64,000 nt of DNA from an uncultured Cryomorphaceae bacterium. GTDB taxonomy: Bacteria; Bacteroidota; Bacteroidia; Flavobacteriales; Schleiferiaceae. A program made the translations under genes and the position numbers. The first letter of the stretch is position 1, and each line of letters opens with the position of its first letter. Where the stretch lies: positions 1 to 64,000 of the forward strand of contig CAKZJV010000007.1 in the NCBI GenBank assembly GCA_937120475.1. Reading direction: 5' to 3'. This document shows, piece after piece, positions 1 through 64,000 of this stretch. Below the pieces are notes generated by a model that had not been told where the DNA came from, searched no databases, and saw only the letters and a program-made list of their open reading frames with translations.

Positions 1-143
1 TTTTTTTATTGATAATCAGCGTTTTAACGAATTTTATATTTGTTTTATTATTAGGGGAAAGTAAAGCTCCTTTGGTATTAGTAAGGACTTTCTGTAATTT
101 TAACCTCCTATTTTTCTAAAAATTTATTAATCAAGGGCATAAA

Positions 144-3100
144 ATGAAACGAATTTTATTAGTATTTGGAATTATTTCGTGCTGGCTTTCAGCGCAGTCG
201 CAAACACCGGAATTAATTTATTATAACTTCAATAACGGGACTACGGTGGACAATCTGGCCACCAATCCCGTTGGAACCAATCCGGTAACCGTTCCCAGTG
301 GACTGGGAGTACCCTCTGGAGGTTTTCAAAATACCACCGCCCTGGGCGGAAATGGAGCCAGCTCCACCGGTAATGTAATCAACACCGGTTGGAACACCAC
401 CATTAACGGCAGTTTCACGCTCGCCTTTTACACTAGTGGCGTGACCACCTCCAGCAGCACCCTGTATTACATTTTCGGTGACGGAGGAGCCGGTGGCTTT
501 CGCTGCTTCACCAACGGAGTAGCTGGGTCTAATAACTGGCGGGTCAGAGGCCCACTGCCCGACCTTCCTCTTGATGGAGGAGCCGATGGGCAACCCCACA
601 TGATGCATGCCGTGTATGACGCCACAGCCGGCACCTGGACCGGTTACATAGACGGAGTACAAGTAAGCCAGGTTACCGCCTCCACCACCATCAACGTTAC
701 CGGTAGTGGACTCACGGTAGGCGGTTATGCCTCCAACAGTGGATTAGATGGTTTATTAGATGAGTTTCGCTGGTACAACCGTGCGTTAAGTGCTACCGAA
801 GTAGCCGCCACCTGGGATCAAAATCTTGCTTTACAAGGAAACTGCACGGCATTTACTGATTTCAACACCGATAGCACAAATACTTCAGGTATTGAGGTTA
901 ACTGGATCCCTGGCAGTGGGAACAACTCCTTTTACCTGGAGTACGGGCCCAAAGGTTTTACCCCCGGTAGCGGAACCAGTGTAACCGGCACCTATCCCGG
1001 CAGCCAGCCCCCCGTTTATATTGCTGGGCTTACCCCTGATACCGAGTACGATATTTATTTTGGTGAAATCTGTAATAGTGGTAATGATTCGATATACTAT
1101 CCATCTCCTGTAGTAGTAAAAACAGACCCTACTTGTTTCCCGGTTAATTCTATTGCCTTAAATAGTGTAACCAGTTCAAGTGGTACCCTCGATATCAATT
1201 CGCAAGAAAGCTTCTTTGACTATGAAATAGGCCCTAGCGGCTTTGTACAAGGTACTGGTACCACCGGTTCAGGAGGTACACCATTAACCGTAAGTGGACT
1301 GAATGCGCAAACAGATTATGATATATACGTTCGTTCCAATTGTACCGCGGGCGGAAATGGAGTTTCATCCGTTTGGGTTGGTCCTTTTACCTTTACAACG
1401 GCATGTTCTTTTTACACTGCACCCTACAGTAACAATTTTGAAAATGATGCCTTGAATTTACCGCCACTTTGCTGGAATGCCTACGCCAGCGGAACTTCGG
1501 CTTTTGTGAGGGTTGACGATTTTACGGGAACAGCGGCTCCCTATTCAGGTTCACAGGCACTTTATTTATACAGTGGAAGTTCCAGCACTACACCCGGAGC
1601 GGATACTTTGGTGGCTATAAGTCCGCAGTTTGATGACATGACAGCCGGTGACAAAAGAGTAACATTTTTTGCAAATTCTGATGATCCGGTATCTCAACTG
1701 ATTATTGGAACTTTATCTGCAGCCAGTGCCACAGCCGCATTTACACCTTTGGATACCATTACTTTTCCGGTGCCGGATACTTACCAGCAAGTAGTAGTTT
1801 ATTTGGATGCTGCAAACGGTTACAACGGAACGGATAAGTACCTAGGATTAGTACATACCCTTGGCGGTACCTTAGATTACATCCGTATCGATGAATTTGT
1901 ATATGAAACAACCCCACCTTGTCCTGATCCGGTAAATGTTACCTTGAATTCAGTAGCAGCAACCTCAGCTACATTTGACTTTAGCGCGGCCGGAACTTCA
2001 ACTTTTGATTACGAAGTAGGTCCGATTGGTTTTGTCCAGGGAACGGGAACCACCGGTAGTGGTGGAAACCCATTGAATGTAACAGGTTTAAACCCTGCTA
2101 CATCCTATGATATTTACATCAGGGCCAATTGCACGGGTTCAGGAAACGGAAATTCAAACTGGGTAGGACCGGTTAGCTTCACTACCAACTGTTTGGCAGA
2201 TACTATACCTTATTTGATGGATTTCAGCAGTGGATCATTCCCCATTTGCTGGACGCGGAGTGATGCCGTAGATGTTTCTATCGAAGCTTCCTGTGGTTCC
2301 CGAACCAATGTTTTGGAATTCAACCAGCAGGAAGAAGCTATAACCGTTGACATAGATGCCAGCGGAGCTCAAAGCCTAAGGGTAAGTTATTATTTTGCGG
2401 CCGGAGCTTGTACTAATGATCCGGAGAACAATGAACATTTTCACATTGATTACTGGGACGGTACCCAATGGGTTCAGGCTAAAGATTATGACGGTAGTTT
2501 CTCTCAATCCTTTGTATGGGAAACTTTCCTGGTACCCCAGGCCGATCTGAGCAGTACCTTCAAAGTTCGCTTTGATATGATCGATGGTACCACTGATGCC
2601 TGGCAGATTGATAGCCTGGTAATTGAAGAGGGTCCTGCTTGTGTATCTCCCGCAGGTATGACGGCCAACAATGTTACCGCCAATTCAGCCGACCTTACCT
2701 TTGATAATACGGGTGATAACTACCAAGTGGAATATGGCCCCTGTGGTTTTACCCAGGGAACCGGCACAACAACTTCCGGCACGGAACCTCTTTCTGTGAG
2801 CAGTTTAACACCAGGAGAATGCTATGATGTATATGTGCGTAGAGACTGTGGTGGGGTATTCTCTGCCTGGGTAGGTCCTTTTCAGTTTAGAACACTCTGT
2901 ACAGCTCCTGCCGCTTTAACCCTTCCATTTGTGGAAGATTTTGAAGGAGCCAGCGGAACTTTCGTAGGTAATACCCCGAATGCCTACTGTCGCCCTAATG
3001 TAACCTGGAGTTTTGAAACGGACCAACCATCAGACGGTCGATTGCGTTTTGAAGCTTTCTCCAATAATGGTAATAACGGAGCTACCTTAGATGAGGTTTC

Positions 3101-6100
3101 TACCGGACAGCCTGTTAATTACCTGATTGGTACTCTGAATATGTCCAATTACGATACGTCCTCTACGAGTTTCATTCTGCTGAGTTTTAGTCATCTCAGC
3201 CACGGTGATGAATCACACCCTACCGATAGCGTTTGGGTGAGGGGAAGTAGTAATGATCCCTGGGTTGGTGTTTACGACTTATTTGCCAATCAGGTAAATG
3301 GTTCATTCGTTGATGCCAATAACATTGACCTGAACAGTGTTCTGAAAGGAGCTGATCAAAACTTCTCCAGTACCTTCCAGGTGCGTTTTGGCCAGGAAGA
3401 TAACTCAGATGCTACCACCTTGAGTGGTATAGACGGGCGTACATTCGATGACATTATGATCGAAGAGGTCACCTGTTTGGAACCAAACTCTATTGCAGCA
3501 TCCAACATCACAGAAAACAGTGCTGTACTGACCTTTGACAACGATGGCGATAACTATGAGGTAGAATATGGTCCCTGCGGCTTCACCCAGGGAACCGGTA
3601 CCGTGGTTTCAGGAACAGAGCCCTTAAGCCTTACGGGTCTTTCAGCAAGAACCAATTACGGAGTATATGCCCGCAGGGTTTGCGGTCCTAATGATAAGTC
3701 TGCCTGGATCGGTCCCCTTTGCTTCAGCACCGAGTGCTTGCCTTCTGCCCGTTTATCCGGTACTTATACTATCGATGGGACACAGGCCACGGGAGCTAGC
3801 AATTACAATACCTTTAACGAAGCTGCTCAGGACTTGAATGAGTGCGGTGTTAGTGGACCCGTAATTTTCAATATTCAGCCTGGCGCTTATACCGATCGAC
3901 TCCATTTAACGGACGTTCCTTTTGTATCCAGCATTAACACTATTACTTTCATAGGTTCCGGACAGGATAGCTTGATATGGGATGCTACCGGAGTACAAGC
4001 AGCCGTACTTATTGACAGTACCAAGTTTGTGACGCTTAAGAATATGACTATCATTAACCCGGCTACTTCAGAAGCTTTTGGAGTTTTGGTAACCCACAAT
4101 TCTGACTCGGTAACCATTGATAGTTGTAATGTGAAAGTGACCAATGGATCTACTTCAGGTGACATTTCACCCATCCTTATTTCCAACTCCTACGATGCCG
4201 ATCTGGGAGAAGGTGCAGAAGTGGATTTCCTCACAGTATCCAATTCCAAACTTGAAGGTGGATATTATGCCTTGGCCCTTGAAGGTAACGGCACTGGCGA
4301 TTTTGGTGTGGGGCACCGTGTACTCAATAACCAGATACTTGATTTCTATTTAAGTGGTGTCTATACCGATGACTTAGAAAACATCGTAGTTTCCGGTAAC
4401 ACCATTCAAACCACCCGTAATAGCAATGCCGATGGAATTTATTTGCTGGATGCAAATGATTATACCGTTACGGCCAACTTTGTAAATGTGGGTGATTATG
4501 GAATCTATGTTTTGGATGGTAATGACGGTGTTACACCTGCGAACCGCTCTTTATTGGCTAACAACATGGTAGTTTCCACTGGCGACTATGCCATTTACCT
4601 GAACGACTTCGAGGCAACCGATGTATTCCACAACTCGGCATTGGGTGAGCCTGCTATCCGTATTAATGATCAGGTTGATGTGGATATTCGTAACAACATC
4701 TTTGTTTCCACCGGTGACTTTGCCTTTGAATCAGATGATGCCCTGGGTACAAATGATGTGGTGGATTACAACATTTATTTCAGTACCGGAGCCAATGCCT
4801 TTGATATTGGAGTTAATGTGTACGCAGATTTGACCGCCTGGCAAACCGCTGCTCCTTCCTACAACGCTAATTCATTGGAAGGTGATCCTGTTTTCTTGAG
4901 TAACAGTGACTTGCACGTAGCCGGTCCTTTAGCGGATAACGCTGGAGACAACTCAGTGGGTATTACCGTAGATATTGACGGAGACTCCAGACCTTTTGGA
5001 AGTTCGACTACCGTAGATATCGGAGCGGATGAATTCTCAGCGGTTCAGAATGATGTTGCATTACTGGATATTATTCAACCCACGAACAACGCTTGTGGTG
5101 ATTCAGCTACCGATGTGATGGTGGTACTACAAAACCTCGGTACCTTAAGTGCTACTGGTTTTAATGTGGATGTAAATGTAACCGGTTCGGTTACCGCGAA
5201 TCTTTCTACCACTTATTCAGGAACCCTGAATAGTTTACAGGTAGATACGGTAACCCTATCCTCGTTTAACTCCTATACCGGTGGAACCTTCAATATTGAA
5301 GCTATTGCCGTTTATGGTGCCGATCAGGATGCTTCTAACGATACTACGAGGATTACCGTGGATATCAATACTTCGGCTGCACCCATTCCTACCGCAATGG
5401 CCGATACGGTTTGCGAAGGACAAACAACCGTTCTTTACTTCCCGGCCGGTTCATCGGATGAAAACTTCTTCTGGTTAACGACTAATGGTGATACCATTAG
5501 TGCTATGGACAGCCTCACAGTTGGACCTATGACAGCTAATGATACTACCTTCCTGTTAGCTGGTCAGGGTAAAGTGAGTTACAACGTTGGGCCTGCCGAC
5601 AATACCTTCGGAGCCGGGGGTAACTTTGCAAATCCATCGGTACAGCAATTGTTTTTTACCGCTTTATCCGAGGTTACCATTGATAGCTTTGCGGTTTATC
5701 CGAATGGTGCCGGTGATGTAGTGGTGAACCTGAAAGATGCGAATGGCAGTGTGCTGCAAACCACCACGGCAACCGTTGCGGGAAGTGGTAAAACTATGAT
5801 TCCGGTTAACTTTACCGTACAGCCAGGTTCTTATGAATTGGATGGTACCGGTTCTACCACCGGAGGATTGTACCGTAACAGTGCCGGTGCAAGTTACCCT
5901 TATTCCGTTCCTGGTGTTCTGGATATTACCGGAAATAGTTTTGGGGCAAGCTATTACTACTATTTCTATGACTGGTACATCTCAGCCGGTGGATGCCCAA
6001 GAGATACCGGAAGTATAACCATTTATACTGATCCGTTACCAGTGGCTACGTTCACAGCTTTACCCGATCCTGCTACTGCCACAGATCAGACCTTTAATTT

Positions 6101-6557
6101 TGATGCTTCAGCCTCTACCGGAGGTCCTCTTACCTATAGCTGGAACTTTGGCGATGGAAATACCGGTTCAGGAGTGAATCCATCAAACACCTATACGGCC
6201 AATGGTAGCTATTACGTTACCCTAACGGTTACCGGTCCGTGCGGAACGGTAAGCTTCTCGGATAGCGTGACGGCTGCAGGTATCAATGTGGAGGAGAACA
6301 TAATCTCCCGCAGCCTTGATATCTATCCTAACCCAAGCAGCGGCAAAGTGAATGTTTCCTTTGAAACGGCCGGATCCGAAGGAGCGGTGCTGATCATTAC
6401 CGACTTGAGTGGTAAAATCGTGCAGCAGATCAATGCTACTGACCTGAACGGTCGCTTTAACGATCAGCTGGATATTTCATCCCTGGCCCGCGGCACCTAC
6501 ATGCTCCGCATTGAAAGCGGGGAGATGGCTACCGTGAGAAGGATAGTGAAAGAGTAA
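144..6557 (+). CDS. Giant modular T9SS-secreted adhesin with LamG, Fn3-like, beta-helix, PKD and sorting domains
   Basis: A 2137-residue extracellular protein with an N-terminal signal peptide (MKRILLVFGIISCWLSAQSQ). Residues ~25-230 form a LamG/concanavalin-like domain. Five Fn3-like modules (~233-330, 331-420, 593-683, 833-920, 1111-1198) share a YGPxGFxxGTGT core and end in W[VI]GP. MAM-like jelly-roll segments lie between them. A right-handed beta-helix region (~1206-1620), a CARDB-like domain (~1636-1745), a PKD domain (~1968-2045, WNFGDGN) and a type A T9SS C-terminal domain (~2057-2137, IYPNPSSGKV) follow. Surface adhesion or glycan binding is inferred; no catalytic motif is seen. The 143 bases upstream are AT-rich and contain no gene. 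A strong hairpin terminator follows. Confidence 0.92.
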   Translation: MKRILLVFGIISCWLSAQSQTPELIYYNFNNGTTVDNLATNPVGTNPVTVPSGLGVPSGGFQNTTALGGNGASSTGNVINTGWNTTINGSFTLAFYTSGVTTSSSTLYYIFGDGGAGGFRCFTNGVAGSNNWRVRGPLPDLPLDGGADGQPHMMHAVYDATAGTWTGYIDGVQVSQVTASTTINVTGSGLTVGGYASNSGLDGLLDEFRWYNRALSATEVAATWDQNLALQGNCTAFTDFNTDSTNTSGIEVNWIPGSGNNSFYLEYGPKGFTPGSGTSVTGTYPGSQPPVYIAGLTPDTEYDIYFGEICNSGNDSIYYPSPVVVKTDPTCFPVNSIALNSVTSSSGTLDINSQESFFDYEIGPSGFVQGTGTTGSGGTPLTVSGLNAQTDYDIYVRSNCTAGGNGVSSVWVGPFTFTTACSFYTAPYSNNFENDALNLPPLCWNAYASGTSAFVRVDDFTGTAAPYSGSQALYLYSGSSSTTPGADTLVAISPQFDDMTAGDKRVTFFANSDDPVSQLIIGTLSAASATAAFTPLDTITFPVPDTYQQVVVYLDAANGYNGTDKYLGLVHTLGGTLDYIRIDEFVYETTPPCPDPVNVTLNSVAATSATFDFSAAGTSTFDYEVGPIGFVQGTGTTGSGGNPLNVTGLNPATSYDIYIRANCTGSGNGNSNWVGPVSFTTNCLADTIPYLMDFSSGSFPICWTRSDAVDVSIEASCGSRTNVLEFNQQEEAITVDIDASGAQSLRVSYYFAAGACTNDPENNEHFHIDYWDGTQWVQAKDYDGSFSQSFVWETFLVPQADLSSTFKVRFDMIDGTTDAWQIDSLVIEEGPACVSPAGMTANNVTANSADLTFDNTGDNYQVEYGPCGFTQGTGTTTSGTEPLSVSSLTPGECYDVYVRRDCGGVFSAWVGPFQFRTLCTAPAALTLPFVEDFEGASGTFVGNTPNAYCRPNVTWSFETDQPSDGRLRFEAFSNNGNNGATLDEVSTGQPVNYLIGTLNMSNYDTSSTSFILLSFSHLSHGDESHPTDSVWVRGSSNDPWVGVYDLFANQVNGSFVDANNIDLNSVLKGADQNFSSTFQVRFGQEDNSDATTLSGIDGRTFDDIMIEEVTCLEPNSIAASNITENSAVLTFDNDGDNYEVEYGPCGFTQGTGTVVSGTEPLSLTGLSARTNYGVYARRVCGPNDKSAWIGPLCFSTECLPSARLSGTYTIDGTQATGASNYNTFNEAAQDLNECGVSGPVIFNIQPGAYTDRLHLTDVPFVSSINTITFIGSGQDSLIWDATGVQAAVLIDSTKFVTLKNMTIINPATSEAFGVLVTHNSDSVTIDSCNVKVTNGSTSGDISPILISNSYDADLGEGAEVDFLTVSNSKLEGGYYALALEGNGTGDFGVGHRVLNNQILDFYLSGVYTDDLENIVVSGNTIQTTRNSNADGIYLLDANDYTVTANFVNVGDYGIYVLDGNDGVTPANRSLLANNMVVSTGDYAIYLNDFEATDVFHNSALGEPAIRINDQVDVDIRNNIFVSTGDFAFESDDALGTNDVVDYNIYFSTGANAFDIGVNVYADLTAWQTAAPSYNANSLEGDPVFLSNSDLHVAGPLADNAGDNSVGITVDIDGDSRPFGSSTTVDIGADEFSAVQNDVALLDIIQPTNNACGDSATDVMVVLQNLGTLSATGFNVDVNVTGSVTANLSTTYSGTLNSLQVDTVTLSSFNSYTGGTFNIEAIAVYGADQDASNDTTRITVDINTSAAPIPTAMADTVCEGQTTVLYFPAGSSDENFFWLTTNGDTISAMDSLTVGPMTANDTTFLLAGQGKVSYNVGPADNTFGAGGNFANPSVQQLFFTALSEVTIDSFAVYPNGAGDVVVNLKDANGSVLQTTTATVAGSGKTMIPVNFTVQPGSYELDGTGSTTGGLYRNSAGASYPYSVPGVLDITGNSFGASYYYYFYDWYISAGGCPRDTGSITIYTDPLPVATFTALPDPATATDQTFNFDASASTGGPLTYSWNFGDGNTGSGVNPSNTYTANGSYYVTLTVTGPCGTVSFSDSVTAAGINVEENIISRSLDIYPNPSSGKVNVSFETAGSEGAVLIITDLSGKIVQQINATDLNGRFNDQLDISSLARGTYMLRIESGEMATVRRIVKE

Positions 6558-6597
6558 ATGAATGTGATGGCGTTATAACACGCCTTCTCCATAAATT

Positions 6598-6628
6598 AAA
6601 GCCCTGCATGAAAAATGCAGGGCTTTTT
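6598..6628 (+). terminator. Intrinsic terminator after the giant adhesin
   Basis: GCCCTGCAT (6601-6609) pairs with ATGCAGGGC (6615-6623) around a 5-base loop, followed by TTTTT. It ends the adhesin transcript. The T-tract merges into the TAATTTTG box of the next gene. Confidence 0.9.
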
Positions 6629-6635
6629 AATTTTG
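6628..6635 (+). promoter_or_regulatory. TAATTTTG -7 box just upstream of the Smr-domain gene
   Basis: TAATTTTG fits the Bacteroidota -7 consensus TAnnTTTG and ends only 4 bases before the ATG at 6640. By analogy with the rnpB promoter in this window (same box, RNA 5' end about 6 bases downstream), transcription would start at or next to the start codon. No clear TTTG -33 box was found, so the site is tentative. Confidence 0.5.
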
Positions 6636-6639
6636 CAGT

Positions 6640-7143
6640 ATGCGCTTTAAAATTGGTGACAGGGTAAGCTTTATAGATGAACCGGGTGGGGGCATAGTGC
6701 GATCCGTCAAATCGGGGCAGGTATTAATTGAAACCGATGAGGGTTTTGAAGAATGGGTAGCTTCCGATATACTGATCAGGCGTGGCGATCTGCCCATTAA
6801 AGAGGTAGTTCAAAAAGATCAAAAAGGCCAAAGACAGAAGACCGTATTGAAGCGGGAAAAATCGGATTACCTGGAGGTGGATCTCCATATTCATGAACTG
6901 GTAGAATACAGTAAACACCTGTCCAATTATCAAATGCTGCAAATGCAACTACACGAAGCAGAAAAAGCCATAGCCAAAGCCAGAAGGGCCTTTGTAAAAA
7001 AGGTGATACTCATTCATGGAGTAGGTGAGGGTAAACTTCGCACGGAGCTCCACCAGATGCTGGCTGGCATGGAACGCCTGAATTTTTATGATGCCGATTT
7101 TAACCGCTATGGAGCCGGGGCCACCGAAGTAGAACTCTATTAA
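6640..7143 (+). CDS. Smr-domain protein (DUF2027/MutS2 C-terminus-like)
   Basis: A 167-residue cytoplasmic protein. Residues 1-50 form a small beta-barrel-like N-terminus (MRFKIGDRVSFIDEPGGG) typical of Bacteroidota Smr proteins. Residues ~75-167 form the Smr domain, with the LEVDLHIHEL start and the VILIHGVGEGKLR core carrying the HGxGxGxLR motif. Smr domains in MutS2 and relatives are nucleic-acid nicking or binding modules; the role of this stand-alone form in DNA or RNA processing is inferred. The start is supported by the conserved N-terminus even though the promoter box lies only 4 bases upstream. rnpB follows. Confidence 0.9.
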   Translation: MRFKIGDRVSFIDEPGGGIVRSVKSGQVLIETDEGFEEWVASDILIRRGDLPIKEVVQKDQKGQRQKTVLKREKSDYLEVDLHIHELVEYSKHLSNYQMLQMQLHEAEKAIAKARRAFVKKVILIHGVGEGKLRTELHQMLAGMERLNFYDADFNRYGAGATEVELY

Positions 7144-7160
7144 GAATCGCTAATAAAACT

Positions 7161-7168
7161 TAATTTTG
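7161..7168 (+). promoter_or_regulatory. TAATTTTG -7 box of rnpB
   Basis: TAATTTTG matches TAnnTTTG exactly and ends 5 bases before the first base of the P1 helix of RNase P RNA (7174), which is where transcription should begin. No convincing -33 TTTG lies at the usual spacing. Confidence 0.65.
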
Positions 7169-7173
7169 CACCT

Positions 7174-7518
7174 GAACAGGCTGCCTTATCGCTCCATATT
7201 TGTTATGGGGAGGAAAGTCCGGACAATGTAGAGCACCGTGCTCCGTGAAAGTGGAGGAAGCTCCGGTTAAACCGAAGTTGCCAGATAGTGCCACAGAAAA
7301 CAAACCGCCCCGGGCTTGTTTCGGGGTAAGGGTGAAAAGGTGAGGTAAGAGCTCACCGTTTAGCCGGGTAACCGGCTAAGCAAGGTAAACCTCACGGATT
7401 GAAATGTCACGTAAACCGGGGATTGAGGGTGGCTCGCCCGATCCCGGAGGGTAGGCAGAATAGATAAATGATAAGGCCCCGATTTTTCGGGGACAGAATC
7501 CGGCTTACAGGCCTGTTC
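7174..7518 (+). ncRNA. rnpB: RNase P RNA, bacterial class A
   Basis: The catalytic RNA of RNase P, which matures tRNA 5' ends. P1 is visible as GAACAGGC (7174-7181) pairing perfectly with GCCTGTTC (7511-7518). The universally conserved 5' core GAGGAAAGTCCGGACA lies at 7210-7225 and its P4 partner ACAGAATCCGGCTTACAG at 7493-7510. The length of about 345 nt is normal. A short T-run (7519-7524) follows P1. The RNA fills the space between the Smr gene and a small membrane-protein gene. Frames open on the opposite strand here are shadows of RNA structure. Confidence 0.95.
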
Positions 7519-7535
7519 TTTTTTAATGAAACTCT

Positions 7536-7697
7536 ATGCTTAAGAAGTACCGTGCGATAGTAAAGGAAGAAGGCTGGAAAGGCCTGATCCGCAAAGAAGG
7601 CTGGAAGGTAGGTGTAGCCCTGTTCCTGTTCTTTTTGATCAAAGGCCTCATATGGCTGGCCATTTTTTACGGTCTTTTTGAATTGGTTACCGATTAA
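7536..7697 (+). CDS. Small single-pass membrane protein (53 residues) next to rnpB
   Basis: ATG at 7536, stop TAA 7695-7697. The product has a basic amphipathic N-terminus containing a repeated EGWK element (KEEGWKGLIRKEGWK, residues 10-24). One strongly hydrophobic segment follows (~25-48, rich in L, F and I), then a short acidic tail (ELVTD). The composition looks like a real inner-membrane miniprotein rather than random sequence. It starts 18 bases after rnpB and ends 3 bases before a terminator hairpin. No function is recognised. It could be cotranscribed with rnpB by read-through. Confidence 0.65.
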   Translation: MLKKYRAIVKEEGWKGLIRKEGWKVGVALFLFFLIKGLIWLAIFYGLFELVTD

Positions 7698-7728
7698 AAA
7701 ACCCCGCATCAGCGGGGTTTTAGGTTTT
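7698..7728. terminator. Bidirectional terminator between the small membrane protein and trxB
   Basis: ACCCCGC (7701-7707), loop ATCA, GCGGGGT (7712-7718). It is flanked by an A-run on the left and T-rich sequence on the right, so it can stop transcription from both convergent genes. Confidence 0.85.
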
Positions 7729-7745
7729 TTTATTTCGGGAGTGGA

Positions 7746-8711
7746 TTAGCCTTCAATCTGCGCTACTTCCACTTCTTCTTCAAACTCCTGCAAGTATCTT
7801 TCAGCTTCCAGGGCACCTTTACAACCTGAACCGGCTGCGGTAATGGCTTGGCGATATACCTTGTCCTGGGCATCACCAGTGGCAAAAACACCTGGTTTAT
7901 TGGTAGTAGCCGTTCCGGGCTTGGTAACAATGTAGCCGGTTTTATCCATATCCAACTGACCTTTAAAAATGTCAGTATTGGGTTTGTGGCCAATGGCTAC
8001 AAAAAATCCCTGAGCTGGAATTACGGATTCTTCACCACTTTGATTATTCTTCACGCGAACCCCTTCTACGGTTTTTTCGCCTAAAACCTCCAGGGTTTCG
8101 GTGTTAAATAACACTTCAATGTTTGGGGTTTTCATTACCCGGTCCACCATAATCTTGGAAGCCTTAAAGTGATCTTTACGCACCAGCACCGTAACCTTAG
8201 GACACAACTTTGCAAGGTAGGTAGCTTCTTCGGCTGCGGAGTCACCACCACCTACAACTACTACTTCCTGCCCCTTAAAAAAGAAGCCGTCACAAATAGC
8301 ACAGGCCGATACTCCGTGACCCATCATTTTCTTTTCCGATTCCAACCCGAGGTACTTGGCAGAGGCACCGGTAGCAATAATAACCGTTTGGGCCTTGATT
8401 TGGATAGTTTCATCGATGGTAAGAGTGTGGTACTCGCCAGGAATATCGCTCAGGTCCGCTTTGGTAACCATACCGAAGCGAACATCCGTTCCAAAACGCT
8501 CCGCCTGTTTCTTCAGGTCTTCCATCATTTCAGGGCCCATTATACCATCGGGGTAACCCGGAAAATTTTCCACGTCCGTAGTGGTGGTTAGCTGCCCACC
8601 AGGCTCAAGCCCCGTGTAGATAATTGGGTTCAGATTAGCCCGTGAAGCATAGATAGCCGCTGTGTAACCGGCTGGTCCGGTTCCTATAATTACACACTTG
8701 TGTTTTTCCAT
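7746..8711 (-). CDS. trxB: Thioredoxin-disulfide reductase
   Basis: A 321-residue NADPH-dependent flavoenzyme that reduces thioredoxin in the cytoplasm. The N-terminal FAD-binding motif GTGPAGYTAAIYASRA is present. The redox-active CAICDG motif falls at about residues 137-142, inside the NADPH-binding half with VVVGGGDSAAEEA. The C-terminal GxFATGDAQD FAD motif is intact. Length and domain order match bacterial TrxB. The gene is monocistronic, facing a bidirectional terminator. Confidence 0.97.
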   Translation of the reverse strand: MEKHKCVIIGTGPAGYTAAIYASRANLNPIIYTGLEPGGQLTTTTDVENFPGYPDGIMGPEMMEDLKKQAERFGTDVRFGMVTKADLSDIPGEYHTLTIDETIQIKAQTVIIATGASAKYLGLESEKKMMGHGVSACAICDGFFFKGQEVVVVGGGDSAAEEATYLAKLCPKVTVLVRKDHFKASKIMVDRVMKTPNIEVLFNTETLEVLGEKTVEGVRVKNNQSGEESVIPAQGFFVAIGHKPNTDIFKGQLDMDKTGYIVTKPGTATTNKPGVFATGDAQDKVYRQAITAAGSGCKGALEAERYLQEFEEEVEVAQIEG

Positions 8712-8744
8712 AATATTTTAATCCATCTACATAATAAGATGAAG

Positions 8745-8752
8745 CAAAGTTA
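8745..8752 (-). promoter_or_regulatory. -7 box for trxB
   Basis: Read on the minus strand this is TAACTTTG, an exact TAnnTTTG box 33 bases upstream of the trxB start. No TTTG/TTG at -33 spacing was found, so only the -7 element supports it. Confidence 0.45.
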
Positions 8753-8868
8753 AAGTTTTACAGTGCAATGGAAAGGCATTGAAAGAAAGGCTTGATGAGT
8801 TAATCATCATTTTTTAAGTAAACCGTGCGCCCCTGGAAATTCGGATATTGCAAGGTAAAAGTAGGATA

Positions 8869-9675
8869 ATGGTAGGCCAGAAGGAATTAAACCAATGTTT
8901 TGAGGACTGTAAAGACCAGCTTAAATCATATGTTTTACGCATAACTGCCAGCGTACAAGATACCGAAGACATACTGCAAGATACTTATATTAAGGCCCAC
9001 GAGAAGCTGGATACATTCCGAGGGGACTCCTCCCTGAAAACGTGGTTGTTTGCTATTGCCTCCAACCGGGCTCGTGATGTTTTACGGAACCATAAGCGCT
9101 GGCCTGAAAATGTAACCGACATTGCTAAAGAAGCTGCCCTATCCAATCCAGGATTTTTCAAGGAAGCAATGGAGTTACGCCATAACTCCGGGCAGGGTGA
9201 GTTTGAAATAAAAGAGCACATCGCTTTTTGTTTCACCTGCATTTCCAAATCACTGAAGCTGGAAGCTCAACTGGTACTCCTGCTCAAAGAGGTTTACGAT
9301 TTCAAAATGCGTGAAATAGCCATAATTATGGATACGAATGAACCATTGGTTAAATATCACTTACGCGCGGCCCGGGAAAAAATGGTTAAAATATTCGATC
9401 ATCGCTGTTCTCTCATTAGTAAACAAGGAATTTGCCACCAGTGTACTGAGTTGAACGGTATTTTTAATCCTGAACAAAAAGCCGAAGCCGAGTTGGCAAA
9501 AATCGACATGGTGAAAGCTTCTGAAAATAAAGACCGTCAACATTTACTGGATCTTCGCTTACAGGTGGTTCAAAATATAGACCCTTTTAAGTCTGGTGCA
9601 GCTCAATTACAACTTCATCATTTAGAGCATAATAGAAAGGTTATGGAGAGTTTTTTAAAAGAAAATCCCTCCTGA
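8869..9675 (+). CDS. ECF-type sigma-70 family RNA polymerase sigma factor with Cys-containing C-terminal extension
   Basis: About 268 residues from ATG 8869; an in-frame TTG at 8848 is less likely. Region 2 is clear (DTEDILQDTYIKAHEKLDTF, then SSLKTWLFAIASNRARDVLR). Region 4 (~135-180) has a helix-turn-helix ending in VKYHLRAAREKM. After region 4 comes a tail of about 80 residues with C-x7-C-x2-C (CSLISKQGICHQC), which could bind metal or sense redox state; this is inference. No anti-sigma gene is adjacent. Instead a secreted SRPBCC protein follows after 48 bases and a conserved unknown after that, probably one transcript. Confidence 0.88.
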   Translation: MVGQKELNQCFEDCKDQLKSYVLRITASVQDTEDILQDTYIKAHEKLDTFRGDSSLKTWLFAIASNRARDVLRNHKRWPENVTDIAKEAALSNPGFFKEAMELRHNSGQGEFEIKEHIAFCFTCISKSLKLEAQLVLLLKEVYDFKMREIAIIMDTNEPLVKYHLRAAREKMVKIFDHRCSLISKQGICHQCTELNGIFNPEQKAEAELAKIDMVKASENKDRQHLLDLRLQVVQNIDPFKSGAAQLQLHHLEHNRKVMESFLKENPS

Positions 9676-9723
9676 GCCTATCTTTTTTCATCCCGTTAAC
9701 GTCCAAAAATTAAAATCATTCAA

Positions 9724-10233
9724 ATGAGAACCATTTTAACTTTTGTGACCATTATGACTACACTTAGCACTACCGCCCAGCAAACCGGGGCCAGCACGGT
9801 AAAAACCACGTTCAGTCGTGAAACCTCCGTTAGTATTTCTATCCAGGCCGACCCTTCCATAATATGGGCCCTGCTCACCAACGCCAGTGATTTTCCACGT
9901 TGGAACTCTACCATTATTGCGTTGGAAGGAGATATAGCCGAAGGGGAGAAGATTCGTTTAACCTCAACCCTGGACTCAAACCGTACCTTTAAACTCAAGG
10001 TAAAGGAATTGCAGCATGAAAAAAGAATGGTGTGGGGAGACGGTAAAGGGGAACGTGTATATACCCTCGAAGAAAAAACACCCGGTATGGTAACCTTTAC
10101 CATGCGAGAAAAAATTGGCGGACTTATGTTTCCGTTGTACGCCAAATACATTCCCTCTTTTAACAAGAGTTTTGAACAGTTTGCGAGCGATCTTAAAAAG
10201 GAGGCTGAAATTATTCAGAGCGCTAAAAATTAA
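9724..10233 (+). CDS. SRPBCC (START/polyketide-cyclase-like) protein with N-terminal signal-like segment
   Basis: A 169-residue protein. Residues 1-20 resemble a signal peptide (MRTILTFVTIMTTLSTTAQQ). The rest shows the SRPBCC helix-grip pattern: SVSISIQADPSIIWALLTNA, the DFPRWNSTI motif, a central beta-sheet, and a long C-terminal helix (FEQFASDLKKEAE). SRPBCC proteins hold hydrophobic ligands; the ligand here cannot be read. The gene lies 48 bases after the sigma factor and 5 bases before the next gene, suggesting an operon. Confidence 0.8.
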   Translation: MRTILTFVTIMTTLSTTAQQTGASTVKTTFSRETSVSISIQADPSIIWALLTNASDFPRWNSTIIALEGDIAEGEKIRLTSTLDSNRTFKLKVKELQHEKRMVWGDGKGERVYTLEEKTPGMVTFTMREKIGGLMFPLYAKYIPSFNKSFEQFASDLKKEAEIIQSAKN

Positions 10234-10238
10234 ACCCC

Positions 10239-10640
10239 ATGGAAAAAAGAAGAAGAGACAATCCCTGGAAACTGAAAACCCCTCCCGGAACATCAGAATA
10301 TGAAATGTACATGGACGAAAAAGACGGCAAAGAAATTATAGTATGTACGGTGGGGAAGACGGTGTTACATTATGATGCGCGCTGTATAGCGGATTTGCAT
10401 CGAATGCTTAAAGAATATGGTGACTGGATGGAATTGGGCAGCAAAGACGAAAAGCAAACCACCAAAGAAGGTACCGTGGAACACTGGGCCCGTTCACCTG
10501 AAAATCCCATTGGCGGATGGTACGGACTGAAGAAAAATTTCAGAGGACGTTTTGCGATGTACATACCCCCTTTAATGGAGAGATTGGGCCTGGCTGAATT
10601 AGAACATAAGCCCCGTAATAACCGTATGAAGGCTTTGTAG
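10239..10640 (+). CDS. Conserved hypothetical protein of unknown function
   Basis: A 133-residue soluble, basic protein with no signal peptide or membrane segment. The sequence looks highly conserved-type: RDNPWKLKTPPGTSEY, then YDARCIADLHRMLKEYGDWM, then ARSPENPIGGWYGLKKNFRG and a PRNNRM tail. I recognise it as a compact bacterial family without an assigned function. It is last in the apparent sigma factor-SRPBCC-unknown operon, 5 bases after the SRPBCC gene. Confidence 0.8.
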   Translation: MEKRRRDNPWKLKTPPGTSEYEMYMDEKDGKEIIVCTVGKTVLHYDARCIADLHRMLKEYGDWMELGSKDEKQTTKEGTVEHWARSPENPIGGWYGLKKNFRGRFAMYIPPLMERLGLAELEHKPRNNRMKAL

Positions 10641-10666
10641 TAAAAGTAAAATTTGATGAGCCTGCT

Positions 10667-10699
10667 TTTGTAAAGCTTAGATTTTAATTTTTACATTTG
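10667..10699 (+). promoter_or_regulatory. Bacteroidota-type promoter of tRNA-Pro(GGG)
   Basis: TTTG (10667-10670), 21-base spacer, TACATTTG (10692-10699). This matches the primary sigma consensus TTTG-N19-21-TAnnTTTG and sits 14 bases before the mature tRNA. It is the clearest promoter in the window. Confidence 0.8.
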
Positions 10700-10713
10700 C
10701 ACCCCTCAAATTA

Positions 10714-10786
10714 CGGGATGTAGCTCAGTTGGTAGAGTACACGTCTGGGGGGCGTGTGGTCGCTGGTTCAAGTCCAGTCATCCCGA
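10714..10786 (+). tRNA. tRNA-Pro, anticodon GGG
   Basis: Complete cloverleaf. Acceptor CGGGATG/CATCCCG with the C1-G72 pair typical of proline tRNA, D stem GCTC/GAGT, anticodon stem CACGT/GCGTG with loop CTGGGGG (anticodon GGG), T stem GCTGG/CCAGT with TTCAAGT loop, discriminator A. CCA is not encoded. A promoter precedes it and a terminator follows. The 10641-10959 stretch holds only these elements. Confidence 0.95.
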
Positions 10787-10797
10787 CTTAACAACAA

Positions 10798-10833
10798 GAC
10801 GATTCTGCCTTTTGCGGGATCGTCTTTTTTTTT
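10798..10833 (+). terminator. Intrinsic terminator of tRNA-Pro(GGG)
   Basis: GACGAT (10798-10803) pairs with ATCGTC (10819-10824), followed by nine Ts (10825-10833), 11 bases after the tRNA. Confidence 0.85.
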
Positions 10834-10959
10834 GTCCTTTGGTTCAAGGCATTAAAGGTTATTAAAAGTACCAACGGATTTTTGAAGTGATTGAATTTCA
10901 AATCGACTATTTTTTATTTTCGCACATCCAATTCAATCTTAACTAAATTAAAACCGTCC

Positions 10960-11409
10960 GTGAAACCAAACAGCTACCTTAAACCCATAGTATTATCGCT
11001 ATGCTGCATTCTGTTTTTAACCACGTCCTGCAAAAAAGAGGATAAAGAAACCAATTCAAACAGCATAATCGCGTCTATCAATGGTGCCGATTGGAGTTCA
11101 TCCAAAGTTCAGATACTGGAAGTTGAAAACCTCTTTCAAATGACTTCCAACAGCGGCCTGGAAATGCTGCAAATCAATTTTTTCAAGGATGCCGCACCGG
11201 GCAGCTACAGCTTAAAAGATCCGGAGAACTTTGTAGCCTTTCAGTATATGAATGGTTTTGCTAATGTTTACAACAAACCTTTGGACGGTCTTTTTAACCT
11301 GCATCGCAACGATGATTTTCAGCGTTCGGGGTCATTTCTTGCCATACTGGAATCGTTAAAGGACGGAGACACAGTGGTGATTGTTGGTGATTTTCGCTAC
11401 TTTAAATAA
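10960..11409 (+). CDS. Small putative lipoprotein of unknown function
   Basis: I place the start at GTG 10960, giving 149 residues beginning MKPNSYLKPIVLSLCCILFL with lipobox LTTSC (residues ~19-23) and Lys-rich +2 sequence. An in-frame TTG at 10891 would add 23 residues before the signal peptide and is unlikely. The mature part has no recognised domain. It contains one INGADWSSS motif of the kind found in Bacteroidota DUF6252-like lipoproteins, so a small beta-sandwich is possible. It probably sits at the outer or inner membrane. Monocistronic. Confidence 0.7.
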   Translation: MKPNSYLKPIVLSLCCILFLTTSCKKEDKETNSNSIIASINGADWSSSKVQILEVENLFQMTSNSGLEMLQINFFKDAAPGSYSLKDPENFVAFQYMNGFANVYNKPLDGLFNLHRNDDFQRSGSFLAILESLKDGDTVVIVGDFRYFK

Positions 11410-11474
11410 TAGCCCCACAATTAAGTAGAGATTTTATTGTTTTATGCTTCGGCATATTCCGGCTTAGTTTTTTG

Positions 11475-13415
11475 ATGAAACGGAAAGTACTTATACACAA
11501 TTTAACCTTTCTGCTGTCATTTACCCTTTTAGGTATAGGCTTTAACTTTCATGAAACAAGCTTCCTGGAACCGTCCGGTCTCCATTTATGGCGGCAAGCC
11601 GATTGCCTTTCATTTACCCTTAATTACCAGGACGGTAATGCTCTTTGGCAACCCGAATTGCATAACCAACTGGCACAGCAGGGTACCGCAGGATACAGCG
11701 TAGGGGAGTTTCCCATTGTATATTTCTTGGTAGGTAACATCTGGAAACTTACGGGTAAAAAAATATGGATATTCCGGCTGCTTGCCCTGGGAATTTTTTT
11801 CCTGGGCCTTTGGTCCTTGTTCAGAGCATTTTACAAGCTGGGTTTTCATTGGCTCCTCAGCCTGATGGCACCGCTGTTATTACTTGCCTTTCCCTTTTTT
11901 GTGTATTACAGTAATGGCTTTTTACCCAATACCCTAGCCATATCCTTTGTGTTTATGGCTTGGCTGAACATTGTACGATACGGCATTGGCGGAAAGTTCC
12001 ATTGGTTTATAGTGGCCTGTGCCTTGTTTGTTTTAGGCGCACTGTTAAAAGTTACGGCAGCCATTAGCTTTATAGCCTTGATGGCCAGCCTTACTTTTTA
12101 CTTCCTCTTTAAGAAAAGGGAACGGCCAACTTACTTGCAGCCCTTTCTGCGGCCAGGGGTGGTAATAGCCCTGCTGGTAAGTCTGCTCACCATAGGTGCC
12201 TGGTACCTGGCGGCCCGCTACTATAACGATATGAATAAAGGTTACTTTACCTTTAATTACGCCTCTCCGATATGGCAAATGAGTGGTGCTGAGATATACC
12301 ATGTATTACAGGAAATCAGGCAAAAGTGGCTGGCACAAATCATTGCACCTCCTCTAATCGCTTTTCTGTGCCTGTGTTTTATTGCAATTGTGCTGTTCTT
12401 CCGGAAGTTGCCCCTGGCATTAAAGCTTCTTTTGCCTTTCCTGGTATTGGGTGTAGCATCTTACGCTCTGCTTTGGTTCGATTTATTGGAACCACATGAT
12501 TACTACTGGACGGACGGTATGATACTAGCTCCCTTTTTCACCCTGGGGTTCATGTATTTATTGCGGGAAAAGCTTCAAAAACCAATCGCTCAATATCTCA
12601 CTGCCGCCATTTTCCTGCTGGCAGGATTTACGGGTATCAGTTACAGCCTTGAGAGAACCGAAGAACGTTTTTACGGATACTGGCAAAGTCTCGATCATAT
12701 CAGCAGATCATTGGAAGGTATAGATAGCTACCTGGATTCACTCGGAGTTAGCCGCGAAGCCAAAGTAATATCCTATCCCGATCAAAGCTATAACAGCAGT
12801 CTCTATTTTATTGACAGGAGTGGCTGGACGGGTATGAACCACCTTTCGGTAACGGATGAGGTGCTGGATAAAGTGAATAAAGGAGCCCGCTACCTGGTGC
12901 TGAACCTACCGGATGAAGCCCCGGAACCACCGGCTTTTAGAGTTTTGGATAAAAAGCGGATCGGTACCTATAGAAATGTAAGGGTATTTAGAATAAAGCC
13001 CGGCTTCTATTATGATTTTGAAGTGAGCGATGGCCTCCCACGCTGGATGCAATACCATCAAACCGATTCTGTACCTTTTGAAGGTACCTACGCCTTAGCC
13101 TCACGGGGCAAGGAATTCTTAGGGGAAACCTTTTTGCAAAGCCTGAAACCGGGCAGCCGTGTGGAAGCTACGGTTTGGGTAAGATCAGGGTCCAGCAAAG
13201 CGGCCCTGCCGGTTATCCAATCCGTTGAGGAAAAGCTGGCCTATCGCCAAAACTGGACGGATGTAGAACGCAGGGGTGATTGGATACTGATGAAACAGGA
13301 GTTACTTATTAGCCCGGAGATCGCCCGGGAAGGGGTGAAGGTTTTTCTGTGGAACCCCGGCCGCCACCAAAAGGTGGTGTACGATAATTATAAAGTAAAG
13401 GTTTATGAACCCTGA
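11475..13415 (+). CDS. GT-C-type polytopic membrane glycosyltransferase (GT39/ArnT-like)
   Basis: A 646-residue integral membrane protein with about ten hydrophobic helices in residues 1-400. The first periplasmic loop carries HLWRQADCLSF, the WRQAD signature common to Bacteroidota GT-C enzymes, where the acidic residue contacts a lipid-phosphate sugar donor. A further loop has LLEPHDYYW. The C-terminal ~220 residues are soluble and periplasmic. It likely transfers a sugar from polyprenyl phosphate to a surface polymer; donor and acceptor are unknown. ATG 11475 follows an in-frame TTG by 3 bases. No neighbouring polysaccharide genes are present. Confidence 0.85.
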   Translation: MKRKVLIHNLTFLLSFTLLGIGFNFHETSFLEPSGLHLWRQADCLSFTLNYQDGNALWQPELHNQLAQQGTAGYSVGEFPIVYFLVGNIWKLTGKKIWIFRLLALGIFFLGLWSLFRAFYKLGFHWLLSLMAPLLLLAFPFFVYYSNGFLPNTLAISFVFMAWLNIVRYGIGGKFHWFIVACALFVLGALLKVTAAISFIALMASLTFYFLFKKRERPTYLQPFLRPGVVIALLVSLLTIGAWYLAARYYNDMNKGYFTFNYASPIWQMSGAEIYHVLQEIRQKWLAQIIAPPLIAFLCLCFIAIVLFFRKLPLALKLLLPFLVLGVASYALLWFDLLEPHDYYWTDGMILAPFFTLGFMYLLREKLQKPIAQYLTAAIFLLAGFTGISYSLERTEERFYGYWQSLDHISRSLEGIDSYLDSLGVSREAKVISYPDQSYNSSLYFIDRSGWTGMNHLSVTDEVLDKVNKGARYLVLNLPDEAPEPPAFRVLDKKRIGTYRNVRVFRIKPGFYYDFEVSDGLPRWMQYHQTDSVPFEGTYALASRGKEFLGETFLQSLKPGSRVEATVWVRSGSSKAALPVIQSVEEKLAYRQNWTDVERRGDWILMKQELLISPEIAREGVKVFLWNPGRHQKVVYDNYKVKVYEP

Positions 13416-13471
13416 TTTAAGGGCCGGTTTCCATTTCTCAACCCACCTTACCTAATTAAGGAGGGGATACT

Positions 13472-13479
13472 TATATTTG
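13472..13479 (+). promoter_or_regulatory. -7 box TATATTTG before the GldK-like lipoprotein gene
   Basis: Exact TAnnTTTG element 21 bases before the ATG at 13501. No good -33 TTTG is seen upstream; the support is the -7 box alone. Confidence 0.4.
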
Positions 13480-13500
13480 GTGTAACCCTATGTAAACCTT

Positions 13501-14421
13501 ATGACTTTCAACGGCTTGCTTTCAATAAAACATCTCCCGGCAATAACCCTTTTATTGACTCTGGTCGCTTGTAAAACCACACCTTCCATATTAGGAGGTT
13601 CACCTCTTCAAGCTCCTCCCGGAACGGTGGAAATAGCGCCCAACCTGTTTTTCGACCGGACCGAGATCACCAATTTGGATTACCGCGAATTTATGTACTG
13701 GACCAAACAGGTGTACGGGGGAAATTCGGAGGAAGCCCGCAAAGTACAACCTGACACTACGGTTTGGTCGGAATTAGAAGGTCATTTTGAACCTTTTGCC
13801 TCCAGATACTTTACTCACCCCGCCTACAACCATTACCCGGTGGCAGGAGTATCCTATGAGCAAGCCCAGGCTTATTCAGGCTGGCGCTCCGATAGGGTGA
13901 TGCAGATGTACCTGATTGAAAGTGGAAAGATTGAAGCTCACTTCGATAAATCGCCTGAAACCGCTTTTACCATTGAACGCTATTTTACCGGTCAGTACCG
14001 CGATTACAAACCCGATCCTGAGGTAGTGCTTTATCCGCATTACAGTTTGCCGGATGCCGAAACCTACCGGAAAGTAGTGAGTTTTGCCGATTCATTGAAT
14101 ACGGTGAACTATTCGAAATGCCACGAGAAAAATTGTAGTGAAAATCATTTGATAGCATGCGGAGAGGATGGCCCTTCCCAGAATTCATTTTTACCAAAGC
14201 TTACTAATTGTGCCAATTGCAAGGGTATCCTCATCACCCATTTGCAGGACAACGTTCGGGAAATAATGGCTGAACCCCGTATGCTTTTTGGAGGCAGTTA
14301 TGGCAGTTCCTGCTCTACGGAGTCCGTGAAACTTATACAGGTAAGCCCCGATGCCTACACCGGTTTTCGCAATAGGTGCACCTACAAACGTTGGGAAGGC
14401 GGAAGTACTCCTTTCAACTAA
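13501..14421 (+). CDS. GldK/GldJ-like lipoprotein with reduced formylglycine-generating-enzyme (SUMF1) domain
   Basis: A 306-residue lipoprotein with signal peptide and lipobox LVAC (~residues 22-25). The SUMF1-like fold is shown by FDRTEITNLDYREFMYW (~50-66), HYPVAGVSYEQAQAYSGWRS (~117-136), DNVREIMAE with FGGSYGS (~257-276) and the terminal GFRNRC. The usual RLPTEAEWEYAARGG motif is missing and is replaced by a 90-residue insert with a CHEKNC motif. The family includes the T9SS/gliding ring proteins GldK and GldJ, so a role in secretion or gliding is possible, but this is a shorter relative and not a core component. Its stop overlaps the convergent gene by four bases. Confidence 0.8.
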   Translation: MTFNGLLSIKHLPAITLLLTLVACKTTPSILGGSPLQAPPGTVEIAPNLFFDRTEITNLDYREFMYWTKQVYGGNSEEARKVQPDTTVWSELEGHFEPFASRYFTHPAYNHYPVAGVSYEQAQAYSGWRSDRVMQMYLIESGKIEAHFDKSPETAFTIERYFTGQYRDYKPDPEVVLYPHYSLPDAETYRKVVSFADSLNTVNYSKCHEKNCSENHLIACGEDGPSQNSFLPKLTNCANCKGILITHLQDNVREIMAEPRMLFGGSYGSSCSTESVKLIQVSPDAYTGFRNRCTYKRWEGGSTPFN

Positions 14422-15605
14422 ACCTTTTGGAGTGCCCCAATACTGAGCAGGTAGCAAACTATCTGAAATCCATTTACTGAATCTGAAGATGGGAAATCAT
14501 GGACGCGAATGCTTTTTCCTTGATTCCAGTCTTTTAGTATTTGTACCAGCGGTGGACTGGCTGGCCATTTAATGCGATGACCGCGTGCAAAAGCAACTAA
14601 TTCATCACCGTTTACATAATAAGGTATGGGGAAAGGGTCTTTCAGCTTCCAGGCTGTGTCAGGTGATAGGTCCTCTACCGGGTGATCAGCGCGAGAAGGT
14701 GAATAAAATACACCATTGCTCTGCAGTTTCATAATATACTCACGAGCAGCTCTTTGCAAAGGCTCCTGCAGGCTTACCTGAGCTAATAATTTCTCCTGCG
14801 CCAGGGCAGTATCTTCAAAAGGTAGAGGCTGCAAAGGGTGAAAGCCTGTATCTTCCTCCATAAGCTTCTTTACTGCCGCAGCCATTTTTAATTTTATTTG
14901 CTCAGCCGGAGAGTTTAGGAAATCCAGCACCATGCTTATGGAGAAATCACCGGTATGGCCGATGTGATATACATCGGACGGAATGCACATCATATCACCC
15001 GGCTTCAGTTCATGCGGAATAGCCGTATCCATCAATTCCTCCGGAGGGTAGGTATTACTGCCATTGGATATGCGGGTATAGTCTTCCGTTTTCCAGGTGT
15101 AAAAAGTCTTTTCGCCCGGACCGATGTGGAACAGGAAACCTTCTTCACCTGTATTTTCTTTGTGTACCCCAAAAGGAGTGAAGCCGTAATTACCCACAAA
15201 AAAGAGGAGCCCCAGTCCACCGCTGGGCAGGCCCGCTACTTTTAATAGCGGTTGAAGGAAACGGGCCATATACTCCATTAGCTCCGGGCTGTAATTTTGG
15301 ATATCGTTGAGGACAACACCAAACTTTCGGCCTTCAAAAACACGATTTCCCCATTCCTCCAGGCTTTCCTCATCCCGTGGAGGGTTTTTCATAAAAGCTT
15401 GGGTAGCTTCATAATCGCGTTGCTGATCAATAAATACCTTTAAACCAAGGTGCTCCTGGCTTTGACGGGTAAATCCCTGAAATATTTTCTTATAACAATT
15501 ATTGAGAAATGGCAGGTCCTCTTTCGGGATCATAGACTTCTGATGGAGAGGCTTGCGCATATGGTCGGTTTGCACCCAAACCTCGCTCCAGCGGTTGGTT
15601 TGCAT
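14418..15605 (-). CDS. JmjC/cupin-fold protein, possible 2-oxoglutarate oxygenase relative
   Basis: A 395-residue soluble protein from ATG 15605; the TTG 9 bases upstream is less likely. The N-terminal ~250 residues resemble the JmjC/cupin fold of ribosomal oxygenases: FTPFGVHKENTGEEGFLFHI, PHELKPGDMMCIPSDVYHIG and HTGDFSISMVLDF. The candidate metal ligands are His and Glu of HKE and a distal His in YHIGHTG, which is a variant of the HxD...H triad. The C-terminal ~150 residues look helical, like the winged-helix tails of such proteins. Substrate unknown. Its stop overlaps the convergent GldK-like gene (CTAA). Confidence 0.7.
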   Translation of the reverse strand: MQTNRWSEVWVQTDHMRKPLHQKSMIPKEDLPFLNNCYKKIFQGFTRQSQEHLGLKVFIDQQRDYEATQAFMKNPPRDEESLEEWGNRVFEGRKFGVVLNDIQNYSPELMEYMARFLQPLLKVAGLPSGGLGLLFFVGNYGFTPFGVHKENTGEEGFLFHIGPGEKTFYTWKTEDYTRISNGSNTYPPEELMDTAIPHELKPGDMMCIPSDVYHIGHTGDFSISMVLDFLNSPAEQIKLKMAAAVKKLMEEDTGFHPLQPLPFEDTALAQEKLLAQVSLQEPLQRAAREYIMKLQSNGVFYSPSRADHPVEDLSPDTAWKLKDPFPIPYYVNGDELVAFARGHRIKWPASPPLVQILKDWNQGKSIRVHDFPSSDSVNGFQIVCYLLSIGALQKV

Positions 15606-15691
15606 AAGTTTCAATTAATGAGCCTTAAATATAATAGCATGAAACTGGCAAGACATAAAATTTTTCTAAATCGCTGTTTCATTGGGGGAGG

Positions 15692-17137
15692 TCATACCGG
15701 GATAAGATCAGATAGTATGTCCACCGCTTCCTGCGTTTCCTCTTCCGTCATGCTGGCAAAACCCAGGCGGGTATGCGCTTGCCGGTTCAGGGTATAGTTA
15801 TCACCTGCAACAAGGTGCAAACCTTTTTCCAGGGCTTTTTTTCGTAATTCAGGGTAATTGACTTGTGGGTTTACTTTAGCCCAAAAAGCCAGCCCACCGC
15901 TGGGTTTTTTCATTTCAAAGAGCCCCGGAAGTTTAAGGTTTAAAAGATCATAGGCATGATCCCTGCGCAGCTGATAGGCCCTGCGCGCTTTGCGAATAGC
16001 CTTATCTACTATTCCGTTTTTCAGCATCAGCTCAAAGGCTGCCTCCTGTATGGTATCCCCTTGACGGTCGATGAGCTTACGCCACCGGCAGGCATTATCC
16101 ACCACCTTGGGATGGGCTGCCAGGAAACCGATACGCAATGCCGGAGAGAGGCTTTTGGAAAAACCACCGCAATAAATAACCGGAGCATTGGGGTTCAGGC
16201 TGATAATAGGAAGGGTGGGACTCCTATCGTAATGGAAATCAAAGTCATAATCGTCTTCCAAAATCACAAAACCGTATTTTTCCGCTAATGCCAGTAGCTG
16301 CAATCGCCTTTCGGCCGGCACACTTACGGCCGTAGGGTGATGGTGATGAGGCGTAACATACACCATCTTAATGGGTTGGTTTTTTAAGCGATCTTCAAGG
16401 GCATCAACAACTACACCCTGCTCATCCACCGGAAGTGATATAACCTTCATGCCGCAGGTGAGGAAGGTTTCGCGCATAAGATGATAGCCAGGCTCACCCA
16501 TGGCCACTGTATTACCGGGTACGAGTAAGGCTTTTATGGCCAGGTAAAGCCCGTTGGTGGAACCCCGTGTTACGAGCAGTTCACGATGCTCAAAATTAAT
16601 GCTGCGGGTGTTTTGTAGGTATTCCTTAAGGGTATTTACCAAGGGTGCATAACCCGTAAGATCATAGTACAGCAAAAGTTGCTTACTGGTTTTTTCACGG
16701 AGAACCGTGGAATAGGCCCGCGCCAGTTCACGATGGGGCATAAAACGGTGGTCAGGATAACCATCGTTAAAGCTCAGTCGGCTGTAATCCTGCTTCAGCG
16801 GCCGGATGTCAAGATCCGGGATGTCCATTTCGGGGAGAGGGCCACTTAAGGGTGCCATTGGTGATTTAAAGCGATAAACCGGCAGATCCTCGTTCACAAA
16901 AGCACCTCTTTTCTCCTGCTTGCGTATCCAGCCTTCCGCTTCCAGTTCTTCCAGTGAGCGCAGCACGGTTAGGCGGTGTACGCCCAGGTCAAGGGCCATT
17001 TGATTGACAGAAGGTAGCTTTTGCCCACGCGGTAATACACCCTTGGTGATCAGATCAATAATTCCCTGGCTAATCTTCTGATGCAAGGCCAGGTTAGTAG
17101 TGGTAGTATCAATGTACGGCTTGAGAGTTATATCCAT
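15692..17137 (-). CDS. MocR-family regulator (GntR HTH fused to class I aminotransferase)
   Basis: 481 residues. An N-terminal GntR winged helix (~15-80, KLPSVNQMALDLGVHRLTVLRSLEELEAEG) joins a fold-type I PLP aminotransferase domain (~120-481). YVTPHHHHPTAVSV and the PLP-lysine segment IYCGGFSKSLSPALRIGF are clear. MocR proteins sense PLP or PLP adducts and regulate vitamin B6, GABA or related genes. It is divergent from a PPOX flavoprotein gene across a 77-base gap, which is the arrangement expected for a regulator and its target. Confidence 0.92.
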   Translation of the reverse strand: MDITLKPYIDTTTTNLALHQKISQGIIDLITKGVLPRGQKLPSVNQMALDLGVHRLTVLRSLEELEAEGWIRKQEKRGAFVNEDLPVYRFKSPMAPLSGPLPEMDIPDLDIRPLKQDYSRLSFNDGYPDHRFMPHRELARAYSTVLREKTSKQLLLYYDLTGYAPLVNTLKEYLQNTRSINFEHRELLVTRGSTNGLYLAIKALLVPGNTVAMGEPGYHLMRETFLTCGMKVISLPVDEQGVVVDALEDRLKNQPIKMVYVTPHHHHPTAVSVPAERRLQLLALAEKYGFVILEDDYDFDFHYDRSPTLPIISLNPNAPVIYCGGFSKSLSPALRIGFLAAHPKVVDNACRWRKLIDRQGDTIQEAAFELMLKNGIVDKAIRKARRAYQLRRDHAYDLLNLKLPGLFEMKKPSGGLAFWAKVNPQVNYPELRKKALEKGLHLVAGDNYTLNRQAHTRLGFASMTEEETQEAVDILSDLIPV

Positions 17138-17167
17138 CTGGTCTGTTAAAAAAGTTAATTCTGGTAT
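17138..17167. promoter_or_regulatory. Possible MocR direct-repeat operator
   Basis: CTGGTCT (17138-17144) and CTGGTAT (17161-17167) are direct repeats 23 bases apart, start to start, in the MocR/PPOX divergent region. MocR regulators such as GabR and PdxR bind direct repeats. The match is short and partly abuts the MocR start codon, so it is weak. Confidence 0.3.
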
Positions 17168-17214
17168 AAACTAACCGACCTAAAATACTGCAATTTTGAC
17201 TAAAGATTTAAAGA

Positions 17215-17838
17215 ATGAAGCAGGAATTAACACCCTCCCGTTTACCCAACCGGGCCATTAGCGATCCCGAAAAGATTAAGGAAGCCCTGGAAGCCAGCCT
17301 TTTTTGCACGGTATCTTATGCGCGTGACAACCGTGCCTTTTCCATTCCCACTGGTTTTTGCCTGGCGGATGATAAACTTTACATCCACGGTTCGGTAAAA
17401 AGCCATTTTCTGCTGGAAGCGAAAAAACACGAGGTGTGCATCAGCACATTCCTGTTTGATGGACTGGTGCTGGCTGGATCAGCCTTTCAGCACTCGGTAA
17501 ATTATCGCTCCGTTATTCTTTTTGCCAAAGGAGTGGAAATAACGGATGAAGTGCAAAAAACCGCGGTGCTGAAAACCTATACCAACCGCTATGTACCCGG
17601 GCGTTGGGACGAGGTAAGACCGGTAAATGAAGGCGAGCTAAAGGCTACCATGGTACTGGGCTTTGACCTTGAAAAAGCTTCGTTGAAAGTGCGCAACGGG
17701 CCTCCCTCTTTTGATCCTAAGGATTACCGTCCCGGTTTATGGACGGGCGTAATTCCCAGCCTGATGAATTGGGGCGAGCCGGTTCCTGATCCTAACCTTA
17801 GGGGAGGAGTACCTTACCCCAACTATTTTAAGAATTGA
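17215..17838 (+). CDS. Pyridoxamine 5'-phosphate oxidase-like (PPOX/FMN-binding split barrel) flavoprotein
   Basis: A 207-residue cytoplasmic protein. The split-barrel pattern is visible from residue ~20: DPEKIKEALEASLFCTVSYA, AFSIPTGFCLADDKLYIHGS, and a strand pair with KHEVCISTFLFDGLVLA. This subgroup (general flavin-nucleotide-binding PPOX proteins) often binds FMN or F420-like cofactors and is not classical PdxH. The divergent MocR gene suggests PLP- or amine-linked control. It is first in a run with GNAT, unknown, DinB and cupin-GNAT genes, 3 bases before the next start. Confidence 0.88.
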   Translation: MKQELTPSRLPNRAISDPEKIKEALEASLFCTVSYARDNRAFSIPTGFCLADDKLYIHGSVKSHFLLEAKKHEVCISTFLFDGLVLAGSAFQHSVNYRSVILFAKGVEITDEVQKTAVLKTYTNRYVPGRWDEVRPVNEGELKATMVLGFDLEKASLKVRNGPPSFDPKDYRPGLWTGVIPSLMNWGEPVPDPNLRGGVPYPNYFKN

Positions 17839-17841
17839 TTT

Positions 17842-18432
17842 ATGCCTACTGATTTTTTTAAAGCCCCCTCCGCCATAAGCAAAGAACTGTATGGCCCGCG
17901 TCTGATCCTGAAAAAAGTACAGCGAAATACAAATTGGGAAAAAGACCTTTTCGGTATGTATTCCGATGAGGAGGCCGGGCTTTACAACCGTTGGCAAAAG
18001 CTGGATAACATGGTGCAGATGGGGGAACGCATGGCGCATTTTGTGGCCGACTGGGAAGCCGGGGGACTTTATCGCTGGGTAATCCTCCACCAGGAAACCG
18101 GAGAGGCACTGGGCGTTTTTGTGTTGGTACGCTTTGATATGCGCTGGAAGGAAGTAGAGATAGGGTTTAACCTGGCTAAAAAGCATTGGCGCAAGGGCTA
18201 TATGAGCGAAACGCTGAACATGGTGAAGAGTTATCTCTACCGGGAGTTGAAGCTGGAACGAATTACGGCCCTGGTCAGTACCCAAAACAAACCGGCCCTG
18301 GCCCTGCTTAACGGTAATAATTTTCAAATCATAGGTAAATATCCGGGTGCTTTTCACAAGGGAAACATTCAAAGTGATTTACAGATACTGCAAAACCTGA
18401 AAGAATGGAACGCTACCGGGAGCGGGTTATAG
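17842..18432 (+). CDS. GNAT N-acetyltransferase, RimJ/RimL-like
   Basis: 196 residues. An acetyl-CoA fold is supported by the strand-turn VEIGFNLAKKHWRKGYMSET (motif A region) and by LERITALVSTQNKPALALLNGNNF near the end. This matches the RimJ/RimL-type arrangement that modifies protein N-termini or small amines. Target unknown. It begins 3 bases after the PPOX gene and overlaps the next start by 28 bases, so translation is probably coupled. Confidence 0.85.
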   Translation: MPTDFFKAPSAISKELYGPRLILKKVQRNTNWEKDLFGMYSDEEAGLYNRWQKLDNMVQMGERMAHFVADWEAGGLYRWVILHQETGEALGVFVLVRFDMRWKEVEIGFNLAKKHWRKGYMSETLNMVKSYLYRELKLERITALVSTQNKPALALLNGNNFQIIGKYPGAFHKGNIQSDLQILQNLKEWNATGSGL

Positions 18433-18860
18433 ATCATTATCCATTATGGAGAAGGGAGGGCTTTACGATAAAGCCGTATAGTGTAGTATATGAAGGCGAA
18501 ACCATAATGGATGAAGACTGGCAAACGGCAAGCCAGTTGATGATGCAAACCTTGCTACCCGGGGAGGGTGTAAAAGCCGCTTACCTGATACTCCATAAGG
18601 GCAAGGATTGTAATTACCTGGTGGTTTCACAATGGGCAGATCACAATATGTTAAGGATGTTGGCCTACCGCTCTGAGAAAAAAGAGCCACAAAATTACCG
18701 GGATGTAACGGCTTCGGGGCTTTCGGTTTGTGTATGGGATATGCAGATCCACTGCCATGAACGTAATGCCTACGTGCAGCACATTCTCCGTGATCCTGAA
18801 AACACCAATTTAATCGCTTATTATGAAGACCTATACCGAAACGGATCACCAAGAGCTTAG
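18405..18860 (+). CDS. Conserved hypothetical protein between GNAT and DinB genes
   Basis: 151 residues with no signal peptide or membrane helix. Features: an aromatic N-terminus (MERYRERVIDHYPLWRREGF), a central beta pattern (AAYLILHKGKDCNYLVVSQW) and a HERNAYVQHIL segment near the C-terminus. I do not recognise the family. It overlaps the GNAT gene by 28 bases and the DinB gene by 38 bases, so it is embedded in the operon and likely acts with these enzymes. Confidence 0.7.
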   Translation: MERYRERVIDHYPLWRREGFTIKPYSVVYEGETIMDEDWQTASQLMMQTLLPGEGVKAAYLILHKGKDCNYLVVSQWADHNMLRMLAYRSEKKEPQNYRDVTASGLSVCVWDMQIHCHERNAYVQHILRDPENTNLIAYYEDLYRNGSPRA

Positions 18861-19284
18861 CTCGCGCCTGCAAAACCTGATCAGGCATTATGAGCCTTTA
18901 CTGGCCTCCCTGCCGGAGGAGGAGGTTGGCCATAAGCCCAACCCTGAAAAGTGGAGCTCAAAAGAGATCCTCGGGCATCTTTGCGATTCAGCCATCAATA
19001 ACTACCACCGTTTTATCCGTCTGCAAATTGAGGAAGAACCTTTTCGGGTAGAGAAATACGTCCAGGATGAATGGGTGCGCCTGGCTGGCTACCATCAGCG
19101 TAACTGGTTACATATATACCAGTTGTGGCTGGGTTTGAATCATGCCATTGCTGAAGTATTGCAAATTCTAAAACCCGCAAGCCTGTCATCAGTCGTGCAA
19201 ATAGGAGAAGAAATAAGGGATTTTCATTTTTTGATCAAGGACTACCTCGATCATATGGAACATCACTTACTTCAATTCAACTAA
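18823..19284 (+). CDS. DinB-family protein (YfiT-like four-helix metalloprotein)
   Basis: 153 residues. The DinB fold is shown by LPEEEVGHKPNPEKWSSKEI, the first metal His in ILGHLCDSAINNYHRFIR (~50), and the C-terminal HxxxH in YLDHMEHHLLQF. Families of this fold include bacillithiol and mycothiol S-transferases and maleylpyruvate isomerase-like enzymes. A thiol-transferase or hydrolase role is inferred. A second DinB protein is encoded 1.1 kb downstream in the same operon. Confidence 0.85.
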   Translation: MKTYTETDHQELSSRLQNLIRHYEPLLASLPEEEVGHKPNPEKWSSKEILGHLCDSAINNYHRFIRLQIEEEPFRVEKYVQDEWVRLAGYHQRNWLHIYQLWLGLNHAIAEVLQILKPASLSSVVQIGEEIRDFHFLIKDYLDHMEHHLLQFN

Positions 19285-19380
19285 AATGAATAATTTGCGG
19301 AGGCTACTTTGAATTTGGACGACCACCGTTCGGTGGATTCCGGTTGTTGCGCTTCCGCCACCAAAGTTTTTTTACCTGAA

Positions 19381-20397
19381 ATGAAAACCATACTCTGGAG
19401 TTACCACAGCTATTCCACTACGGAAACGGAAGGGCCCGGGTACCTGGTAAAACTTGAAACCATGGCTCCCGGAGACTTTGAAGATTGGCATTTTCACAAG
19501 GAGGTGCACCAGCTTTTTCACGTTTTGAAGGGTGAACTGGAGGTCCGCACACCGACCCAAAAACAACGTTTAAAGCCGGGGGAAAGCTTTTGGGTAAAAA
19601 AGCTTCTGCCACACAGTGTGTACAATCCCGGGAATGAAGAGACGGAGTTCCGGCTTTTCTCTACCGGAAATACGGCCGAAGACCGCTACGGGATGGATTA
19701 TCCTTATCCACCACGGAAAGGTGTGGTACTGAGCGGTTTTGAGTTGGTGGAATACAACGATTACCAGCGCACGGCCGTATTGGAATTATCCAGTGAAGCT
19801 GCCAGCCCAAGCGGGGTGCAGGATGATCTGGAAAAGCTATTTATCACTTACGGTTTTCGCAAGGCTTTCTTTAAAAAAGGGAATGATAAAGAGTTGAGCG
19901 CCAAAAAATGGATTGATGAGCACCCTGAACTACAGGTGGTGCCCTGGCAACCCAAATGGAGCCAGGCTTTCAGGGAGCTGAACGAAGAGTGGATAACCCA
20001 CTACTTTGTGTTGGAAGAGGGCGATCGCAAAACATTGAACGAGCCGGAAAAAGAAGTAATTGAACCGGGAGGGATGATCTTTTTGGTACTCTTTAGAGGA
20101 GAACCGGTATCTACCGGAGCATTGATGTGGAACGAACTGGATGAACTGGAACTCACCAAAATGGCTACCCGCCCCGCCTTCCAGGGTTTGGGCCTGGGAG
20201 CTATGATTATTGATCAAAGCATACGCTGGGCCCGGGAGCAAGGTATCAGGGAATTGTACCTCTATACGCAATCATCCCTATACCCGGCTTTGCGATTGTA
20301 CGAGGCCAAAGGCTTCCGCTACATTAAACTGAGCCCGGGGCACTATATCAGGGCGGACGTAAAAATGAGGCTTGACCTAACAAAAACTAAAATTTAA
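19381..20397 (+). CDS. Fusion of N-terminal cupin and C-terminal GNAT acetyltransferase domains
   Basis: 338 residues from ATG 19381; an in-frame TTG at 19309 would add 24 residues of unlikely sequence. The N-terminal ~100 residues are a cupin: FEDWHFHKEVHQLFHVLKGE carries the HxH...E ligands and LLPHSVYNPG the distal His. The C-terminal ~150 residues are a GNAT domain: ELTKMATRPAFQGLGLGAMI (acetyl-CoA loop Q-G-L-G-L-G) followed by LYTQSSLYPALRLYEAKGF. A middle region of about 80 residues is unassigned. One chain combining a metal-binding cupin and an acetyltransferase suggests consecutive steps on one small molecule; this is inference. Confidence 0.82.
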   Translation: MKTILWSYHSYSTTETEGPGYLVKLETMAPGDFEDWHFHKEVHQLFHVLKGELEVRTPTQKQRLKPGESFWVKKLLPHSVYNPGNEETEFRLFSTGNTAEDRYGMDYPYPPRKGVVLSGFELVEYNDYQRTAVLELSSEAASPSGVQDDLEKLFITYGFRKAFFKKGNDKELSAKKWIDEHPELQVVPWQPKWSQAFRELNEEWITHYFVLEEGDRKTLNEPEKEVIEPGGMIFLVLFRGEPVSTGALMWNELDELELTKMATRPAFQGLGLGAMIIDQSIRWAREQGIRELYLYTQSSLYPALRLYEAKGFRYIKLSPGHYIRADVKMRLDLTKTKI

Positions 20398-20399
20398 AC

Positions 20400-20939
20400 A
20401 TGAGTTTATCGCTGGTAAAACATTATTGCGACATTTTAGAAATAACCCCTGCCATGCTCAACACCTGGCTCATTGAGATGCCGGATGATGTGGTACGGCA
20501 GAACGAAGGCAGTGATACCTGGTCGCCCCTAGATATTGTAGGGCACCTGATCCACAACGAGGAAACCGACTGGCTGCCGCGTATTCAGATCATTTTGGGT
20601 TCAGCAGAAGACAAGACCTTTGAGCCTTTTGACCGGGAAGCGCATTTTGAAAGATTTAAAGACCGCAGCCTGGTGGAACGGTTGAATAGGTTCAGCAGCC
20701 TTCGCTTCCGGAACATACGTGAGATCCGTAAGCTCAACCTGACGGAAAGTGACCTGGAGCGGGAAGGTATTCATCCGGGCTTTGGCCCGGTGAATTTGCG
20801 CCAGCTTTTAGCGGCTTATGTGGCGCACGACCAAACCCATATTTACCAGATTGCCCGTTGCGTGAGCTATCCTTTGCGGGAAGAGGTAGGCCCATGGAAG
20901 GCCTATTTGAAGATATTAAACCAGAATTATACGGGCTAA
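20400..20939 (+). CDS. DinB-family protein (second copy in the operon)
   Basis: 179 residues. The family pattern includes TWSPLDIVGHLIHNEETDW (first His ~48) and the late HxxxH metal motif in AYVAHDQTHIYQIAR. Only 2 bases separate it from the cupin-GNAT stop. It is more like the putative metal-dependent DinB_2 group than its neighbour at 18.8 kb. It ends the plus-strand run and is convergent with a secreted protein gene; no hairpin terminator is seen in the 32-base gap. Confidence 0.87.
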   Translation: MSLSLVKHYCDILEITPAMLNTWLIEMPDDVVRQNEGSDTWSPLDIVGHLIHNEETDWLPRIQIILGSAEDKTFEPFDREAHFERFKDRSLVERLNRFSSLRFRNIREIRKLNLTESDLEREGIHPGFGPVNLRQLLAAYVAHDQTHIYQIARCVSYPLREEVGPWKAYLKILNQNYTG

Positions 20940-20971
20940 GCACCTGTTCTTTATGGAAAAAAAGCCTGGAG

Positions 20972-22249
20972 TTACTCTAGGGCCGGTGAATAATGATCCA
21001 GCAGTATCCGCCAGGCCCCGTCTTCCCAAATCCATACCAATGAAAAGCGGGAGTTGGCCTGCACCACCGATTCTTCATACTTCATTTTCATCCGGGAAAT
21101 TCCGCTTTGTAAGTAAGCGTTTCCGGTTTTTTGGATGGAAAGGCTTTCCAGTTCCCAATCCACGCCACGGCCTTCTAGTTTGCTCCAGTAGTTACGGATG
21201 GCCTCGCGACCTTTCAGATCGGTACCATTGCCCACCATCATGGCACTATCGCTGTAAAACAGGGCGATGTCCGCGTACTTTTTGGATCTAAACGTAGTCA
21301 TCATTTCCTCCAGGCGAGTTTCTAAAGGGTGAGTTTCAGAATGGTTCTTTGCCGGTGTTATGCCCTCATGCAACCATTGTAATACGTTCAACAGAAAACG
21401 CGCGTTGTGCGGAGCCTGTGGACTATTAAACCCCACCTTGAACTGTCCGTTGGCAACCTGGGCCGTGAGCATAGCTGCTTCCCCGAAAACTGCTAAACGT
21501 CCGTTGCCGTATTTCAGCAGTGCAGCCTGTGCATAACCCTCAAGGTCAACCCGTTTGGTGTTTTCGTTGAATTCCCATGCCACTTCCGGCTCGCGGCTAA
21601 TGTCTTCCGCAGTAAAGGTCATTAAAGGTTGGGCTGGTTCCGGGTAACGAAATGCTGATCCGGTAAAACTCAGCACATAAGGTACTTCAGCCGTTACGTC
21701 ATGTTCCTGCAGGGTGCCCAATTCTTTAGAAAAACGATCGTTGCCGTTGGTACCTTGCACCAGTTGCGCAAAACCGTTGCTGTACTCAAAGCCAAAACGG
21801 GCGGCCAGTTCTTTGGCAGCTCCCGAAAAAGGCATGTGGTCGGCAATGACCCACAGTCGACCCCCGTCCTTAACCCATTGTTCCAGGGCACTCATTTCCA
21901 CTTCCGTAAAAGCGGAAGGGGTAGGTAACTGCCAGTTGCCCTGGTTGGAAGCGTGCAGGGCGTTGGAGATCACCAGCACCTGGCAATCACCCAAAGAGGC
22001 TTTGGAATGGAATACGGAATGGATACCCTTCACGCGATATCCGTGTTCCCGTAACAGCAGGGCAAAGGGTTTGAAATTACTTTCAATGGTATGCAGGTTA
22101 TTATGCCCGGCATCAATACATACACAGGGGCCATCATCTTCGGGAAAGGTTTTGGGCAAACCGGATTTAAAGGTAGTATCTGCTGCAACCTGTGCGATGG
22201 CCGGTAAGCATCCAACCATAAAAATGAGGGTAAAAAGAGTGCTTTTCAT
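20972..22249 (-). CDS. Secreted protein with GATase-like N-terminal domain and SnoaL/DUF4440-like C-terminal domain
   Basis: 425 residues from ATG 22249, which overlaps the upstream stop as ATGA. Signal peptide MKSTLFTLIFMVGCLPAIAQ. Residues ~30-300 resemble the class I amidotransferase-like fold of DUF4350-type proteins (VCIDAGHNN, CQVLVISNALHA, WVKDGGRLWVIADHMPFSG, YGNGRLAVFGEAAMLTA). Residues ~320-425 are SnoaL/DUF4440-like (FRSKKYADIALFYSDSAMMV, a GREAIRNYW motif and RFSLVWIWEDGAWRILLDHY). The architecture is unusual; function unknown. It is translated with the upstream alpha/beta hydrolase. Confidence 0.75.
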   Translation of the reverse strand: MKSTLFTLIFMVGCLPAIAQVAADTTFKSGLPKTFPEDDGPCVCIDAGHNNLHTIESNFKPFALLLREHGYRVKGIHSVFHSKASLGDCQVLVISNALHASNQGNWQLPTPSAFTEVEMSALEQWVKDGGRLWVIADHMPFSGAAKELAARFGFEYSNGFAQLVQGTNGNDRFSKELGTLQEHDVTAEVPYVLSFTGSAFRYPEPAQPLMTFTAEDISREPEVAWEFNENTKRVDLEGYAQAALLKYGNGRLAVFGEAAMLTAQVANGQFKVGFNSPQAPHNARFLLNVLQWLHEGITPAKNHSETHPLETRLEEMMTTFRSKKYADIALFYSDSAMMVGNGTDLKGREAIRNYWSKLEGRGVDWELESLSIQKTGNAYLQSGISRMKMKYEESVVQANSRFSLVWIWEDGAWRILLDHYSPALE

Positions 22250-23694
22250 GGAGTTAGTATTTGCAGGGATCGCAACCACCCGATTTTATCGGCAAAGTAG
22301 CCTTGGCTGGTGTTCATCCACCGGTCGGTGAAGCTGTGTGAACTTTCTGGGTAGCTACGTAACCAATCGAGTTTGTTTTGCCGGTGTTCCCGGATAAAGG
22401 CAATAGAACGGACTGCGTCCACGCGCTCATCATTTGCTCCCCATTGAAACAATACCGGGCAAGTGACTTTGGCCAGAGAGCCTATCGACTCATAATTAAT
22501 GTTTTCTTTAACCAGGTCATCGCCCGCCAGGGAAGGCAGGTATAAACGGCTATGTCGCTGGCGCAGACCGGTGATCATTTTACGGGTAGATGCAGAAAGG
22601 GAACCGTTGGCCCGCTCTCTAAAGTAGCGCGACCAGGCATAAGTGGTAGCGGCAATGAGGCTGTCTTCTACCAGAGATTGTTGCATAAAATGCCGGATGG
22701 CGTAGAGCTGATTATCGGCATAAGAGGCAAAAGGGGCTGCTACAGAATTAACAAAAGCCACCCGCTTACCCAGGCGTGCTGCAAGATCCACACTCAGCCG
22801 CCCGCCCTCGCTCATACCGTGTATTCCCATACACTCACGATCTACCCCGGTTTGTTCCGCCAGCCAGCTAAAGAGCACTTCGTATTCATCCAGCTTATCC
22901 GTAAAACTCTGGTTGCGAAAAAAGGTGGAGCCACGCGAACGGCCCTCTCCGGATTTATTAAAAACCACCGTGGCCATGCCGTGGGCAGCAAAAAACTCCG
23001 CTTCCGGGGTGTAATTATCCAGACCCTCACTACCACCTCCTTGTAGGAGCAAACAAGCTGGAAATTGGGATTTTCCGGTGGGTTGATAGTAATACCCGAA
23101 CAAGCTATCGCCATGCGCCAACACGTAAACCTCCTTCCGTATAAAAGGCTCAAAATGCCGGAAAGTCGAAACTTTTTCAGTAGCGTATTCCCGGTAACGG
23201 ATTTCGTTTTCAGTAAGGATGATCTGGTCACCGTGCGCATTCAGGTACGCCCCGTTTTGGAGAGCTACCAGGTAGGATTGATAATGCTGGTAAGGTGAGT
23301 AGAGAAGGGGCATTTTTCGAAATCGGGACCAGCGCAACCAGGCAATATTGCCTGGATCATCCCGGTAAAAACTGCTTTGAATGTTCTGCTTGCCGGAAGT
23401 TGCTAAATCATAGGTCTTTGCCTGTTTCCAGTGGCCGTGGTAATGATAGTGTAGGGCGTTTTGAGACTGGTAAACTTGCAAACGGCCCAGGTCGGTAAAA
23501 TAGGTTAAGGTGTCGCTTTGGCTTTTTAGCGGTTGGATGGTATCCTGCAGGTTCTTTAAAAAACAGAAGTTCCCGTTATTCTCATTATACATTAAAGTTA
23601 AAGGTTGTCCCAACTCAAGGGTTACCACAATTTCCTGGGCTCTTGATACCAGGCAGGAGGCCACCAGACACAAACTGTAAATCAGGCGTTTCAT
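22246..23694 (-). CDS. Secreted alpha/beta hydrolase (acyl-CoA thioester hydrolase/BAAT-like C-terminal domain)
   Basis: 482 residues with signal peptide MKRLIYSLCLVASCLVSRAQ. Residues ~190-480 form an alpha/beta hydrolase. LLLQGGGSEGLDNY provides the oxyanion region, IHGMSEGGR the nucleophile elbow with Ser, GANDERVDAV the acid and SSHSFTD the catalytic His. The N-terminal ~180 residues are a beta-rich domain with no assignment. An esterase or peptidase in the periplasm is inferred. It is first in a two-gene operon (ATGA overlap) whose promoter region carries two AACTAA-N4-TTAGTT dyads. Confidence 0.85.
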   Translation of the reverse strand: MKRLIYSLCLVASCLVSRAQEIVVTLELGQPLTLMYNENNGNFCFLKNLQDTIQPLKSQSDTLTYFTDLGRLQVYQSQNALHYHYHGHWKQAKTYDLATSGKQNIQSSFYRDDPGNIAWLRWSRFRKMPLLYSPYQHYQSYLVALQNGAYLNAHGDQIILTENEIRYREYATEKVSTFRHFEPFIRKEVYVLAHGDSLFGYYYQPTGKSQFPACLLLQGGGSEGLDNYTPEAEFFAAHGMATVVFNKSGEGRSRGSTFFRNQSFTDKLDEYEVLFSWLAEQTGVDRECMGIHGMSEGGRLSVDLAARLGKRVAFVNSVAAPFASYADNQLYAIRHFMQQSLVEDSLIAATTYAWSRYFRERANGSLSASTRKMITGLRQRHSRLYLPSLAGDDLVKENINYESIGSLAKVTCPVLFQWGANDERVDAVRSIAFIREHRQNKLDWLRSYPESSHSFTDRWMNTSQGYFADKIGWLRSLQILTP

Positions 23695-23708
23695 CCATAC
23701 GAATGTAT

Positions 23709-23762
23709 GAACTAATTATTTAGTTCAAAAGAAATAAACGCATTTTAACTAAAAATTTAGTT
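23709..23762 (-). promoter_or_regulatory. Pair of dyad operators, AACTAA-N4-TTAGTT
   Basis: GAACTAA-TTAT-TTAGTTC (23709-23726) and AACTAA-AAAT-TTAGTT (23747-23762) are two perfect dyads with the same half-site and the same 4-base spacer, centred 37 bases apart. They lie just upstream of the secreted hydrolase start. Two identical dyads at this position are typical of a dimeric repressor or activator binding site; the regulator is not encoded nearby. Confidence 0.6.
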
Positions 23763-23785
23763 GATGCTATTAAGAATGCGGTGGA

Positions 23786-25393
23786 TCACCTCAAAACGGT
23801 AAAATAATCGGCCTTATCAAATTTTTGCCCGTTTACGAGATAACTGATTTTATAAATGTAAACCCCGGAAGGCACCGACCGGCCTTGATATTTTCCATCC
23901 CAGGGTTGTTCAAGATCATTTGAAGTAAAGAGGAGCGTTCCGTTTCGGTTAAAGATGTGCAACTTAAACTGGGTTACCGCACAGTTTATATAGATCCGGA
24001 AGTGATCATTCAGGTTATCAGCATTAGGGGTAAACGCATTGGCTACAAATGGTTGGCATTCACACTCGGAGGTTTCAATTACAGCTGTATCGGAAAAACT
24101 GAGGCACTGGTTGGAAACTTTAACCCAATAGATGCCTGGTTCGGTAACAAGAATGGCGGAATCAGATGAGCCATCAGACCAAAGGTAGGAGCTAAATGGC
24201 GTATAGGCACTTAAGGAAAGCATACCGTCATCCTTACAGAGGACGGTGTCTGCAAGTGGGTTGGTAAACGGATCAAAATTCAGCCTTTCAATGCGAATGG
24301 TATCGTATTGGGTACAACCGTTTTTACTTACCTGAACCCAATACGTTCCGGTTTCGGATACCGTAAGCTTACTTCCAACGGTATTATCTGACCATACATA
24401 AGTGCCATTGACAATGTGGGAAAGATCAAAGCTTAGTTGGTCATCCGAGCAAAGCAAGGTATCATTACCCAGGTTTAATGAGAAAACGGGCTTCACGGTA
24501 AGGGTATCCGATTTTACACAATCTCCTATACTTACCTGTACCCAATAGGTTCCGGGACTGTTTATTTCATATTCCGGAGCAGTGGTACTATCCGACCACA
24601 AGTACCGGGCTCCCGGGTAGCTTAGGTTCAACGAAATAGAATCGTTTTCACACAGAAAAACAGTATCGGGCCCCAGGTCAAAATTTACCGTGCTAATCAC
24701 TTCAGAAAGAGAAGCCGAAGCCCGGACCACACCCGGATATAGATTGAGGCATTTAAGCCGGTAAAATGAAAAATTGGCATAAGGCTCATAAATATCATTG
24801 GATGCCAAATAGTAAAGCGTAGGACTGCAACCCATAGGAAGAATGGCGGTTAGAGAAGATAATGAAGGCAGTTGTCCCAGGATAACGGGTTGGGTAATGT
24901 TATTGGGGTCAACTTGTAAAATATCTTTCGAAGAGTTGACCAGTAAAATGTAACCGTTGTAAAAGGTAATATCCATGGTGGTTCCTGTTGCTGAACCGTT
25001 CCCGTAGTTTCCGTACCGGCTGGTGTTGCCCGTGATTTTATCAATTATAAACAGCTCTGATGTAGCTGAGGTGCTTGCGTACAGAGTTCCATCATCCGAA
25101 AAAGTAATACCACTAAAATTATAATTGCCATTGCTTATAAGTGTGGTGGAGCCGTCAAGGGTATCTATTTCGTATAAGGCCGTGTCAATTCCATATAATT
25201 TTTGAGTGGTTGGGTCGAGTGCCATATCTGTGAAGGTATGACCCGTATTGCCAATAAGCCTTGAACTACAATTTTCTATGTCAATATAATAGAGGTCATT
25301 TTGGGAATTGAGTATGTAATTCTGACCTACCCCGGTATAATTATTAGACAGTAAGAACAGGAAAAGCAATAAAACCTTAAGGTTTTTGACCAT
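23786..25393 (-). CDS. T9SS type B (CHU_C / gliding motility-associated C-terminal) surface protein
   Basis: 535 residues from ATG 25393, the start that gives a proper signal peptide (MVKNLKVLLLFLFLLSNNYT...); a start 36 bases upstream is less likely. Residues ~25-240 look like a beta-propeller of YncE type (repeated YxIDxxxG elements). Residues ~240-450 hold three Ig-like repeats ending in GTYWVQVS or GIYWVKVS. The C-terminal ~85 residues are the CHU_C domain (NAFTPNADNLNDHFRI, FNRNGTLLFTS, PSGVYIYKI). An exported cell-surface protein; no enzymatic motif is seen. Confidence 0.9.
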   Translation of the reverse strand: MVKNLKVLLLFLFLLSNNYTGVGQNYILNSQNDLYYIDIENCSSRLIGNTGHTFTDMALDPTTQKLYGIDTALYEIDTLDGSTTLISNGNYNFSGITFSDDGTLYASTSATSELFIIDKITGNTSRYGNYGNGSATGTTMDITFYNGYILLVNSSKDILQVDPNNITQPVILGQLPSLSSLTAILPMGCSPTLYYLASNDIYEPYANFSFYRLKCLNLYPGVVRASASLSEVISTVNFDLGPDTVFLCENDSISLNLSYPGARYLWSDSTTAPEYEINSPGTYWVQVSIGDCVKSDTLTVKPVFSLNLGNDTLLCSDDQLSFDLSHIVNGTYVWSDNTVGSKLTVSETGTYWVQVSKNGCTQYDTIRIERLNFDPFTNPLADTVLCKDDGMLSLSAYTPFSSYLWSDGSSDSAILVTEPGIYWVKVSNQCLSFSDTAVIETSECECQPFVANAFTPNADNLNDHFRIYINCAVTQFKLHIFNRNGTLLFTSNDLEQPWDGKYQGRSVPSGVYIYKISYLVNGQKFDKADYFTVLR

Positions 25394-25610
25394 ACCAATT
25401 TTTAGTGGCAACAATAAACAATGGTGCAATTTGAAAAGGCTTTTACGAAGATAAATGCATAGGACAACAAGGCTTTAAAAAAGCTGGTTTCCTTTACCAA
25501 CGGGGCTGAAATTAATCATAATGTTTTGACTTTTATCCCCAAAAACCGGAAAACCACCTTTCCAATGCGTTCGTTTGTCGAATTTGAGATTTAAGGGCGT
25601 TGGCCCCATT

Positions 25611-25618
25611 TACTTTTG
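25611..25618 (+). promoter_or_regulatory. TACTTTTG -7 box for the 52-residue ORF
   Basis: Exact TAnnTTTG box 29 bases before ATG 25648. A TTTG lies 24 bases upstream (25583-25586), slightly beyond the normal 19-23 spacing. Supports expression of the small gene. Confidence 0.4.
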
Positions 25619-25647
25619 ATGGCAGATTTTAATTAAACACAGTAATC

Positions 25648-25806
25648 ATGGCATCAGAAGACATTAAGAATGAACTGTACTACTCCTTCCTGGAGTATTT
25701 GCTTACTGAAGACACGCTGTCATCTGAATTACGGATGAAAGTGATCGAAACGCGTTGGAGCGTGTTAAAGCAAAAAGCCGGGCTGGTACCCGTGAACTTT
25801 TCCTAA
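25648..25806 (+). CDS. Small acidic-helical protein of 52 residues, unknown function
   Basis: ATG 25648 to TAA 25804-25806. The product begins MASEDIKNELYYSFLEYLLT and continues with an amphipathic helix (SSELRMKVIETRWSVLKQKA) and a GLVPVNFS tail. No signal or membrane segment. Its stop overlaps the convergent hydrolase stop by four bases (CTAA), the same arrangement as other real convergent pairs in this window, and a -7 box precedes it. No family recognised. Confidence 0.55.
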   Translation: MASEDIKNELYYSFLEYLLTEDTLSSELRMKVIETRWSVLKQKAGLVPVNFS

Positions 25807-26717
25807 CGGTAATTTTCCCGCAGGAATTCACGGATGGCGGAAAAGTATTCCTCAGGATTATCCAGCCAGCCGTAGTGGCCACTATGGTTCAGCCATACCA
25901 CCCTGGAGTTGGTAAACACCGCTTCGGCAATAGGAACCAGTGCGGCACTTACAATATCGTCCTCACCCTGAATAATCAGTACGGGCTTTTTGAAGGTGGA
26001 TAGCTCCTCTTTAGTATCGTAATTGATGCGCATAAGGTCCTGCCAAACTATGCCATTGAGTTCCAGGCTACCCTGGGTGAGGCGCTCGGCTATTACCGGG
26101 ATAAATTGACGATCTACCACATAGGCCGGGGCCAGAAAGGTGGCGTGTTTCAGTTTGGCCCGATCCGAATCATCGCCTTCACGAATACGGTTTCGCCAGT
26201 AGCTCAGTGAATCACGTTCCATTGCGGTGAGTCGCGAAGTGATGGACGTACCCCCGTCTTCCAGCAGGGCCAGGTCCACCCCGCCTGAGGAAGAGGCAAT
26301 CATTCCCGCCACTCGCTCCGGGTGTTGACTAGCGTAATAATTCATCATAATGCCTCCGAAGGAGTGACCCAGTATCATCCATTCCTCAAGGCCCAGGTCT
26401 TTACGGATGGCTTCGATATCCTTCACCATCAGGTCCATGGTGATGGTCGTGCTATCCAAAGAGTTTAGTTTGGATTGTCCGGTTCCCCGCTGATCGTAGA
26501 GAATGGTTTGATAGCCCTGCCTGGAAATTTCGGTAGCCATGGGTTCAAAACCTTCGCAATTAAAACCCGGTCCTCCGTTAATGATTAGTATAGGCGGCCC
26601 TTCACCGATGATGCGGTAATGGATAGCCACACCCTCCGAAGCCGCAAAATGGGAGGTTTGCGCCAGGGCATTAAACGAAAGGAGGATACCCAGCAAGGCA
26701 AAGAGTGGTTTGAACAT
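25803..26717 (-). CDS. Secreted alpha/beta hydrolase, proline iminopeptidase-like
   Basis: 304 residues with signal peptide MFKPLFALLGILLSFNALAQ. The hydrolase core has HYRIIGEGPPILIINGGPGF (HGGPG-type oxyanion motif), LYDQRGTGQS, the nucleophile elbow GHSFGGIM, IIQGEDDIV (acid) and NHSGHYGW (His). This resembles prolyl iminopeptidases and related peptidases; substrate not proven. It ends tail-to-tail with the 52-residue ORF. Confidence 0.88.
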   Translation of the reverse strand: MFKPLFALLGILLSFNALAQTSHFAASEGVAIHYRIIGEGPPILIINGGPGFNCEGFEPMATEISRQGYQTILYDQRGTGQSKLNSLDSTTITMDLMVKDIEAIRKDLGLEEWMILGHSFGGIMMNYYASQHPERVAGMIASSSGGVDLALLEDGGTSITSRLTAMERDSLSYWRNRIREGDDSDRAKLKHATFLAPAYVVDRQFIPVIAERLTQGSLELNGIVWQDLMRINYDTKEELSTFKKPVLIIQGEDDIVSAALVPIAEAVFTNSRVVWLNHSGHYGWLDNPEEYFSAIREFLRENYR

Positions 26718-26784
26718 GCGGCAATTTTAAAATGTGATGCGTTCAGAGCAGGGGTAAGAGGGTAGGGCGAAGATAGATAATCCC

Positions 26785-26821
26785 AAAGATCCAACAGGTT
26801 TTTAAAACCTGTCGGATCTTT
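26785..26821. repeat. Long near-perfect palindrome overlapping the DUF1287 stop codon
   Basis: Two 18-base arms (26785-26802 and 26804-26821) are complementary around one centre base, with a single A/C mismatch. The core is ACAGGTTTT-T-AAAACCTGT. The stop codon and last codons of the DUF1287 gene (26802 onward) are inside it. The AGGTTTTnAAAACCT core resembles the REP-like palindromes scattered in Bacteroidota genomes. There is no T-tract, so it is not a standard terminator. Confidence 0.7.
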
Positions 26822-27398
26822 CAGGACCGTAACGGTAATGGCCTATAATCTTAGAATCAAAAAGAACATCTTCCGTCACCTGACCCGCTCCTATATTATG
26901 AACTATTTTATACCTACCGCCTGGTGACTTGCGATTGACCACAATTCCAATATGGGTGATCCCACCACCCAAATTCCAGCAAACAATATCTCCCGGATGG
27001 TAATCCGAAGGGTTTTGAGTTATGGGTTTCACCGTTCCGTACCGTTCAAAAAAGGTCATCAGGTTAGGTACGCGCCTGTGGTCAATATTGCGATCCGGGT
27101 TTTTCAATCCCCAGTTTTTGGGGTAAAGGTCAAAGTGAGCCTTCATATCTTCATGCACCTCCTTTTGCAGATCAATGCCTAGTTTGCGGTAAGCTCGGAT
27201 AACCACATCCGTACAAACGCCTTTCCCTTCCGGTACATCCCCATTGGGGTAATCGATTGAAAAGTAGGAGGGGTCGTAAGTAACACGGTCCTGGGTTAAG
27301 GTAAGTGCAGAGTCTGCGAGAGTTTTATAAAAGGTATCCTGAGAAAAGCCGGGTGTTACCAGGCCAATGGCCAAGAAAAAAGAAAGGGCTGACTTCAT
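26802..27398 (-). CDS. DUF1287 secreted protein (YijF-like, NlpC/P60-type fold)
   Basis: 198 residues with signal peptide MKSALSFFLAIGLVTPGFSQ. The DUF1287 pattern is clear: VTYDPSYFSIDYPNGDVPEG, GVCTDVVIRAYRKLGIDLQK (candidate catalytic Cys), NIDHRRVPNLMTFFERYG, and GDIVCWNLGGGITHIGIVV with the His. The family is thought to be a papain-like cell-wall or periplasmic hydrolase; activity is unproven. The last residues (ERSDRF) and stop are encoded in a palindrome, so the original C-terminus may have been replaced. Confidence 0.88.
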   Translation of the reverse strand: MKSALSFFLAIGLVTPGFSQDTFYKTLADSALTLTQDRVTYDPSYFSIDYPNGDVPEGKGVCTDVVIRAYRKLGIDLQKEVHEDMKAHFDLYPKNWGLKNPDRNIDHRRVPNLMTFFERYGTVKPITQNPSDYHPGDIVCWNLGGGITHIGIVVNRKSPGGRYKIVHNIGAGQVTEDVLFDSKIIGHYRYGPERSDRF

Positions 27399-27417
27399 AA
27401 ATTAATTTCTGTTTGTT

Positions 27418-28059
27418 TCAATCCACCCACCCCTGTTGCACCGCATACTTTACCAGCCCGGTAACGTTGCGCACGTTTAGCTTGCTGATGAGGTTTTTAC
27501 GGTGGGTTTCCACGGTATGATGGCTTACACATAGTTGGTCAGCAATTTCGCGGGTGGTCATTTCACCGGCAATGAGCACCAGCACTTCCTTTTCGCGTTC
27601 CGTGAGTTCCACCAAACGGTAATCATTGGCCCGGGCTTTCTTCTTCTGCAGTCCTTCCATAATGCGGGTGGTAACTTCCTCACTGAAATAGGACTCTCCT
27701 TTCATCAGGGTTTGAATGGCCAGGTGCAATTCTTCCTTGCCGGTATTCTTGAGAACATAGCCGTGTGCCCCGGCCCGCAGTAACTTCTGAATGTAATCCT
27801 GCGTATCAAACATGGTAAGCATAAGGATACGCACTTCAGGGTACTGCTCAACCATGGCTTTGGTGGCTTCTATACCGTCCATTTCCGGCATATTAACGTC
27901 CAGTAAAACCAGGTCGGCAGGAGTGGAGGAGAGCAGTTGCAACAACTCTTTGCCGTTATTGGCTTCACCGGCCACTTCAATATCGTCCATGCTTTGGAGC
28001 AACTCCTTCAGGCCGTCCACAAAAATCTGGTGGTCATCGGTGATTACAACGCGCGTCAT
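27418..28059 (-). CDS. NarL/FixJ-type response regulator
   Basis: 213 residues. Receiver domain with acidic pocket DDHQIF, phospho-acceptor Asp in VLLDVNMPEMDG (~54) and conserved Lys in VLKNTGKEEL. A LuxR-type HTH follows (LTEREKEVLVLIAGEMTTRE...VSHHTVETHRKNLISKL). It overlaps the upstream histidine kinase stop as ATGA, so the two form a coupled two-component pair. Output genes are unknown. Confidence 0.95.
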   Translation of the reverse strand: MTRVVITDDHQIFVDGLKELLQSMDDIEVAGEANNGKELLQLLSSTPADLVLLDVNMPEMDGIEATKAMVEQYPEVRILMLTMFDTQDYIQKLLRAGAHGYVLKNTGKEELHLAIQTLMKGESYFSEEVTTRIMEGLQKKKARANDYRLVELTEREKEVLVLIAGEMTTREIADQLCVSHHTVETHRKNLISKLNVRNVTGLVKYAVQQGWVD

Positions 28060-29981
28060 GCTTCGGTTTGGTTTAAAGGTATATCAATAATGGCAATGGT
28101 GCCCCGCCCGGGGGTGGAATCCATATGAAACGTTCCGTTTAGCTTTTGTGCGCGGCTCTCCAGGTTGTTGAGGCCGAGGCCTTTTTTGAGTTGGAGTTTC
28201 GGGTTAAAGCCCACTCCGTCATCTTCCACCGTGAGGTTGAGGTGGTTTTCCGTGCGGTTGACCTGTATAATTACCTTTTTTGCTTTGGCGTGTTTGAGGG
28301 TGTTGTTCAATATTTCCTGAACCATGCGGTACAGCCCGATCTCGGTATTCACGTGCAGGCGTTCTTCCAGGCCGTACAACAACAGCTTGCATTCGATCAG
28401 TTTGCTCTGGCTAATGCCGGAACAGAGGTCTTCCAGAGCCGTTTTCAATCCGAAGCTGCGCACCATACCGGTGCTGAGGTTGTGCGATATCCTGCGCACT
28501 TCTACGCAGGCATCGTCCACCAGCTTACCCAGCTTTTGGTGTTTGCCCGGTTCCTGGTCTGCCTGCAACGAACTGGTAAGCAGCTTAACGGTGGAGAGCA
28601 TACTGCCCAGGCGGTCGTGCAGGTCGGTGGCAATGCGCTGCCGTTCTTCTTCCTGCCCGGCAATCATGGCGTTATAGGATTGTATTTCCTGCTGGTTCAG
28701 CAGTTTTTCGATCTTCTGATGGGCAATCTCCGCATTTTTGCGGGCGATTTTCCTGCGTTGGTGGTAGTAAATGAAAAAGGAGGTGAGGCCCAGCAGTAAA
28801 ACAATACTTCCGGCAATAAAAAAGTTGCGCTCCGCCATGCGGGTACGGTTCTGCTCGGCCAATAGTTGGATGCGCTGCTCCTTTTGCTCGGTATCGTAGA
28901 GCGTTTGCATTTCGCTAATGCTGTTGATCTTTTCTGTATTGAGGAGGCTGTCGCTTAGAGCCTGGTATTGCCGGTAATACATCAGGGCCGCTTCAAACTC
29001 TCCTTTTTGGGAATGAGCATCGGCCAGGTTCAGGGCAACGTTGGTTTGCAGTACCACTGCTTTAAGCTCATTTGCTATTTGTGCGGCCTGCCGCAGGTAA
29101 ACGATGGAGCTATCCCACCGCTGCTCATTATAAAACACCAGGCCGATGTTGGAGAGGGTATTGGCTGCTTCCAACTGATTTTCACTTTGCTGATAAACCC
29201 GTAATGCCTTACGGTAAAAACGCTTCGCCTGGGTGGGCCATTTCATCCGGTCGTAACACACGGCCAGGTTATTGGCACTTTGAGCGCGGGCGGTTTGGTT
29301 TTGCTCAAATTCCGGGAGATGGATCAGGGAGTCGGCCATTTGTAAATGATGCAAAGCCCGTTGATCATCCGGCAATTGCAGGTAATATTGCCCCAGGCCG
29401 GTGTGTGCCTTGTACGCCAGGTAGTCATCCTCCAAAGTGCGGGCCAGTAGCAACGAGCGATCAAAAAAGTAACGAGCCGTATCTGGTTCCTGGTAATCCA
29501 TACTCAGGTAACCCAGTTCATTGAGGGTATAGGCCCTGGCGGCCGAATCATTGCTAAGTGAGCTAAACCGCAAGGCTTCCAGCAAAACGTAGTAGGCCGA
29601 GTCTATTTTTCCCTGTTCTTTAAAAATATAGCTCAGCTGATAACAGGCACCGGTAGCGCCACGGTAGTCCTTCAGGTTTTTACGTAGGTGGTAGCACTTG
29701 CGCATAAAGTACAGGGCGGTATCGTTCCGGCCTTTCAGGTTGTACAGGCTCCCCAAACGCATGCAGGCGGCTGCAATACCTTTCCGGTAGTTCAGTTTGT
29801 TGGCTTTTTGCAGTATCTGAGTAGCCAGTTGAAAAGAAGAATCCAGCTTGTTTTCGGCCTGCAGGTAATAGGCCTTTAAAATCTGATGGTTAATCTCGTT
29901 GGTATCAGACGTGGAAAAGCTCCGGGCCCAGCCAAGCTGTGCCCAGAGCATCAAACTAAAAAAAGCAAGGTTTCTACCCAT
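28056..29981 (-). CDS. TPR-containing sensor histidine kinase (HisKA_3/NarX-like)
   Basis: 641 residues from ATG 29981; a TTG at 30002 would overlap the upstream gene. Signal or first membrane segment at the N-terminus, then about seven TPR repeats (~30-370, for example ARAYTLNELGYLSMDYQEPD). One membrane helix lies at ~385-405 (FIAGSIVLLLGLTSFFIYYH). A coiled region and the HisKA_3 phospho-His motif EEERQRIATDLHDRLGSML follow, then an HATPase with ENHLNLTVEDDGVGF. The TPR region is presumably periplasmic and the sensing part. Ligand unknown; the partner is the regulator at 27.4 kb. Confidence 0.94.
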   Translation of the reverse strand: MGRNLAFFSLMLWAQLGWARSFSTSDTNEINHQILKAYYLQAENKLDSSFQLATQILQKANKLNYRKGIAAACMRLGSLYNLKGRNDTALYFMRKCYHLRKNLKDYRGATGACYQLSYIFKEQGKIDSAYYVLLEALRFSSLSNDSAARAYTLNELGYLSMDYQEPDTARYFFDRSLLLARTLEDDYLAYKAHTGLGQYYLQLPDDQRALHHLQMADSLIHLPEFEQNQTARAQSANNLAVCYDRMKWPTQAKRFYRKALRVYQQSENQLEAANTLSNIGLVFYNEQRWDSSIVYLRQAAQIANELKAVVLQTNVALNLADAHSQKGEFEAALMYYRQYQALSDSLLNTEKINSISEMQTLYDTEQKEQRIQLLAEQNRTRMAERNFFIAGSIVLLLGLTSFFIYYHQRRKIARKNAEIAHQKIEKLLNQQEIQSYNAMIAGQEEERQRIATDLHDRLGSMLSTVKLLTSSLQADQEPGKHQKLGKLVDDACVEVRRISHNLSTGMVRSFGLKTALEDLCSGISQSKLIECKLLLYGLEERLHVNTEIGLYRMVQEILNNTLKHAKAKKVIIQVNRTENHLNLTVEDDGVGFNPKLQLKKGLGLNNLESRAQKLNGTFHMDSTPGRGTIAIIDIPLNQTEA

Positions 29982-29994
29982 TAATACGTATGAA

Positions 29995-30684
29995 TTACCC
30001 AATTAGGACAGGGTCAGGTATGGGTACCGGGCTCAGGTCACCTACCTGCACATAGTCATAATCCGAAATATCATCCACCAGCACGTAACCAATGGCGGCT
30101 ATATAAGGTGATTGGGTGGGGCCGGAACCTGATACAAAATTAAACTTCAGGGTATCCGGTGAGGGGGAGGTGCCCAACTCCATCATCATTTCATGATCCG
30201 AACCGGTTTTGCACAGTACAATTACACAGTAGTTATCGTTACCACCCGGAATTACACATACACGGGGTACTTCAGTATCGGCCTGCTGTGTTTTATCCAG
30301 GTCGTCCAGTGAAATGGTTTTATCTACCCTTATAGTCCCGGTTTTAGTGGGGGGAGCGGGTTCACCGGTTCCGGTAAGCCGGAAGTCGGCATTGTCCAGG
30401 AAAATGGAATTGCCCTCGTTAAAGAGGTACTGCTTAAAAAAGGGGCATACATACAACTGGCTTCCCTCTTGTTGGGTTCCGGCCGAATAGTTCATCAGCA
30501 GGGTGCCGTTGTCTTCCTCCTCGCCATTGGTGTAGGAAACGGGCAAAAAAACGGGCGGGGATGAAAATTCAGGTAACTCTACGTAAACAAAATAGTAATT
30601 GATTACCGGTTTACCGGTTGCAGGCTCCGTGCGGTTGTAAGGTTGTATCAATACCGCTTTGTAGGTGGTGGTTTCCGTGGTCAT
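29995..30684 (-). CDS. Hypothetical acidic protein upstream of the histidine kinase
   Basis: 229 residues without signal peptide or membrane helix. It is beta-rich, Pro/Gly/Asp-rich, with segments YKAVLIQPYNRTEPATGKPV and PYIAAIGYVLVDDIS. I do not recognise the family. It ends 13 bases before the kinase start, so cotranscription with the two-component pair is likely. It could be a cytoplasmic or surface-associated structural protein; no function is proposed. Confidence 0.65.
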   Translation of the reverse strand: MTTETTTYKAVLIQPYNRTEPATGKPVINYYFVYVELPEFSSPPVFLPVSYTNGEEEDNGTLLMNYSAGTQQEGSQLYVCPFFKQYLFNEGNSIFLDNADFRLTGTGEPAPPTKTGTIRVDKTISLDDLDKTQQADTEVPRVCVIPGGNDNYCVIVLCKTGSDHEMMMELGTSPSPDTLKFNFVSGSGPTQSPYIAAIGYVLVDDISDYDYVQVGDLSPVPIPDPVLIG

Positions 30685-30736
30685 GATGTGTAATTTGTTG
30701 ATTGTGTTGAATTTAGAAATGTACGATAAAAAATAC

Positions 30737-31135
30737 TTATTCTGCCGCTAAAACCTTGGTTCTGCTACTATTGGCGGGTTTGGTTTTCGCTATAAACTCG
30801 GTGCTGATGCGTGTGCCGTCCATCATTACCAGGCTTATGCGGTAGTGGCAAAACAGGTGGGGGGCGGTTTCATCTTCAAAACGGTATTCGGAACGGAACT
30901 GCGCGTACCCGGAGGCTTTAACGGTGGTAATAGCCTTGAAGTTACGGCCGGTATCGGCCCTTTCAACAATGAAGTAACTGGTGTTGATCTCCCGGGGCGT
31001 TTCCCAATGCAGCAGCATTATGTCTTCTTCCCTTTCCAGGGAAGTATGGATGGAATTGGGGGTTGGCGAGGAGGTTTGCGCAGGTAAAAAGTTTCCGCTT
31101 AAAAGAACGATTGAAAAAGTCAGTATGAATCTCAT
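30737..31135 (-). CDS. Small secreted Fn3-like protein
   Basis: 132 residues from ATG 31135, giving signal peptide MRFILTFSIVLLSGNFLPAQ. The mature part looks like a single Fn3-type beta-sandwich, as found before T9SS tails (IMLLHWETPREINTSYFIVE, HLFCHYRISLVMMDG), but there is no C-terminal sorting domain. It may be a stand-alone surface module or a remnant. A longer start at 31219 would place 28 extra residues before the signal peptide and is rejected. Confidence 0.65.
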   Translation of the reverse strand: MRFILTFSIVLLSGNFLPAQTSSPTPNSIHTSLEREEDIMLLHWETPREINTSYFIVERADTGRNFKAITTVKASGYAQFRSEYRFEDETAPHLFCHYRISLVMMDGTRISTEFIAKTKPANSSRTKVLAAE

Positions 31136-31323
31136 AGCAAGAAGTATTAGTGATGTATTCCATTGATGAGACCAAAGGTGCTGCAAACCAGTAGGCTGTG
31201 AATCACCGTAAACCGCCAAATGGCCGTATCCCTGTTTTCAGGGATGGGCTTTACTCCCCGGAATTGAGAGCCGAATATCCTATTGGGTAAAAGACTTTAA
31301 AAGAAGCAGTAAAACGGCAGAAG

Positions 31324-31557
31324 TTAGTAGAAGCGCTTGAGAATGATGCGTCCGGCCCGGGTTTTTAAAAAGCGGAAAAAGGCCTGTGCGGGCCGGTTAT
31401 TCGGGAAGGCCGTATAAGCTCCCAGGGTAAAGGGGCTTTTACCACGGGTGTCTTCCAGATCACCGTTGTAGTGTTTTACCAGCTCACTTTCCAAACAAGT
31501 GGTTTGCCCCACGTATTGGGATTTATCCCCACATTTTAATACATACACGTAAACCAT
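31324..31557 (-). CDS. GIY-YIG-like domain protein, possibly catalytically altered
   Basis: 77 residues. The GIY-YIG core is seen as VYVYVLKCGDKSQYVGQTTC followed by a helix (LESELVKHYNGD) and PFTLGAYTAF. In active family members a Glu occurs in the later helix (A-x3-E-x2-LK); here the equivalent position is Phe (AQAFFRFLKTRAG). The usual Arg in helix 1 is also not obvious. A small UvrC/Slx1-like nuclease relative that may be inactive or bind only DNA. Monocistronic. Confidence 0.75.
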   Translation of the reverse strand: MVYVYVLKCGDKSQYVGQTTCLESELVKHYNGDLEDTRGKSPFTLGAYTAFPNNRPAQAFFRFLKTRAGRIILKRFY

Positions 31558-31710
31558 GACCTCAAGCTTTCAATATTCAAAAACAACATATTTTAATAAG
31601 CGGTTCGCGCTGCGATCAATTTTTTTGACCGGGCGGCAAAACTAAGGGAGCTCCGAGGGCTGAAAAAAGGCAGCGTGTTAAGGGTATGTGAAGTTGAATT
31701 ACAGGAGTAA

Positions 31711-32700
31711 TCACAAATATACCTTACACCCCGGCAAAGCCTTTCTGATCCGTTCTTTCTCGGCTTTTGAAAAATTATTGCCCAGGGCAATCAGGGTTTT
31801 CAGGGAGGTCATTTTTTCCAGGGTAGCCGGTAATTTTTCCAGGCGGTTGTTGGAAAGGATCAATAATTCCAACTCATCCAGTTGGGTGATTTTTTCCGGC
31901 AGGCTTTCCAGCTTATTGTCATTTAAAATCAGGGCTTGCAGGCCTTTCAACTGGTCGATATCCTCCGGGAGGTTACGCAGGTAGTTGAACTCCAGGCTGA
32001 GTTTTTCCAGCTTTTTGAGGTGCAGCCACTCCGGGTCAAATTCATGAAATTGATTGTAACCCAGGTTAAGCTCCCGCAGCTTCTTAAGTTTGGAGAGGGA
32101 AGCCGGTACACTGCTCAATTGATTGTGTTGCAATTCCAACACTTCCAGCTTGCGGCAACGCGCAATCTCCTCTGAAACATGGGTGATGTAATTCAGGGAG
32201 AGGTGTAAAAAGCGCAGTTCGTGTAACTCACCGATAACCTCCGGTACCGTGGTAAACTGGTTTTTGGCGGCATCCAATCGGAGCAAGCCGCTAAAACCCC
32301 CGATCTCCTCCGGAATATTTTTCAGCTTATTGCTGTGTACGTTTAGTACCTCCAGGTGGGGCAGGGCAAAAATTTCCCGGGGCCACTCCTCCAGGTTATT
32401 GCGCATCAGGTTCAGGAAGGTGAGGCTCTGCAGGTATTGCAGGGAATCATCCACCCCGAATAACTGTTGATCGCGCAAATTCAATTGCGTGGCGTTCCCA
32501 TCCCGTAGGGCCTGGTGAATGTTGGTGTGCACCGTTTTACGGAGATCGGCATTTTGCGCCTGAAGAGGGAGCAGGATGCTTCCCCATAAAAGCAGCGCAA
32601 GGCAAAAAGCCGGAAGCGCTGAACGCGCCCCCGGCTTTGCTATACTTATAAGCTGATGGTTAGTCAATAAACTGTACAATGCGTTGGGTGTATTTATCAT
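31711..32700 (-). CDS. Secreted leucine-rich-repeat protein
   Basis: 329 residues. About ten LRRs of the LxxLxxLxLxxNxLxxLPxxI type span residues ~70-310 (for example LEVLNVHSNKLKNIPEEIGG). The first ~49 residues hold a hydrophobic signal segment (FCLALLLWGSILLPLQAQ) preceded by an unusually long basic stretch. The start is therefore uncertain and may be a TTG about 33 bases downstream of ATG 32700. The annotated start overlaps the PhoX-like gene end by 41 bases. LRRs mediate protein binding; partner unknown. Confidence 0.85.
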   Translation of the reverse strand: MINTPNALYSLLTNHQLISIAKPGARSALPAFCLALLLWGSILLPLQAQNADLRKTVHTNIHQALRDGNATQLNLRDQQLFGVDDSLQYLQSLTFLNLMRNNLEEWPREIFALPHLEVLNVHSNKLKNIPEEIGGFSGLLRLDAAKNQFTTVPEVIGELHELRFLHLSLNYITHVSEEIARCRKLEVLELQHNQLSSVPASLSKLKKLRELNLGYNQFHEFDPEWLHLKKLEKLSLEFNYLRNLPEDIDQLKGLQALILNDNKLESLPEKITQLDELELLILSNNRLEKLPATLEKMTSLKTLIALGNNFSKAEKERIRKALPGCKVYL

Positions 32701-35700
32701 CTACCGAAACCTTAATGATCAAAGTTTGTGAGCGCGAAGCCAGGCCTTTCAGATCGAAGTTCCAGCTTTGCTCCCCACCGTTAGCTTTGGTATTCAGCAG
32801 GTCTTTCAACTTCCTTCCGGTAAAGTCATACACCTCCAGCTTCACCGTTTCACCACCGTTGAGGTTCAGTTCAACCGTAATTTCACCCCTGGAAGGATTT
32901 GGATATACGGAAAGCTGACCGTCCAAAGGCTCTTCCAGCAGGTCTGTATTGTCATACACCTCAATATATTGAGTGTAAACGACCGTGTCGGAACCTACTG
33001 AATTGGACACCTGCAGCTCTACCGAGTAGAAGCCCACACCGTTATAGGTTACGGTTTCCACCTGCTTGGAGGACACTGCGGGTACACCACCGTTAAAAAC
33101 CCACATACGGCTGGTGGGGTTATTGGCACTGGTATCTGTAAAGGTTACCGAACCACCGATGACCACTTTTTGGGTATCGGCTTCAAAACCGGCAACCGGG
33201 GCTTGTGCTCCCAGATGTTCCTTACGGGCGAAGACGATGGTAGCCGAAGCATCAAAGGCCACGTTGTTACCGCTGGCATCCGGTTGCGGACCGTTGCTTC
33301 CGCTGGGGTGCTGTATGGATATAAAGCCAAAACGGTAATCAGGAGAGAAGGTTAAACCGGTTGGCTCCGAACCGGCCGGAGTGGAGGCGAAAAGCTCTAC
33401 CATGGGGGCACTCTGCGTGTGGTTGGGACGAACCACCCAAACATAGTCGTTACCACCGTCCTGCAGTACCCAAAGGTTACCCTGGTCATCGAACGTAAGG
33501 TTGTCGTTACCACCGCCCCAGGGCTCGGTAAATACCCCTTGTGAAGTATTCAGAACGTAGGACATCCCGCCCACAAAGGTCTCGAAGTTGGACACGGTAG
33601 AACCATTATCGGTAAAGCGATAAACGCGGCCATTCCCTTTAGAGGTAAAGTACATTTTACCATCCACGGGGCTTACCTCAATGTCTTCCACACCGCTGAA
33701 GTTGGTGGCTCCCAAACCGATGGCCAGGGCACGGGTAGTGTTGCGCTCCATTTGGGTGGTATTGGGTACCTGTACCCAGGTTCCGGTACTTACGGAAGGA
33801 TCGCGTCCGATCAAGGGACCATCCAGCACCAGGGCGTACAGAGTACCGGAGCTGAGATCTGCCTTATTATCGGCTACAAATTTGAATACGGCACTGGAAC
33901 CCCCGTCTTCACCGGTGTACAGCGTTACAGAATCATTCAATACTACTGCATTTTCATGCGAAATATTACCGGCTCCCCAAACTTTTTCCTGCTTGCCGTT
34001 ACCGTAATCCATCACCTTGGCGGTAATCGGGTCGATCTCTACCAACCAACCCACATCGGTATAACCATCGTTATTCACGTCACCACTGTTGCCGGTTTCT
34101 TCGGCAGTGAGGATGGTTCCCCAGGGCGTAATACCACCGGAACAGTTGCGGGTAGTAGTTACCAGGTCGTTATTGTAAAGGTCCACAGCCTGGGTGGTGT
34201 CCACCATCCAAAGGCGGGTAGTATCTACGTAGTGTAAATCCAAAATGGAAACTCCACCGGGGGTGTTCTCATGGTTTACGGAGAGGTGGCCGATCTCGCT
34301 GCTTCCGTTCAAAGGCACGTAACCGGTAAAGTCATGGTTACCCGGTACGTTACCGGAACCTTTGGTATAGGCATCCCCTTGCTTGAAAATCATTTGGAAA
34401 CGGTGCGTTTCAGTAGGGATCAGCAGGCTGGGAGTTTGTGAAGTAGGTGCAATGGAAGTAAAGCAGGCAATGTGGTCCTGGTTACCGTTGGAACAACCCA
34501 AAGCGGGAGGGTTTACCACCGGGGCATCGCTGATGAACAGGTCAAAACCAAGGTCAGAGCTGAATACGTCACGGTTGTGCACTTCCACAGCAATTGCGTT
34601 TAAACCATGGTTAAAAATAGTGCTGGGTAAAAGAGTGGTGTAATACGTGGTTTCACCGGAACCGCTTACGGTAGTAGGGGCCAGAGTGCTACAGGTTACG
34701 GTTCCACCGGGCAGGTTATCACGGATTAGTTCTACTCCGTTAATATATACAATGGCTCCGTCATCTCTTCGCAAACCGATTTGTACGGAATCCGGTACGG
34801 TGGCGGTATCAATCATAATATCCCTGCGGAAGTAGTAGGTGACGTGCTTATTGTTGGGATCATTACCGAAGGAGATGGTGGTATTCATGGGGTCACCGTA
34901 ACCCAGGGCTCCATCACCGTGTTCCCAGTTGTCATCATTAAAGCTGGTGTCTTTCCAGTTTACATTATCCAGGCAGCTTCCGTCATCCAGGTAATGCCAG
35001 TCTGAATTTTTGGCAAAAGGATAGGTGGCGGGTTGCAGCGGAGGCAGTTCAAAACCAACGGCCATGTCAAAGCTCAAGTCAGAGCTACTGGCGCTGGCCT
35101 GGTGCAACTCCACCGCAATCACGTTGGTTCCGTTTTGGAGGAGGTTGTCGGTTTTAACCTGGAAGTATTTGGTTTCGTCCGCACCACCAACGGCTGAAGT
35201 AGCCAGGGTGTTATAGGTTGGGGCTCCCGCTGGCATATTCATCCGGAAAGCTTCGGTACCGTTTACATATACAATTACACCATCATCGCGCAGTACATCA
35301 AAAACCAAGGAATCGTAAATAGCCGCATTGGTTACGTCAAAAGTGTGACGCAGGTAGTAGGTAGGGTGCTTGGCAGAGGAGTTTCCGCCAAAATCCAAAG
35401 TGGTGGTTTCGTTGCCGTTGCCATAACCTAAAATAGCGTTACCAAAGTCCCAGGCCGAATCATTGTAACTCAAAGCCGTCCAGTTGCTAGCGTGCAGATC
35501 GGTACCACTGTCGTCATACTTCCAGGATGCACCGGTAGCAATGGGGAAAATACCGTTCTGGTAAGAAGCGGGGGGGATGTAGCTTACCACTAATTTAGGA
35601 GCATCGGAAGCGCTACCGTTGCGGGATTCAGCGGTTCTTTTACCGGTATTACCGGCATAACCGGGAAGGCTTAGCACGGCCGGATCAACCATACCTATTA

Positions 35701-36778
35701 ACAGGGCATTACCGGAAGCCCAGGCACCCTGGTTAACGGCCGCCTGGATCAGTGAAGAAATATCGGGTGTGCGCTGGTCATTGGTAGCATTGCCTACAAT
35801 GGGCCAGGGGGATACATTCCAGATTACGGTATCGCCAAAAACATAGTTGCGGCCGGATAGGTTACCGGCTGCACTGGTGATGGCTGCGGAGTTACCGATA
35901 TCTTCTACACCTATTAATACATCGGTATTTCCGGTGGCGGTAGGCTCATCTACGGTGAACTGAATGTAGGCATCAAGTATGGTAGAACCCTTGGGAATAT
36001 TTACCCCGGCATAGCGCATACCTACAATTTGTATGCTGGCGCCGTCTGCCGTCAGCTCCAGGTCGGAACTTCCCAGGTCCATTACACCGTTGGACACATC
36101 TTCCTCGGCATCGTCATCATTAGTCATAATATTAAAAGTAGCCTGAACGGGTAAGGTGTACTCGATGATCAGTTCAGCTGCGCTCCCGGCCGATCCATCA
36201 TAGGATTCGGCTACACGTTCACCGGTTCCGTGGATAATGAAGTTCAAGGCATTACCACTGGCCCAGCCACTGCGGTTTACGATGGCCTGCACCAACGGAC
36301 TAAGATCCGGGCTTTGCTGGTCAGGACCGGCTGCGCCTATGGTATTCCATAAAGGGATGTTACTCCACTCCACGCTATCGTTCACCACGCTGCGGCTGGA
36401 GATATCAAAAGCGGTGGGTCCGAAGGTGGTTGAATTGTCCACATCCTCTACCTGGAAAACCACGGTACCGGGGCTGGCATCGTTTTCATCAACGGTAAAC
36501 TGAAGGTAAGACGAAAGGATTACCGCACCTTGTGGAATGGTAAGGTTGGTAAAGCGCAGGCCGATATACTGGTCGCCATCGTTACCATCGGCTACCAATT
36601 CAATATCGGAACTGGTCAAGTCAATGGTACCGGTACCGGAAGTAGCGTTAGCTCCCCGTTCCTCGGCATCATCGGTAGAAGAGTTGATTTGTACCTGAAG
36701 AGTTTGGATTTGTGCCAGGGCCGGGGTGGCTAAAGCCATTAACAAGCCGGACATCAATCCCAAAGTAATTTTTTTCAT
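32660..36778 (-). CDS. Modular T9SS-secreted PhoX-type alkaline phosphatase (DUF839)
   Basis: 1372 residues. Signal peptide; two tandem beta-jelly-roll domains (~24-208 and ~213-400, DNRLRE-like, sharing SSDxEL and DxQTPDL/DQRTPDI motifs); two tandem galactose-binding-like domains (~410-575, 580-750, sharing LRDDGVIVYVNG and RRDDGAIVYING). A PhoX/DUF839 catalytic region (~765-1210) has HLSVNHEN, CSGGITPWGTILTAEE and TLYTGEDGG. A PKD domain and a type A sorting tail (YPNPSRGEI) follow. PhoX enzymes are Ca/Fe-dependent phosphatases; here a cell-surface phosphatase for phosphate scavenging is inferred. It sits 217 bases from the peroxidase gene upstream. The 216-base gap (36779-36994) contains no gene. 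Confidence 0.9.
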   Translation of the reverse strand: MKKITLGLMSGLLMALATPALAQIQTLQVQINSSTDDAEERGANATSGTGTIDLTSSDIELVADGNDGDQYIGLRFTNLTIPQGAVILSSYLQFTVDENDASPGTVVFQVEDVDNSTTFGPTAFDISSRSVVNDSVEWSNIPLWNTIGAAGPDQQSPDLSPLVQAIVNRSGWASGNALNFIIHGTGERVAESYDGSAGSAAELIIEYTLPVQATFNIMTNDDDAEEDVSNGVMDLGSSDLELTADGASIQIVGMRYAGVNIPKGSTILDAYIQFTVDEPTATGNTDVLIGVEDIGNSAAITSAAGNLSGRNYVFGDTVIWNVSPWPIVGNATNDQRTPDISSLIQAAVNQGAWASGNALLIGMVDPAVLSLPGYAGNTGKRTAESRNGSASDAPKLVVSYIPPASYQNGIFPIATGASWKYDDSGTDLHASNWTALSYNDSAWDFGNAILGYGNGNETTTLDFGGNSSAKHPTYYLRHTFDVTNAAIYDSLVFDVLRDDGVIVYVNGTEAFRMNMPAGAPTYNTLATSAVGGADETKYFQVKTDNLLQNGTNVIAVELHQASASSSDLSFDMAVGFELPPLQPATYPFAKNSDWHYLDDGSCLDNVNWKDTSFNDDNWEHGDGALGYGDPMNTTISFGNDPNNKHVTYYFRRDIMIDTATVPDSVQIGLRRDDGAIVYINGVELIRDNLPGGTVTCSTLAPTTVSGSGETTYYTTLLPSTIFNHGLNAIAVEVHNRDVFSSDLGFDLFISDAPVVNPPALGCSNGNQDHIACFTSIAPTSQTPSLLIPTETHRFQMIFKQGDAYTKGSGNVPGNHDFTGYVPLNGSSEIGHLSVNHENTPGGVSILDLHYVDTTRLWMVDTTQAVDLYNNDLVTTTRNCSGGITPWGTILTAEETGNSGDVNNDGYTDVGWLVEIDPITAKVMDYGNGKQEKVWGAGNISHENAVVLNDSVTLYTGEDGGSSAVFKFVADNKADLSSGTLYALVLDGPLIGRDPSVSTGTWVQVPNTTQMERNTTRALAIGLGATNFSGVEDIEVSPVDGKMYFTSKGNGRVYRFTDNGSTVSNFETFVGGMSYVLNTSQGVFTEPWGGGNDNLTFDDQGNLWVLQDGGNDYVWVVRPNHTQSAPMVELFASTPAGSEPTGLTFSPDYRFGFISIQHPSGSNGPQPDASGNNVAFDASATIVFARKEHLGAQAPVAGFEADTQKVVIGGSVTFTDTSANNPTSRMWVFNGGVPAVSSKQVETVTYNGVGFYSVELQVSNSVGSDTVVYTQYIEVYDNTDLLEEPLDGQLSVYPNPSRGEITVELNLNGGETVKLEVYDFTGRKLKDLLNTKANGGEQSWNFDLKGLASRSQTLIIKVSVDDKYTQRIVQFID

Positions 36779-36994
36779 GAAAAGTGTTTTTTTATTAGGT
36801 TTTTCCTCAGGTGCTAAAGTGCGAAACCGGTGTTGCCCTTAGCTTGGGTCTATCTTATTTCTGGATTAACTTTTAATCCTTTTAAGAGAAGAGTGTTTTT
36901 TTCGAAGTGCCTTGAGATGAGGGTGTTACGAATAGTTCGGGTTTCGGGAACAGCGGCTTTTTCTTAAGGTATTTTTAACGCTGTGGTAATCCGT

Positions 36995-38842
36995 TTAATA
37001 ATCAACCGGCTGGTTGTCGGTTAGGGATTGCATAAAGGCAATCAGGGCTTGTTTTTCATGGTTCTGCAGGTGTAGTGAATCCGGGGGCAGGGTTTGGTTT
37101 TTAACTTCCAGGCCCAGGCCTGCCCCACCGCCATGATCGTAGAAATCCACCACTTGCTCCAGGGTAGAGTAGGCCCCGTTGTGAAAGTAAGGAGCCGTTA
37201 ATGCCACATTGCGTACGGTGGTGGTTTTAAAGGAGCGCTCATAAATCCAGGCCTGCTCGCTGTAAAGAGTGTTGGCGTAGCGGCCCATATCATCATCCAA
37301 TACTTTTTTTAAGCCGGTGGGACTTTTTAATACGCCTAGAATTTCCGTTTCATTTTTGGTGTAAAAGGGCGGAACCAGCCCCGAGAAGGTGGGGGCAAAG
37401 TGGCAGGTACCGCAACCGGCTTTTCCCATAAACAAGTTAAAACCTTGTTCCACTTTAGGGTCAATAGTTTCGGTTTCACCGCGGGCGTATCGGTCAAAGG
37501 GACTATTAAAGGAACGAAGGTTAAGCAGGTAAGAGGCCAGTGCGCGGGAAATTCCTTCGCGTTGGATGTTTAAAGAGCCATAGGCTTTTTTGAAAAGCCC
37601 GGGGTACTGAGGATCTTGACGCAGCTTATCGGCTATTTCCGCGTAAGCGGTATTGAATTCTTCGTGGTTGAAAATAACGTGTTCGGCCTGCTGCTCTAAT
37701 GAAAAGGCGCGGAGGTCATAAAAGTAACGGTCGGCATACACGGCATTCAGTAGCGTGGGCGCATTGCGCAATACCGATTTACCCATAACGTTGCTGGCCG
37801 ATTGGCGTTTACCATCGGTAAAAGCTTTTTCAGGTTTATGGCAGGAGGCACAGCTTAATTTTCCATTTTTACTGATGCGGGTGTCGTAAAAGAGTTTTTT
37901 GCCCAGTTGGTGTAGTTCGGGACTGTCTTCTGTGGCCTTGAGTTCGGTAAAGAAATAAGGGTTGAGGAATTCATCGGAAAAGAGATGCTGGCTCTTTGGA
38001 TTCCAGGAGGTAACTTTTTGAGAGGAAGGGTGCTCACCGTAAAATTCCTGTAGTTGATATAAACCGGAATAGAGGGCCTGCCAGTGTTTACGCAGAAACT
38101 CCAGTCGATTAAGTGAGTTGAAATCTTCGGCACTTTCAAGGTAAGTGATGGCGGCTTCAAATTTTTGTATCAGTTGGTTGAGGTCCTTGGATTCTGTGAG
38201 GCTGATTTGAAGGAGTTGTTTCAGGGAAAGCAATACGGTTTGGGCTTCCGCAATAGCGTTGAGGGAACCGGGTGTATCAAAACCAGTTAGGCCCAAGGTA
38301 AAAAGGCGCACCAATTCCATTCGGCTGGCTTCTATTATCTCATATTGCTTTATCTGCCGTTGGTAAAAGCCACCGCTCAGAGCATTAGTTTGGGTGAATA
38401 GCTCGCGGGAGAGTTTAGCAATTTCCAGCTTTTCAGCTTCGGGATTGTCGCTGTAGATCAATTCATCCAAAACCTGTAAGCCTTGTGGGGGAATCACAAA
38501 AGGGCGGGTGCTGTGGCGTTCGATCTGTAATAGAGGCGCACCATTAATGTGCTCTTCCACAAAACCCGGGTAATAATAATCCAGCACCACTTCCACTCGT
38601 TTGTAGCGCAGGCGGGCACTATCCAAACTGTTTCGTAATTCCGTAAAGGAAAGCTGGTTATACTTATACAACTCTGATTTTTCCTGCAGGTCCTGGGTAG
38701 CTTTTCTAAAACGTTCAACTTCCTGGTCCAGGTACTGTTTAGTGTTTTGGAAGTTGGAATTCCGGCTAATATGAAAAGCAAGGGTTAAGGAACACCCTAT
38801 AATAATCAGCAGGCTCCACCCGGATGTTTTTGGCAAGGACAT
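36995..38842 (-). CDS. Imelysin-like domain fused to diheme cytochrome-c peroxidase (MauG/CcpA family)
   Basis: 615 residues. Residues 1-25 are a signal anchor. Residues ~30-290 are helical and imelysin-like (DYYYPGFVEEHINGAPLLQI). Residues ~295-615 are a diheme peroxidase with heme motifs CASCH (~331) and CGTCH (~475), plus TTVRNVALTAPYFHNGAYST. Diheme CcpA reduces H2O2 using electrons from cytochrome c; MauG-type relatives oxidise protein residues. It is on the same strand and just upstream of the PhoX-like gene. Periplasmic. Confidence 0.9.
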   Translation of the reverse strand: MSLPKTSGWSLLIIIGCSLTLAFHISRNSNFQNTKQYLDQEVERFRKATQDLQEKSELYKYNQLSFTELRNSLDSARLRYKRVEVVLDYYYPGFVEEHINGAPLLQIERHSTRPFVIPPQGLQVLDELIYSDNPEAEKLEIAKLSRELFTQTNALSGGFYQRQIKQYEIIEASRMELVRLFTLGLTGFDTPGSLNAIAEAQTVLLSLKQLLQISLTESKDLNQLIQKFEAAITYLESAEDFNSLNRLEFLRKHWQALYSGLYQLQEFYGEHPSSQKVTSWNPKSQHLFSDEFLNPYFFTELKATEDSPELHQLGKKLFYDTRISKNGKLSCASCHKPEKAFTDGKRQSASNVMGKSVLRNAPTLLNAVYADRYFYDLRAFSLEQQAEHVIFNHEEFNTAYAEIADKLRQDPQYPGLFKKAYGSLNIQREGISRALASYLLNLRSFNSPFDRYARGETETIDPKVEQGFNLFMGKAGCGTCHFAPTFSGLVPPFYTKNETEILGVLKSPTGLKKVLDDDMGRYANTLYSEQAWIYERSFKTTTVRNVALTAPYFHNGAYSTLEQVVDFYDHGGGAGLGLEVKNQTLPPDSLHLQNHEKQALIAFMQSLTDNQPVDY

Positions 38843-39094
38843 TTGTCTTTAAATTAGGACATGCGAAGATGAAGTGTAGGGACTTAGAGGTATTTACCCT
38901 AAGGTTAAAAATTTGTTACGGCAACGTGGGTTTTTATTTGGTGTGGCCACGGTCGTCCATTATTTTCGTGTGAATTTCAGGCGGTAGCTCTTCCTTTGTA
39001 GGGAAGCCCGTCCGGAGTTCGGTTGGCTTACATTTTTGATCTGCAGTAGTTAGGTCGGTAATGAAAGAACAAAGAGTGCATTATAAATAGTATT

Positions 39095-39168
39095 CGGGGT
39101 GTAGCGCAGCCCGGTAGCGCGCTGCGTTCGGGACGCAGAGGTCGTGGGTTCGAATCCCGCCACCCCGA
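39095..39168 (+). tRNA. tRNA-Pro, anticodon CGG
   Basis: Complete cloverleaf. Acceptor CGGGGTG/CACCCCG with C1-G72, D stem GCGC/GCGC, anticodon stem CTGCG/CGCAG with loop TTCGGGA (anticodon CGG), T stem GTGGG/CCCGC with loop TTCGAAT, discriminator A; CCA not encoded. The 252 bases upstream (38843-39094) contain no gene that I can support. Confidence 0.95.
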
Positions 39169-39178
39169 CTAAAACAAC

Positions 39179-39208
39179 AAAGCCGCCACGCATTCGCGTG
39201 GCGGCTTT
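39179..39208. terminator. Bidirectional terminator of tRNA-Pro(CGG) and the PKD protein gene
   Basis: GCCGCCACGC (39182-39191), loop ATTC, GCGTGGCGGC (39196-39205), with AAA before and TTTT after, so it works for both convergent transcripts. Confidence 0.9.
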
Positions 39209-39230
39209 TATTTTGAATTTAAAATGGTGC

Positions 39231-41351
39231 TTATTCAATAACCACTTTCTCCAGTTTTACTTTATCACCGGATTTGATCATGATAAAATAAGTGCCGGGA
39301 GTCACTTCGGAACGGTTGGCATTCCATTCCAACTGGTGTACACCTGCTTCCTGGCGATCATTCAACAACTCAGCTACCGTGCCCATAGCTGAATTATACA
39401 CCACAATTTCAATATCCATGGCCTCCTGGTTTTCAAACTCAATAAAGAGCTTATCGGAAGTAGGATTCGGGTAAATATGTGGTTCGAAGGGTAGTGCAGA
39501 ACTGTTGATGGTAGAAGAGGTATTACCACCACTTACTCTACCCTTAGGCCCACCTCCTTCGCGGCCGCAAAATTCGGGTTCGTTACATTCGGTGATGACT
39601 ACCGTTACACAGAAGGTTTCGTAACATTCTTCACCCGCAGGGTCTTGCATAACCACCGTTACACAAACGGTATAGGTACCATTTGAGGCGTAGGTGTGTG
39701 ATATAGGAGTTCCGATGCCCGTATTGCCGTCACCGAAGTCCCATATATAATCAGTGATGGTACAGTTGGCGTTTGCAGCAATATCGAAATTCACATTACA
39801 GCCCTCAATATCAAAGGCTATATCAGCATCAGCATCACAATCACAGGGACAATCATCTACATCAATGTCCTTGCAAATGGTGTAGTCACAGCAAACACCA
39901 TTGGCATCTACCACCGTAACGGTAAGGCAAACCGTGTAGCTTCCGTTGGCATTATAGTAATGGGTGGGGTTGGAGGTACTGGCTGAGGAGCCATCTCCGA
40001 AATCCCAGTTTATGGCCACTATCTGGCAATTGGTGTTGATGATTTCGGAAAAATCCACCTGACAACGGTCCACATTAAAATCGAAATCTAAATCCACATC
40101 ACACTCGCAATCACCCGTGGGGCAATCTACAGTTACATTATAGCAAATACTGTCAGTACAGGTATTGGTACCGCTGCTGGATGTGGTTACCAAACAAGCG
40201 GTATAGCTGCCGGAAGCTCCGTAATTGTGAGCAGGGTTTTGCAGGTTGGAGGTAGTACCATCGCCAAAATACCACTGCCATCCGGTAATTTGATTACACT
40301 GGGGCGCGGTGGAAGCATCGGTAAAGTTTACCTGGCAACCATCAACGGAGTAGTTGAAATCAGCCGTAACATCACATACACAGGGTACACAATCTACGTC
40401 AATGGTGTAGCAAACACTATCGGTACAGCATTCACCATCAGCCGTTAAGCCTACCGTAGTAAGGCAAACATTATAACTACCTACTCCACTGTAAGTATGG
40501 GTAGGGTTGGCAGCGGTGCTGGTAGTTCCATCCCCGAAATCCCAGCGCTGGCCTATAATCTGGGTACAGCAGTTACCGGAAGATTCATTGGTGAAGGCAA
40601 TAGCACAGGAGTCTTCCGTAACCGAGTAATTGAAGGCCGCACTTATATCGCACACACAAGAGTCGCCACCACCCAATACCGGGTTGATGGATATATTGTC
40701 TATGCGCATTTCAGCCTGGTAGGGATTCCCTTGAGGAGCCGGGGTCCCGGATCGGGTAATACCACTCCAGAAAGGATAAATCCACAATTGCGAATAATTG
40801 GAGGTTGGTGTATAGGTAAAACTTACCTCCGTCCAGTTATTATAACTGTAGTTTGCGGTAAGGTCGGACCACATCTGGTCGCTGGTAAAAGAGGGGAAAG
40901 CAGTACTTCCATTTCCGGTGGTAACGCTGTTGGAGGCATGTACTTCTACCGTGGCTCCATCGGCCTTACCATTGGTTTGCAGGTCAAAACAGATCACGTA
41001 GGTCTGCCCCGCCTGAAAATCAAAGCAGTTGTAAACGCCTTCGCCTAATTGGCTTCCACCGGTGCTTTTGTACGACCACATCCATACGCTTCGTGGCGGA
41101 AGGGCTGCAATGGAAGGGTGGCCGTGCGAGGTTCTCCAGGCCGTTAAATTGTTGTTGATGTTGCCCGGCTCGCTGGTTCCTATGGAAGTAGCGGGCTGCT
41201 CAAAATCACCGTTTACCAATACCGAGGGAGGGCTGGGACAGGTTTGAGCTTGTAGCGTGTTGAAGGCCGGTAAAATAAGAACGGCCAGTAGAAAGGCAAA
41301 AAGTTGGTTAGGCCAACAACTTGCCTCTCCTTTAAGAGTAGAACATTTCAT
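39231..41351 (-). CDS. Cys-rich tandem-PKD T9SS surface protein
   Basis: 706 residues with signal peptide. Residues ~40-230 are a carbohydrate-binding-like jelly roll (VLVNGDFEQP...). Four Cys-rich PKD modules of about 90 residues follow (~235-600). Each begins with a C-x-C-D motif (CVCD, CVCD, CECD, CDCD) and carries a DFGDG or YFGDG motif. A type A sorting tail (IYPNPTSDKLFIEF) ends the protein. The module linkers are unusually rich in Asp and Cys, suggesting Ca binding or disulfide pairing. An exported adhesin or scaffold; no catalytic motif. The upstream 247 bases (41352-41598) contain no recognisable gene. Confidence 0.9.
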   Translation of the reverse strand: MKCSTLKGEASCWPNQLFAFLLAVLILPAFNTLQAQTCPSPPSVLVNGDFEQPATSIGTSEPGNINNNLTAWRTSHGHPSIAALPPRSVWMWSYKSTGGSQLGEGVYNCFDFQAGQTYVICFDLQTNGKADGATVEVHASNSVTTGNGSTAFPSFTSDQMWSDLTANYSYNNWTEVSFTYTPTSNYSQLWIYPFWSGITRSGTPAPQGNPYQAEMRIDNISINPVLGGGDSCVCDISAAFNYSVTEDSCAIAFTNESSGNCCTQIIGQRWDFGDGTTSTAANPTHTYSGVGSYNVCLTTVGLTADGECCTDSVCYTIDVDCVPCVCDVTADFNYSVDGCQVNFTDASTAPQCNQITGWQWYFGDGTTSNLQNPAHNYGASGSYTACLVTTSSSGTNTCTDSICYNVTVDCPTGDCECDVDLDFDFNVDRCQVDFSEIINTNCQIVAINWDFGDGSSASTSNPTHYYNANGSYTVCLTVTVVDANGVCCDYTICKDIDVDDCPCDCDADADIAFDIEGCNVNFDIAANANCTITDYIWDFGDGNTGIGTPISHTYASNGTYTVCVTVVMQDPAGEECYETFCVTVVITECNEPEFCGREGGGPKGRVSGGNTSSTINSSALPFEPHIYPNPTSDKLFIEFENQEAMDIEIVVYNSAMGTVAELLNDRQEAGVHQLEWNANRSEVTPGTYFIMIKSGDKVKLEKVVIE

Positions 41352-41598
41352 AACTAATGAGTTTTAATTGTTATAGAGTAAAGTGCAGACTGCTGCTATA
41401 CAATAAGCCACAGCCGGAATCCGCGTTTCAGCGGTAAGGGAGTAGAGTTTTGATAAATAATTCAACCGGCCTTGAGATGCCTGCAAGTGCATTGCGGCAT
41501 GTTGGTTTGGCGATTAAATTCTATCAATACTAAGCTTTCTACATCTGGATAAAAAGCAGTAATGAGCAGGTGTAGCTTTTTTGGTAGTAAGTGTTTTC

Positions 41599-42330
41599 TT
41601 ACTCCTGAAGGGAGAATAAACGGAATAACTCACTCTTTTTACGCACAGAAACTGGTATTTCTGAACGGTTACAGAGTATTACATAACCCCCTCCTTTGCC
41701 GCGCTCATAATTTTGAATGTAGCGAAGGTTAATGAGGTATTTGTGGTGTACCCGTAAAAAGCCAAAGTCGTTCAGCTCCTCTTCAAACTGTCCTAAGGTG
41801 CGGCTTACCACCTCCTTACCTCCCTTATGGTGCAGAATGGTGTAATTACTGTCGGCTTCGGCATAAAGTATTTCTTCGGTGCTGATAAAGTTGAGCCCTT
41901 TAAGGCTGGGAACGGCAATTTTGGGTACCAGGTTATTGCGTTGATGAGCAGAGCGGTTTTGTTCTATCTGGCACATCAGCCTTTCCACCACACTAATAAA
42001 TTCATGCGGCTGGAGGGGTTTTAGCAAATAATCACTGGCCTTATGTCGTAAGGCCCGGATGGCATGCTGCTCATCGTGCGAAAGAAAGACGGTTTTAAAG
42101 GGCAGAGACAGGGTTTCAATGAGGTCAAAGCTGCAACCGCCTTCTATTTCAACGCCCAGAAAAAGAATTTGGGGTTGGCAGCGGCTAATGTTGATCAGGG
42201 CCTCACGGAAACAATTACTTTCACTGGTTAATTCTATTTCAGGAAAGTGTTCTTCGAGTATAACCTGAATAAGATTACGGGTTTGATCGTCACTATCAGC
42301 AATAGCAACGCTAATGGTTGGTTTTTTCAT
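41599..42330 (-). CDS. LytTR-family response regulator
   Basis: 243 residues. A CheY-like receiver (ADSDDQTRNLIQVI; the region of LFLGVEIEGG replaces the usual D-x-x-M-P phospho-site, so phosphorylation is uncertain) is followed by a LytTR DNA-binding domain (ISTEEILYAEADSNYTILHH...FLRVHHKYLINLRYIQNYER). LytTR regulators bind imperfect direct repeats. No adjacent histidine kinase is encoded. The likely target is not identifiable. Confidence 0.88.
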   Translation of the reverse strand: MKKPTISVAIADSDDQTRNLIQVILEEHFPEIELTSESNCFREALINISRCQPQILFLGVEIEGGCSFDLIETLSLPFKTVFLSHDEQHAIRALRHKASDYLLKPLQPHEFISVVERLMCQIEQNRSAHQRNNLVPKIAVPSLKGLNFISTEEILYAEADSNYTILHHKGGKEVVSRTLGQFEEELNDFGFLRVHHKYLINLRYIQNYERGKGGGYVILCNRSEIPVSVRKKSELFRLFSLQE

Positions 42331-42438
42331 AGAGAGTAGAGTAGTAGTTTCCGGATTAAGTTAAGATAAAAAATTAAATGCTGGGCTTTTTCGTAAGCAG
42401 TGTATCAGGTTAAAGAGCAGGTATAAAGAATTGGATGG

Positions 42439-42915
42439 ATGAGTAGTGAAAAAATAGAGCTTAGGCAAGCTTCTGAGAATGATCTTAGTAATGTATTGGG
42501 CTTGTTTGAAAGGAGTGTACGTGAAATTTGTGGGAAGGATTATACCCTGGCGCAGATTAACGCGTGGATAAGTACATCCTTAAACCGTAAGGAGGTATGG
42601 AGGAAAAAACTGGAAGCCCAATATTTTTTAGTGGCCGAACGGGATGGAGCTATGACCGGCTTTGGTTCGCTGGAGCACAATTATATTGATTTTATGTATG
42701 TATCGGCTGACCACCAAAACAAGGGTGTTGCCCGTATAATTTACACGGCCTTGGAAGAAGAAGCGGTTAAAAATCAGGTAGATGCTTTATACTCGGATGT
42801 GAGTAAAACGGCCCGTTCTTTTTTTGAGCAACGCGGCTTTAAGGTAGTTCATGCCAATAACAACATGTTGGGCACCGAGAACCTGATCAACTTTCGGATG
42901 GTGAAAAAACTATGA
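42439..42915 (+). CDS. GNAT N-acetyltransferase
   Basis: 158 residues. Compact GNAT: IELRQASENDLSNVLGLFER at the N-terminus, then DFMYVSADHQNKGVARIIYT with the Q-x2-G-V-A acetyl-CoA loop, then SDVSKTARSFFEQRGFKVVH. It resembles the small amine or N-terminal acetyltransferases. Its stop codon lies in the minus-strand terminator of the next gene. Confidence 0.88.
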   Translation: MSSEKIELRQASENDLSNVLGLFERSVREICGKDYTLAQINAWISTSLNRKEVWRKKLEAQYFLVAERDGAMTGFGSLEHNYIDFMYVSADHQNKGVARIIYTALEEEAVKNQVDALYSDVSKTARSFFEQRGFKVVHANNNMLGTENLINFRMVKKL

Positions 42916-42940
42916 TCCCCGGCTACTGCCGGGGATCATA
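42911..42940 (-). terminator. Terminator of the Cys-rich secreted protein gene
   Basis: ATGATCCCCGG (42912-42922) pairs with CCGGGGATCAT (42929-42939). Read on the minus strand it is followed by ATAGTTTTTT, a U-tract. It overlaps the end of the convergent GNAT coding sequence, whose stop codon lies in one arm. Confidence 0.75.
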
Positions 42941-42950
42941 AGAGTGATTA

Positions 42951-43361
42951 TTAAAAAATCTTCAGCGCAGCTGGGTTGTTCCAATTCAGGTTATAAGTAC
43001 CACAGCCGGGGCTGCAGTGGTTGTAGGTTCCTGTACTGGGCGTATTATTACAAGGATTGTTTACCTCGTAAACTTTTACATAGTTGGCAGTACACGGCCT
43101 GCAGGGCGCATCGGCCGGGGTTACCAAACCCACCAGCCATACACACTGGCTGCAACAGGGATTTACCGATATAGTACTTCCGGCCGGAACGCAGATATTG
43201 GATATCCAACATTTCTCTTTACAAGTTTGAGGATCTTGCTGAATCAGATCTACAATAAAATCACAGCCAGTGGCATTGTCGATAACAATGGGTGATGATT
43301 GTCCAAATAGTGTGGTAACACTTAGAGTAAGGATAAGGCAGGCGAAAAACGCTTGTTTCAT
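42951..43361 (-). CDS. Small Cys-rich secreted protein
   Basis: 136 residues with signal peptide MKQAFFACLILTLSVTTLFG. The mature protein has about 13 cysteines in patterns CKEKCWISNICVP, NPCCSQC, APCRPC, NPCNN, CSPGCGTYN, suggesting several disulfides. No sorting domain and no recognised family. It could be a structural or toxin-like exported protein; this is not established. A 12-bp inverted repeat lies ~70-100 bases upstream (43430-43463). Confidence 0.75.
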   Translation of the reverse strand: MKQAFFACLILTLSVTTLFGQSSPIVIDNATGCDFIVDLIQQDPQTCKEKCWISNICVPAGSTISVNPCCSQCVWLVGLVTPADAPCRPCTANYVKVYEVNNPCNNTPSTGTYNHCSPGCGTYNLNWNNPAALKIF

Positions 43362-43429
43362 AACATTTGATTTTTTGGTTAAACGAATCCAATGTTACAA
43401 ATAAATTCTATGACATGACCGGTTAATGC

Positions 43430-43463
43430 TTAATTAAGTACCTGTTTATCAGTACTTAATTGA
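43430..43463. promoter_or_regulatory. AT-rich inverted repeat upstream of the Cys-rich protein gene
   Basis: AATTAAGTAC (43432-43441) and GTACTTAATT (43452-43461) are perfect inverted arms around CTGTTTATCA, extended by a T-G wobble and a T-A pair. It could be an operator or an RNA hairpin in the leader; no regulator known. Confidence 0.4.
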
Positions 43464-43657
43464 TGTATTTGTTTGCTTAATATGTTTACAGCCAAGCGGG
43501 TGGATTCTAAGATTTAGGCCTGGAAAATTTTAGTCACACCGGCTGGTAAACAAAAGCAATAATTATCCATTTAGTTTAATATTTTTCATATGTTTGTAAG
43601 GCAGGTTAGGAGTAGAGGCCTTTTCTGCACTGAATAAGTTAGGTTAATTGGTAAGGG

Positions 43658-43684
43658 AAAAGCCCCGGTTTTCCGGGGCTTTTT
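43658..43684. terminator. Bidirectional hairpin terminator downstream of the DoxX gene
   Basis: AAAAGCCCCGG (43658-43668), loop TTTT, CCGGGGCTTTT (43673-43683), strong GC arms with T-run on either strand. It stops the minus-strand DoxX transcript. Confidence 0.85.
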
Positions 43685-43712
43685 AATTATTAAATCTACT
43701 TTTTTGTTACTG

Positions 43713-44072
43713 TTATCTGAAACGACCTGGCTCTCGCAGGTAAAGCCCAACCCAAAAAAGAACGGATAATAGAATACCGGCAAACGGAGCGGACGTTTGT
43801 GACCATTCGAAGGAAATGACCCCGCCCAGGTAGGCAATTATGGCCAGGGCTCCGATGCTGCGGCTTTTGGGGATTACAAATAGCAAAACGCATAGTATTT
43901 CAATGGTTCCTAATAAAACAAGGTAATCGCCTATGCCGGTTTCACCCATTACTTCCTGCATTTGTTCGGCTCCGCTTATTTTGCCGATGGCACTCATAAA
44001 AAGGGCCGCAGCCACCAGCCCATTAAGCACCCAGCCGGTTATACGTCTGCCTTTGGATATTTCTGTTGTCAT
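43713..44072 (-). CDS. DoxX-like integral membrane protein
   Basis: 119 residues from ATG 44072, with a TATCTTTG box 16 bases upstream; the earlier in-frame TTG lies in that box and is rejected. Four membrane helices follow the DoxX pattern: WVLNGLVAAALFMSAIGKIS, YLVLLGTIEILCVLLFVIPK, IGALAIIAYLGGVISFEWSQ, and the last segment ending GLYLREPGRF. DoxX-like proteins are small quinone- or stress-linked membrane proteins; exact role unknown. Divergent from the DUF4105 gene, with two GTTTAAAC palindromes between. Confidence 0.85.
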   Translation of the reverse strand: MTTEISKGRRITGWVLNGLVAAALFMSAIGKISGAEQMQEVMGETGIGDYLVLLGTIEILCVLLFVIPKSRSIGALAIIAYLGGVISFEWSQTSAPFAGILLSVLFWVGLYLREPGRFR

Positions 44073-44087
44073 AGTTGGAATTTTACT

Positions 44088-44095
44088 CAAAGATA
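44088..44095 (-). promoter_or_regulatory. -7 box of the DoxX-like gene
   Basis: Minus-strand TATCTTTG, an exact TAnnTTTG element, 16 bases before the ATG at 44072. The adjacent palindromes at 44101-44127 cover the place expected for the -33 region, so they could block polymerase. Confidence 0.55.
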
Positions 44096-44100
44096 TAAAT

Positions 44101-44127
44101 ATTGTTTAAACAATGATGTTTAAACAA
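44101..44127. promoter_or_regulatory. Twin palindromes ATTGTTTAAACAAT and TGTTTAAACA in the divergent promoter region
   Basis: ATTGTTTAAACAAT (44101-44114) is a perfect 14-base palindrome; TGTTTAAACA (44118-44127) repeats its 10-base core after a 3-base gap. They sit between the DoxX -7 box and the DUF4105 start. The arrangement is that expected for a dimeric repressor controlling both genes. Confidence 0.55.
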
Positions 44128-44163
44128 CAAAATGATTCAAAGTCTGAATTGTATCTTCATCGC

Positions 44164-45333
44164 GTGAAAAAACTATGGCTCCTTTTAAGCCTGATTCCAC
44201 TATGGGGTACAGGCCAGTTGCAACTCTCGCCCCAGGCACAAATAAGGGTGGTAACCTGCGGACCTTACCAGGGTGAGCTGTATTCGGCTTTTGGCCATAG
44301 TGCCATCCGGGTGATGGATCCGCAATACGGCCTTGACCTCATATACAATTACGGAGTTTTTGATTACGACCAGCCTAATTTTTACCTCAATTTCGCTAAA
44401 GGTTATCTCCATTATCAATTGGATGTTGGGGATTATTCGCGCTTCCGCTATTTCTATATCCAGGAAGACCGTTTTATGCACGAGCAGATACTAAGCCTTA
44501 CCCTGGAAGAAAAACAGCGGCTTTTTGATTTTTTACAGTGGAATGCGCGTGAAGAGAATAAATATTACTTCTACGATTATTTTTACGACAACTGCGCTAC
44601 CCGTATTCGCGATGCATTGGTGGAAGTATTTGGTGACCGAATCCGGTTTGACGGCAGCTACATTGAAACCGATTACAGCATTCGCGACCTCTGCGATTTG
44701 TATTTACAGCATCAGCCCTGGGGTGATTTAGGGATTGATTTGTGCCTGGGGCTTCCAATGGATAAAAGGGCTACACCTTATGAGTATATGTTTTTGCCGG
44801 ATTACCTGGAAAGTGGCCTGGCTCATGCCTATATTCAAAGGGATGGAAGGGAGGAACCTTTGGTGAAACAAATGCTAATCACGCACCAAACCAAAGAGCA
44901 GCCTAAAAATAGCACACTGTTTAGCCCTCTGTTTTATAGTAGCCTTTTGCTTTTACTCGGTTTATGGATCACTTACCGGGCTCATAAACGAAATACCAGG
45001 CCCCGGGTATTTGATGCAATCCTGTTTACCCTGGTAGGATTACTAGGTTGGATTTTATTTGTTTTATGGGTGGCCACGGATCACCAGGCAGCCGCTCAAA
45101 ACTTCAATTTGCTTTGGGTTTTTCCCCTTTATTTTCCAATTGCCTTGTTGTTGCTCCAAAAATCTACCCCTGGCTTTTTAGGTGCGTTTTTCATGTTTAC
45201 CACCTTTCTACATGGGCTAACCATACTGGCGTGGCCCTGGTGGCCCCAGGATTTACATGAGGCATGGCTGCCTCTGGTAGTTCTGTTGATGATACGTTCC
45301 TACTTCACGCTACGAAGGCTCCGGTCTGCTTAA
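44164..45333 (+). CDS. DUF4105 protein (Lnb N-terminal periplasmic-domain type) with C-terminal membrane helices
   Basis: 389 residues from GTG 44164, which gives a signal peptide (MKKLWLLLSLIPLWGTGQ). An upstream ATG at 44113 would place coding sequence over the palindromic operator and precede the signal with 17 polar residues, so it is rejected. The DUF4105 domain (~20-240) has CGPYQGELYSAFGHSAIRVM with a catalytic-type His and FYDNCATRIRD with Cys, a papain-like pair. Residues ~255-389 form 4-5 membrane helices. A membrane-bound peptidase or amidase-like enzyme is inferred. Confidence 0.85.
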   Translation: MKKLWLLLSLIPLWGTGQLQLSPQAQIRVVTCGPYQGELYSAFGHSAIRVMDPQYGLDLIYNYGVFDYDQPNFYLNFAKGYLHYQLDVGDYSRFRYFYIQEDRFMHEQILSLTLEEKQRLFDFLQWNAREENKYYFYDYFYDNCATRIRDALVEVFGDRIRFDGSYIETDYSIRDLCDLYLQHQPWGDLGIDLCLGLPMDKRATPYEYMFLPDYLESGLAHAYIQRDGREEPLVKQMLITHQTKEQPKNSTLFSPLFYSSLLLLLGLWITYRAHKRNTRPRVFDAILFTLVGLLGWILFVLWVATDHQAAAQNFNLLWVFPLYFPIALLLLQKSTPGFLGAFFMFTTFLHGLTILAWPWWPQDLHEAWLPLVVLLMIRSYFTLRRLRSA

Positions 45334-45476
45334 GCCTGGGTATCCCATAAAATAAAATCAGCTTTATACTATTAAGCCTGAGGTTTGGCGATGGTCGGCA
45401 ACGGCTTCGGCAATGGTAATCCGCTTTGGCCATGCGCTAATAAGACGATTGAATTAAAAAATAAAAGCCCTCTTCA

Positions 45477-45484
45477 TACCTTCG
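45477..45484 (+). promoter_or_regulatory. Possible -7 box TACCTTCG before gap
   Basis: TACCTTCG is close to TAnnTTTG and ends 6 bases before ATG 45491. A TTG at 45449-45451 lies 25 bases upstream, longer than usual. Weak. Confidence 0.3.
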
Positions 45485-45490
45485 CAGTCT

Positions 45491-46495
45491 ATGGAAAAGA
45501 TCAGAATAGGGATTAATGGTTTTGGCCGCATTGGCCGTTCCCTTACCCGGGTTATTCGCAAATATCCGCAGTTGCAATTGGTAGCCGTAAACGATCTGGC
45601 TCAAACACAAAATCTGGTGCATCTTTTAAAATACGATACGGTGCATGGCCATTTTCCGGGTGAAGTAAAAGGCGAGCATGATAGCATGTGGATTGATGGA
45701 GAAGAAATAAGGGTTTGGCATGAAAAAGAACCGGCACTTATCCCCTGGAAGGAGCAGCAGGTGGATTTCGTGATTGAAGCCACCGGCCGTTTTAAAAGTC
45801 ACGCCCAGGTTATTCCCCATATTCAGCAGGGTGGAGTTCGTAAAGTGATTATTTCGGCACCCCCCAGTGATGATACCAAAACCATAGTATTGGGCGCTAA
45901 TGAGCATGAGTTGGTGGCTACGGACCAGGTGATTTCCAACGCCTCTTGTACCACCAATTCAGTAGCTCCCCTCCTTAAGGTTGTTGATGAAGTTTGTGGG
46001 GTAGAGCAGGCCTACATTACCACCGTTCATAGTTATACTACCGATCAGCAGCTACAGGACGGCCCGCATAAGGATTTCAGGAGGGGAAGGGCAGCAGCCG
46101 AAAGCATAGTGCCCACTACTACAGGAGCCGCCAAGGCTATTACCCGCATTTATCCGGCCCTGGACGGGCGTATTGGAGGGGCGGGAATAAGGGTACCGGT
46201 ACCCGATGGAAGCTTAACGGATATTACCATTACCGCCCGTCATGATACTACGGTGGAGGAAATTAACGAAGCCTTTAAAAGAGCTTCTGAAGAAGGGCCT
46301 TTTAAAGGTTACCTCGGTTATACCAGCGACCCTATTGTATCACGCGATATTATAGGAAGTCCTTACTCCTGCCTGTTTGATGAGGGCCTTACTTCGGTAC
46401 TCGGAAAAATGGTAAAGGTGGTTGGATGGTACGACAATGAGATGGGCTATAGCCATCGCATTGCCGACCTGATCCTTAAAATGAATTCGCTTTAA
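45491..46495 (+). CDS. gap: Glyceraldehyde-3-phosphate dehydrogenase, type I
   Basis: 334 residues. NAD-binding INGFGRIGRSLTRVI at the N-terminus. Catalytic Cys153 lies in SNASCTTNSVAP, with the phosphate-binding His in TTVHSYTTDQ and the signature GAAKAI. It oxidises glyceraldehyde-3-phosphate to 1,3-bisphosphoglycerate in glycolysis or runs in reverse. The sequence keeps both phosphate sites. It ends in a 4-base TTAA overlap with the convergent TlpA-like gene. Confidence 0.96.
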   Translation: MEKIRIGINGFGRIGRSLTRVIRKYPQLQLVAVNDLAQTQNLVHLLKYDTVHGHFPGEVKGEHDSMWIDGEEIRVWHEKEPALIPWKEQQVDFVIEATGRFKSHAQVIPHIQQGGVRKVIISAPPSDDTKTIVLGANEHELVATDQVISNASCTTNSVAPLLKVVDEVCGVEQAYITTVHSYTTDQQLQDGPHKDFRRGRAAAESIVPTTTGAAKAITRIYPALDGRIGGAGIRVPVPDGSLTDITITARHDTTVEEINEAFKRASEEGPFKGYLGYTSDPIVSRDIIGSPYSCLFDEGLTSVLGKMVKVVGWYDNEMGYSHRIADLILKMNSL

Positions 46496-47682
46496 GAGCC
46501 CAGAATTTCCTTCAGCTTGGCTTCCAGCGTGGGCCCTCGTAATTCCGTAGCAATGATATTCCCTTCGCGATCCACCAGTACGGTGTAAGGAATACCGTTA
46601 AACCCGAATTTGGGTACTACTCCGCTGTTCCATCCCTGCAGGTCGCTTACATGATTGGCCCAGATCAAACCATCCTGATTGATGGCTTCTTCCCAGTCTT
46701 GCTTAGGGTTAGGCTGTTGAGGTAAACCGTCCAGCGAAACGCTGAAAACGTCAAAACCCTTATTCTTATACTCCTTGTACATACGAACCAGGTTAGGGTT
46801 TTCGGCACGGCAAGGACGACACCAGGCCGCCCAAAAATCTACTAAAACCACCTTTCCTTTCAGGTCGTCCAGGCTGCGCATGTTACCATTGGGATCGGTC
46901 ATGGAGATATTGGGCACGGGGCTGCCGGGCTGCAGGCTTTCTTTTACCTTGTCCAGTTCTTCCTGCGCAGCAAGGGCTTCCTTGATCTTGCCAATACGCT
47001 CGTCAAAATTCACCACGTGGGGGTGGTTGGGATATTTCTCTTTCAAAGCAACCAATACCTTTTCAAAGTACTCCATATCATCCTGTGGAGTGATCATAGG
47101 CGTGCGGCCCATACCCTGTGAAAAAATGAAGAGGTTGGACATACGGCCCGGCTCTTCATCAATCATGGACTTGTACTTCTGGCTGGTTTCTTCGGTAACG
47201 TGTTTTAAAATGGAGTCAGACTTCATGCGGATGGACATGAAGTTGGTACTGTCCATTGCAGACTGGTTCAGCGAATCGAGGCGATCCACTTCAGCCATAG
47301 CATCGCGAAGTATATCGGTTACCTTTAATATTCGCTCAGATTCTTCGCTACCGCTTACTTCGTATTTACGATTGCCTTTATCGCCCGTTACGGTAAGTTC
47401 TACTTTTTCACCGGGAGCTATAAAAAGGGGCAAGCCATAACCATCAGGCGTTTCAACCGCATAAAAATTAGGAATACTGTCCACCTCAAAAGTGTAGCTG
47501 AACCGGGAGTCCGTCAACTCCACCGTATCCAGTTTTTCAATTTGCATGGGCGAAAGCAAGCTTACGTAGATCACATCGCTGTTTTCCACGCTTCCTTCAA
47601 GGGTGGTTTGGCCGCCACCATCCTGATTACATGCTGATAAAACAATAAAAGAAAGGGCAATACCTAGAGTTTTGATTTTCAT
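46492..47682 (-). CDS. TlpA/ResA-like thiol-disulfide lipoprotein with DUF4369 domain
   Basis: 396 residues from ATG 47682, giving signal peptide MKIKTLGIALSFIVLSACNQ with lipobox LSAC. The N-terminal ~200 residues are DUF4369-like (TTLEGSVENSDVIYVSLLSP). The C-terminal ~135 residues are a thioredoxin fold: GKVVLVDFWAAWCRPCRAEN with CRPC active site, and IPYTVLVDREGNII. It likely reduces disulfides of exported proteins or maturing cytochromes in the periplasm. It begins 5 bases after the gatB stop. Confidence 0.93.
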   Translation of the reverse strand: MKIKTLGIALSFIVLSACNQDGGGQTTLEGSVENSDVIYVSLLSPMQIEKLDTVELTDSRFSYTFEVDSIPNFYAVETPDGYGLPLFIAPGEKVELTVTGDKGNRKYEVSGSEESERILKVTDILRDAMAEVDRLDSLNQSAMDSTNFMSIRMKSDSILKHVTEETSQKYKSMIDEEPGRMSNLFIFSQGMGRTPMITPQDDMEYFEKVLVALKEKYPNHPHVVNFDERIGKIKEALAAQEELDKVKESLQPGSPVPNISMTDPNGNMRSLDDLKGKVVLVDFWAAWCRPCRAENPNLVRMYKEYKNKGFDVFSVSLDGLPQQPNPKQDWEEAINQDGLIWANHVSDLQGWNSGVVPKFGFNGIPYTVLVDREGNIIATELRGPTLEAKLKEILGS

Positions 47683-47686
47683 ATAG

Positions 47687-49138
47687 TTATTTTTCAAGTT
47701 CTTGTTGTACTAATTGGCTGGCCACCTTGGGGTCGGCTTTACCGCCCGAAAGTTTCATTACCTCACCCATAAACAGGCCTAACAAACCTTTTTTACCGGC
47801 TTTATATTCCGCAACTTTTTCGGGGTATTTGGCTAAAGCTGATTGCACGTGCTGCATCAGCGCACCGGCATCACTTTCCTGCAATAGGTTCATTTCCTTA
47901 GCCAGAGCAGCGGGTTCTTGTTCGGGGTTTTCTGCCAACGCGCGGAACATTTCACCCGAGGCTGCGGAGTTACTAACTTTATTATCATCCACCAAATGAA
48001 TAAGTTGGGCTATTTTTTCGGCAGGGATGGGGAAGTTCTCAATAGCCAGTGCGCGTTCGTTCAGGTAGGATTTAACCGGTCCCATAATCCAGTTGGCGGC
48101 CGCCTTATGGTTGGAGGTATGCTGAATAATATTTTCAAAATATAAGGCTACCTCCTTACTTTCCGTAAGCAATGAGGCATCGTATTCGCTCAACCCCAGC
48201 CCCTGGTATTTGGCAAAAAGCTCGCTGGGCAAAGGGGGGAGAGCGGCTTTTATTTTATTCACATAATCCTGGCGAATCATAACCGGCTGAAGATCCGGCT
48301 CAGGGAAATAGCGGTAATCGTGGGCATCTTCCTTAGCACGTAGTACCGAAGTGCTGCCTTTGGCCGCATTAAAGGTACGTGTTTGCTGTACCACCTTACC
48401 GCCACCTTCAATCAGCTCAACCTGTCTTTTAATTTCATAGTCAATGGCCTTTTGAACATTGCGAAAGGAGTTCATATTCTTCACCTCCACTTTGGTTCCA
48501 AACTTTTCCCGGCCCACCGGTCGTACAGAAATATTCACATCACAACGGAGGCTTCCTTCCTCCATGTTTCCGTCTGATATATCGAGGTAGCGCACCAATT
48601 TGCGCATTTCAGCCAGGTAGTTGTAGGCTTCCTGCCCGTTGCGGAATTCAGGTTCGCTTACAATTTCCAACAGGGGAACACCGGCCCGGTTGAGGTCAAT
48701 GAGGCTGTGAAAAGGATCGATATCGTGCATACTTTTTCCGGAATCTTCTTCCATATGTATGCGAGTAAGATGTATCTTTTTTTCCTGGCCCTCGGCATCC
48801 TTTATTATCACATGGCCACCCGTACAAATAGGGGTGGTATCCTGGGTTATCTGGTAACCTTTGGGCAGGTCGGCATAAAAGTAATTTTTGCGGGCGTATT
48901 CATTGCGCTCCCTTATAGAGCAACCGCAGGCCAGGCCCAGGCGTACCGCATATTCCACCACTTTTTTATTGACCCTGGGCAGGGTGCCGGGGTGCCCCAG
49001 TGATATCATATTCACCTGGGTATTGGGCATGGCCCCGTACTCCGTGGCATCGCTGCTGTAAGCTTTGCTTTTGGTGTTGAGTTGAACGTGAATTTCCAGA
49101 CCGATTACCGGCTCGTATTTTTTGAGGATATCTTCCAT
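47687..49138 (-). CDS. gatB: Aspartyl/glutamyl-tRNA amidotransferase subunit B
   Basis: 483 residues from ATG 49138 (MEDILKKYEPVIGLEIHVQL); an ATG 33 bases upstream is less likely. The GatB family motifs LNTKSKAYSSDA, GALPRVN-type PGTLPRVNKKVVEYAVRLG, RIHMEEDSGKSMHD and the tRNA-binding YqeY-like C-terminus (LLGLFMGEVMKLSGGKADPK) are intact. With GatA and GatC it converts Glu-tRNA(Gln) or Asp-tRNA(Asn) to the amidated forms. The other subunits are elsewhere. Confidence 0.97.
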   Translation of the reverse strand: MEDILKKYEPVIGLEIHVQLNTKSKAYSSDATEYGAMPNTQVNMISLGHPGTLPRVNKKVVEYAVRLGLACGCSIRERNEYARKNYFYADLPKGYQITQDTTPICTGGHVIIKDAEGQEKKIHLTRIHMEEDSGKSMHDIDPFHSLIDLNRAGVPLLEIVSEPEFRNGQEAYNYLAEMRKLVRYLDISDGNMEEGSLRCDVNISVRPVGREKFGTKVEVKNMNSFRNVQKAIDYEIKRQVELIEGGGKVVQQTRTFNAAKGSTSVLRAKEDAHDYRYFPEPDLQPVMIRQDYVNKIKAALPPLPSELFAKYQGLGLSEYDASLLTESKEVALYFENIIQHTSNHKAAANWIMGPVKSYLNERALAIENFPIPAEKIAQLIHLVDDNKVSNSAASGEMFRALAENPEQEPAALAKEMNLLQESDAGALMQHVQSALAKYPEKVAEYKAGKKGLLGLFMGEVMKLSGGKADPKVASQLVQQELEK

Positions 49139-49187
49139 GCCCCTTTCCAAACTTGGCTTGCAAAGAAACAAAATACACCGCGGATAA

Positions 49188-49205
49188 CCTTATCTTCCGA
49201 TAAGG
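49188..49205. other. Hairpin between gatB and lpxK
   Basis: CCTTATC (49188-49194), TTCC, GATAAGG (49199-49205). It has no T-tract on either strand, so it is at best a weak pause or processing site. Confidence 0.35.
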
Positions 49206-49219
49206 GCTATCAGAGAGAT

Positions 49220-50233
49220 TTAAAACTTTAAAAAACGGTGTAGCCGCTGCATGAATTTTGCCTCTTCATTAAAGAGAAATTGCACCTGTATGGGGATACT
49301 GAAGATGCGCTGTTGGAGGCTTTTAGGCATGCGCGGTATCAGGCGCACGGCATCTTTTTCGGTGGTAACCACATTCCAGCCGGGGTTTTGAAGCAATAAG
49401 GTTTGCAGGTTTTGCAATTCATCATGGGCAAAATGGTGATGATCTTTAAATTTTAAATGCTTTTGTAATTGGAAATGCGCAGAGAGGTGGTTGATGAAAG
49501 TAACGGGGTTGGCAATACCACTCAGGGCTATGATCGGTGATTGAAAGGGAAGTGTTATTTCAAGCTGGTTCATCGGCAAACCGTATTGGAGGCTGGTGAA
49601 AAACACCTGCTGATGGTTTTCCGGTTTAATGCGCTTACGCATTACTACCGCCAGTTCAGGATCAAGGTCGGTGGGGCATTTGGTAACCAGTATCACATCG
49701 GCCCGCGACCGTCCACGGGCACTTTCCCTGAGGTTACCGGCCGGTAATATTAAATCGCGGTAAAAAGGGTTTTGAAAGGTAGTCAGCAAAATTTGAAAGC
49801 CGGGCTTTACGTAGCGGTGCTGAAAAGCATCGTCCAGCACCACTAAATCCGGAGGGTCATTTTGAAGGGCCTCCAGGCCGATGGCTCTTTTTTCGCTGAG
49901 CACCATTTGTACATCCGGAAATTTTTGGGCGATCTGTTTGGGTTCATCCCCAATATCTTCTGCGGTATGGTGGGGTTCCGCTATAATAAGCCCCCGGGTT
50001 TTACGACCATAGCCGCGACTAACCACGGCCCTCTTGTAATCTTTAAGGCGATCCAGTAAAAATTCGGCCATGGGTGTTTTACCAGTTCCCCCGGTGCTAA
50101 GGTTGCCAATGGCAATTACCGGAATGTTGAATGAGCGGGAGGACAGTACGCCCCGGTCGAAAGCAGAGTTGCGAACGCTGGTTATGGAGTCATAAATAAG
50201 GGAAAAAGGCCATAGTAATCGTCTCCACTCCAT
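49220..50233 (-). CDS. lpxK: Tetraacyldisaccharide 4'-kinase
   Basis: 337 residues. The Walker A-like motif GNLSTGGTGKTPMAEFLL is at ~residues 45-62. VVSRGYGRKTRG, the DLVVLDDAFQHR motif (DDAFQH) and VVTTEKDAVRL are all typical. It phosphorylates the lipid A disaccharide precursor at the inner membrane in the Raetz pathway. N-terminal hydrophobic stretch WRRLLWPFSLIYDSITSVRN fits membrane association. The gene is 42 bases after miaA's stop. Confidence 0.96.
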   Translation of the reverse strand: MEWRRLLWPFSLIYDSITSVRNSAFDRGVLSSRSFNIPVIAIGNLSTGGTGKTPMAEFLLDRLKDYKRAVVSRGYGRKTRGLIIAEPHHTAEDIGDEPKQIAQKFPDVQMVLSEKRAIGLEALQNDPPDLVVLDDAFQHRYVKPGFQILLTTFQNPFYRDLILPAGNLRESARGRSRADVILVTKCPTDLDPELAVVMRKRIKPENHQQVFFTSLQYGLPMNQLEITLPFQSPIIALSGIANPVTFINHLSAHFQLQKHLKFKDHHHFAHDELQNLQTLLLQNPGWNVVTTEKDAVRLIPRMPKSLQQRIFSIPIQVQFLFNEEAKFMQRLHRFLKF

Positions 50234-50275
50234 GTTTGCGAATTAACGGTAAAGATAAGTGCTTGCGCTGAAAAG

Positions 50276-51184
50276 CTAATCCTTATCCCACATCTTGATA
50301 ATATGGGATTGTATGGCGGCCAGGTTATAGGGCGAAAACCAGCTTATTTCCGCATCTCTTTTAAACCAGGTCATTTGGCGCTTGGCGTACCTGCGACTGT
50401 TTTTCTGTATCTCGCTGATGGCCTTCTTAAGGTCGTATTCCCCGTCAAAATAATGGAAAAGCTCTTTGTATCCTACGGTTTGCAAGGCATGGGCATTGCG
50501 AAAGGGTAATAATTGCCGGGCCTCGTTTTCCAGACCTAGCCTCATCATAAGCTCTACCCTTTTATTGATACGTTGGTAGAGTTCGGTCCGTGGTAATTCC
50601 ATCCCGATCTTGAGGATTTGGAAACTGCGCTTTGTTTTATGGCTTTTCCGGAAACTACTAAAAGGTTTGCCGGTGCTGCGTATTACTTCCAGTGCACGGA
50701 TGATGCGCTGGGGGTTTTGAAGATCTACCTTCTGGTAATAATCGGGGTCTTTCTGCTGTAACTCCTTTTGCAGTGCCTCTAAACCGTGGTTCAGAAATTC
50801 CTGGTTCAGGCCAGCCCGCAGGTTCGGATCGGTTTCGGGCATATCATCGAAGCCATCGGTCAAAGCCCGCATATACAGGCCACTGCCTCCTACCAGTACT
50901 ACATTTTGCTTAGTGCGGAATAGCTCTTCCAGTTTTTGCAGGGCGTCCTGCTCAAAATCACCGGCATTGTACTCCTGCTTTACCGATAAGTGTCCTACGA
51001 AGTGATGGGGTACCCTTTGCTGTTCTTCAATAGATGGTGGGGCTGCTCCTATGTGTAACTCCTTGAAAAACTGGCGGCTGTCAAAGGAAATAATTTCGGT
51101 ATCCAGCCACTCCGCCAGTTTAAGGGATACTTCGGTTTTACCTACAGCGGTAGGTCCACAAATAAAAATTGCCCGCTTCTTCAA
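50276..51184 (-). CDS. miaA: tRNA dimethylallyltransferase
   Basis: 302 residues. The P-loop GPTAVGKTEVSLKLA, the substrate-site Asp in ISFDSRQFF, and DPDYYQKVDLQNPQRIIRAL match MiaA. It adds the isopentenyl group to A37 of tRNAs reading U-starting codons. The start is TTG at 51184: the preceding gene's stop TGA overlaps it as TTGA, and no ATG is available at this position. It is translated after the Kv-channel gene. Confidence 0.95.
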   Translation of the reverse strand: MKKRAIFICGPTAVGKTEVSLKLAEWLDTEIISFDSRQFFKELHIGAAPPSIEEQQRVPHHFVGHLSVKQEYNAGDFEQDALQKLEELFRTKQNVVLVGGSGLYMRALTDGFDDMPETDPNLRAGLNQEFLNHGLEALQKELQQKDPDYYQKVDLQNPQRIIRALEVIRSTGKPFSSFRKSHKTKRSFQILKIGMELPRTELYQRINKRVELMMRLGLENEARQLLPFRNAHALQTVGYKELFHYFDGEYDLKKAISEIQKNSRRYAKRQMTWFKRDAEISWFSPYNLAAIQSHIIKMWDKD

Positions 51185-52011
51185 AGTTTAGTTCCACAAT
51201 TTCTACAGTATATAGCATTTCTGCCCAGTCCTTGTTCACCACAGTTTGAACATTGGCGTGCATCATCAAGGAGTTGGTTGGCTTTACCCATTTCGGCCGT
51301 TACAATGCCGGTGGGTACCGCAATAATACCATAACCCAAAATCATGATAACGGAGGCAATTATTTGCCCGGCCGGTGTTTGGGGCGAAATGTCGCCATAG
51401 CCTACGGTGGTAAGGGTTACTATACACCAGTAAATACTAACGGGTATGCTGGTAAACCCATTTTCCGGGCCTTCTACCATGTACATAACGGTGCCCATTA
51501 CAAAGATCACGCAAAGCACCGCCACCAAAAACACCGTGATTTTTATGCGGCTGGCCCGTAGTGCCGATGACAGTACCTGGGCCTCGCCCAGGAAACGCAC
51601 CATTTTCAGCACCCGGAAAACCCGTATCAGGCGCAAGCTGCGGATAACCATAAAATACTGGGCACCAAAGAAAATAAGGGAAAGATAAGTAGGTAAAATA
51701 GACAACAGGTCGATGATACCGTAAAAGCTGAATACGTACTTCCTCTTTTTATGAACCACCAGGAGGCGCATGATGTATTCCACCGTAAAAATGGCGGTAA
51801 AGAACCATTCCAGGTATCGAAAAACATCGTGATACTCCTGTGAGATGGAGCGCACGCTTTCGAGCATAATGGCTGCCAGGCTACCCAGAATAGCCACCAG
51901 TAGCACCAGGTCGAAATTACGCCCGGCCGGGGTTTCGGCCTCAAAAATAATGTTGTACCAGTGGGCGCGCCAACTCTCAGGGTTGGGATATCGGTTATTG
52001 TCTTTTGTCAC
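51181..52011 (-). CDS. Voltage-gated K+ channel-like protein with C-terminal zinc ribbon
   Basis: 276 residues. Six-transmembrane Kv-type architecture: S1 (LVLLVAILGSLAAIMLE), an S4 with basic repeats (VIRSLRLIRVFRVLKMVRFL, ~115-135), selectivity filter TVGYGD (~200) and S6. The C-terminal ~20 residues form a CSNC...CRNC zinc-ribbon motif, unusual for a Kv channel. The start is GTG 52011, overlapping the upstream stop as GTGA. The stop overlaps the TTG of miaA. A K+ channel role is inferred from the filter; the zinc tail may sense metal or redox. Confidence 0.92.
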   Translation of the reverse strand: MTKDNNRYPNPESWRAHWYNIIFEAETPAGRNFDLVLLVAILGSLAAIMLESVRSISQEYHDVFRYLEWFFTAIFTVEYIMRLLVVHKKRKYVFSFYGIIDLLSILPTYLSLIFFGAQYFMVIRSLRLIRVFRVLKMVRFLGEAQVLSSALRASRIKITVFLVAVLCVIFVMGTVMYMVEGPENGFTSIPVSIYWCIVTLTTVGYGDISPQTPAGQIIASVIMILGYGIIAVPTGIVTAEMGKANQLLDDARQCSNCGEQGLGRNAIYCRNCGTKL

Positions 52012-52826
52012 AGATCTCTCCTTTTAAGCAGGAACCATCCGCCCGCAGCAAAAACCAGGGTATAAAAAAAAGTTAGAAGCAAAGGCCGCAAGGGAACGCC
52101 TTCCGCAGAGGCATTACCGATGATCGCATCGAGCTTCAAGAGCCTGGTAAAGGGCTGCAGTATCATTTCGCGCGAGGGACGGGTAGGCAGGTAATCCTGT
52201 ACCGGGCTGCCGATAGCCAACCCGGCCAAGGGTTCCACGATAAAATAATACAGCAGTATAATGATAACGGTGATCGTACTGCGCTTAAACAAAAAGGTGA
52301 GGAACAGGGCCATCACCATAAGGAAAAGTACTTCGGCAAAATAGGCCAGTAAGTAGTCTATTCTTGCCAAATAATCAGCACTACCAGCATCTTCATTGTA
52401 CATCATGGCAATAATCCAGGTGTTGATACCGATAATTAAAACGCTGATAAGGCTGAAGCCCAGGGCTGACCATAATTTGGAGGTGTAAAACTCACCAATG
52501 CTCAGTCCATCTATAATATTTTGACGGTAGGTACGGTATTGAAATTCGTTGGAAACGAAGAAAATGAGCAGGAAAGCCGGTATAAATTTAAAGTAACCAG
52601 CCAGGTAGGTCACATTATGCCAAATATAGGGGAGCTTGTAAAAGCCCGCTTCACCGAAATTAACAATGCGGGTTCCTCCCTCAGGGTTATCCGGGTTTTG
52701 GGTGGTCCATTCAATACTTCCCGCCTTGGAAACCAATAGTATCATACAAAGGGCGTATAATCCCATTCCTATCCAGAAAAAGGGGTGCCCCTTAAACTTT
52801 AACCATTCTATTTTAAGCAGTTTCAT
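52008..52826 (-). CDS. ABC-2-type transporter permease
   Basis: 272 residues from ATG 52826 (MKLLKIEWLKFKGHPFFWIG), which overlaps the ATPase stop by 14 bases; a start 75 bases upstream is rejected. About six membrane helices include GYFKFIPAFLLIFFVSNEFQ and a late hydrophobic tail ending in FFYTLVFAAGGWFLLKRRDL. It pairs with the ATPase immediately upstream to form an exporter, perhaps for a lipid, antibiotic or gliding-related substrate. The Kv gene follows with a GTGA overlap. Confidence 0.9.
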   Translation of the reverse strand: MKLLKIEWLKFKGHPFFWIGMGLYALCMILLVSKAGSIEWTTQNPDNPEGGTRIVNFGEAGFYKLPYIWHNVTYLAGYFKFIPAFLLIFFVSNEFQYRTYRQNIIDGLSIGEFYTSKLWSALGFSLISVLIIGINTWIIAMMYNEDAGSADYLARIDYLLAYFAEVLFLMVMALFLTFLFKRSTITVIIILLYYFIVEPLAGLAIGSPVQDYLPTRPSREMILQPFTRLLKLDAIIGNASAEGVPLRPLLLTFFYTLVFAAGGWFLLKRRDL

Positions 52827-53724
52827 GATCCGGGGTACTTTTAATGAGGTTGAGGAATTGTTTTTCGAGATTGTTTTTGCGGAAGTTGAGGTAGCTGACA
52901 TATACTTCCTGGCGGGCCAGCTCCCGGTTAAGTTCTGAGGGTTCCATTTCCCGGTTTAGGGTAAGGATAAGGCGGCCGTCCTGTTCTTTTACTTTTTCAA
53001 TACCTTGAATAGTAGCGAGAGCTGTTTTCAAACGGTCCATATCCGGAGATTGCACTTCAATCACACCCTCTTCACCCATCAGTTCTTCCACGCGCCCCTG
53101 AAAGAGGAGATCGCCTTTGCGAAGCACCGCCACATGGCTGCACACTTTTTCAATTTCATAAAGCAGGTGACTGGCCAGTATTACGGTAATGTCGCGCTGC
53201 CCGATTTCCAGTATCATATTGCGTATTTCCGCTATTCCCTGCGGGTCCAGCCCGTTTGTGGGTTCATCCAGCACTAAAACCTCAGGGTCACTCAGCAAGG
53301 CAGCGGCAATAGCCAGCCGTTGCTTCATGCCCAGGCTGTAAGTTTTAAACTTGCTTTTAGCCCGTTGGGCAAGGTTTACGGTTTGCAGCACCCCTTCTAT
53401 ATCGGGGTGCTCTATTTCCTTGATAGTGGCAATGATCTTCAGATTGTCGATGGCTGAGAGATAAGGGTAAAAATTGGGAGTTTCCAAGAGGGCACCTACC
53501 TTTTGTTTTACCTCGAAGGAATGGTGGCCACCAAACCATGAAAAGCTTCCCGCATTGGGGCGGGTAACTCCTAGTATCATACCCAGGGTGGTGGTTTTGC
53601 CGCTACCGTTTGGTCCTAAAATGCCAAAAATGCTTCCCTTCGGAACTTGCAAATTGAGCTCGTTTACCGCAGTAAGGGCCCCGTAACGTTTTGTAAGAGA
53701 TTGGGTTTGTAGAATATTTTCCAA
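52813..53724 (-). CDS. ABC transporter ATP-binding protein
   Basis: 303 residues. Walker A GPNGSGKTTTLG (~38-50), signature YSLGMKQRLAIAAALLSDP, Walker B VLVLDEPTNGLDPQG, and switch His in VILASHLLYEIEK. The C-terminal ~80 residues are an additional regulatory or partner-binding part. The start is TTG 53724: an in-frame TAA lies just upstream, and no ATG fits the conserved N-terminus (MENILQTQSLTKRYG). It is first in the operon with the permease. Confidence 0.94.
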   Translation of the reverse strand: MENILQTQSLTKRYGALTAVNELNLQVPKGSIFGILGPNGSGKTTTLGMILGVTRPNAGSFSWFGGHHSFEVKQKVGALLETPNFYPYLSAIDNLKIIATIKEIEHPDIEGVLQTVNLAQRAKSKFKTYSLGMKQRLAIAAALLSDPEVLVLDEPTNGLDPQGIAEIRNMILEIGQRDITVILASHLLYEIEKVCSHVAVLRKGDLLFQGRVEELMGEEGVIEVQSPDMDRLKTALATIQGIEKVKEQDGRLILTLNREMEPSELNRELARQEVYVSYLNFRKNNLEKQFLNLIKSTPDHETA

Positions 53725-53767
53725 GGTGTGTTAATATCTCAGGTTCATTTTAAAAAGTTAATTTTAA

Positions 53768-53775
53768 TAAATTTG
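53768..53775 (+). promoter_or_regulatory. -7 box TAAATTTG upstream of the 98-residue gene
   Basis: Exact TAnnTTTG element 53 bases before ATG 53829. No clean -33 TTTG. It lies in the divergent region with the ABC operon. Confidence 0.45.
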
Positions 53776-53828
53776 AGAGACTCTCAGATCGAATACCGAA
53801 GAATATTCACAAAAAAAGCGAATTACCC

Positions 53829-54125
53829 ATGACTGTCAACTTTCGTGATGTACCGGTGGTGGAAAAGGAAATTATCAACCAATTGAGTTTTCCCCCGCTC
53901 GAAGTACTTGAAAATAGGGAATCTATAAAGGAAAGACTCTTTGCCTTACACCGTGCCACCAGCTTGGGTAACCTGAGCAAACACAAGGTGACCATAGTTT
54001 TTGAAGATAGTGAGAGCCTTAAAAAGGTGTGCACTACCATTTGGGCAATGACGGATCGTAAGATACTCCTTAAGGCGGGGCGTTCTATACCCATCTCAAG
54101 GATTCACTCCGTGATTATCACCTAA
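53829..54125 (+). CDS. Conserved small protein of unknown function
   Basis: 98 residues, soluble. Conserved-looking core: HRATSLGNLSKHKVTIVFED, then TTIWAMTDRKILLKAGRSIP and a terminal IHSVII strand. I recall this as a widespread Bacteroidota protein that sits near the CCA-adding enzyme, but with no function assigned. The stop overlaps the convergent pRiA4b-like gene by CTAA. Confidence 0.75.
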   Translation: MTVNFRDVPVVEKEIINQLSFPPLEVLENRESIKERLFALHRATSLGNLSKHKVTIVFEDSESLKKVCTTIWAMTDRKILLKAGRSIPISRIHSVIIT

Positions 54126-54616
54126 TCCTCGTAGAGGTATTCCTCCTGCTCAAAATCATCTTCAGGAAGATCTACCTCGTCCGAAAGATTAATGCTTTCC
54201 ATCATTATAGCCGGGGCTTTTTCCGGACGTTCACCCTTTATTTTATAGATAAGCGGTTCTGAAGCATCGGTTGTTTCTTCAGTAGCCACTACCTCCAGGA
54301 AAAAGGTCCACAGGTTCAGAAGATCATATACATAGATCAGGCGGTCGCCCTTAGCACCCAGCATATCTCCGATCTTTTTATCCACCATAAGCTCTACTTC
54401 ACTGGCATAGCCGAAGTTCTCCAGGCTGATTTCAGCACCCTGCTCCCAGTCACCGTTACTCCGGTAAAAAGAGGCCATTTCACCTGGGTACAGGTTAAAA
54501 GCCGTCACCACACTTTCATGCAGGCGGCTCAGTTTTTCATCTGCGCTGATAACGATATCCCTTATTACATCTTCTTCCGTATCCAGCACTACCCGTAAGC
54601 GATAATTTCTGTTCAT
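54122..54616 (-). CDS. pRiA4b ORF-3/TnpR-like family protein
   Basis: 164 residues. N-terminal part resembles the pRiA4b ORF-3 family (YRLRVVLDTEEDVIRDIVIS, LSRLHESVVTAFNLYPGEMA, RLIYVYDLLNLWTFFLEVV). The tail is strongly acidic (EVDLPEDDFEQEEYLYED). The family has no firmly assigned function; it was first noted beside transposon and plasmid genes but is chromosomal here. It overlaps the CCA-adding enzyme stop as ATGA. Confidence 0.8.
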   Translation of the reverse strand: MNRNYRLRVVLDTEEDVIRDIVISADEKLSRLHESVVTAFNLYPGEMASFYRSNGDWEQGAEISLENFGYASEVELMVDKKIGDMLGAKGDRLIYVYDLLNLWTFFLEVVATEETTDASEPLIYKIKGERPEKAPAIMMESINLSDEVDLPEDDFEQEEYLYED

Positions 54617-56025
54617 TCTTCCTTTGCTTTAAGTCCTAACTCTTTGCCGCGCATTAACATAAATGCCCGGGCTTCCTCATAATCGTTACTAATATTTCCT
54701 TCCAGTATGGCTTCTTTGATGGCCTCTTTCAGTATCCCGATTTCCGGTCCGGGGGTAAGGCCAAAAGTTTGCATAATCTCCGTACCGTCTATTGGCGGTT
54801 GCCAATTGCGTATTTTATCTTTTTCTTCAACCTCCTTTAGCTTTTCGCGAACTGCTTGAAAGTTTTTCAGGAAACGCTTCTTCTTTTTTTCATTCTGTGT
54901 GGTAATATCCGCTTCGCAGAGTAGCATAAGGTCTTCTATATCGTTACCTGCATCAAAAAGCAGCCTGCGTGCGGCACTGTCGGTAGCCTCGTCATTTGTA
55001 ACCGCGATGGGGCGGCTACTCATCTGCACCATCTTTTGTACGTAACGCAACTCCGCTCCCAGGGGTAAGCGCAGCCGTTTGAATACTTTCTTCACCATTT
55101 TAGCTCCTACAAACTCATGGTGGTGAAAAGTCCATCCGGTACCGGACTGGAATTTTTTGGTAACGGGTTTCCCGATATCGTGAAAAAGAGCGGCATACCG
55201 GAGGTATAGATTATCGGTATGCTGTGAGATATTATCCACCACCTGGAGGGTATGGTAAAAATTATCCTTGTGTAATTGCCCCCCGACTTCTTCTACACCT
55301 TGTAGATCAGCTACTTCCGGTAAAAAATGGGGCAAAAGACCGGTTTCAAAAAGCAGTCGCAAACCAATGGAAGGTTTTGGAGAGAGCATAATTCTATGCA
55401 ACTCCTGCGTAATGCGCTCCATGCTGATGATCTCGATACGCTGGTGTTGCTCGCGGATAGCGGCCAGGCTTTGCGCTTCTATCTTAAAATGAAGTTGTGT
55501 AGCAAAGCGGATGGCGCGCATCATGCGCAAAGGATCGTCCGAATAGGTTACGGCCGGATCGAGGGGAGTGCGAATTATGCCCTCGTTCAAATCTTTTATT
55601 CCTTCAAATGGATCCAGTAGTTCGCCCAGGTTGTGCTCATTCAGCCCGATGGCCAGGGCATTAATGGTAAAATCCCTGCGGTTTTGATCATCTTCCAGCG
55701 TACCATCTTCTACAATGGGTTTACGGCTTTCCTGGCGATACGATTCCTTGCGGGCACCTACAAATTCCAGTTCATAACCTCCGTGGAGTACCTGGGCTGT
55801 TCCGAAATTCTTAAATACAGTTACTTTACTGCGGCTCAAGCGGTCGGCTACCTTCTGGGCCAGTTCAATACCCTTACCTATGGCTACAATGTCAATATCC
55901 TTGGGGTTATTGCGCTTGAGGATATGGTCACGCACATAACCACCGATCACATAAGCATCCACGCCTAATTCATCAGCGGCCGCACCGATGGTTCGGAAAA
56001 TTTCGCCTGTCACCAAATCCTTCAT
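54613..56025 (-). CDS. CCA-adding tRNA nucleotidyltransferase with HD domain
   Basis: 470 residues. The class II nucleotidyltransferase core has YVIGGYVRDHILKRNNPKDI with the DID catalytic pair, and the R-R-D-F-T-I-N-A-L motif. The tail carries an HD domain (RYAALFHDIGKPVTKK). It repairs or adds the 3' CCA of tRNAs; the tRNA genes here do not encode CCA, so this activity is needed. Coupled to the pRiA4b-like gene. Confidence 0.95.
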   Translation of the reverse strand: MKDLVTGEIFRTIGAAADELGVDAYVIGGYVRDHILKRNNPKDIDIVAIGKGIELAQKVADRLSRSKVTVFKNFGTAQVLHGGYELEFVGARKESYRQESRKPIVEDGTLEDDQNRRDFTINALAIGLNEHNLGELLDPFEGIKDLNEGIIRTPLDPAVTYSDDPLRMMRAIRFATQLHFKIEAQSLAAIREQHQRIEIISMERITQELHRIMLSPKPSIGLRLLFETGLLPHFLPEVADLQGVEEVGGQLHKDNFYHTLQVVDNISQHTDNLYLRYAALFHDIGKPVTKKFQSGTGWTFHHHEFVGAKMVKKVFKRLRLPLGAELRYVQKMVQMSSRPIAVTNDEATDSAARRLLFDAGNDIEDLMLLCEADITTQNEKKKKRFLKNFQAVREKLKEVEEKDKIRNWQPPIDGTEIMQTFGLTPGPEIGILKEAIKEAILEGNISNDYEEARAFMLMRGKELGLKAKEE

Positions 56026-56033
56026 TACCCGGT

Positions 56034-56384
56034 TTATGCAAATACTTTTTCGGAGTATATACCCATAATGATCAATACGATCAGCAAAATGTAAATAGCG
56101 ATGTGAATGCGCTTTACAGCTTGCTTCAGTGCATTCAACTCCTCATGGTCTTCATCCAAAACAATGGCGTACATCAAGGGGAATAGCAAAAATGCTTCCC
56201 AGCGTAAGGCCCGTTCTTTAGAGTCCGTATAATCAAACTGTATGAAGTCGCTGATGTTTCCTTTTTTCTTTTTTTGTTTTATGCGCAGGTATTGCAATTG
56301 CATACCGGCCTTTACCACAAAGAGCACTAATATGGCCAGCATAATAACCACGGCCAGAAAAATGAAAACAAATTGCAATAGCAT
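56034..56384 (-). CDS. Small membrane protein of unknown function
   Basis: 116 residues. Two strongly hydrophobic segments: the first 25 residues (LLQFVFIFLAVVIMLAILVL) and residues ~93-112 (IAIYILLIVLIIMGIY). Between lies a basic linker (IKQKKKKGN). No family recognised. It lies 8 bases upstream of the CCA-adding enzyme start, likely in the same operon. Confidence 0.7.
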   Translation of the reverse strand: MLLQFVFIFLAVVIMLAILVLFVVKAGMQLQYLRIKQKKKKGNISDFIQFDYTDSKERALRWEAFLLFPLMYAIVLDEDHEELNALKQAVKRIHIAIYILLIVLIIMGIYSEKVFA

Positions 56385-56462
56385 GACGGCTCTTTTTAAC
56401 GGGCGGCAAAATTACGGCTATTTCAAAAAATAGGCAAGAGGTGTAGCAACTTGGAAATCAGT

Positions 56463-57230
56463 TCAATCCTTACGGATTTTCTCCCCTTCGTGAATTCGCC
56501 AAAGTTTCAGTGAACGTAAAAAGATATAGTAGGAAGAGTGAGCGGCCAGTATAAAACCTACCTTACCATCCAGCACCCCCAACTGGAGAAAGTACTTTTT
56601 GAAAAAGGTAAAAGCCGGTTTTACCAACAGGTGAAACATACCAACTTTTTTCACCTTATCCACGCGGTCATAAGCCCCCCAGGAAGTGTAGCGATCTGCT
56701 TTGAACAGCATGTGTTCCAGGCTTTTGTAGGTGTAATGCTGAAGTTTATTTTTCAGGTAACCCACCGTTCCATTTACAATTATTTCAGCGTGCACGTGCT
56801 TATCCTCGTAATAGCATTTGCTCTTGCGGAACAGCCGGATAACCTTATCGCCCTGCCAACCACTGTAATTCAGTTTACGGCCCATCAGGTGATTTTGACG
56901 GTAGATCCAGTAGGCGTCTTTGGGTTTTTCGCTGGAAAGTATTTTTTCCACTTCCTCCTGCAATTCAGGAGTTACCCTTTCATCCGCATCCAAAAGTAAA
57001 ATCCACTCATGGGTAGCCTGCGGTATGGCCCAGTTTTTTTGTGAGGCGGAATAGCCGTATTCCCTTTGCAGTAGGCGAACGTCAAATTGCCGGGCCAGTT
57101 CCACCGTACGGTCGGTGGAGAAGGAGTCCACCACTATAACCTCATCGGCAAAGTTCACCGAGCGTATGGCTGCTTCAATGTTATGTTCTTCGTTTCCGGT
57201 GGGTATTATAGCGGTTAGCTTTTGCCTCAT
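56463..57230 (-). CDS. Glycosyltransferase family 2 (WaaE/KdtX-like)
   Basis: 255 residues from ATG 57230. GT2 core: LTAIIPTGNEEHNIEAAIRS, DEVIVVDSFSTDRTVELARQ and the metal-binding LLLDADERVTPEL (DAD). The pattern is that of LPS core beta-glucosyltransferases of the WaaE/KdtX type. It uses a nucleotide sugar to extend a glycolipid. Its ATG overlaps the upstream GT4 stop as ATGA, so both act on the same envelope glycan. Confidence 0.92.
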   Translation of the reverse strand: MRQKLTAIIPTGNEEHNIEAAIRSVNFADEVIVVDSFSTDRTVELARQFDVRLLQREYGYSASQKNWAIPQATHEWILLLDADERVTPELQEEVEKILSSEKPKDAYWIYRQNHLMGRKLNYSGWQGDKVIRLFRKSKCYYEDKHVHAEIIVNGTVGYLKNKLQHYTYKSLEHMLFKADRYTSWGAYDRVDKVKKVGMFHLLVKPAFTFFKKYFLQLGVLDGKVGFILAAHSSYYIFLRSLKLWRIHEGEKIRKD

Positions 57231-58327
57231 AATAAGCTGGAATACAAATTTTGCCACTGGCGGGCAATTACATCGTCCTTAAAATGTTGCGCAAAGGTAT
57301 AACCACTTTTAATCATCTGCTGGCTCAACTCTTCCGAGTTCCACACCCGGTTCATGGCTTCCTCCAGTTCTTCAGGTGTATCGGGGTCTATTAAAATACT
57401 GGAAGGCCCTGCCACTTCAGGGAGGGAGCTGAGATTAGAGGTGATTACCGGTACCTTGCTTACCAGTGCTTCCAACACGGGAATGCCAAAACCTTCGAAA
57501 GAGGAAGGATAAACAAAAAGCTTGGCTCCACGATAAATGGCCGCCAGGTGTTCATTATCCGTTACGGTGGGTGTAAGTATTAGGTTAGGATTCAGTCCCG
57601 GGGCCACCTCCTTTAGCCACTGGCGGGTAGGCCGCCCAATCATCACCGTGGGGATGCCCAGCTTTTGGGCGGTTTGTGCCACCAGTGCAGCATTTTTTCT
57701 TTTTTCGAGGGTACCTACAAACAGGGCGTAACTTTCGGGAAGTTGATAGGTAGTACGAACGGTTTGGATCTCGCCCGGCTTTTTTTCTTCCCAATAAAGG
57801 GGGTTACAACCCTGGTAAATTACTTTGACCTTGTCTGCAGAAATATCGAGAAACTCCTGGAGATCCTGGCGCGTTTGTTCGCTAATGGCCACTATGGCCG
57901 AGGCTTGCCGGCAGGCAGATTTCAACTTCCGTGTGTAAATTTTACGATCAATCGCCTTATAGAGTTCGGGTTTACGAATGAAAATGAGATCGTGCACACT
58001 GAGCACCGAAGGGATATTGCGCTTTTGCAGTCCGGCCGGTAACTCCTGGCTCAAACCATGAAAAATTTGTACACCGTCTTTTTGTGCTCTTTCCGAAAGC
58101 AACCTTTGCCGCCAAAGATTTACAAAAAGAGGATTTTTAAAACTGGGCCGCAGTTCTTTAACCGAATCAAGCTCCTGCCCGAAGGCTATTTTGGCTTTTT
58201 TTGGATTGTAGAGGTAATATTCGTTTTCAGGATGATAAGTGGCCAGCGAACGGATGAGGTTCCGGCTGAAATTACCCAGTCCGCTGCGGTTGTGAAATAC
58301 GCGTTTTGCCTCGTAGCCTATGCGCAT
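57227..58327 (-). CDS. Glycosyltransferase family 4 (GT-B)
   Basis: 366 residues. GT-B fold: N-terminal GLGNFSRNLIRSLATYHPEN, FHGLSQELPAG, VHDLIFIRKPELY, ASAIVAISEQTRQDL. The nucleotide-sugar part is YALFVGTLEKRKNAALVAQT and FEGFGIPVLEALVSKVPVIT (the E-x7-E motif). Membrane-associated retaining transferase on a surface polysaccharide or LPS. Translated with the downstream GT2 gene. Confidence 0.93.
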   Translation of the reverse strand: MRIGYEAKRVFHNRSGLGNFSRNLIRSLATYHPENEYYLYNPKKAKIAFGQELDSVKELRPSFKNPLFVNLWRQRLLSERAQKDGVQIFHGLSQELPAGLQKRNIPSVLSVHDLIFIRKPELYKAIDRKIYTRKLKSACRQASAIVAISEQTRQDLQEFLDISADKVKVIYQGCNPLYWEEKKPGEIQTVRTTYQLPESYALFVGTLEKRKNAALVAQTAQKLGIPTVMIGRPTRQWLKEVAPGLNPNLILTPTVTDNEHLAAIYRGAKLFVYPSSFEGFGIPVLEALVSKVPVITSNLSSLPEVAGPSSILIDPDTPEELEEAMNRVWNSEELSQQMIKSGYTFAQHFKDDVIARQWQNLYSSLL

Positions 58328-58332
58328 CGGTA

Positions 58333-59616
58333 TCAGCTATGAGCCAGCCACACCATGGTGCCTTTGTTGAAAATACCCAGTGACTTGCCCTTTAACGGTT
58401 TACCGATAAAGGGGGAGTTGGCCGATTTACTCTGAAGGTGATTCCTGGCAAAAGTCCACTCCAACTGAGGGTCGAAAAAGGTAAGCTCCGCCCAGTTGCC
58501 TTCTTCAATGGTGGGAACTTCGAGCCCCAGTATTTTGCGGGGATTAATGCTGATCAGTTCAATGATCTGTCCCCAGTTTAACTGACCGTCCAGGGCACGG
58601 CCTATGGCACCGGCAAAACTCTCCAGGCTGATTATACCGAAGGCGGCATGATCGAATTCACATTTTTTATTTTCAATATCCTGGGGCAAGTGATCGGAGG
58701 CAATGGCTGATATCAACCCTTCTTTCAGAGCATCGATCAAGGCCTTGCGGTCATCGACACTTCTGAAAGGAGGCAATGCCTTAAGGTTGGTATCGTAACT
58801 GTCCAGGTCATCATCGGTAAAGTATAGGTTACCCACCGGAACATCGGCTGTAAAGCTTTTGCCTTCCTGCCGGGCTTGTCGCAGTATGTCCAGGGTGCTT
58901 TGCGCGGATATGCCCATAAAGTGAACGGAAGATTCTGCATAGCGCGCCAAATGTAGGTTGCGTTGCACTTCTACTTCCTCTGCCAGGGCAGGAATACCCT
59001 TTAGCCCCAGGTAAATACTTTTTTCGCCTTCATGCATCTGTCCGCCTTTAGCCAGGCTTTGATCCAGGGCCATTACATGCAGGGGAGGCGCAAAATTACG
59101 ATGGTATTGTAAGGCCAGCTTAAGCAAAGCGGTGTTGGTAATGGGGTGCTTCCCCTGGCTGAAACCAACGGCTCCGGCCTGAAACATATCGTACATTTCG
59201 CTGAGCTCTTCTCCCTTTTGTCCTTTGGTAATGGCACCGAAGGGGTAAATGCCCACGGGAAATTCTTCCGCTTTTTTATACACGTATTCTACGTCAGCCT
59301 TGGAATCAATGGGAGGATTGGTGTCGGGTGATAAGGCTACCCCGGTAAAACCTCCGAAAATAGCGGCATTAATACCACTTTCTATGTCTTCTTTTTCTTC
59401 GTTGCCCGGGTCCCAAAAGTGAGCCCTCAGGTCAAACCAGCCCGGGCTGACGTGTAGGTTGGGAGCTTCAAAAACTTCAGCTTCCTCATCGCTTAGCCCG
59501 GTACCAATTTGCCGGATGGTATCTTCCTCCAGCAAAAGGTCCACTACCTGGTCATGATGAGGGGAGGTGGTATCCACTATGCGGGCTTTACGAATCAAAA
59601 TACGTTTGGCGTTCAT
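58333..59616 (-). CDS. Dihydroorotase-like amidohydrolase lacking metal ligands
   Basis: 427 residues. Amidohydrolase architecture and length match dihydroorotase. The normally conserved HxH after strand 1 is RAH (PGWFDLRAHFWDPG), the central SQGK region lacks the usual pattern and the later H-x-x-H-x-S is HFMGIS. The final DH motif (ASDHLPQ) is kept. This is the inactive Bacteroidota PyrC-like subgroup, which may serve as a partner or regulator in pyrimidine synthesis. The start is 4 bases after the BatA stop. Confidence 0.88.
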   Translation of the reverse strand: MNAKRILIRKARIVDTTSPHHDQVVDLLLEEDTIRQIGTGLSDEEAEVFEAPNLHVSPGWFDLRAHFWDPGNEEKEDIESGINAAIFGGFTGVALSPDTNPPIDSKADVEYVYKKAEEFPVGIYPFGAITKGQKGEELSEMYDMFQAGAVGFSQGKHPITNTALLKLALQYHRNFAPPLHVMALDQSLAKGGQMHEGEKSIYLGLKGIPALAEEVEVQRNLHLARYAESSVHFMGISAQSTLDILRQARQEGKSFTADVPVGNLYFTDDDLDSYDTNLKALPPFRSVDDRKALIDALKEGLISAIASDHLPQDIENKKCEFDHAAFGIISLESFAGAIGRALDGQLNWGQIIELISINPRKILGLEVPTIEEGNWAELTFFDPQLEWTFARNHLQSKSANSPFIGKPLKGKSLGIFNKGTMVWLAHS

Positions 59617-59620
59617 AGGC

Positions 59621-61630
59621 TTACTTCCAAAGTTTTAACAAGAGCATTTCCAACAATAAAAAAAGCAAGGCCCCGGCCAAAAACCAGCGCCATAATGGAT
59701 AACCATTGTATAAGTTTTGAAAACGTTCCCCTAAAAAAGATGCATTACCGGCTAAAACTTCCGGTGCCTCGCTAAGCGCAGCATTCTCCATTTCACGGGC
59801 ACTCCAAAAACTCCATTTACTTTCGCGTGAATCTACATTAACGGCAAGTAAACCTTGCGTATTCTCCTCTTTTTGTACTGGGTAAATACCGGGTTCTACT
59901 TCAGCGGGTAAGCTGTATATCTCGATTTTTTTACCCCGCTTACGTTGCGGGGGAATGAGTTCCTGCCCGCCTACAGCAACGGATAGTGGAATTTCGGGAT
60001 TACCGCTTTGCTCAAATTGCTGGCCACTATTGCGCCCGGCTGCGTTGTAAAGAGGGGAGCGGCTACTGCTGTACAGGGCGGCATTGAGCATAACCGGTAC
60101 TAAAATAGGGTGACGGGACAGGGAGCTTTTTTCCGCATCCAGGGAAGTAGCCCAAACTACTACCTGGCCGTTTTCACGCGGATAACGCATTAATAGGGGA
60201 TCGCCATTTTCAAAACGGATAACGCGGTAACCTCCGGAGGAGGAAAGGCGCAGGTAGCTGCTGGCGTAAGGCAGTTGCAGGTTTCGCGAACGTTCGGTAA
60301 ATACATTTTCAAAAAGGAGGTCGTTGTAGCTTACCTCTGCCCCTTTTTGCTCCTGTTCAACCAGGCTCTGTAAACTGCTTATACCCAGGCCCTGTAGTAC
60401 CTGAAGGTCTTTATCGGTTTCCAGGGAGGGTATAACTACCACATTGCCCCCTTCGGCCAGGTTGTTTTGAAGAGCAGACTGCAGGCCGCTTGGAAAGTTT
60501 TGGAGACCATCGAGTATAATTAGTTTGTAAGATGGTATTTCTCCGTAATTAATCTGGTTTAGGGGAGTGGTGTTAAGGTTATAGGTTTCATCCTGGTACA
60601 GCCTTTCCAAAGTGCTTTTGTGTTGCTCTCCAATGGCTAGTATCCGCAGGGGTTCTTTAATGCTGAAGGTAAAGTAAAATTCATTGTCGAAATAGGGTTC
60701 ACCGGCATCCAGGGTTACTTTACCACGATAGTTGCCTCGCTCCTCCGGACGGATGGTAAAGGCTATCTGTTCACGGGCACCGGCCGGTATATCCAATTCC
60801 CGCGCGGCCACCAGTTCATCGTTAATTTCGAGTTTTACGGAAATACCGGGCATTTCAGAAGCCCCGTAGTTGCTGAGCTGTATTTGTACTTCCTGGTCAA
60901 AACCGGGCTGGAATACCGGTTGGCCGAACCATACGGAATCAATGGCTACGTTTGGAGTTTCATTGGCGGCTTCAAAGCGGATAAAGCGGGTGTTCCAATC
61001 CTCGCGGTCAAAAGTTTCCAGGGTACTGAACTGCGAACGTTGAAAGTCCGAAAGCAGAAAGAGTTGTAATTCTCCTTTTTCAGTATTGATATTTTGCCAG
61101 GGCCCGGCAATACGGCTTTGAATTTCACTTTCCGTACGGTAAGCTTGTGAAGGGCTTAAACGATCTACCATTTCAATAGCCTCATTACGGGTGTAGTAAC
61201 GTTGTTCGCGGCCTTCAAAGTGGTTGCTAACTATCTGTATATTGAAATTTTCCGGCAGGGACTTGATCAGTTCTACAGCCTGGCCGCGGGCCTGATCCAA
61301 CAAGGGGCCTTCGGTGCCCCTGGTTTTCATGCTCAGGCTATTGTCAATATAAATAGCGGCATACTGTGATTCGCTGCCGGAGCTTTCCTGAGCCGGAAGA
61401 AAGGGCTGCGTGAATGCAGTAACCAGCAAGGCCAGAGCCAGTAATCGGCAACAGAGAATAATAAGGTGACGTAACTGGTTAAAGGATTGGGATTTCTTTT
61501 GGATAGCCTGTAAAAAGCGGTTATTGCTGAAATAAACGGTTTTGTAACGCCTGAAATTAAAGAGGTGAACGATGACCGGAATGGTCAGTGCCAACAAAGC
61601 CCAAAAGAATTGCGGGTACAGGAAATTCAT
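59621..61630 (-). CDS. BatA-domain protein with VWA-like region
   Basis: 669 residues. The BatA N-terminus is clear (FLYPQFFWALLALTIPVIVH, RHLIILCCRLLALALLVTAF, two membrane helices). A VWA-like region (~90-280) starts YAAIYIDNSLSMKTRG with the D-x-S-x-S metal site. A beta-rich domain and a final membrane helix (WRWFLAGALLFLLLEMLLLK) complete it. Aerotolerance-type protein; role unknown. The gene precedes the dihydroorotase-like gene, a common Bacteroidota pairing. Confidence 0.9.
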   Translation of the reverse strand: MNFLYPQFFWALLALTIPVIVHLFNFRRYKTVYFSNNRFLQAIQKKSQSFNQLRHLIILCCRLLALALLVTAFTQPFLPAQESSGSESQYAAIYIDNSLSMKTRGTEGPLLDQARGQAVELIKSLPENFNIQIVSNHFEGREQRYYTRNEAIEMVDRLSPSQAYRTESEIQSRIAGPWQNINTEKGELQLFLLSDFQRSQFSTLETFDREDWNTRFIRFEAANETPNVAIDSVWFGQPVFQPGFDQEVQIQLSNYGASEMPGISVKLEINDELVAARELDIPAGAREQIAFTIRPEERGNYRGKVTLDAGEPYFDNEFYFTFSIKEPLRILAIGEQHKSTLERLYQDETYNLNTTPLNQINYGEIPSYKLIILDGLQNFPSGLQSALQNNLAEGGNVVVIPSLETDKDLQVLQGLGISSLQSLVEQEQKGAEVSYNDLLFENVFTERSRNLQLPYASSYLRLSSSGGYRVIRFENGDPLLMRYPRENGQVVVWATSLDAEKSSLSRHPILVPVMLNAALYSSSRSPLYNAAGRNSGQQFEQSGNPEIPLSVAVGGQELIPPQRKRGKKIEIYSLPAEVEPGIYPVQKEENTQGLLAVNVDSRESKWSFWSAREMENAALSEAPEVLAGNASFLGERFQNLYNGYPLWRWFLAGALLFLLLEMLLLKLWK

Positions 61631-61697
61631 TAAAGAGCAAAGATATATAAAGCCATATTCATGAAACGCTTATTTAGTTTAAGATTTAGCGGGGGAT

Positions 61698-62693
61698 TTA
61701 TTCAAGGGCGGGAGACATACGCAGTACCTCCTCACAAAAAGCTTTTACTTCTTTTTCCACCACCTGATAATCCTGTGATTTAATGGATGAACCGATTACA
61801 TGATCACCGGGCGAAGCGAGGGCCCGGTGCTTCTTTCGATCGGGTGGAGTGCCCAGGGCCTTGTGCATAGCGGGGATTACCGATACATCCACCACTTCGT
61901 CCTGGTGGTCTTCATCCTGGTAATAATAGAGAGTTAACACCGGGCATTGGATGCGGGAGAATAATTCCTCCGTCATAGTACTTTCGATCAATTCTTCCAA
62001 AGCCACCAACGCCTCCGGGGTGTGTAGGGTATCCCAATACTTAGGGGCTTCTGCTTGCTTGTGATGAATAACACGACCTTCACCATAAAGGACGGTGGCA
62101 ATTTCCTTACCCCAGGGGTCATTGAGAATACGGGCCGCTGGATTACGAATGCGCAAATTGGGAGAGAGATTGATCAGCGCATGTACTTTATCTGGATAAT
62201 CCGCTGCTAGTTTTAAGGCCAGGGGACTGCCCGTGGAAGTACTCATTATGATGACCTTATCTCCTAAAGTTTGGGCAATCACCAAAGCTTCCTTAGCTGA
62301 TTCCCAGGCCGATTCAGGGCTAAAACCGCTAAGTGGCAAGGTATCTTTCAGGCCGTGTCCAGTTATGCGGGCCAGGTACATATTACTACCGAAATAACGG
62401 GCTGTGTTAGTATTCACCGGGTGGCCTTCCATCCAACTGGCTGAAAAACCATGGAGGTACAGAAAAACAAATTCGGTGGTCGTACCGGTACTATCCGCCC
62501 AAAAAATGTTGGCCTCGTTTTTATTGCGGAGTTTCAAACCCGCTTCTTTATCCTGAACGTAATCCTCTATTTTTTTAATACCCGGAACTTGAGGCAGTTT
62601 AGAAGTGTATTCGGGCGTTTGAGGAACAGGACCAACCCAATAGATAAGGATTAGTACCACCAGTACGGTTAAGGCAAGCCACCGTTTTTTCAT
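61698..62693 (-). CDS. Secreted alpha/beta hydrolase (esterase-like)
   Basis: 331 residues. N-terminal signal anchor (KKRWLALTVLVVLILIYWVG). Core: VFLYLHGFSASWMEGH (oxyanion), MSTSTGSPLALKLA (Ser in STSTG, a variant elbow), YYYQDEDHQDEVVDV (acid), LASPGDHVIGS (His). A lipase or carboxylesterase in the periplasm is inferred. It starts one base after the stop of the DUF3299-like gene. Confidence 0.87.
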   Translation of the reverse strand: MKKRWLALTVLVVLILIYWVGPVPQTPEYTSKLPQVPGIKKIEDYVQDKEAGLKLRNKNEANIFWADSTGTTTEFVFLYLHGFSASWMEGHPVNTNTARYFGSNMYLARITGHGLKDTLPLSGFSPESAWESAKEALVIAQTLGDKVIIMSTSTGSPLALKLAADYPDKVHALINLSPNLRIRNPAARILNDPWGKEIATVLYGEGRVIHHKQAEAPKYWDTLHTPEALVALEELIESTMTEELFSRIQCPVLTLYYYQDEDHQDEVVDVSVIPAMHKALGTPPDRKKHRALASPGDHVIGSSIKSQDYQVVEKEVKAFCEEVLRMSPALE

Positions 62694-63146
62694 TTAGTCT
62701 ATCTCTTTGGCTTCCCGCAAGATATAACTAAATTCATCTACGTCAGAATCATTGAGCTTTAAAAAACCGGTAAGGGTAACCACGTCATCGGTTTTGAATT
62801 TACGGGGCCGTTCCTTGAACTTAAGGCTCATAACCGATTCAGGACCAGCACCGCCACAAAAAAAGCAAGCGCTGAAAGGATAAGCCGAAAGGGCATAAAC
62901 ACCGCCTTCAACGTCTAATGGTATCATGTATCCTTTAATAATTACTCTTTTACCATCAACCTTTTGAATGTTCTCCGGAAAAACGGGTTTTACGTACCAG
63001 GCTTCCAGGTCGGGATAATACTTATCCTCAAACTTCACCCTGGCCAAAAATTTCCAGTCGATCAACTTAGCGGTATCGTCCTGGGCTTGTAGGTCAAGAC
63101 TGCCCAGCATCAGTAAAAGTACCGTTATGCGCAGTAGTGTCCTCAT
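62694..63146 (-). CDS. DUF3299-like secreted protein, copy 2
   Basis: 150 residues with signal peptide MRTLLRITVLLLMLGSLDLQ. The DUF3299-type pattern is GKRVIIKGYMIPLDVEGGVY, then FSACFFCGGAGPESVMSLKF and a beta strand pair with VVTLTGFLKL. The CFFCGG motif in place of the usual CIHVPPPP suggests a metal site. Copy 1 lies directly upstream (ATGA overlap). A periplasmic metal-handling role is an inference. Confidence 0.85.
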   Translation of the reverse strand: MRTLLRITVLLLMLGSLDLQAQDDTAKLIDWKFLARVKFEDKYYPDLEAWYVKPVFPENIQKVDGKRVIIKGYMIPLDVEGGVYALSAYPFSACFFCGGAGPESVMSLKFKERPRKFKTDDVVTLTGFLKLNDSDVDEFSYILREAKEID

Positions 63147-63571
63147 CCGTTTAAACTGACGTTTTTAAGGATGAAAAACAAGCCGTACCCATCACGGTTC
63201 AATTGCAAAGTACCTTTTACCATCACAAAGGTGTCAGTGGCGAAGCGGCCTGGTGCCTTGGCAAAGCGCAATTCGATTACAGTTTCGGGGCCGGCATTTC
63301 CACAAAAAAAGCAGGATGTGAAAGGATTTTTGGAAAGAGCGTAAGTGTTGGCTTCTACGTCCACAGGTATCAGGTAGCCAGAAATGCTTACTTCCTGCCC
63401 TTCGTATTGTGAAACCAGTGCGGGGGGAAAGCGGGGTTCCATACGGGCATCACCATCCTGGTAATTATTGGTGTAGGTGGTCATACCCAAAACTTCCCAA
63501 ACCAGGGGTTTTTGAGCACTTAAGGAAAGTGAGAAAAAAAGGCTGATGAACAAAGCTGATTTACGAAGCAT
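63143..63571 (-). CDS. DUF3299-like secreted protein, copy 1
   Basis: 142 residues with signal peptide MLRKSALFISLFFSLSLSAQ. Paralogue of the next gene: GQEVSISGYLIPVDVEANTY, FTSCFFCGNAGPETVIELRF and VMVKGTLQLN. Both retain CFFCG and GPE[TS]V. The 3' end overlaps the downstream copy as ATGA, and the 5' end overlaps the permease stop by 11 bases, so all belong to one operon. Confidence 0.85.
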   Translation of the reverse strand: MLRKSALFISLFFSLSLSAQKPLVWEVLGMTTYTNNYQDGDARMEPRFPPALVSQYEGQEVSISGYLIPVDVEANTYALSKNPFTSCFFCGNAGPETVIELRFAKAPGRFATDTFVMVKGTLQLNRDGYGLFFILKNVSLNG

Positions 63572-64000
63572 TGCCTAAAGTTTTGGAGATGTTTAAACGA
63601 AACGCTTGTAGTGACGGCAACAATGAAGCCAGAAAACCGATGCCTAAAATGAAGAATAGCAGATAAAGCTCCTGAAGGGTGAAAATCGGTATTTGCAGGT
63701 TATAACTATACTCCCGGTCGGCCAGTTGTGAAAGGCCCCACAGCCCGAGTTTACCCAAGGCGATGCCAATCAGGTAGCCGATGCAGGAAATAATGAGTCC
63801 TTCAAGTATTACCAATATAAATAGTTGACCACGGCTGGCCCCCATGGAACGTAGTAGGGCCAACTCGAATTTGCGATCTTTTAAACTTTGGTAGAGCGAT
63901 ACAAAAACACTGATTCCGGAAATGATTACAATGAGGATTGCCAGCATACGTAGGGTTTGAATACCGTTGCCCATCAAAGCAAAAAGGCGATTGATCTCTA
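63561..64000 (-). CDS. FtsX-like ABC transporter permease, C-terminal part (cut by window end)
   Basis: The frame is open to the window end; the visible part begins ...INRLFALMGNGIQTLR. The C-terminal four-helix MacB/FtsX domain is seen: LAILIVIISGISVFVSLYQS, the R-K-F-E-L-A-L-L-R-S-M-G-A motif, LFILVILEGLIISCIGYLIG and the final hydrophobic helix. It likely exports or moves lipoproteins or metals together with an ATPase encoded beyond the window. The two DUF3299-like genes follow on the same transcript. Confidence 0.9.
   Translation of the reverse strand, partial: EINRLFALMGNGIQTLRMLAILIVIISGISVFVSLYQSLKDRKFELALLRSMGASRGQLFILVILEGLIISCIGYLIGIALGKLGLWGLSQLADREYSYNLQIPIFTLQELYLLFFILGIGFLASLLPSLQAFRLNISKTLGNAS

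What the first reader, a model, noticed from the sequence alone, without database searches (positions are those of the whole stretch)
44088..44164. Twin GTTTAAAC palindromes control a divergent DoxX / DUF4105 promoter
ATTGTTTAAACAAT and TGTTTAAACA lie between the DoxX -7 box and the DUF4105 start. If they are operators, the usual annotated DUF4105 ATG at 44113 is wrong, since it would lie inside them; GTG 44164 fits better.
Basis: partly seen in the sequence, partly recalled or inferred. Interest (0 to 1): 0.55.

Follow-up and report, generated by a model that had tools for sequence, protein, structure and literature searches.

The report
MarR operator pair controlling DoxX gene
Two abutting DNA palindromes in front of a DoxX membrane-protein gene match those in front of a distant YceI-MarR operon and its relatives, which suggests that one unstudied repressor controls a small, probably redox-related, set of genes.

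Summary
The twin palindromes are real: TGTTTAAACA at 44103-44112 and 44117-44126, start to start 14 bp. Genome-wide (24-mer, up to 3 mismatches) this tandem occurs in only one other promoter, as a triplet with the same pitch, before a yceI-marR operon. That suggests a regulator. Among 17 marR orthologues at least 58% identical, 12 have the palindrome upstream within 1 mismatch, first of 1024 palindromes; 5 do not. In 13 marR-bearing genomes the extended site gives 64 strand matches against 13 for a reversed control, and 29 of 39 places precede YceI, MarR, pirin, LigB, DoxX or YaaA genes; in 16 family genomes without this marR it gives 17 against 18, 1 of 12 places. The closest DoxX orthologue (54%) has the site and is followed by yceI.

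Control of the divergent DUF4105 gene (Lnb family) is not supported: none of 15 orthologues has the site within 1 mismatch. Best reading: a MarR repressor acts on doxX. Binding, sign and ligand are inferred.

The parts
44101..44114 (.). Operator 1, doxX-proximal 14-bp unit ATTGTTTAAACAAT (core TGTTTAAACA 44103-44112)
   Evidence: Sequence; genome-wide tandem search; footprint of marR and doxX relatives
44115..44128 (.). Operator 2, doxX-distal 14-bp unit GATGTTTAAACAAC (core TGTTTAAACA 44117-44126), abutting operator 1
   Evidence: Sequence
44088..44095 (-). doxX -7-like box TATCTTTG, 7 bp from the core of operator 1
   Evidence: Sequence; the consensus TAnnTTTG is recalled; the G020 doxX has TATCTTAG at 8 bp from its palindrome
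43713..44072 (-). doxX, 119 aa, DoxX_2 family (PF13564)
43661..43680 (.). Hairpin AGCCCCGGTTTTCCGGGGCT with T-runs on both strands: terminator-like, downstream of doxX
   Evidence: Seen directly in the sequence; not scored by a tool
44164..45333 (+). DUF4105 gene, an Lnb-family protein, 389 aa from GTG 44164 (likely start; not thought to be controlled by the operators)
44152..44159 (+). TATCTTCA, probable -7-like box of the Lnb gene, close to its GTG start
   Evidence: Counterparts at the same place in L138, L139 and L141, 3 of 15 orthologues

Best explanation
The two palindromes are abutting operators for a MarR-family dimer. The best candidate is encoded about 1.15 Mb away on the same contig, in the yceI-marR operon (G000:C7:1195717-1196786), whose own promoter has three copies at the same 14-bp pitch. 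At doxX the copies lie just upstream of the -7-like box, where bound protein would block RNA polymerase; the protein most likely represses doxX and its own operon and lets go when a small molecule or redox signal appears. Related species use the same site for YceI, marR, pirin, a LigB-type dioxygenase and DoxX, so the set is probably a response to reactive aromatic or quinone compounds or to oxidants. Shown by sequence comparison: the site, its pitch, its restriction to two promoters as a tandem, its conservation with marR, and no enrichment in family genomes without this marR. Inferred: that this MarR binds, that it represses, and the signal.
For: Tandem only at doxX and yceI-marR in the genome. 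A pair also before yceI-marR in a second species of the genus. Palindrome upstream of 12 of 17 close marR orthologues within 1 mismatch (9 exact), first of 1024 palindromes, reversed control 0; 15 of 17 such sites in those loci fall in windows that are 6.6% of the sequence. The closest doxX orthologue has the palindrome at nearly the same place and is followed by yceI. Enrichment 64 against 13 in 13 genomes with marR, 17 against 18 in 16 family genomes without; 29 of 39 places against 1 of 12 precede regulon-type genes (with 68, 69, 77). Among marR-bearing genomes left out of that count, 2 of 3 extended sites of G016 and one site of G031 also precede YceI genes. No other MarR_2 match of the genome has the exact site; the two sites with 1 mismatch near one of them (L182) lie in coding sequence.
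Against: Nothing shows binding. 5 of 17 close marR orthologues lack an upstream site (G005, G016, G020, G023, G031), among them G020, the very genome whose doxX has it. The 13 genomes were 13 of those 17; I had left out G005, G016, G023 and G031, four of the five without a site. For these four the 10-mer gives 38 against 34 for the reversed control, and over all 13 genomes only 108 against 76. Distant DoxX homologues lack the site: 1 of 27 within 1 mismatch, none exact. A second, 32% identical MarR in G018 has an exact site too, so more than one MarR may read this motif. The window's own pair does not match the extended pattern ATGTTTAAACAY used for the regulon count. Only one close doxX orthologue exists in the 149 genomes searched.
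Confidence: 0.75

Rival explanations
1. The operators control both divergent genes, doxX and DUF4105/Lnb.
For: The site lies between the two genes, and its distal copy ends about 25 bp before the Lnb -7-like box at 44152.
Against: None of 15 Lnb orthologues has the site within 1 mismatch; in G020 the site stays with doxX while Lnb is on another contig; the Lnb gene has its own start-proximal box, shared with 3 orthologues.
Confidence: 0.12
2. The operators are real, but a different regulator (another MarR, an HxlR or an unrelated protein) binds at doxX.
For: A 32% identical MarR paralogue in G018 also has an exact site before its gene. Other MarR_2 matches exist in this genome: 7 in all, 3 over the cut-off, this MarR included. 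HxlR genes of the genome were not searched for.
Against: This MarR is the only MarR_2 match in the genome with the exact palindrome before its operon, and the triplet there has the same 14-bp pitch as the doxX pair.
Confidence: 0.12
3. Chance AT-rich palindromes, or an unrelated feature such as a restriction-modification recognition site (GTTTAAAC is the PmeI site, recalled).
For: The single degenerate motif is not enriched in the window, and the exact 10-mer only two-fold in the genome (6 against 3).
Against: Tandem 1 against 0.01 expected in the window and reversed control 0 genome-wide; conservation before marR, yceI and doxX; no enrichment in family genomes without the marR.
Confidence: 0.03

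Closest known systems
Autoregulated MarR-family repressors (MarR, HpaR, SlyA, OhrR, MprA types)
   Same: The candidate binder has the MarR domain over the Pfam cut-off (PF01047, 38 against 24.6 bits); a palindrome lies before its own operon and before few other genes.
   Different: It passes no NCBIfam equivalog cut-off (best HpaR, 49.5 against 121.2 bits); the tandem 14-bp arrays and the YceI/pirin/DoxX/LigB target set match no system found in the literature listings.
MhqR / YodB / CatR quinone-stress regulons of Bacillus (recalled; no paper read here)
   Same: As recalled: MarR- or DUF24-type repressors controlling dioxygenases and a DoxX protein (CatD). Here a MarR site precedes DoxX and, in two relatives, a LigB-type dioxygenase.
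   Different: Operator sequence and most targets (YceI, pirin) differ as far as recalled; no ligand is known; no homology to MhqR was tested.
Solved structure 3u2r, 'Regulatory protein MarR'
   Same: Best PDB sequence match to the candidate MarR (E 1.4e-17, residues 5-145).
   Different: Only the molecule name was seen; no operator or ligand information.

Membership tests
MarR-family regulator (proposed binder) | MarR winged-helix domain | tested here: met
   PF01047 38 bits (cut-off 24.6) and PF12802 33.2 bits (cut-off 27)
MarR-family regulator (proposed binder) | Palindromic site before its own gene or operon, conserved in orthologues | tested here: met
   12 of 17 close orthologues within 1 mismatch, 5 without; triplet before yceI-marR here
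MarR-family regulator (proposed binder) | Binds the site as a dimer and responds to a ligand or oxidant | not testable with these tools
   Needs EMSA or footprint and an inducer screen
HpaR and other named MarR equivalogs | Score over the NCBIfam equivalog cut-off | tested here: not met
   All 10 listed NCBIfam matches are below cut-off; best HpaR 49.5 against 121.2 bits
HxlR operator | HxlR gene of this genome associated with the motif | not tested
   No HxlR search was made; an HxlR-like gene (by eye) is divergent to yceI-doxX in L153, where the motif is absent
DoxX_2 family (window 43713-44072) | Pfam PF13564 over cut-off | tested here: met
   29.3 against 26.3 bits
Lnb lipoprotein N-acyltransferase (window 44164-45333) | Both Lnb Pfam domains over cut-off | tested here: met
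   PF25221 106.5 against 25.2 bits, PF13387 83.8 against 22.2 bits (run on the ORF from 44113)
Lnb lipoprotein N-acyltransferase (window 44164-45333) | NCBIfam equivalog cut-off for Lnb | tested here: not met
   257.8 against 550 bits: an Lnb-family relative, not a confirmed Lnb

The most novel reading that the evidence does not exclude
An undescribed regulon around one MarR protein, with YceI, DoxX, pirin and LigB-type dioxygenase genes as targets in different species: a quinone or aromatic-stress response parallel to, and independent of, the Bacillus quinone-stress regulons. Tandem palindromes at a 14-bp pitch would let MarR dimers pack side by side and bind cooperatively, giving an especially tight switch at doxX and at the regulator's own operon.
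Probability: 0.45. Interest if true: 0.55.

Novelty: new member of a known kind. Interest (0 to 1): 0.42.

Why it matters
It turns an anonymous palindrome into a testable regulator, operator and target list for three widespread but poorly understood families (YceI, DoxX_2, pirin), and it corrects the likely start of a neighbouring Lnb-family gene.

Tried and rejected
The single motif in the window is not enriched, so the tandem and comparative tests carry the argument.

Class-wide DoxX homologues (24 of 395 genomes, own included) showed the link to YceI and MarR but not the motif.

Pirin here: the genome has three pirin genes. Within 2 mismatches only L224:1399 lies close before one, 59 bp upstream. 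Pirin is not claimed as a target in this genome.

Rival sites: two 1-mismatch sites beside an ArsR-like gene (L182) lie in coding sequence. Sites inside a 733-738-aa open frame in four genomes (L194, L196, L200, L207) and in other open frames were counted as not regulatory.

Counting notes. 97 of the 98 marR matches were used; G084, at a contig end, was not fetched. The 13 genomes are 13 of the 17 with a marR at least 58% identical; the four left out (G005, G016, G023, G031) lack a site before marR. I went back to all 7 sites of G016 and to the one fetched site each of G005, G023 and G031: 3 of 10 precede YceI genes. The pirin, LigB and YaaA queries came from the sites themselves, so for those families recurrence and Pfam count, and YaaA (one case) is weak. 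One search gives 27 of 39; the two LigB genes (L191, L212), where the site lies inside an over-long reading frame, were added. Pfam was run on one of the two. Strand matches of a near-palindromic pattern count most places twice. The control genomes are partly incomplete and smaller (9 of 16 at least 90% complete).

Literature: searches were seen as listings only, some of them capped; none of the listed papers was about this motif or a MarR-YceI-DoxX regulon by title and abstract start. No paper was opened. The library is open-access only. (Lnb) was a listing too.

Full report
What is there. The window is bases 1-64000 of contig C7 of a 3.65-Mb genome. Between the minus-strand doxX gene (43713-44072) and the plus-strand DUF4105 gene lie two perfect 10-bp palindromes, TGTTTAAACA, at 44103-44112 and 44117-44126. 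As 14-bp units they abut: ATTGTTTAAACAAT, then GATGTTTAAACAAC. The core of the first is 7 bp from the doxX -7-like box TATCTTTG (44095-44088 on the minus strand).

Chance. TTGTTTAAACAA with up to 2 mismatches is as frequent in the window as expected (7 against 6.89). The tandem is not: 1 against 0.01 expected. In the whole genome, up to 3 mismatches in the 24-mer, it occurs only here and in one other promoter, reversed control 0. The exact 10-mer is at 6 positions against 3 for the reversed control. Besides the two promoters there is one copy inside an ORF and one single copy directly before a 139-aa ORF.

The second promoter suggests a regulator. It holds three palindromes at the same 14-bp pitch in front of a yceI gene followed by a marR gene (Pfam). 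A second species of the genus has a pair before its yceI-marR. The exact tandem was found in 2 of 149 genomes, own included.

The site travels with marR. The MarR has matches (E up to 1e-15) in 92 of 149 genomes, own included, 98 matches. For 97 of them I took 200 bp upstream and 20 bp inside marR, or yceI where that gene leads. Among 17 with at least 58% identity TGTTTAAACA is present within 1 mismatch in 12 (9 exact), first of all 1024 ten-base palindromes, reversed palindrome 0. At 45-58% identity: 8 of 20 (second; TGTTCGAACA has 9). Below 45%: 17 of 60 (first within 1 mismatch; by exact matches TGTATATACA leads 8 to 3). One per genus: 9 of 28 (first). In distant genera sites such as TGTTTGAACA, TGTTAGAACA and TGTATATACA stand in its place. 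Five of the 17 close orthologues have no site (G005, G016, G020, G023, G031). In the 17 loci, 15 of 17 matches within 1 mismatch lie in upstream windows that are 6.6% of the sequence; the nominal probability of 2e-16 ignores relatedness.

The site travels with doxX, on thin evidence. Of 149 genomes only two besides the own have a DoxX match. The close one (G020, 54% identity) has AATGTTTAAACATT 8 bp from a TATCTTAG box and 51 bp from the start, against 7 and 44 bp here, and is followed by a YceI gene. The other (G002, 31% identity) has no site. Class-wide homologues lack it too (1 of 27 loci within 1 mismatch, none exact). Four of those loci adjoin yceI on the same strand, and one (L155) has a 46% identical MarR on the same strand, in a row with genes that look like a peroxiredoxin and an NAD-binding protein by eye.

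Regulon. In 13 marR-bearing genomes ATGTTTAAACAY gives 64 strand matches against 13 for the reversed pattern; in 16 family genomes without a match to this marR it gives 17 against 18. The 39 places of the first set precede 16 YceI, 5 MarR, 4 pirin, 2 LigB-type, 1 DoxX and 1 YaaA genes, 29 of 39; in the second set 1 of 12. Against this: the 13 genomes leave out four of the five close-marR genomes that have no site before marR. For those four the 10-mer gives 38 against 34, and over all 13 genomes it gives 108 against 76. When I went back, 2 of the 3 extended sites of G016 and the one fetched site of G031 proved to precede YceI genes; the fetched sites of G005 and G023 and the other 5 sites of G016 did not precede a regulon-type gene. 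The window's own pair does not match the extended pattern (it has A where the pattern asks for C or T) and is not among the 39.

The DUF4105 side. The protein has both Lnb Pfam domains, and its NCBIfam match is the lipoprotein N-acyltransferase Lnb, below cut-off (257.8 against 550 bits). Of 23 relatives searched, 15 have an orthologue. None of the 15 has the palindrome within 1 mismatch in 250 bp before the aligned start. Seven have ATG exactly at the position of GTG 44164 and seven more within two codons; L151 is partial and uncertain. In the same-genus orthologue (L138) a stop lies six codons before that ATG. TATCTTCA (44152-44159) has counterparts at the same place in L138, L139 and L141. 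GTG 44164 is the likely start and this gene probably has its own promoter.

Mechanism. Shown by comparison: site, pitch, restriction of the tandem to two promoters, conservation with marR, no enrichment without it. Inferred: MarR dimers sit side by side on 14-bp units upstream of the doxX -7-like box and block RNA polymerase until a ligand or oxidant releases them. Recalled, from no call: the TAnnTTTG consensus, that YceI proteins bind isoprenoids or quinones, that some pirins are quercetinases, and that a DoxX protein (CatD) and dioxygenases are under quinone-sensing repressors in Bacillus. With the LigB targets these suggest an aromatic, quinone or oxidant signal.

Known or new. By Pfam the candidate is a MarR protein; it passes no NCBIfam equivalog cut-off. 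Nine literature searches, seen as listings, showed no paper on this motif or regulon. The finding is an ordinary kind of thing, a MarR operator, in a regulon that appears undescribed.

Noticed in passing
window 44164-45333: The gene usually called DUF4105 carries both Lnb domains and resembles the lipoprotein N-acyltransferase Lnb (257.8 against a 550-bit equivalog cut-off).
   Followed up: partly
window 45491-46495; L138:2765-3868: The Lnb gene is followed by what looks like a glyceraldehyde-3-phosphate dehydrogenase gene here and in the same-genus relative G002 (name by eye).
   Followed up: no
L138:1012-1419: In G002 a different, weakly DoxX-like gene (PF07681, 21.5 against 23.6 bits) lies directly upstream of the Lnb gene on the same strand; no palindrome within 2 mismatches in the 250 bp before Lnb.
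   Followed up: partly
L124 and L197 (G018:C3:4592-5038): A second, 32% identical MarR in G018 also has an exact TGTTTAAACA about 41 bp before its gene, so several MarR paralogues may share the motif.
   Followed up: partly
L157, L161, L168, L169: DoxX homologues of other families have repeated GTATAC-like inverted sequences upstream, in place of GTTTAAAC; three of the four adjoin yceI.
   Followed up: no
L155:977-2982: Apparent operon of peroxiredoxin-like, DoxX, NAD-binding-like and MarR (46% identical) genes, which points to a redox role (names other than DoxX and MarR by eye).
   Followed up: no
L224:1399-1408 (own genome, C7 near 1.027 Mb): A 2-mismatch palindrome AGTTTAAGCA lies 59 bp before a pirin gene; possibly a weak further site in this genome.
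   Followed up: partly
G000:C7:2942672-2942681 (L006:1501-1510): A single exact TGTTTAAACA lies directly before a 139-aa ORF of unknown function; possibly a further target.
   Followed up: no
L211 (G029): A peroxide-stress family gene (YaaA, PF03883) has the extended site 71 bp upstream; a single case.
   Followed up: no
L004:176-1456: A gene beginning MTEDFLHY is divergent to yceI-marR or marR, with the palindromes between them, here and in several relatives; whether the operators act on it too was not tested.
   Followed up: no
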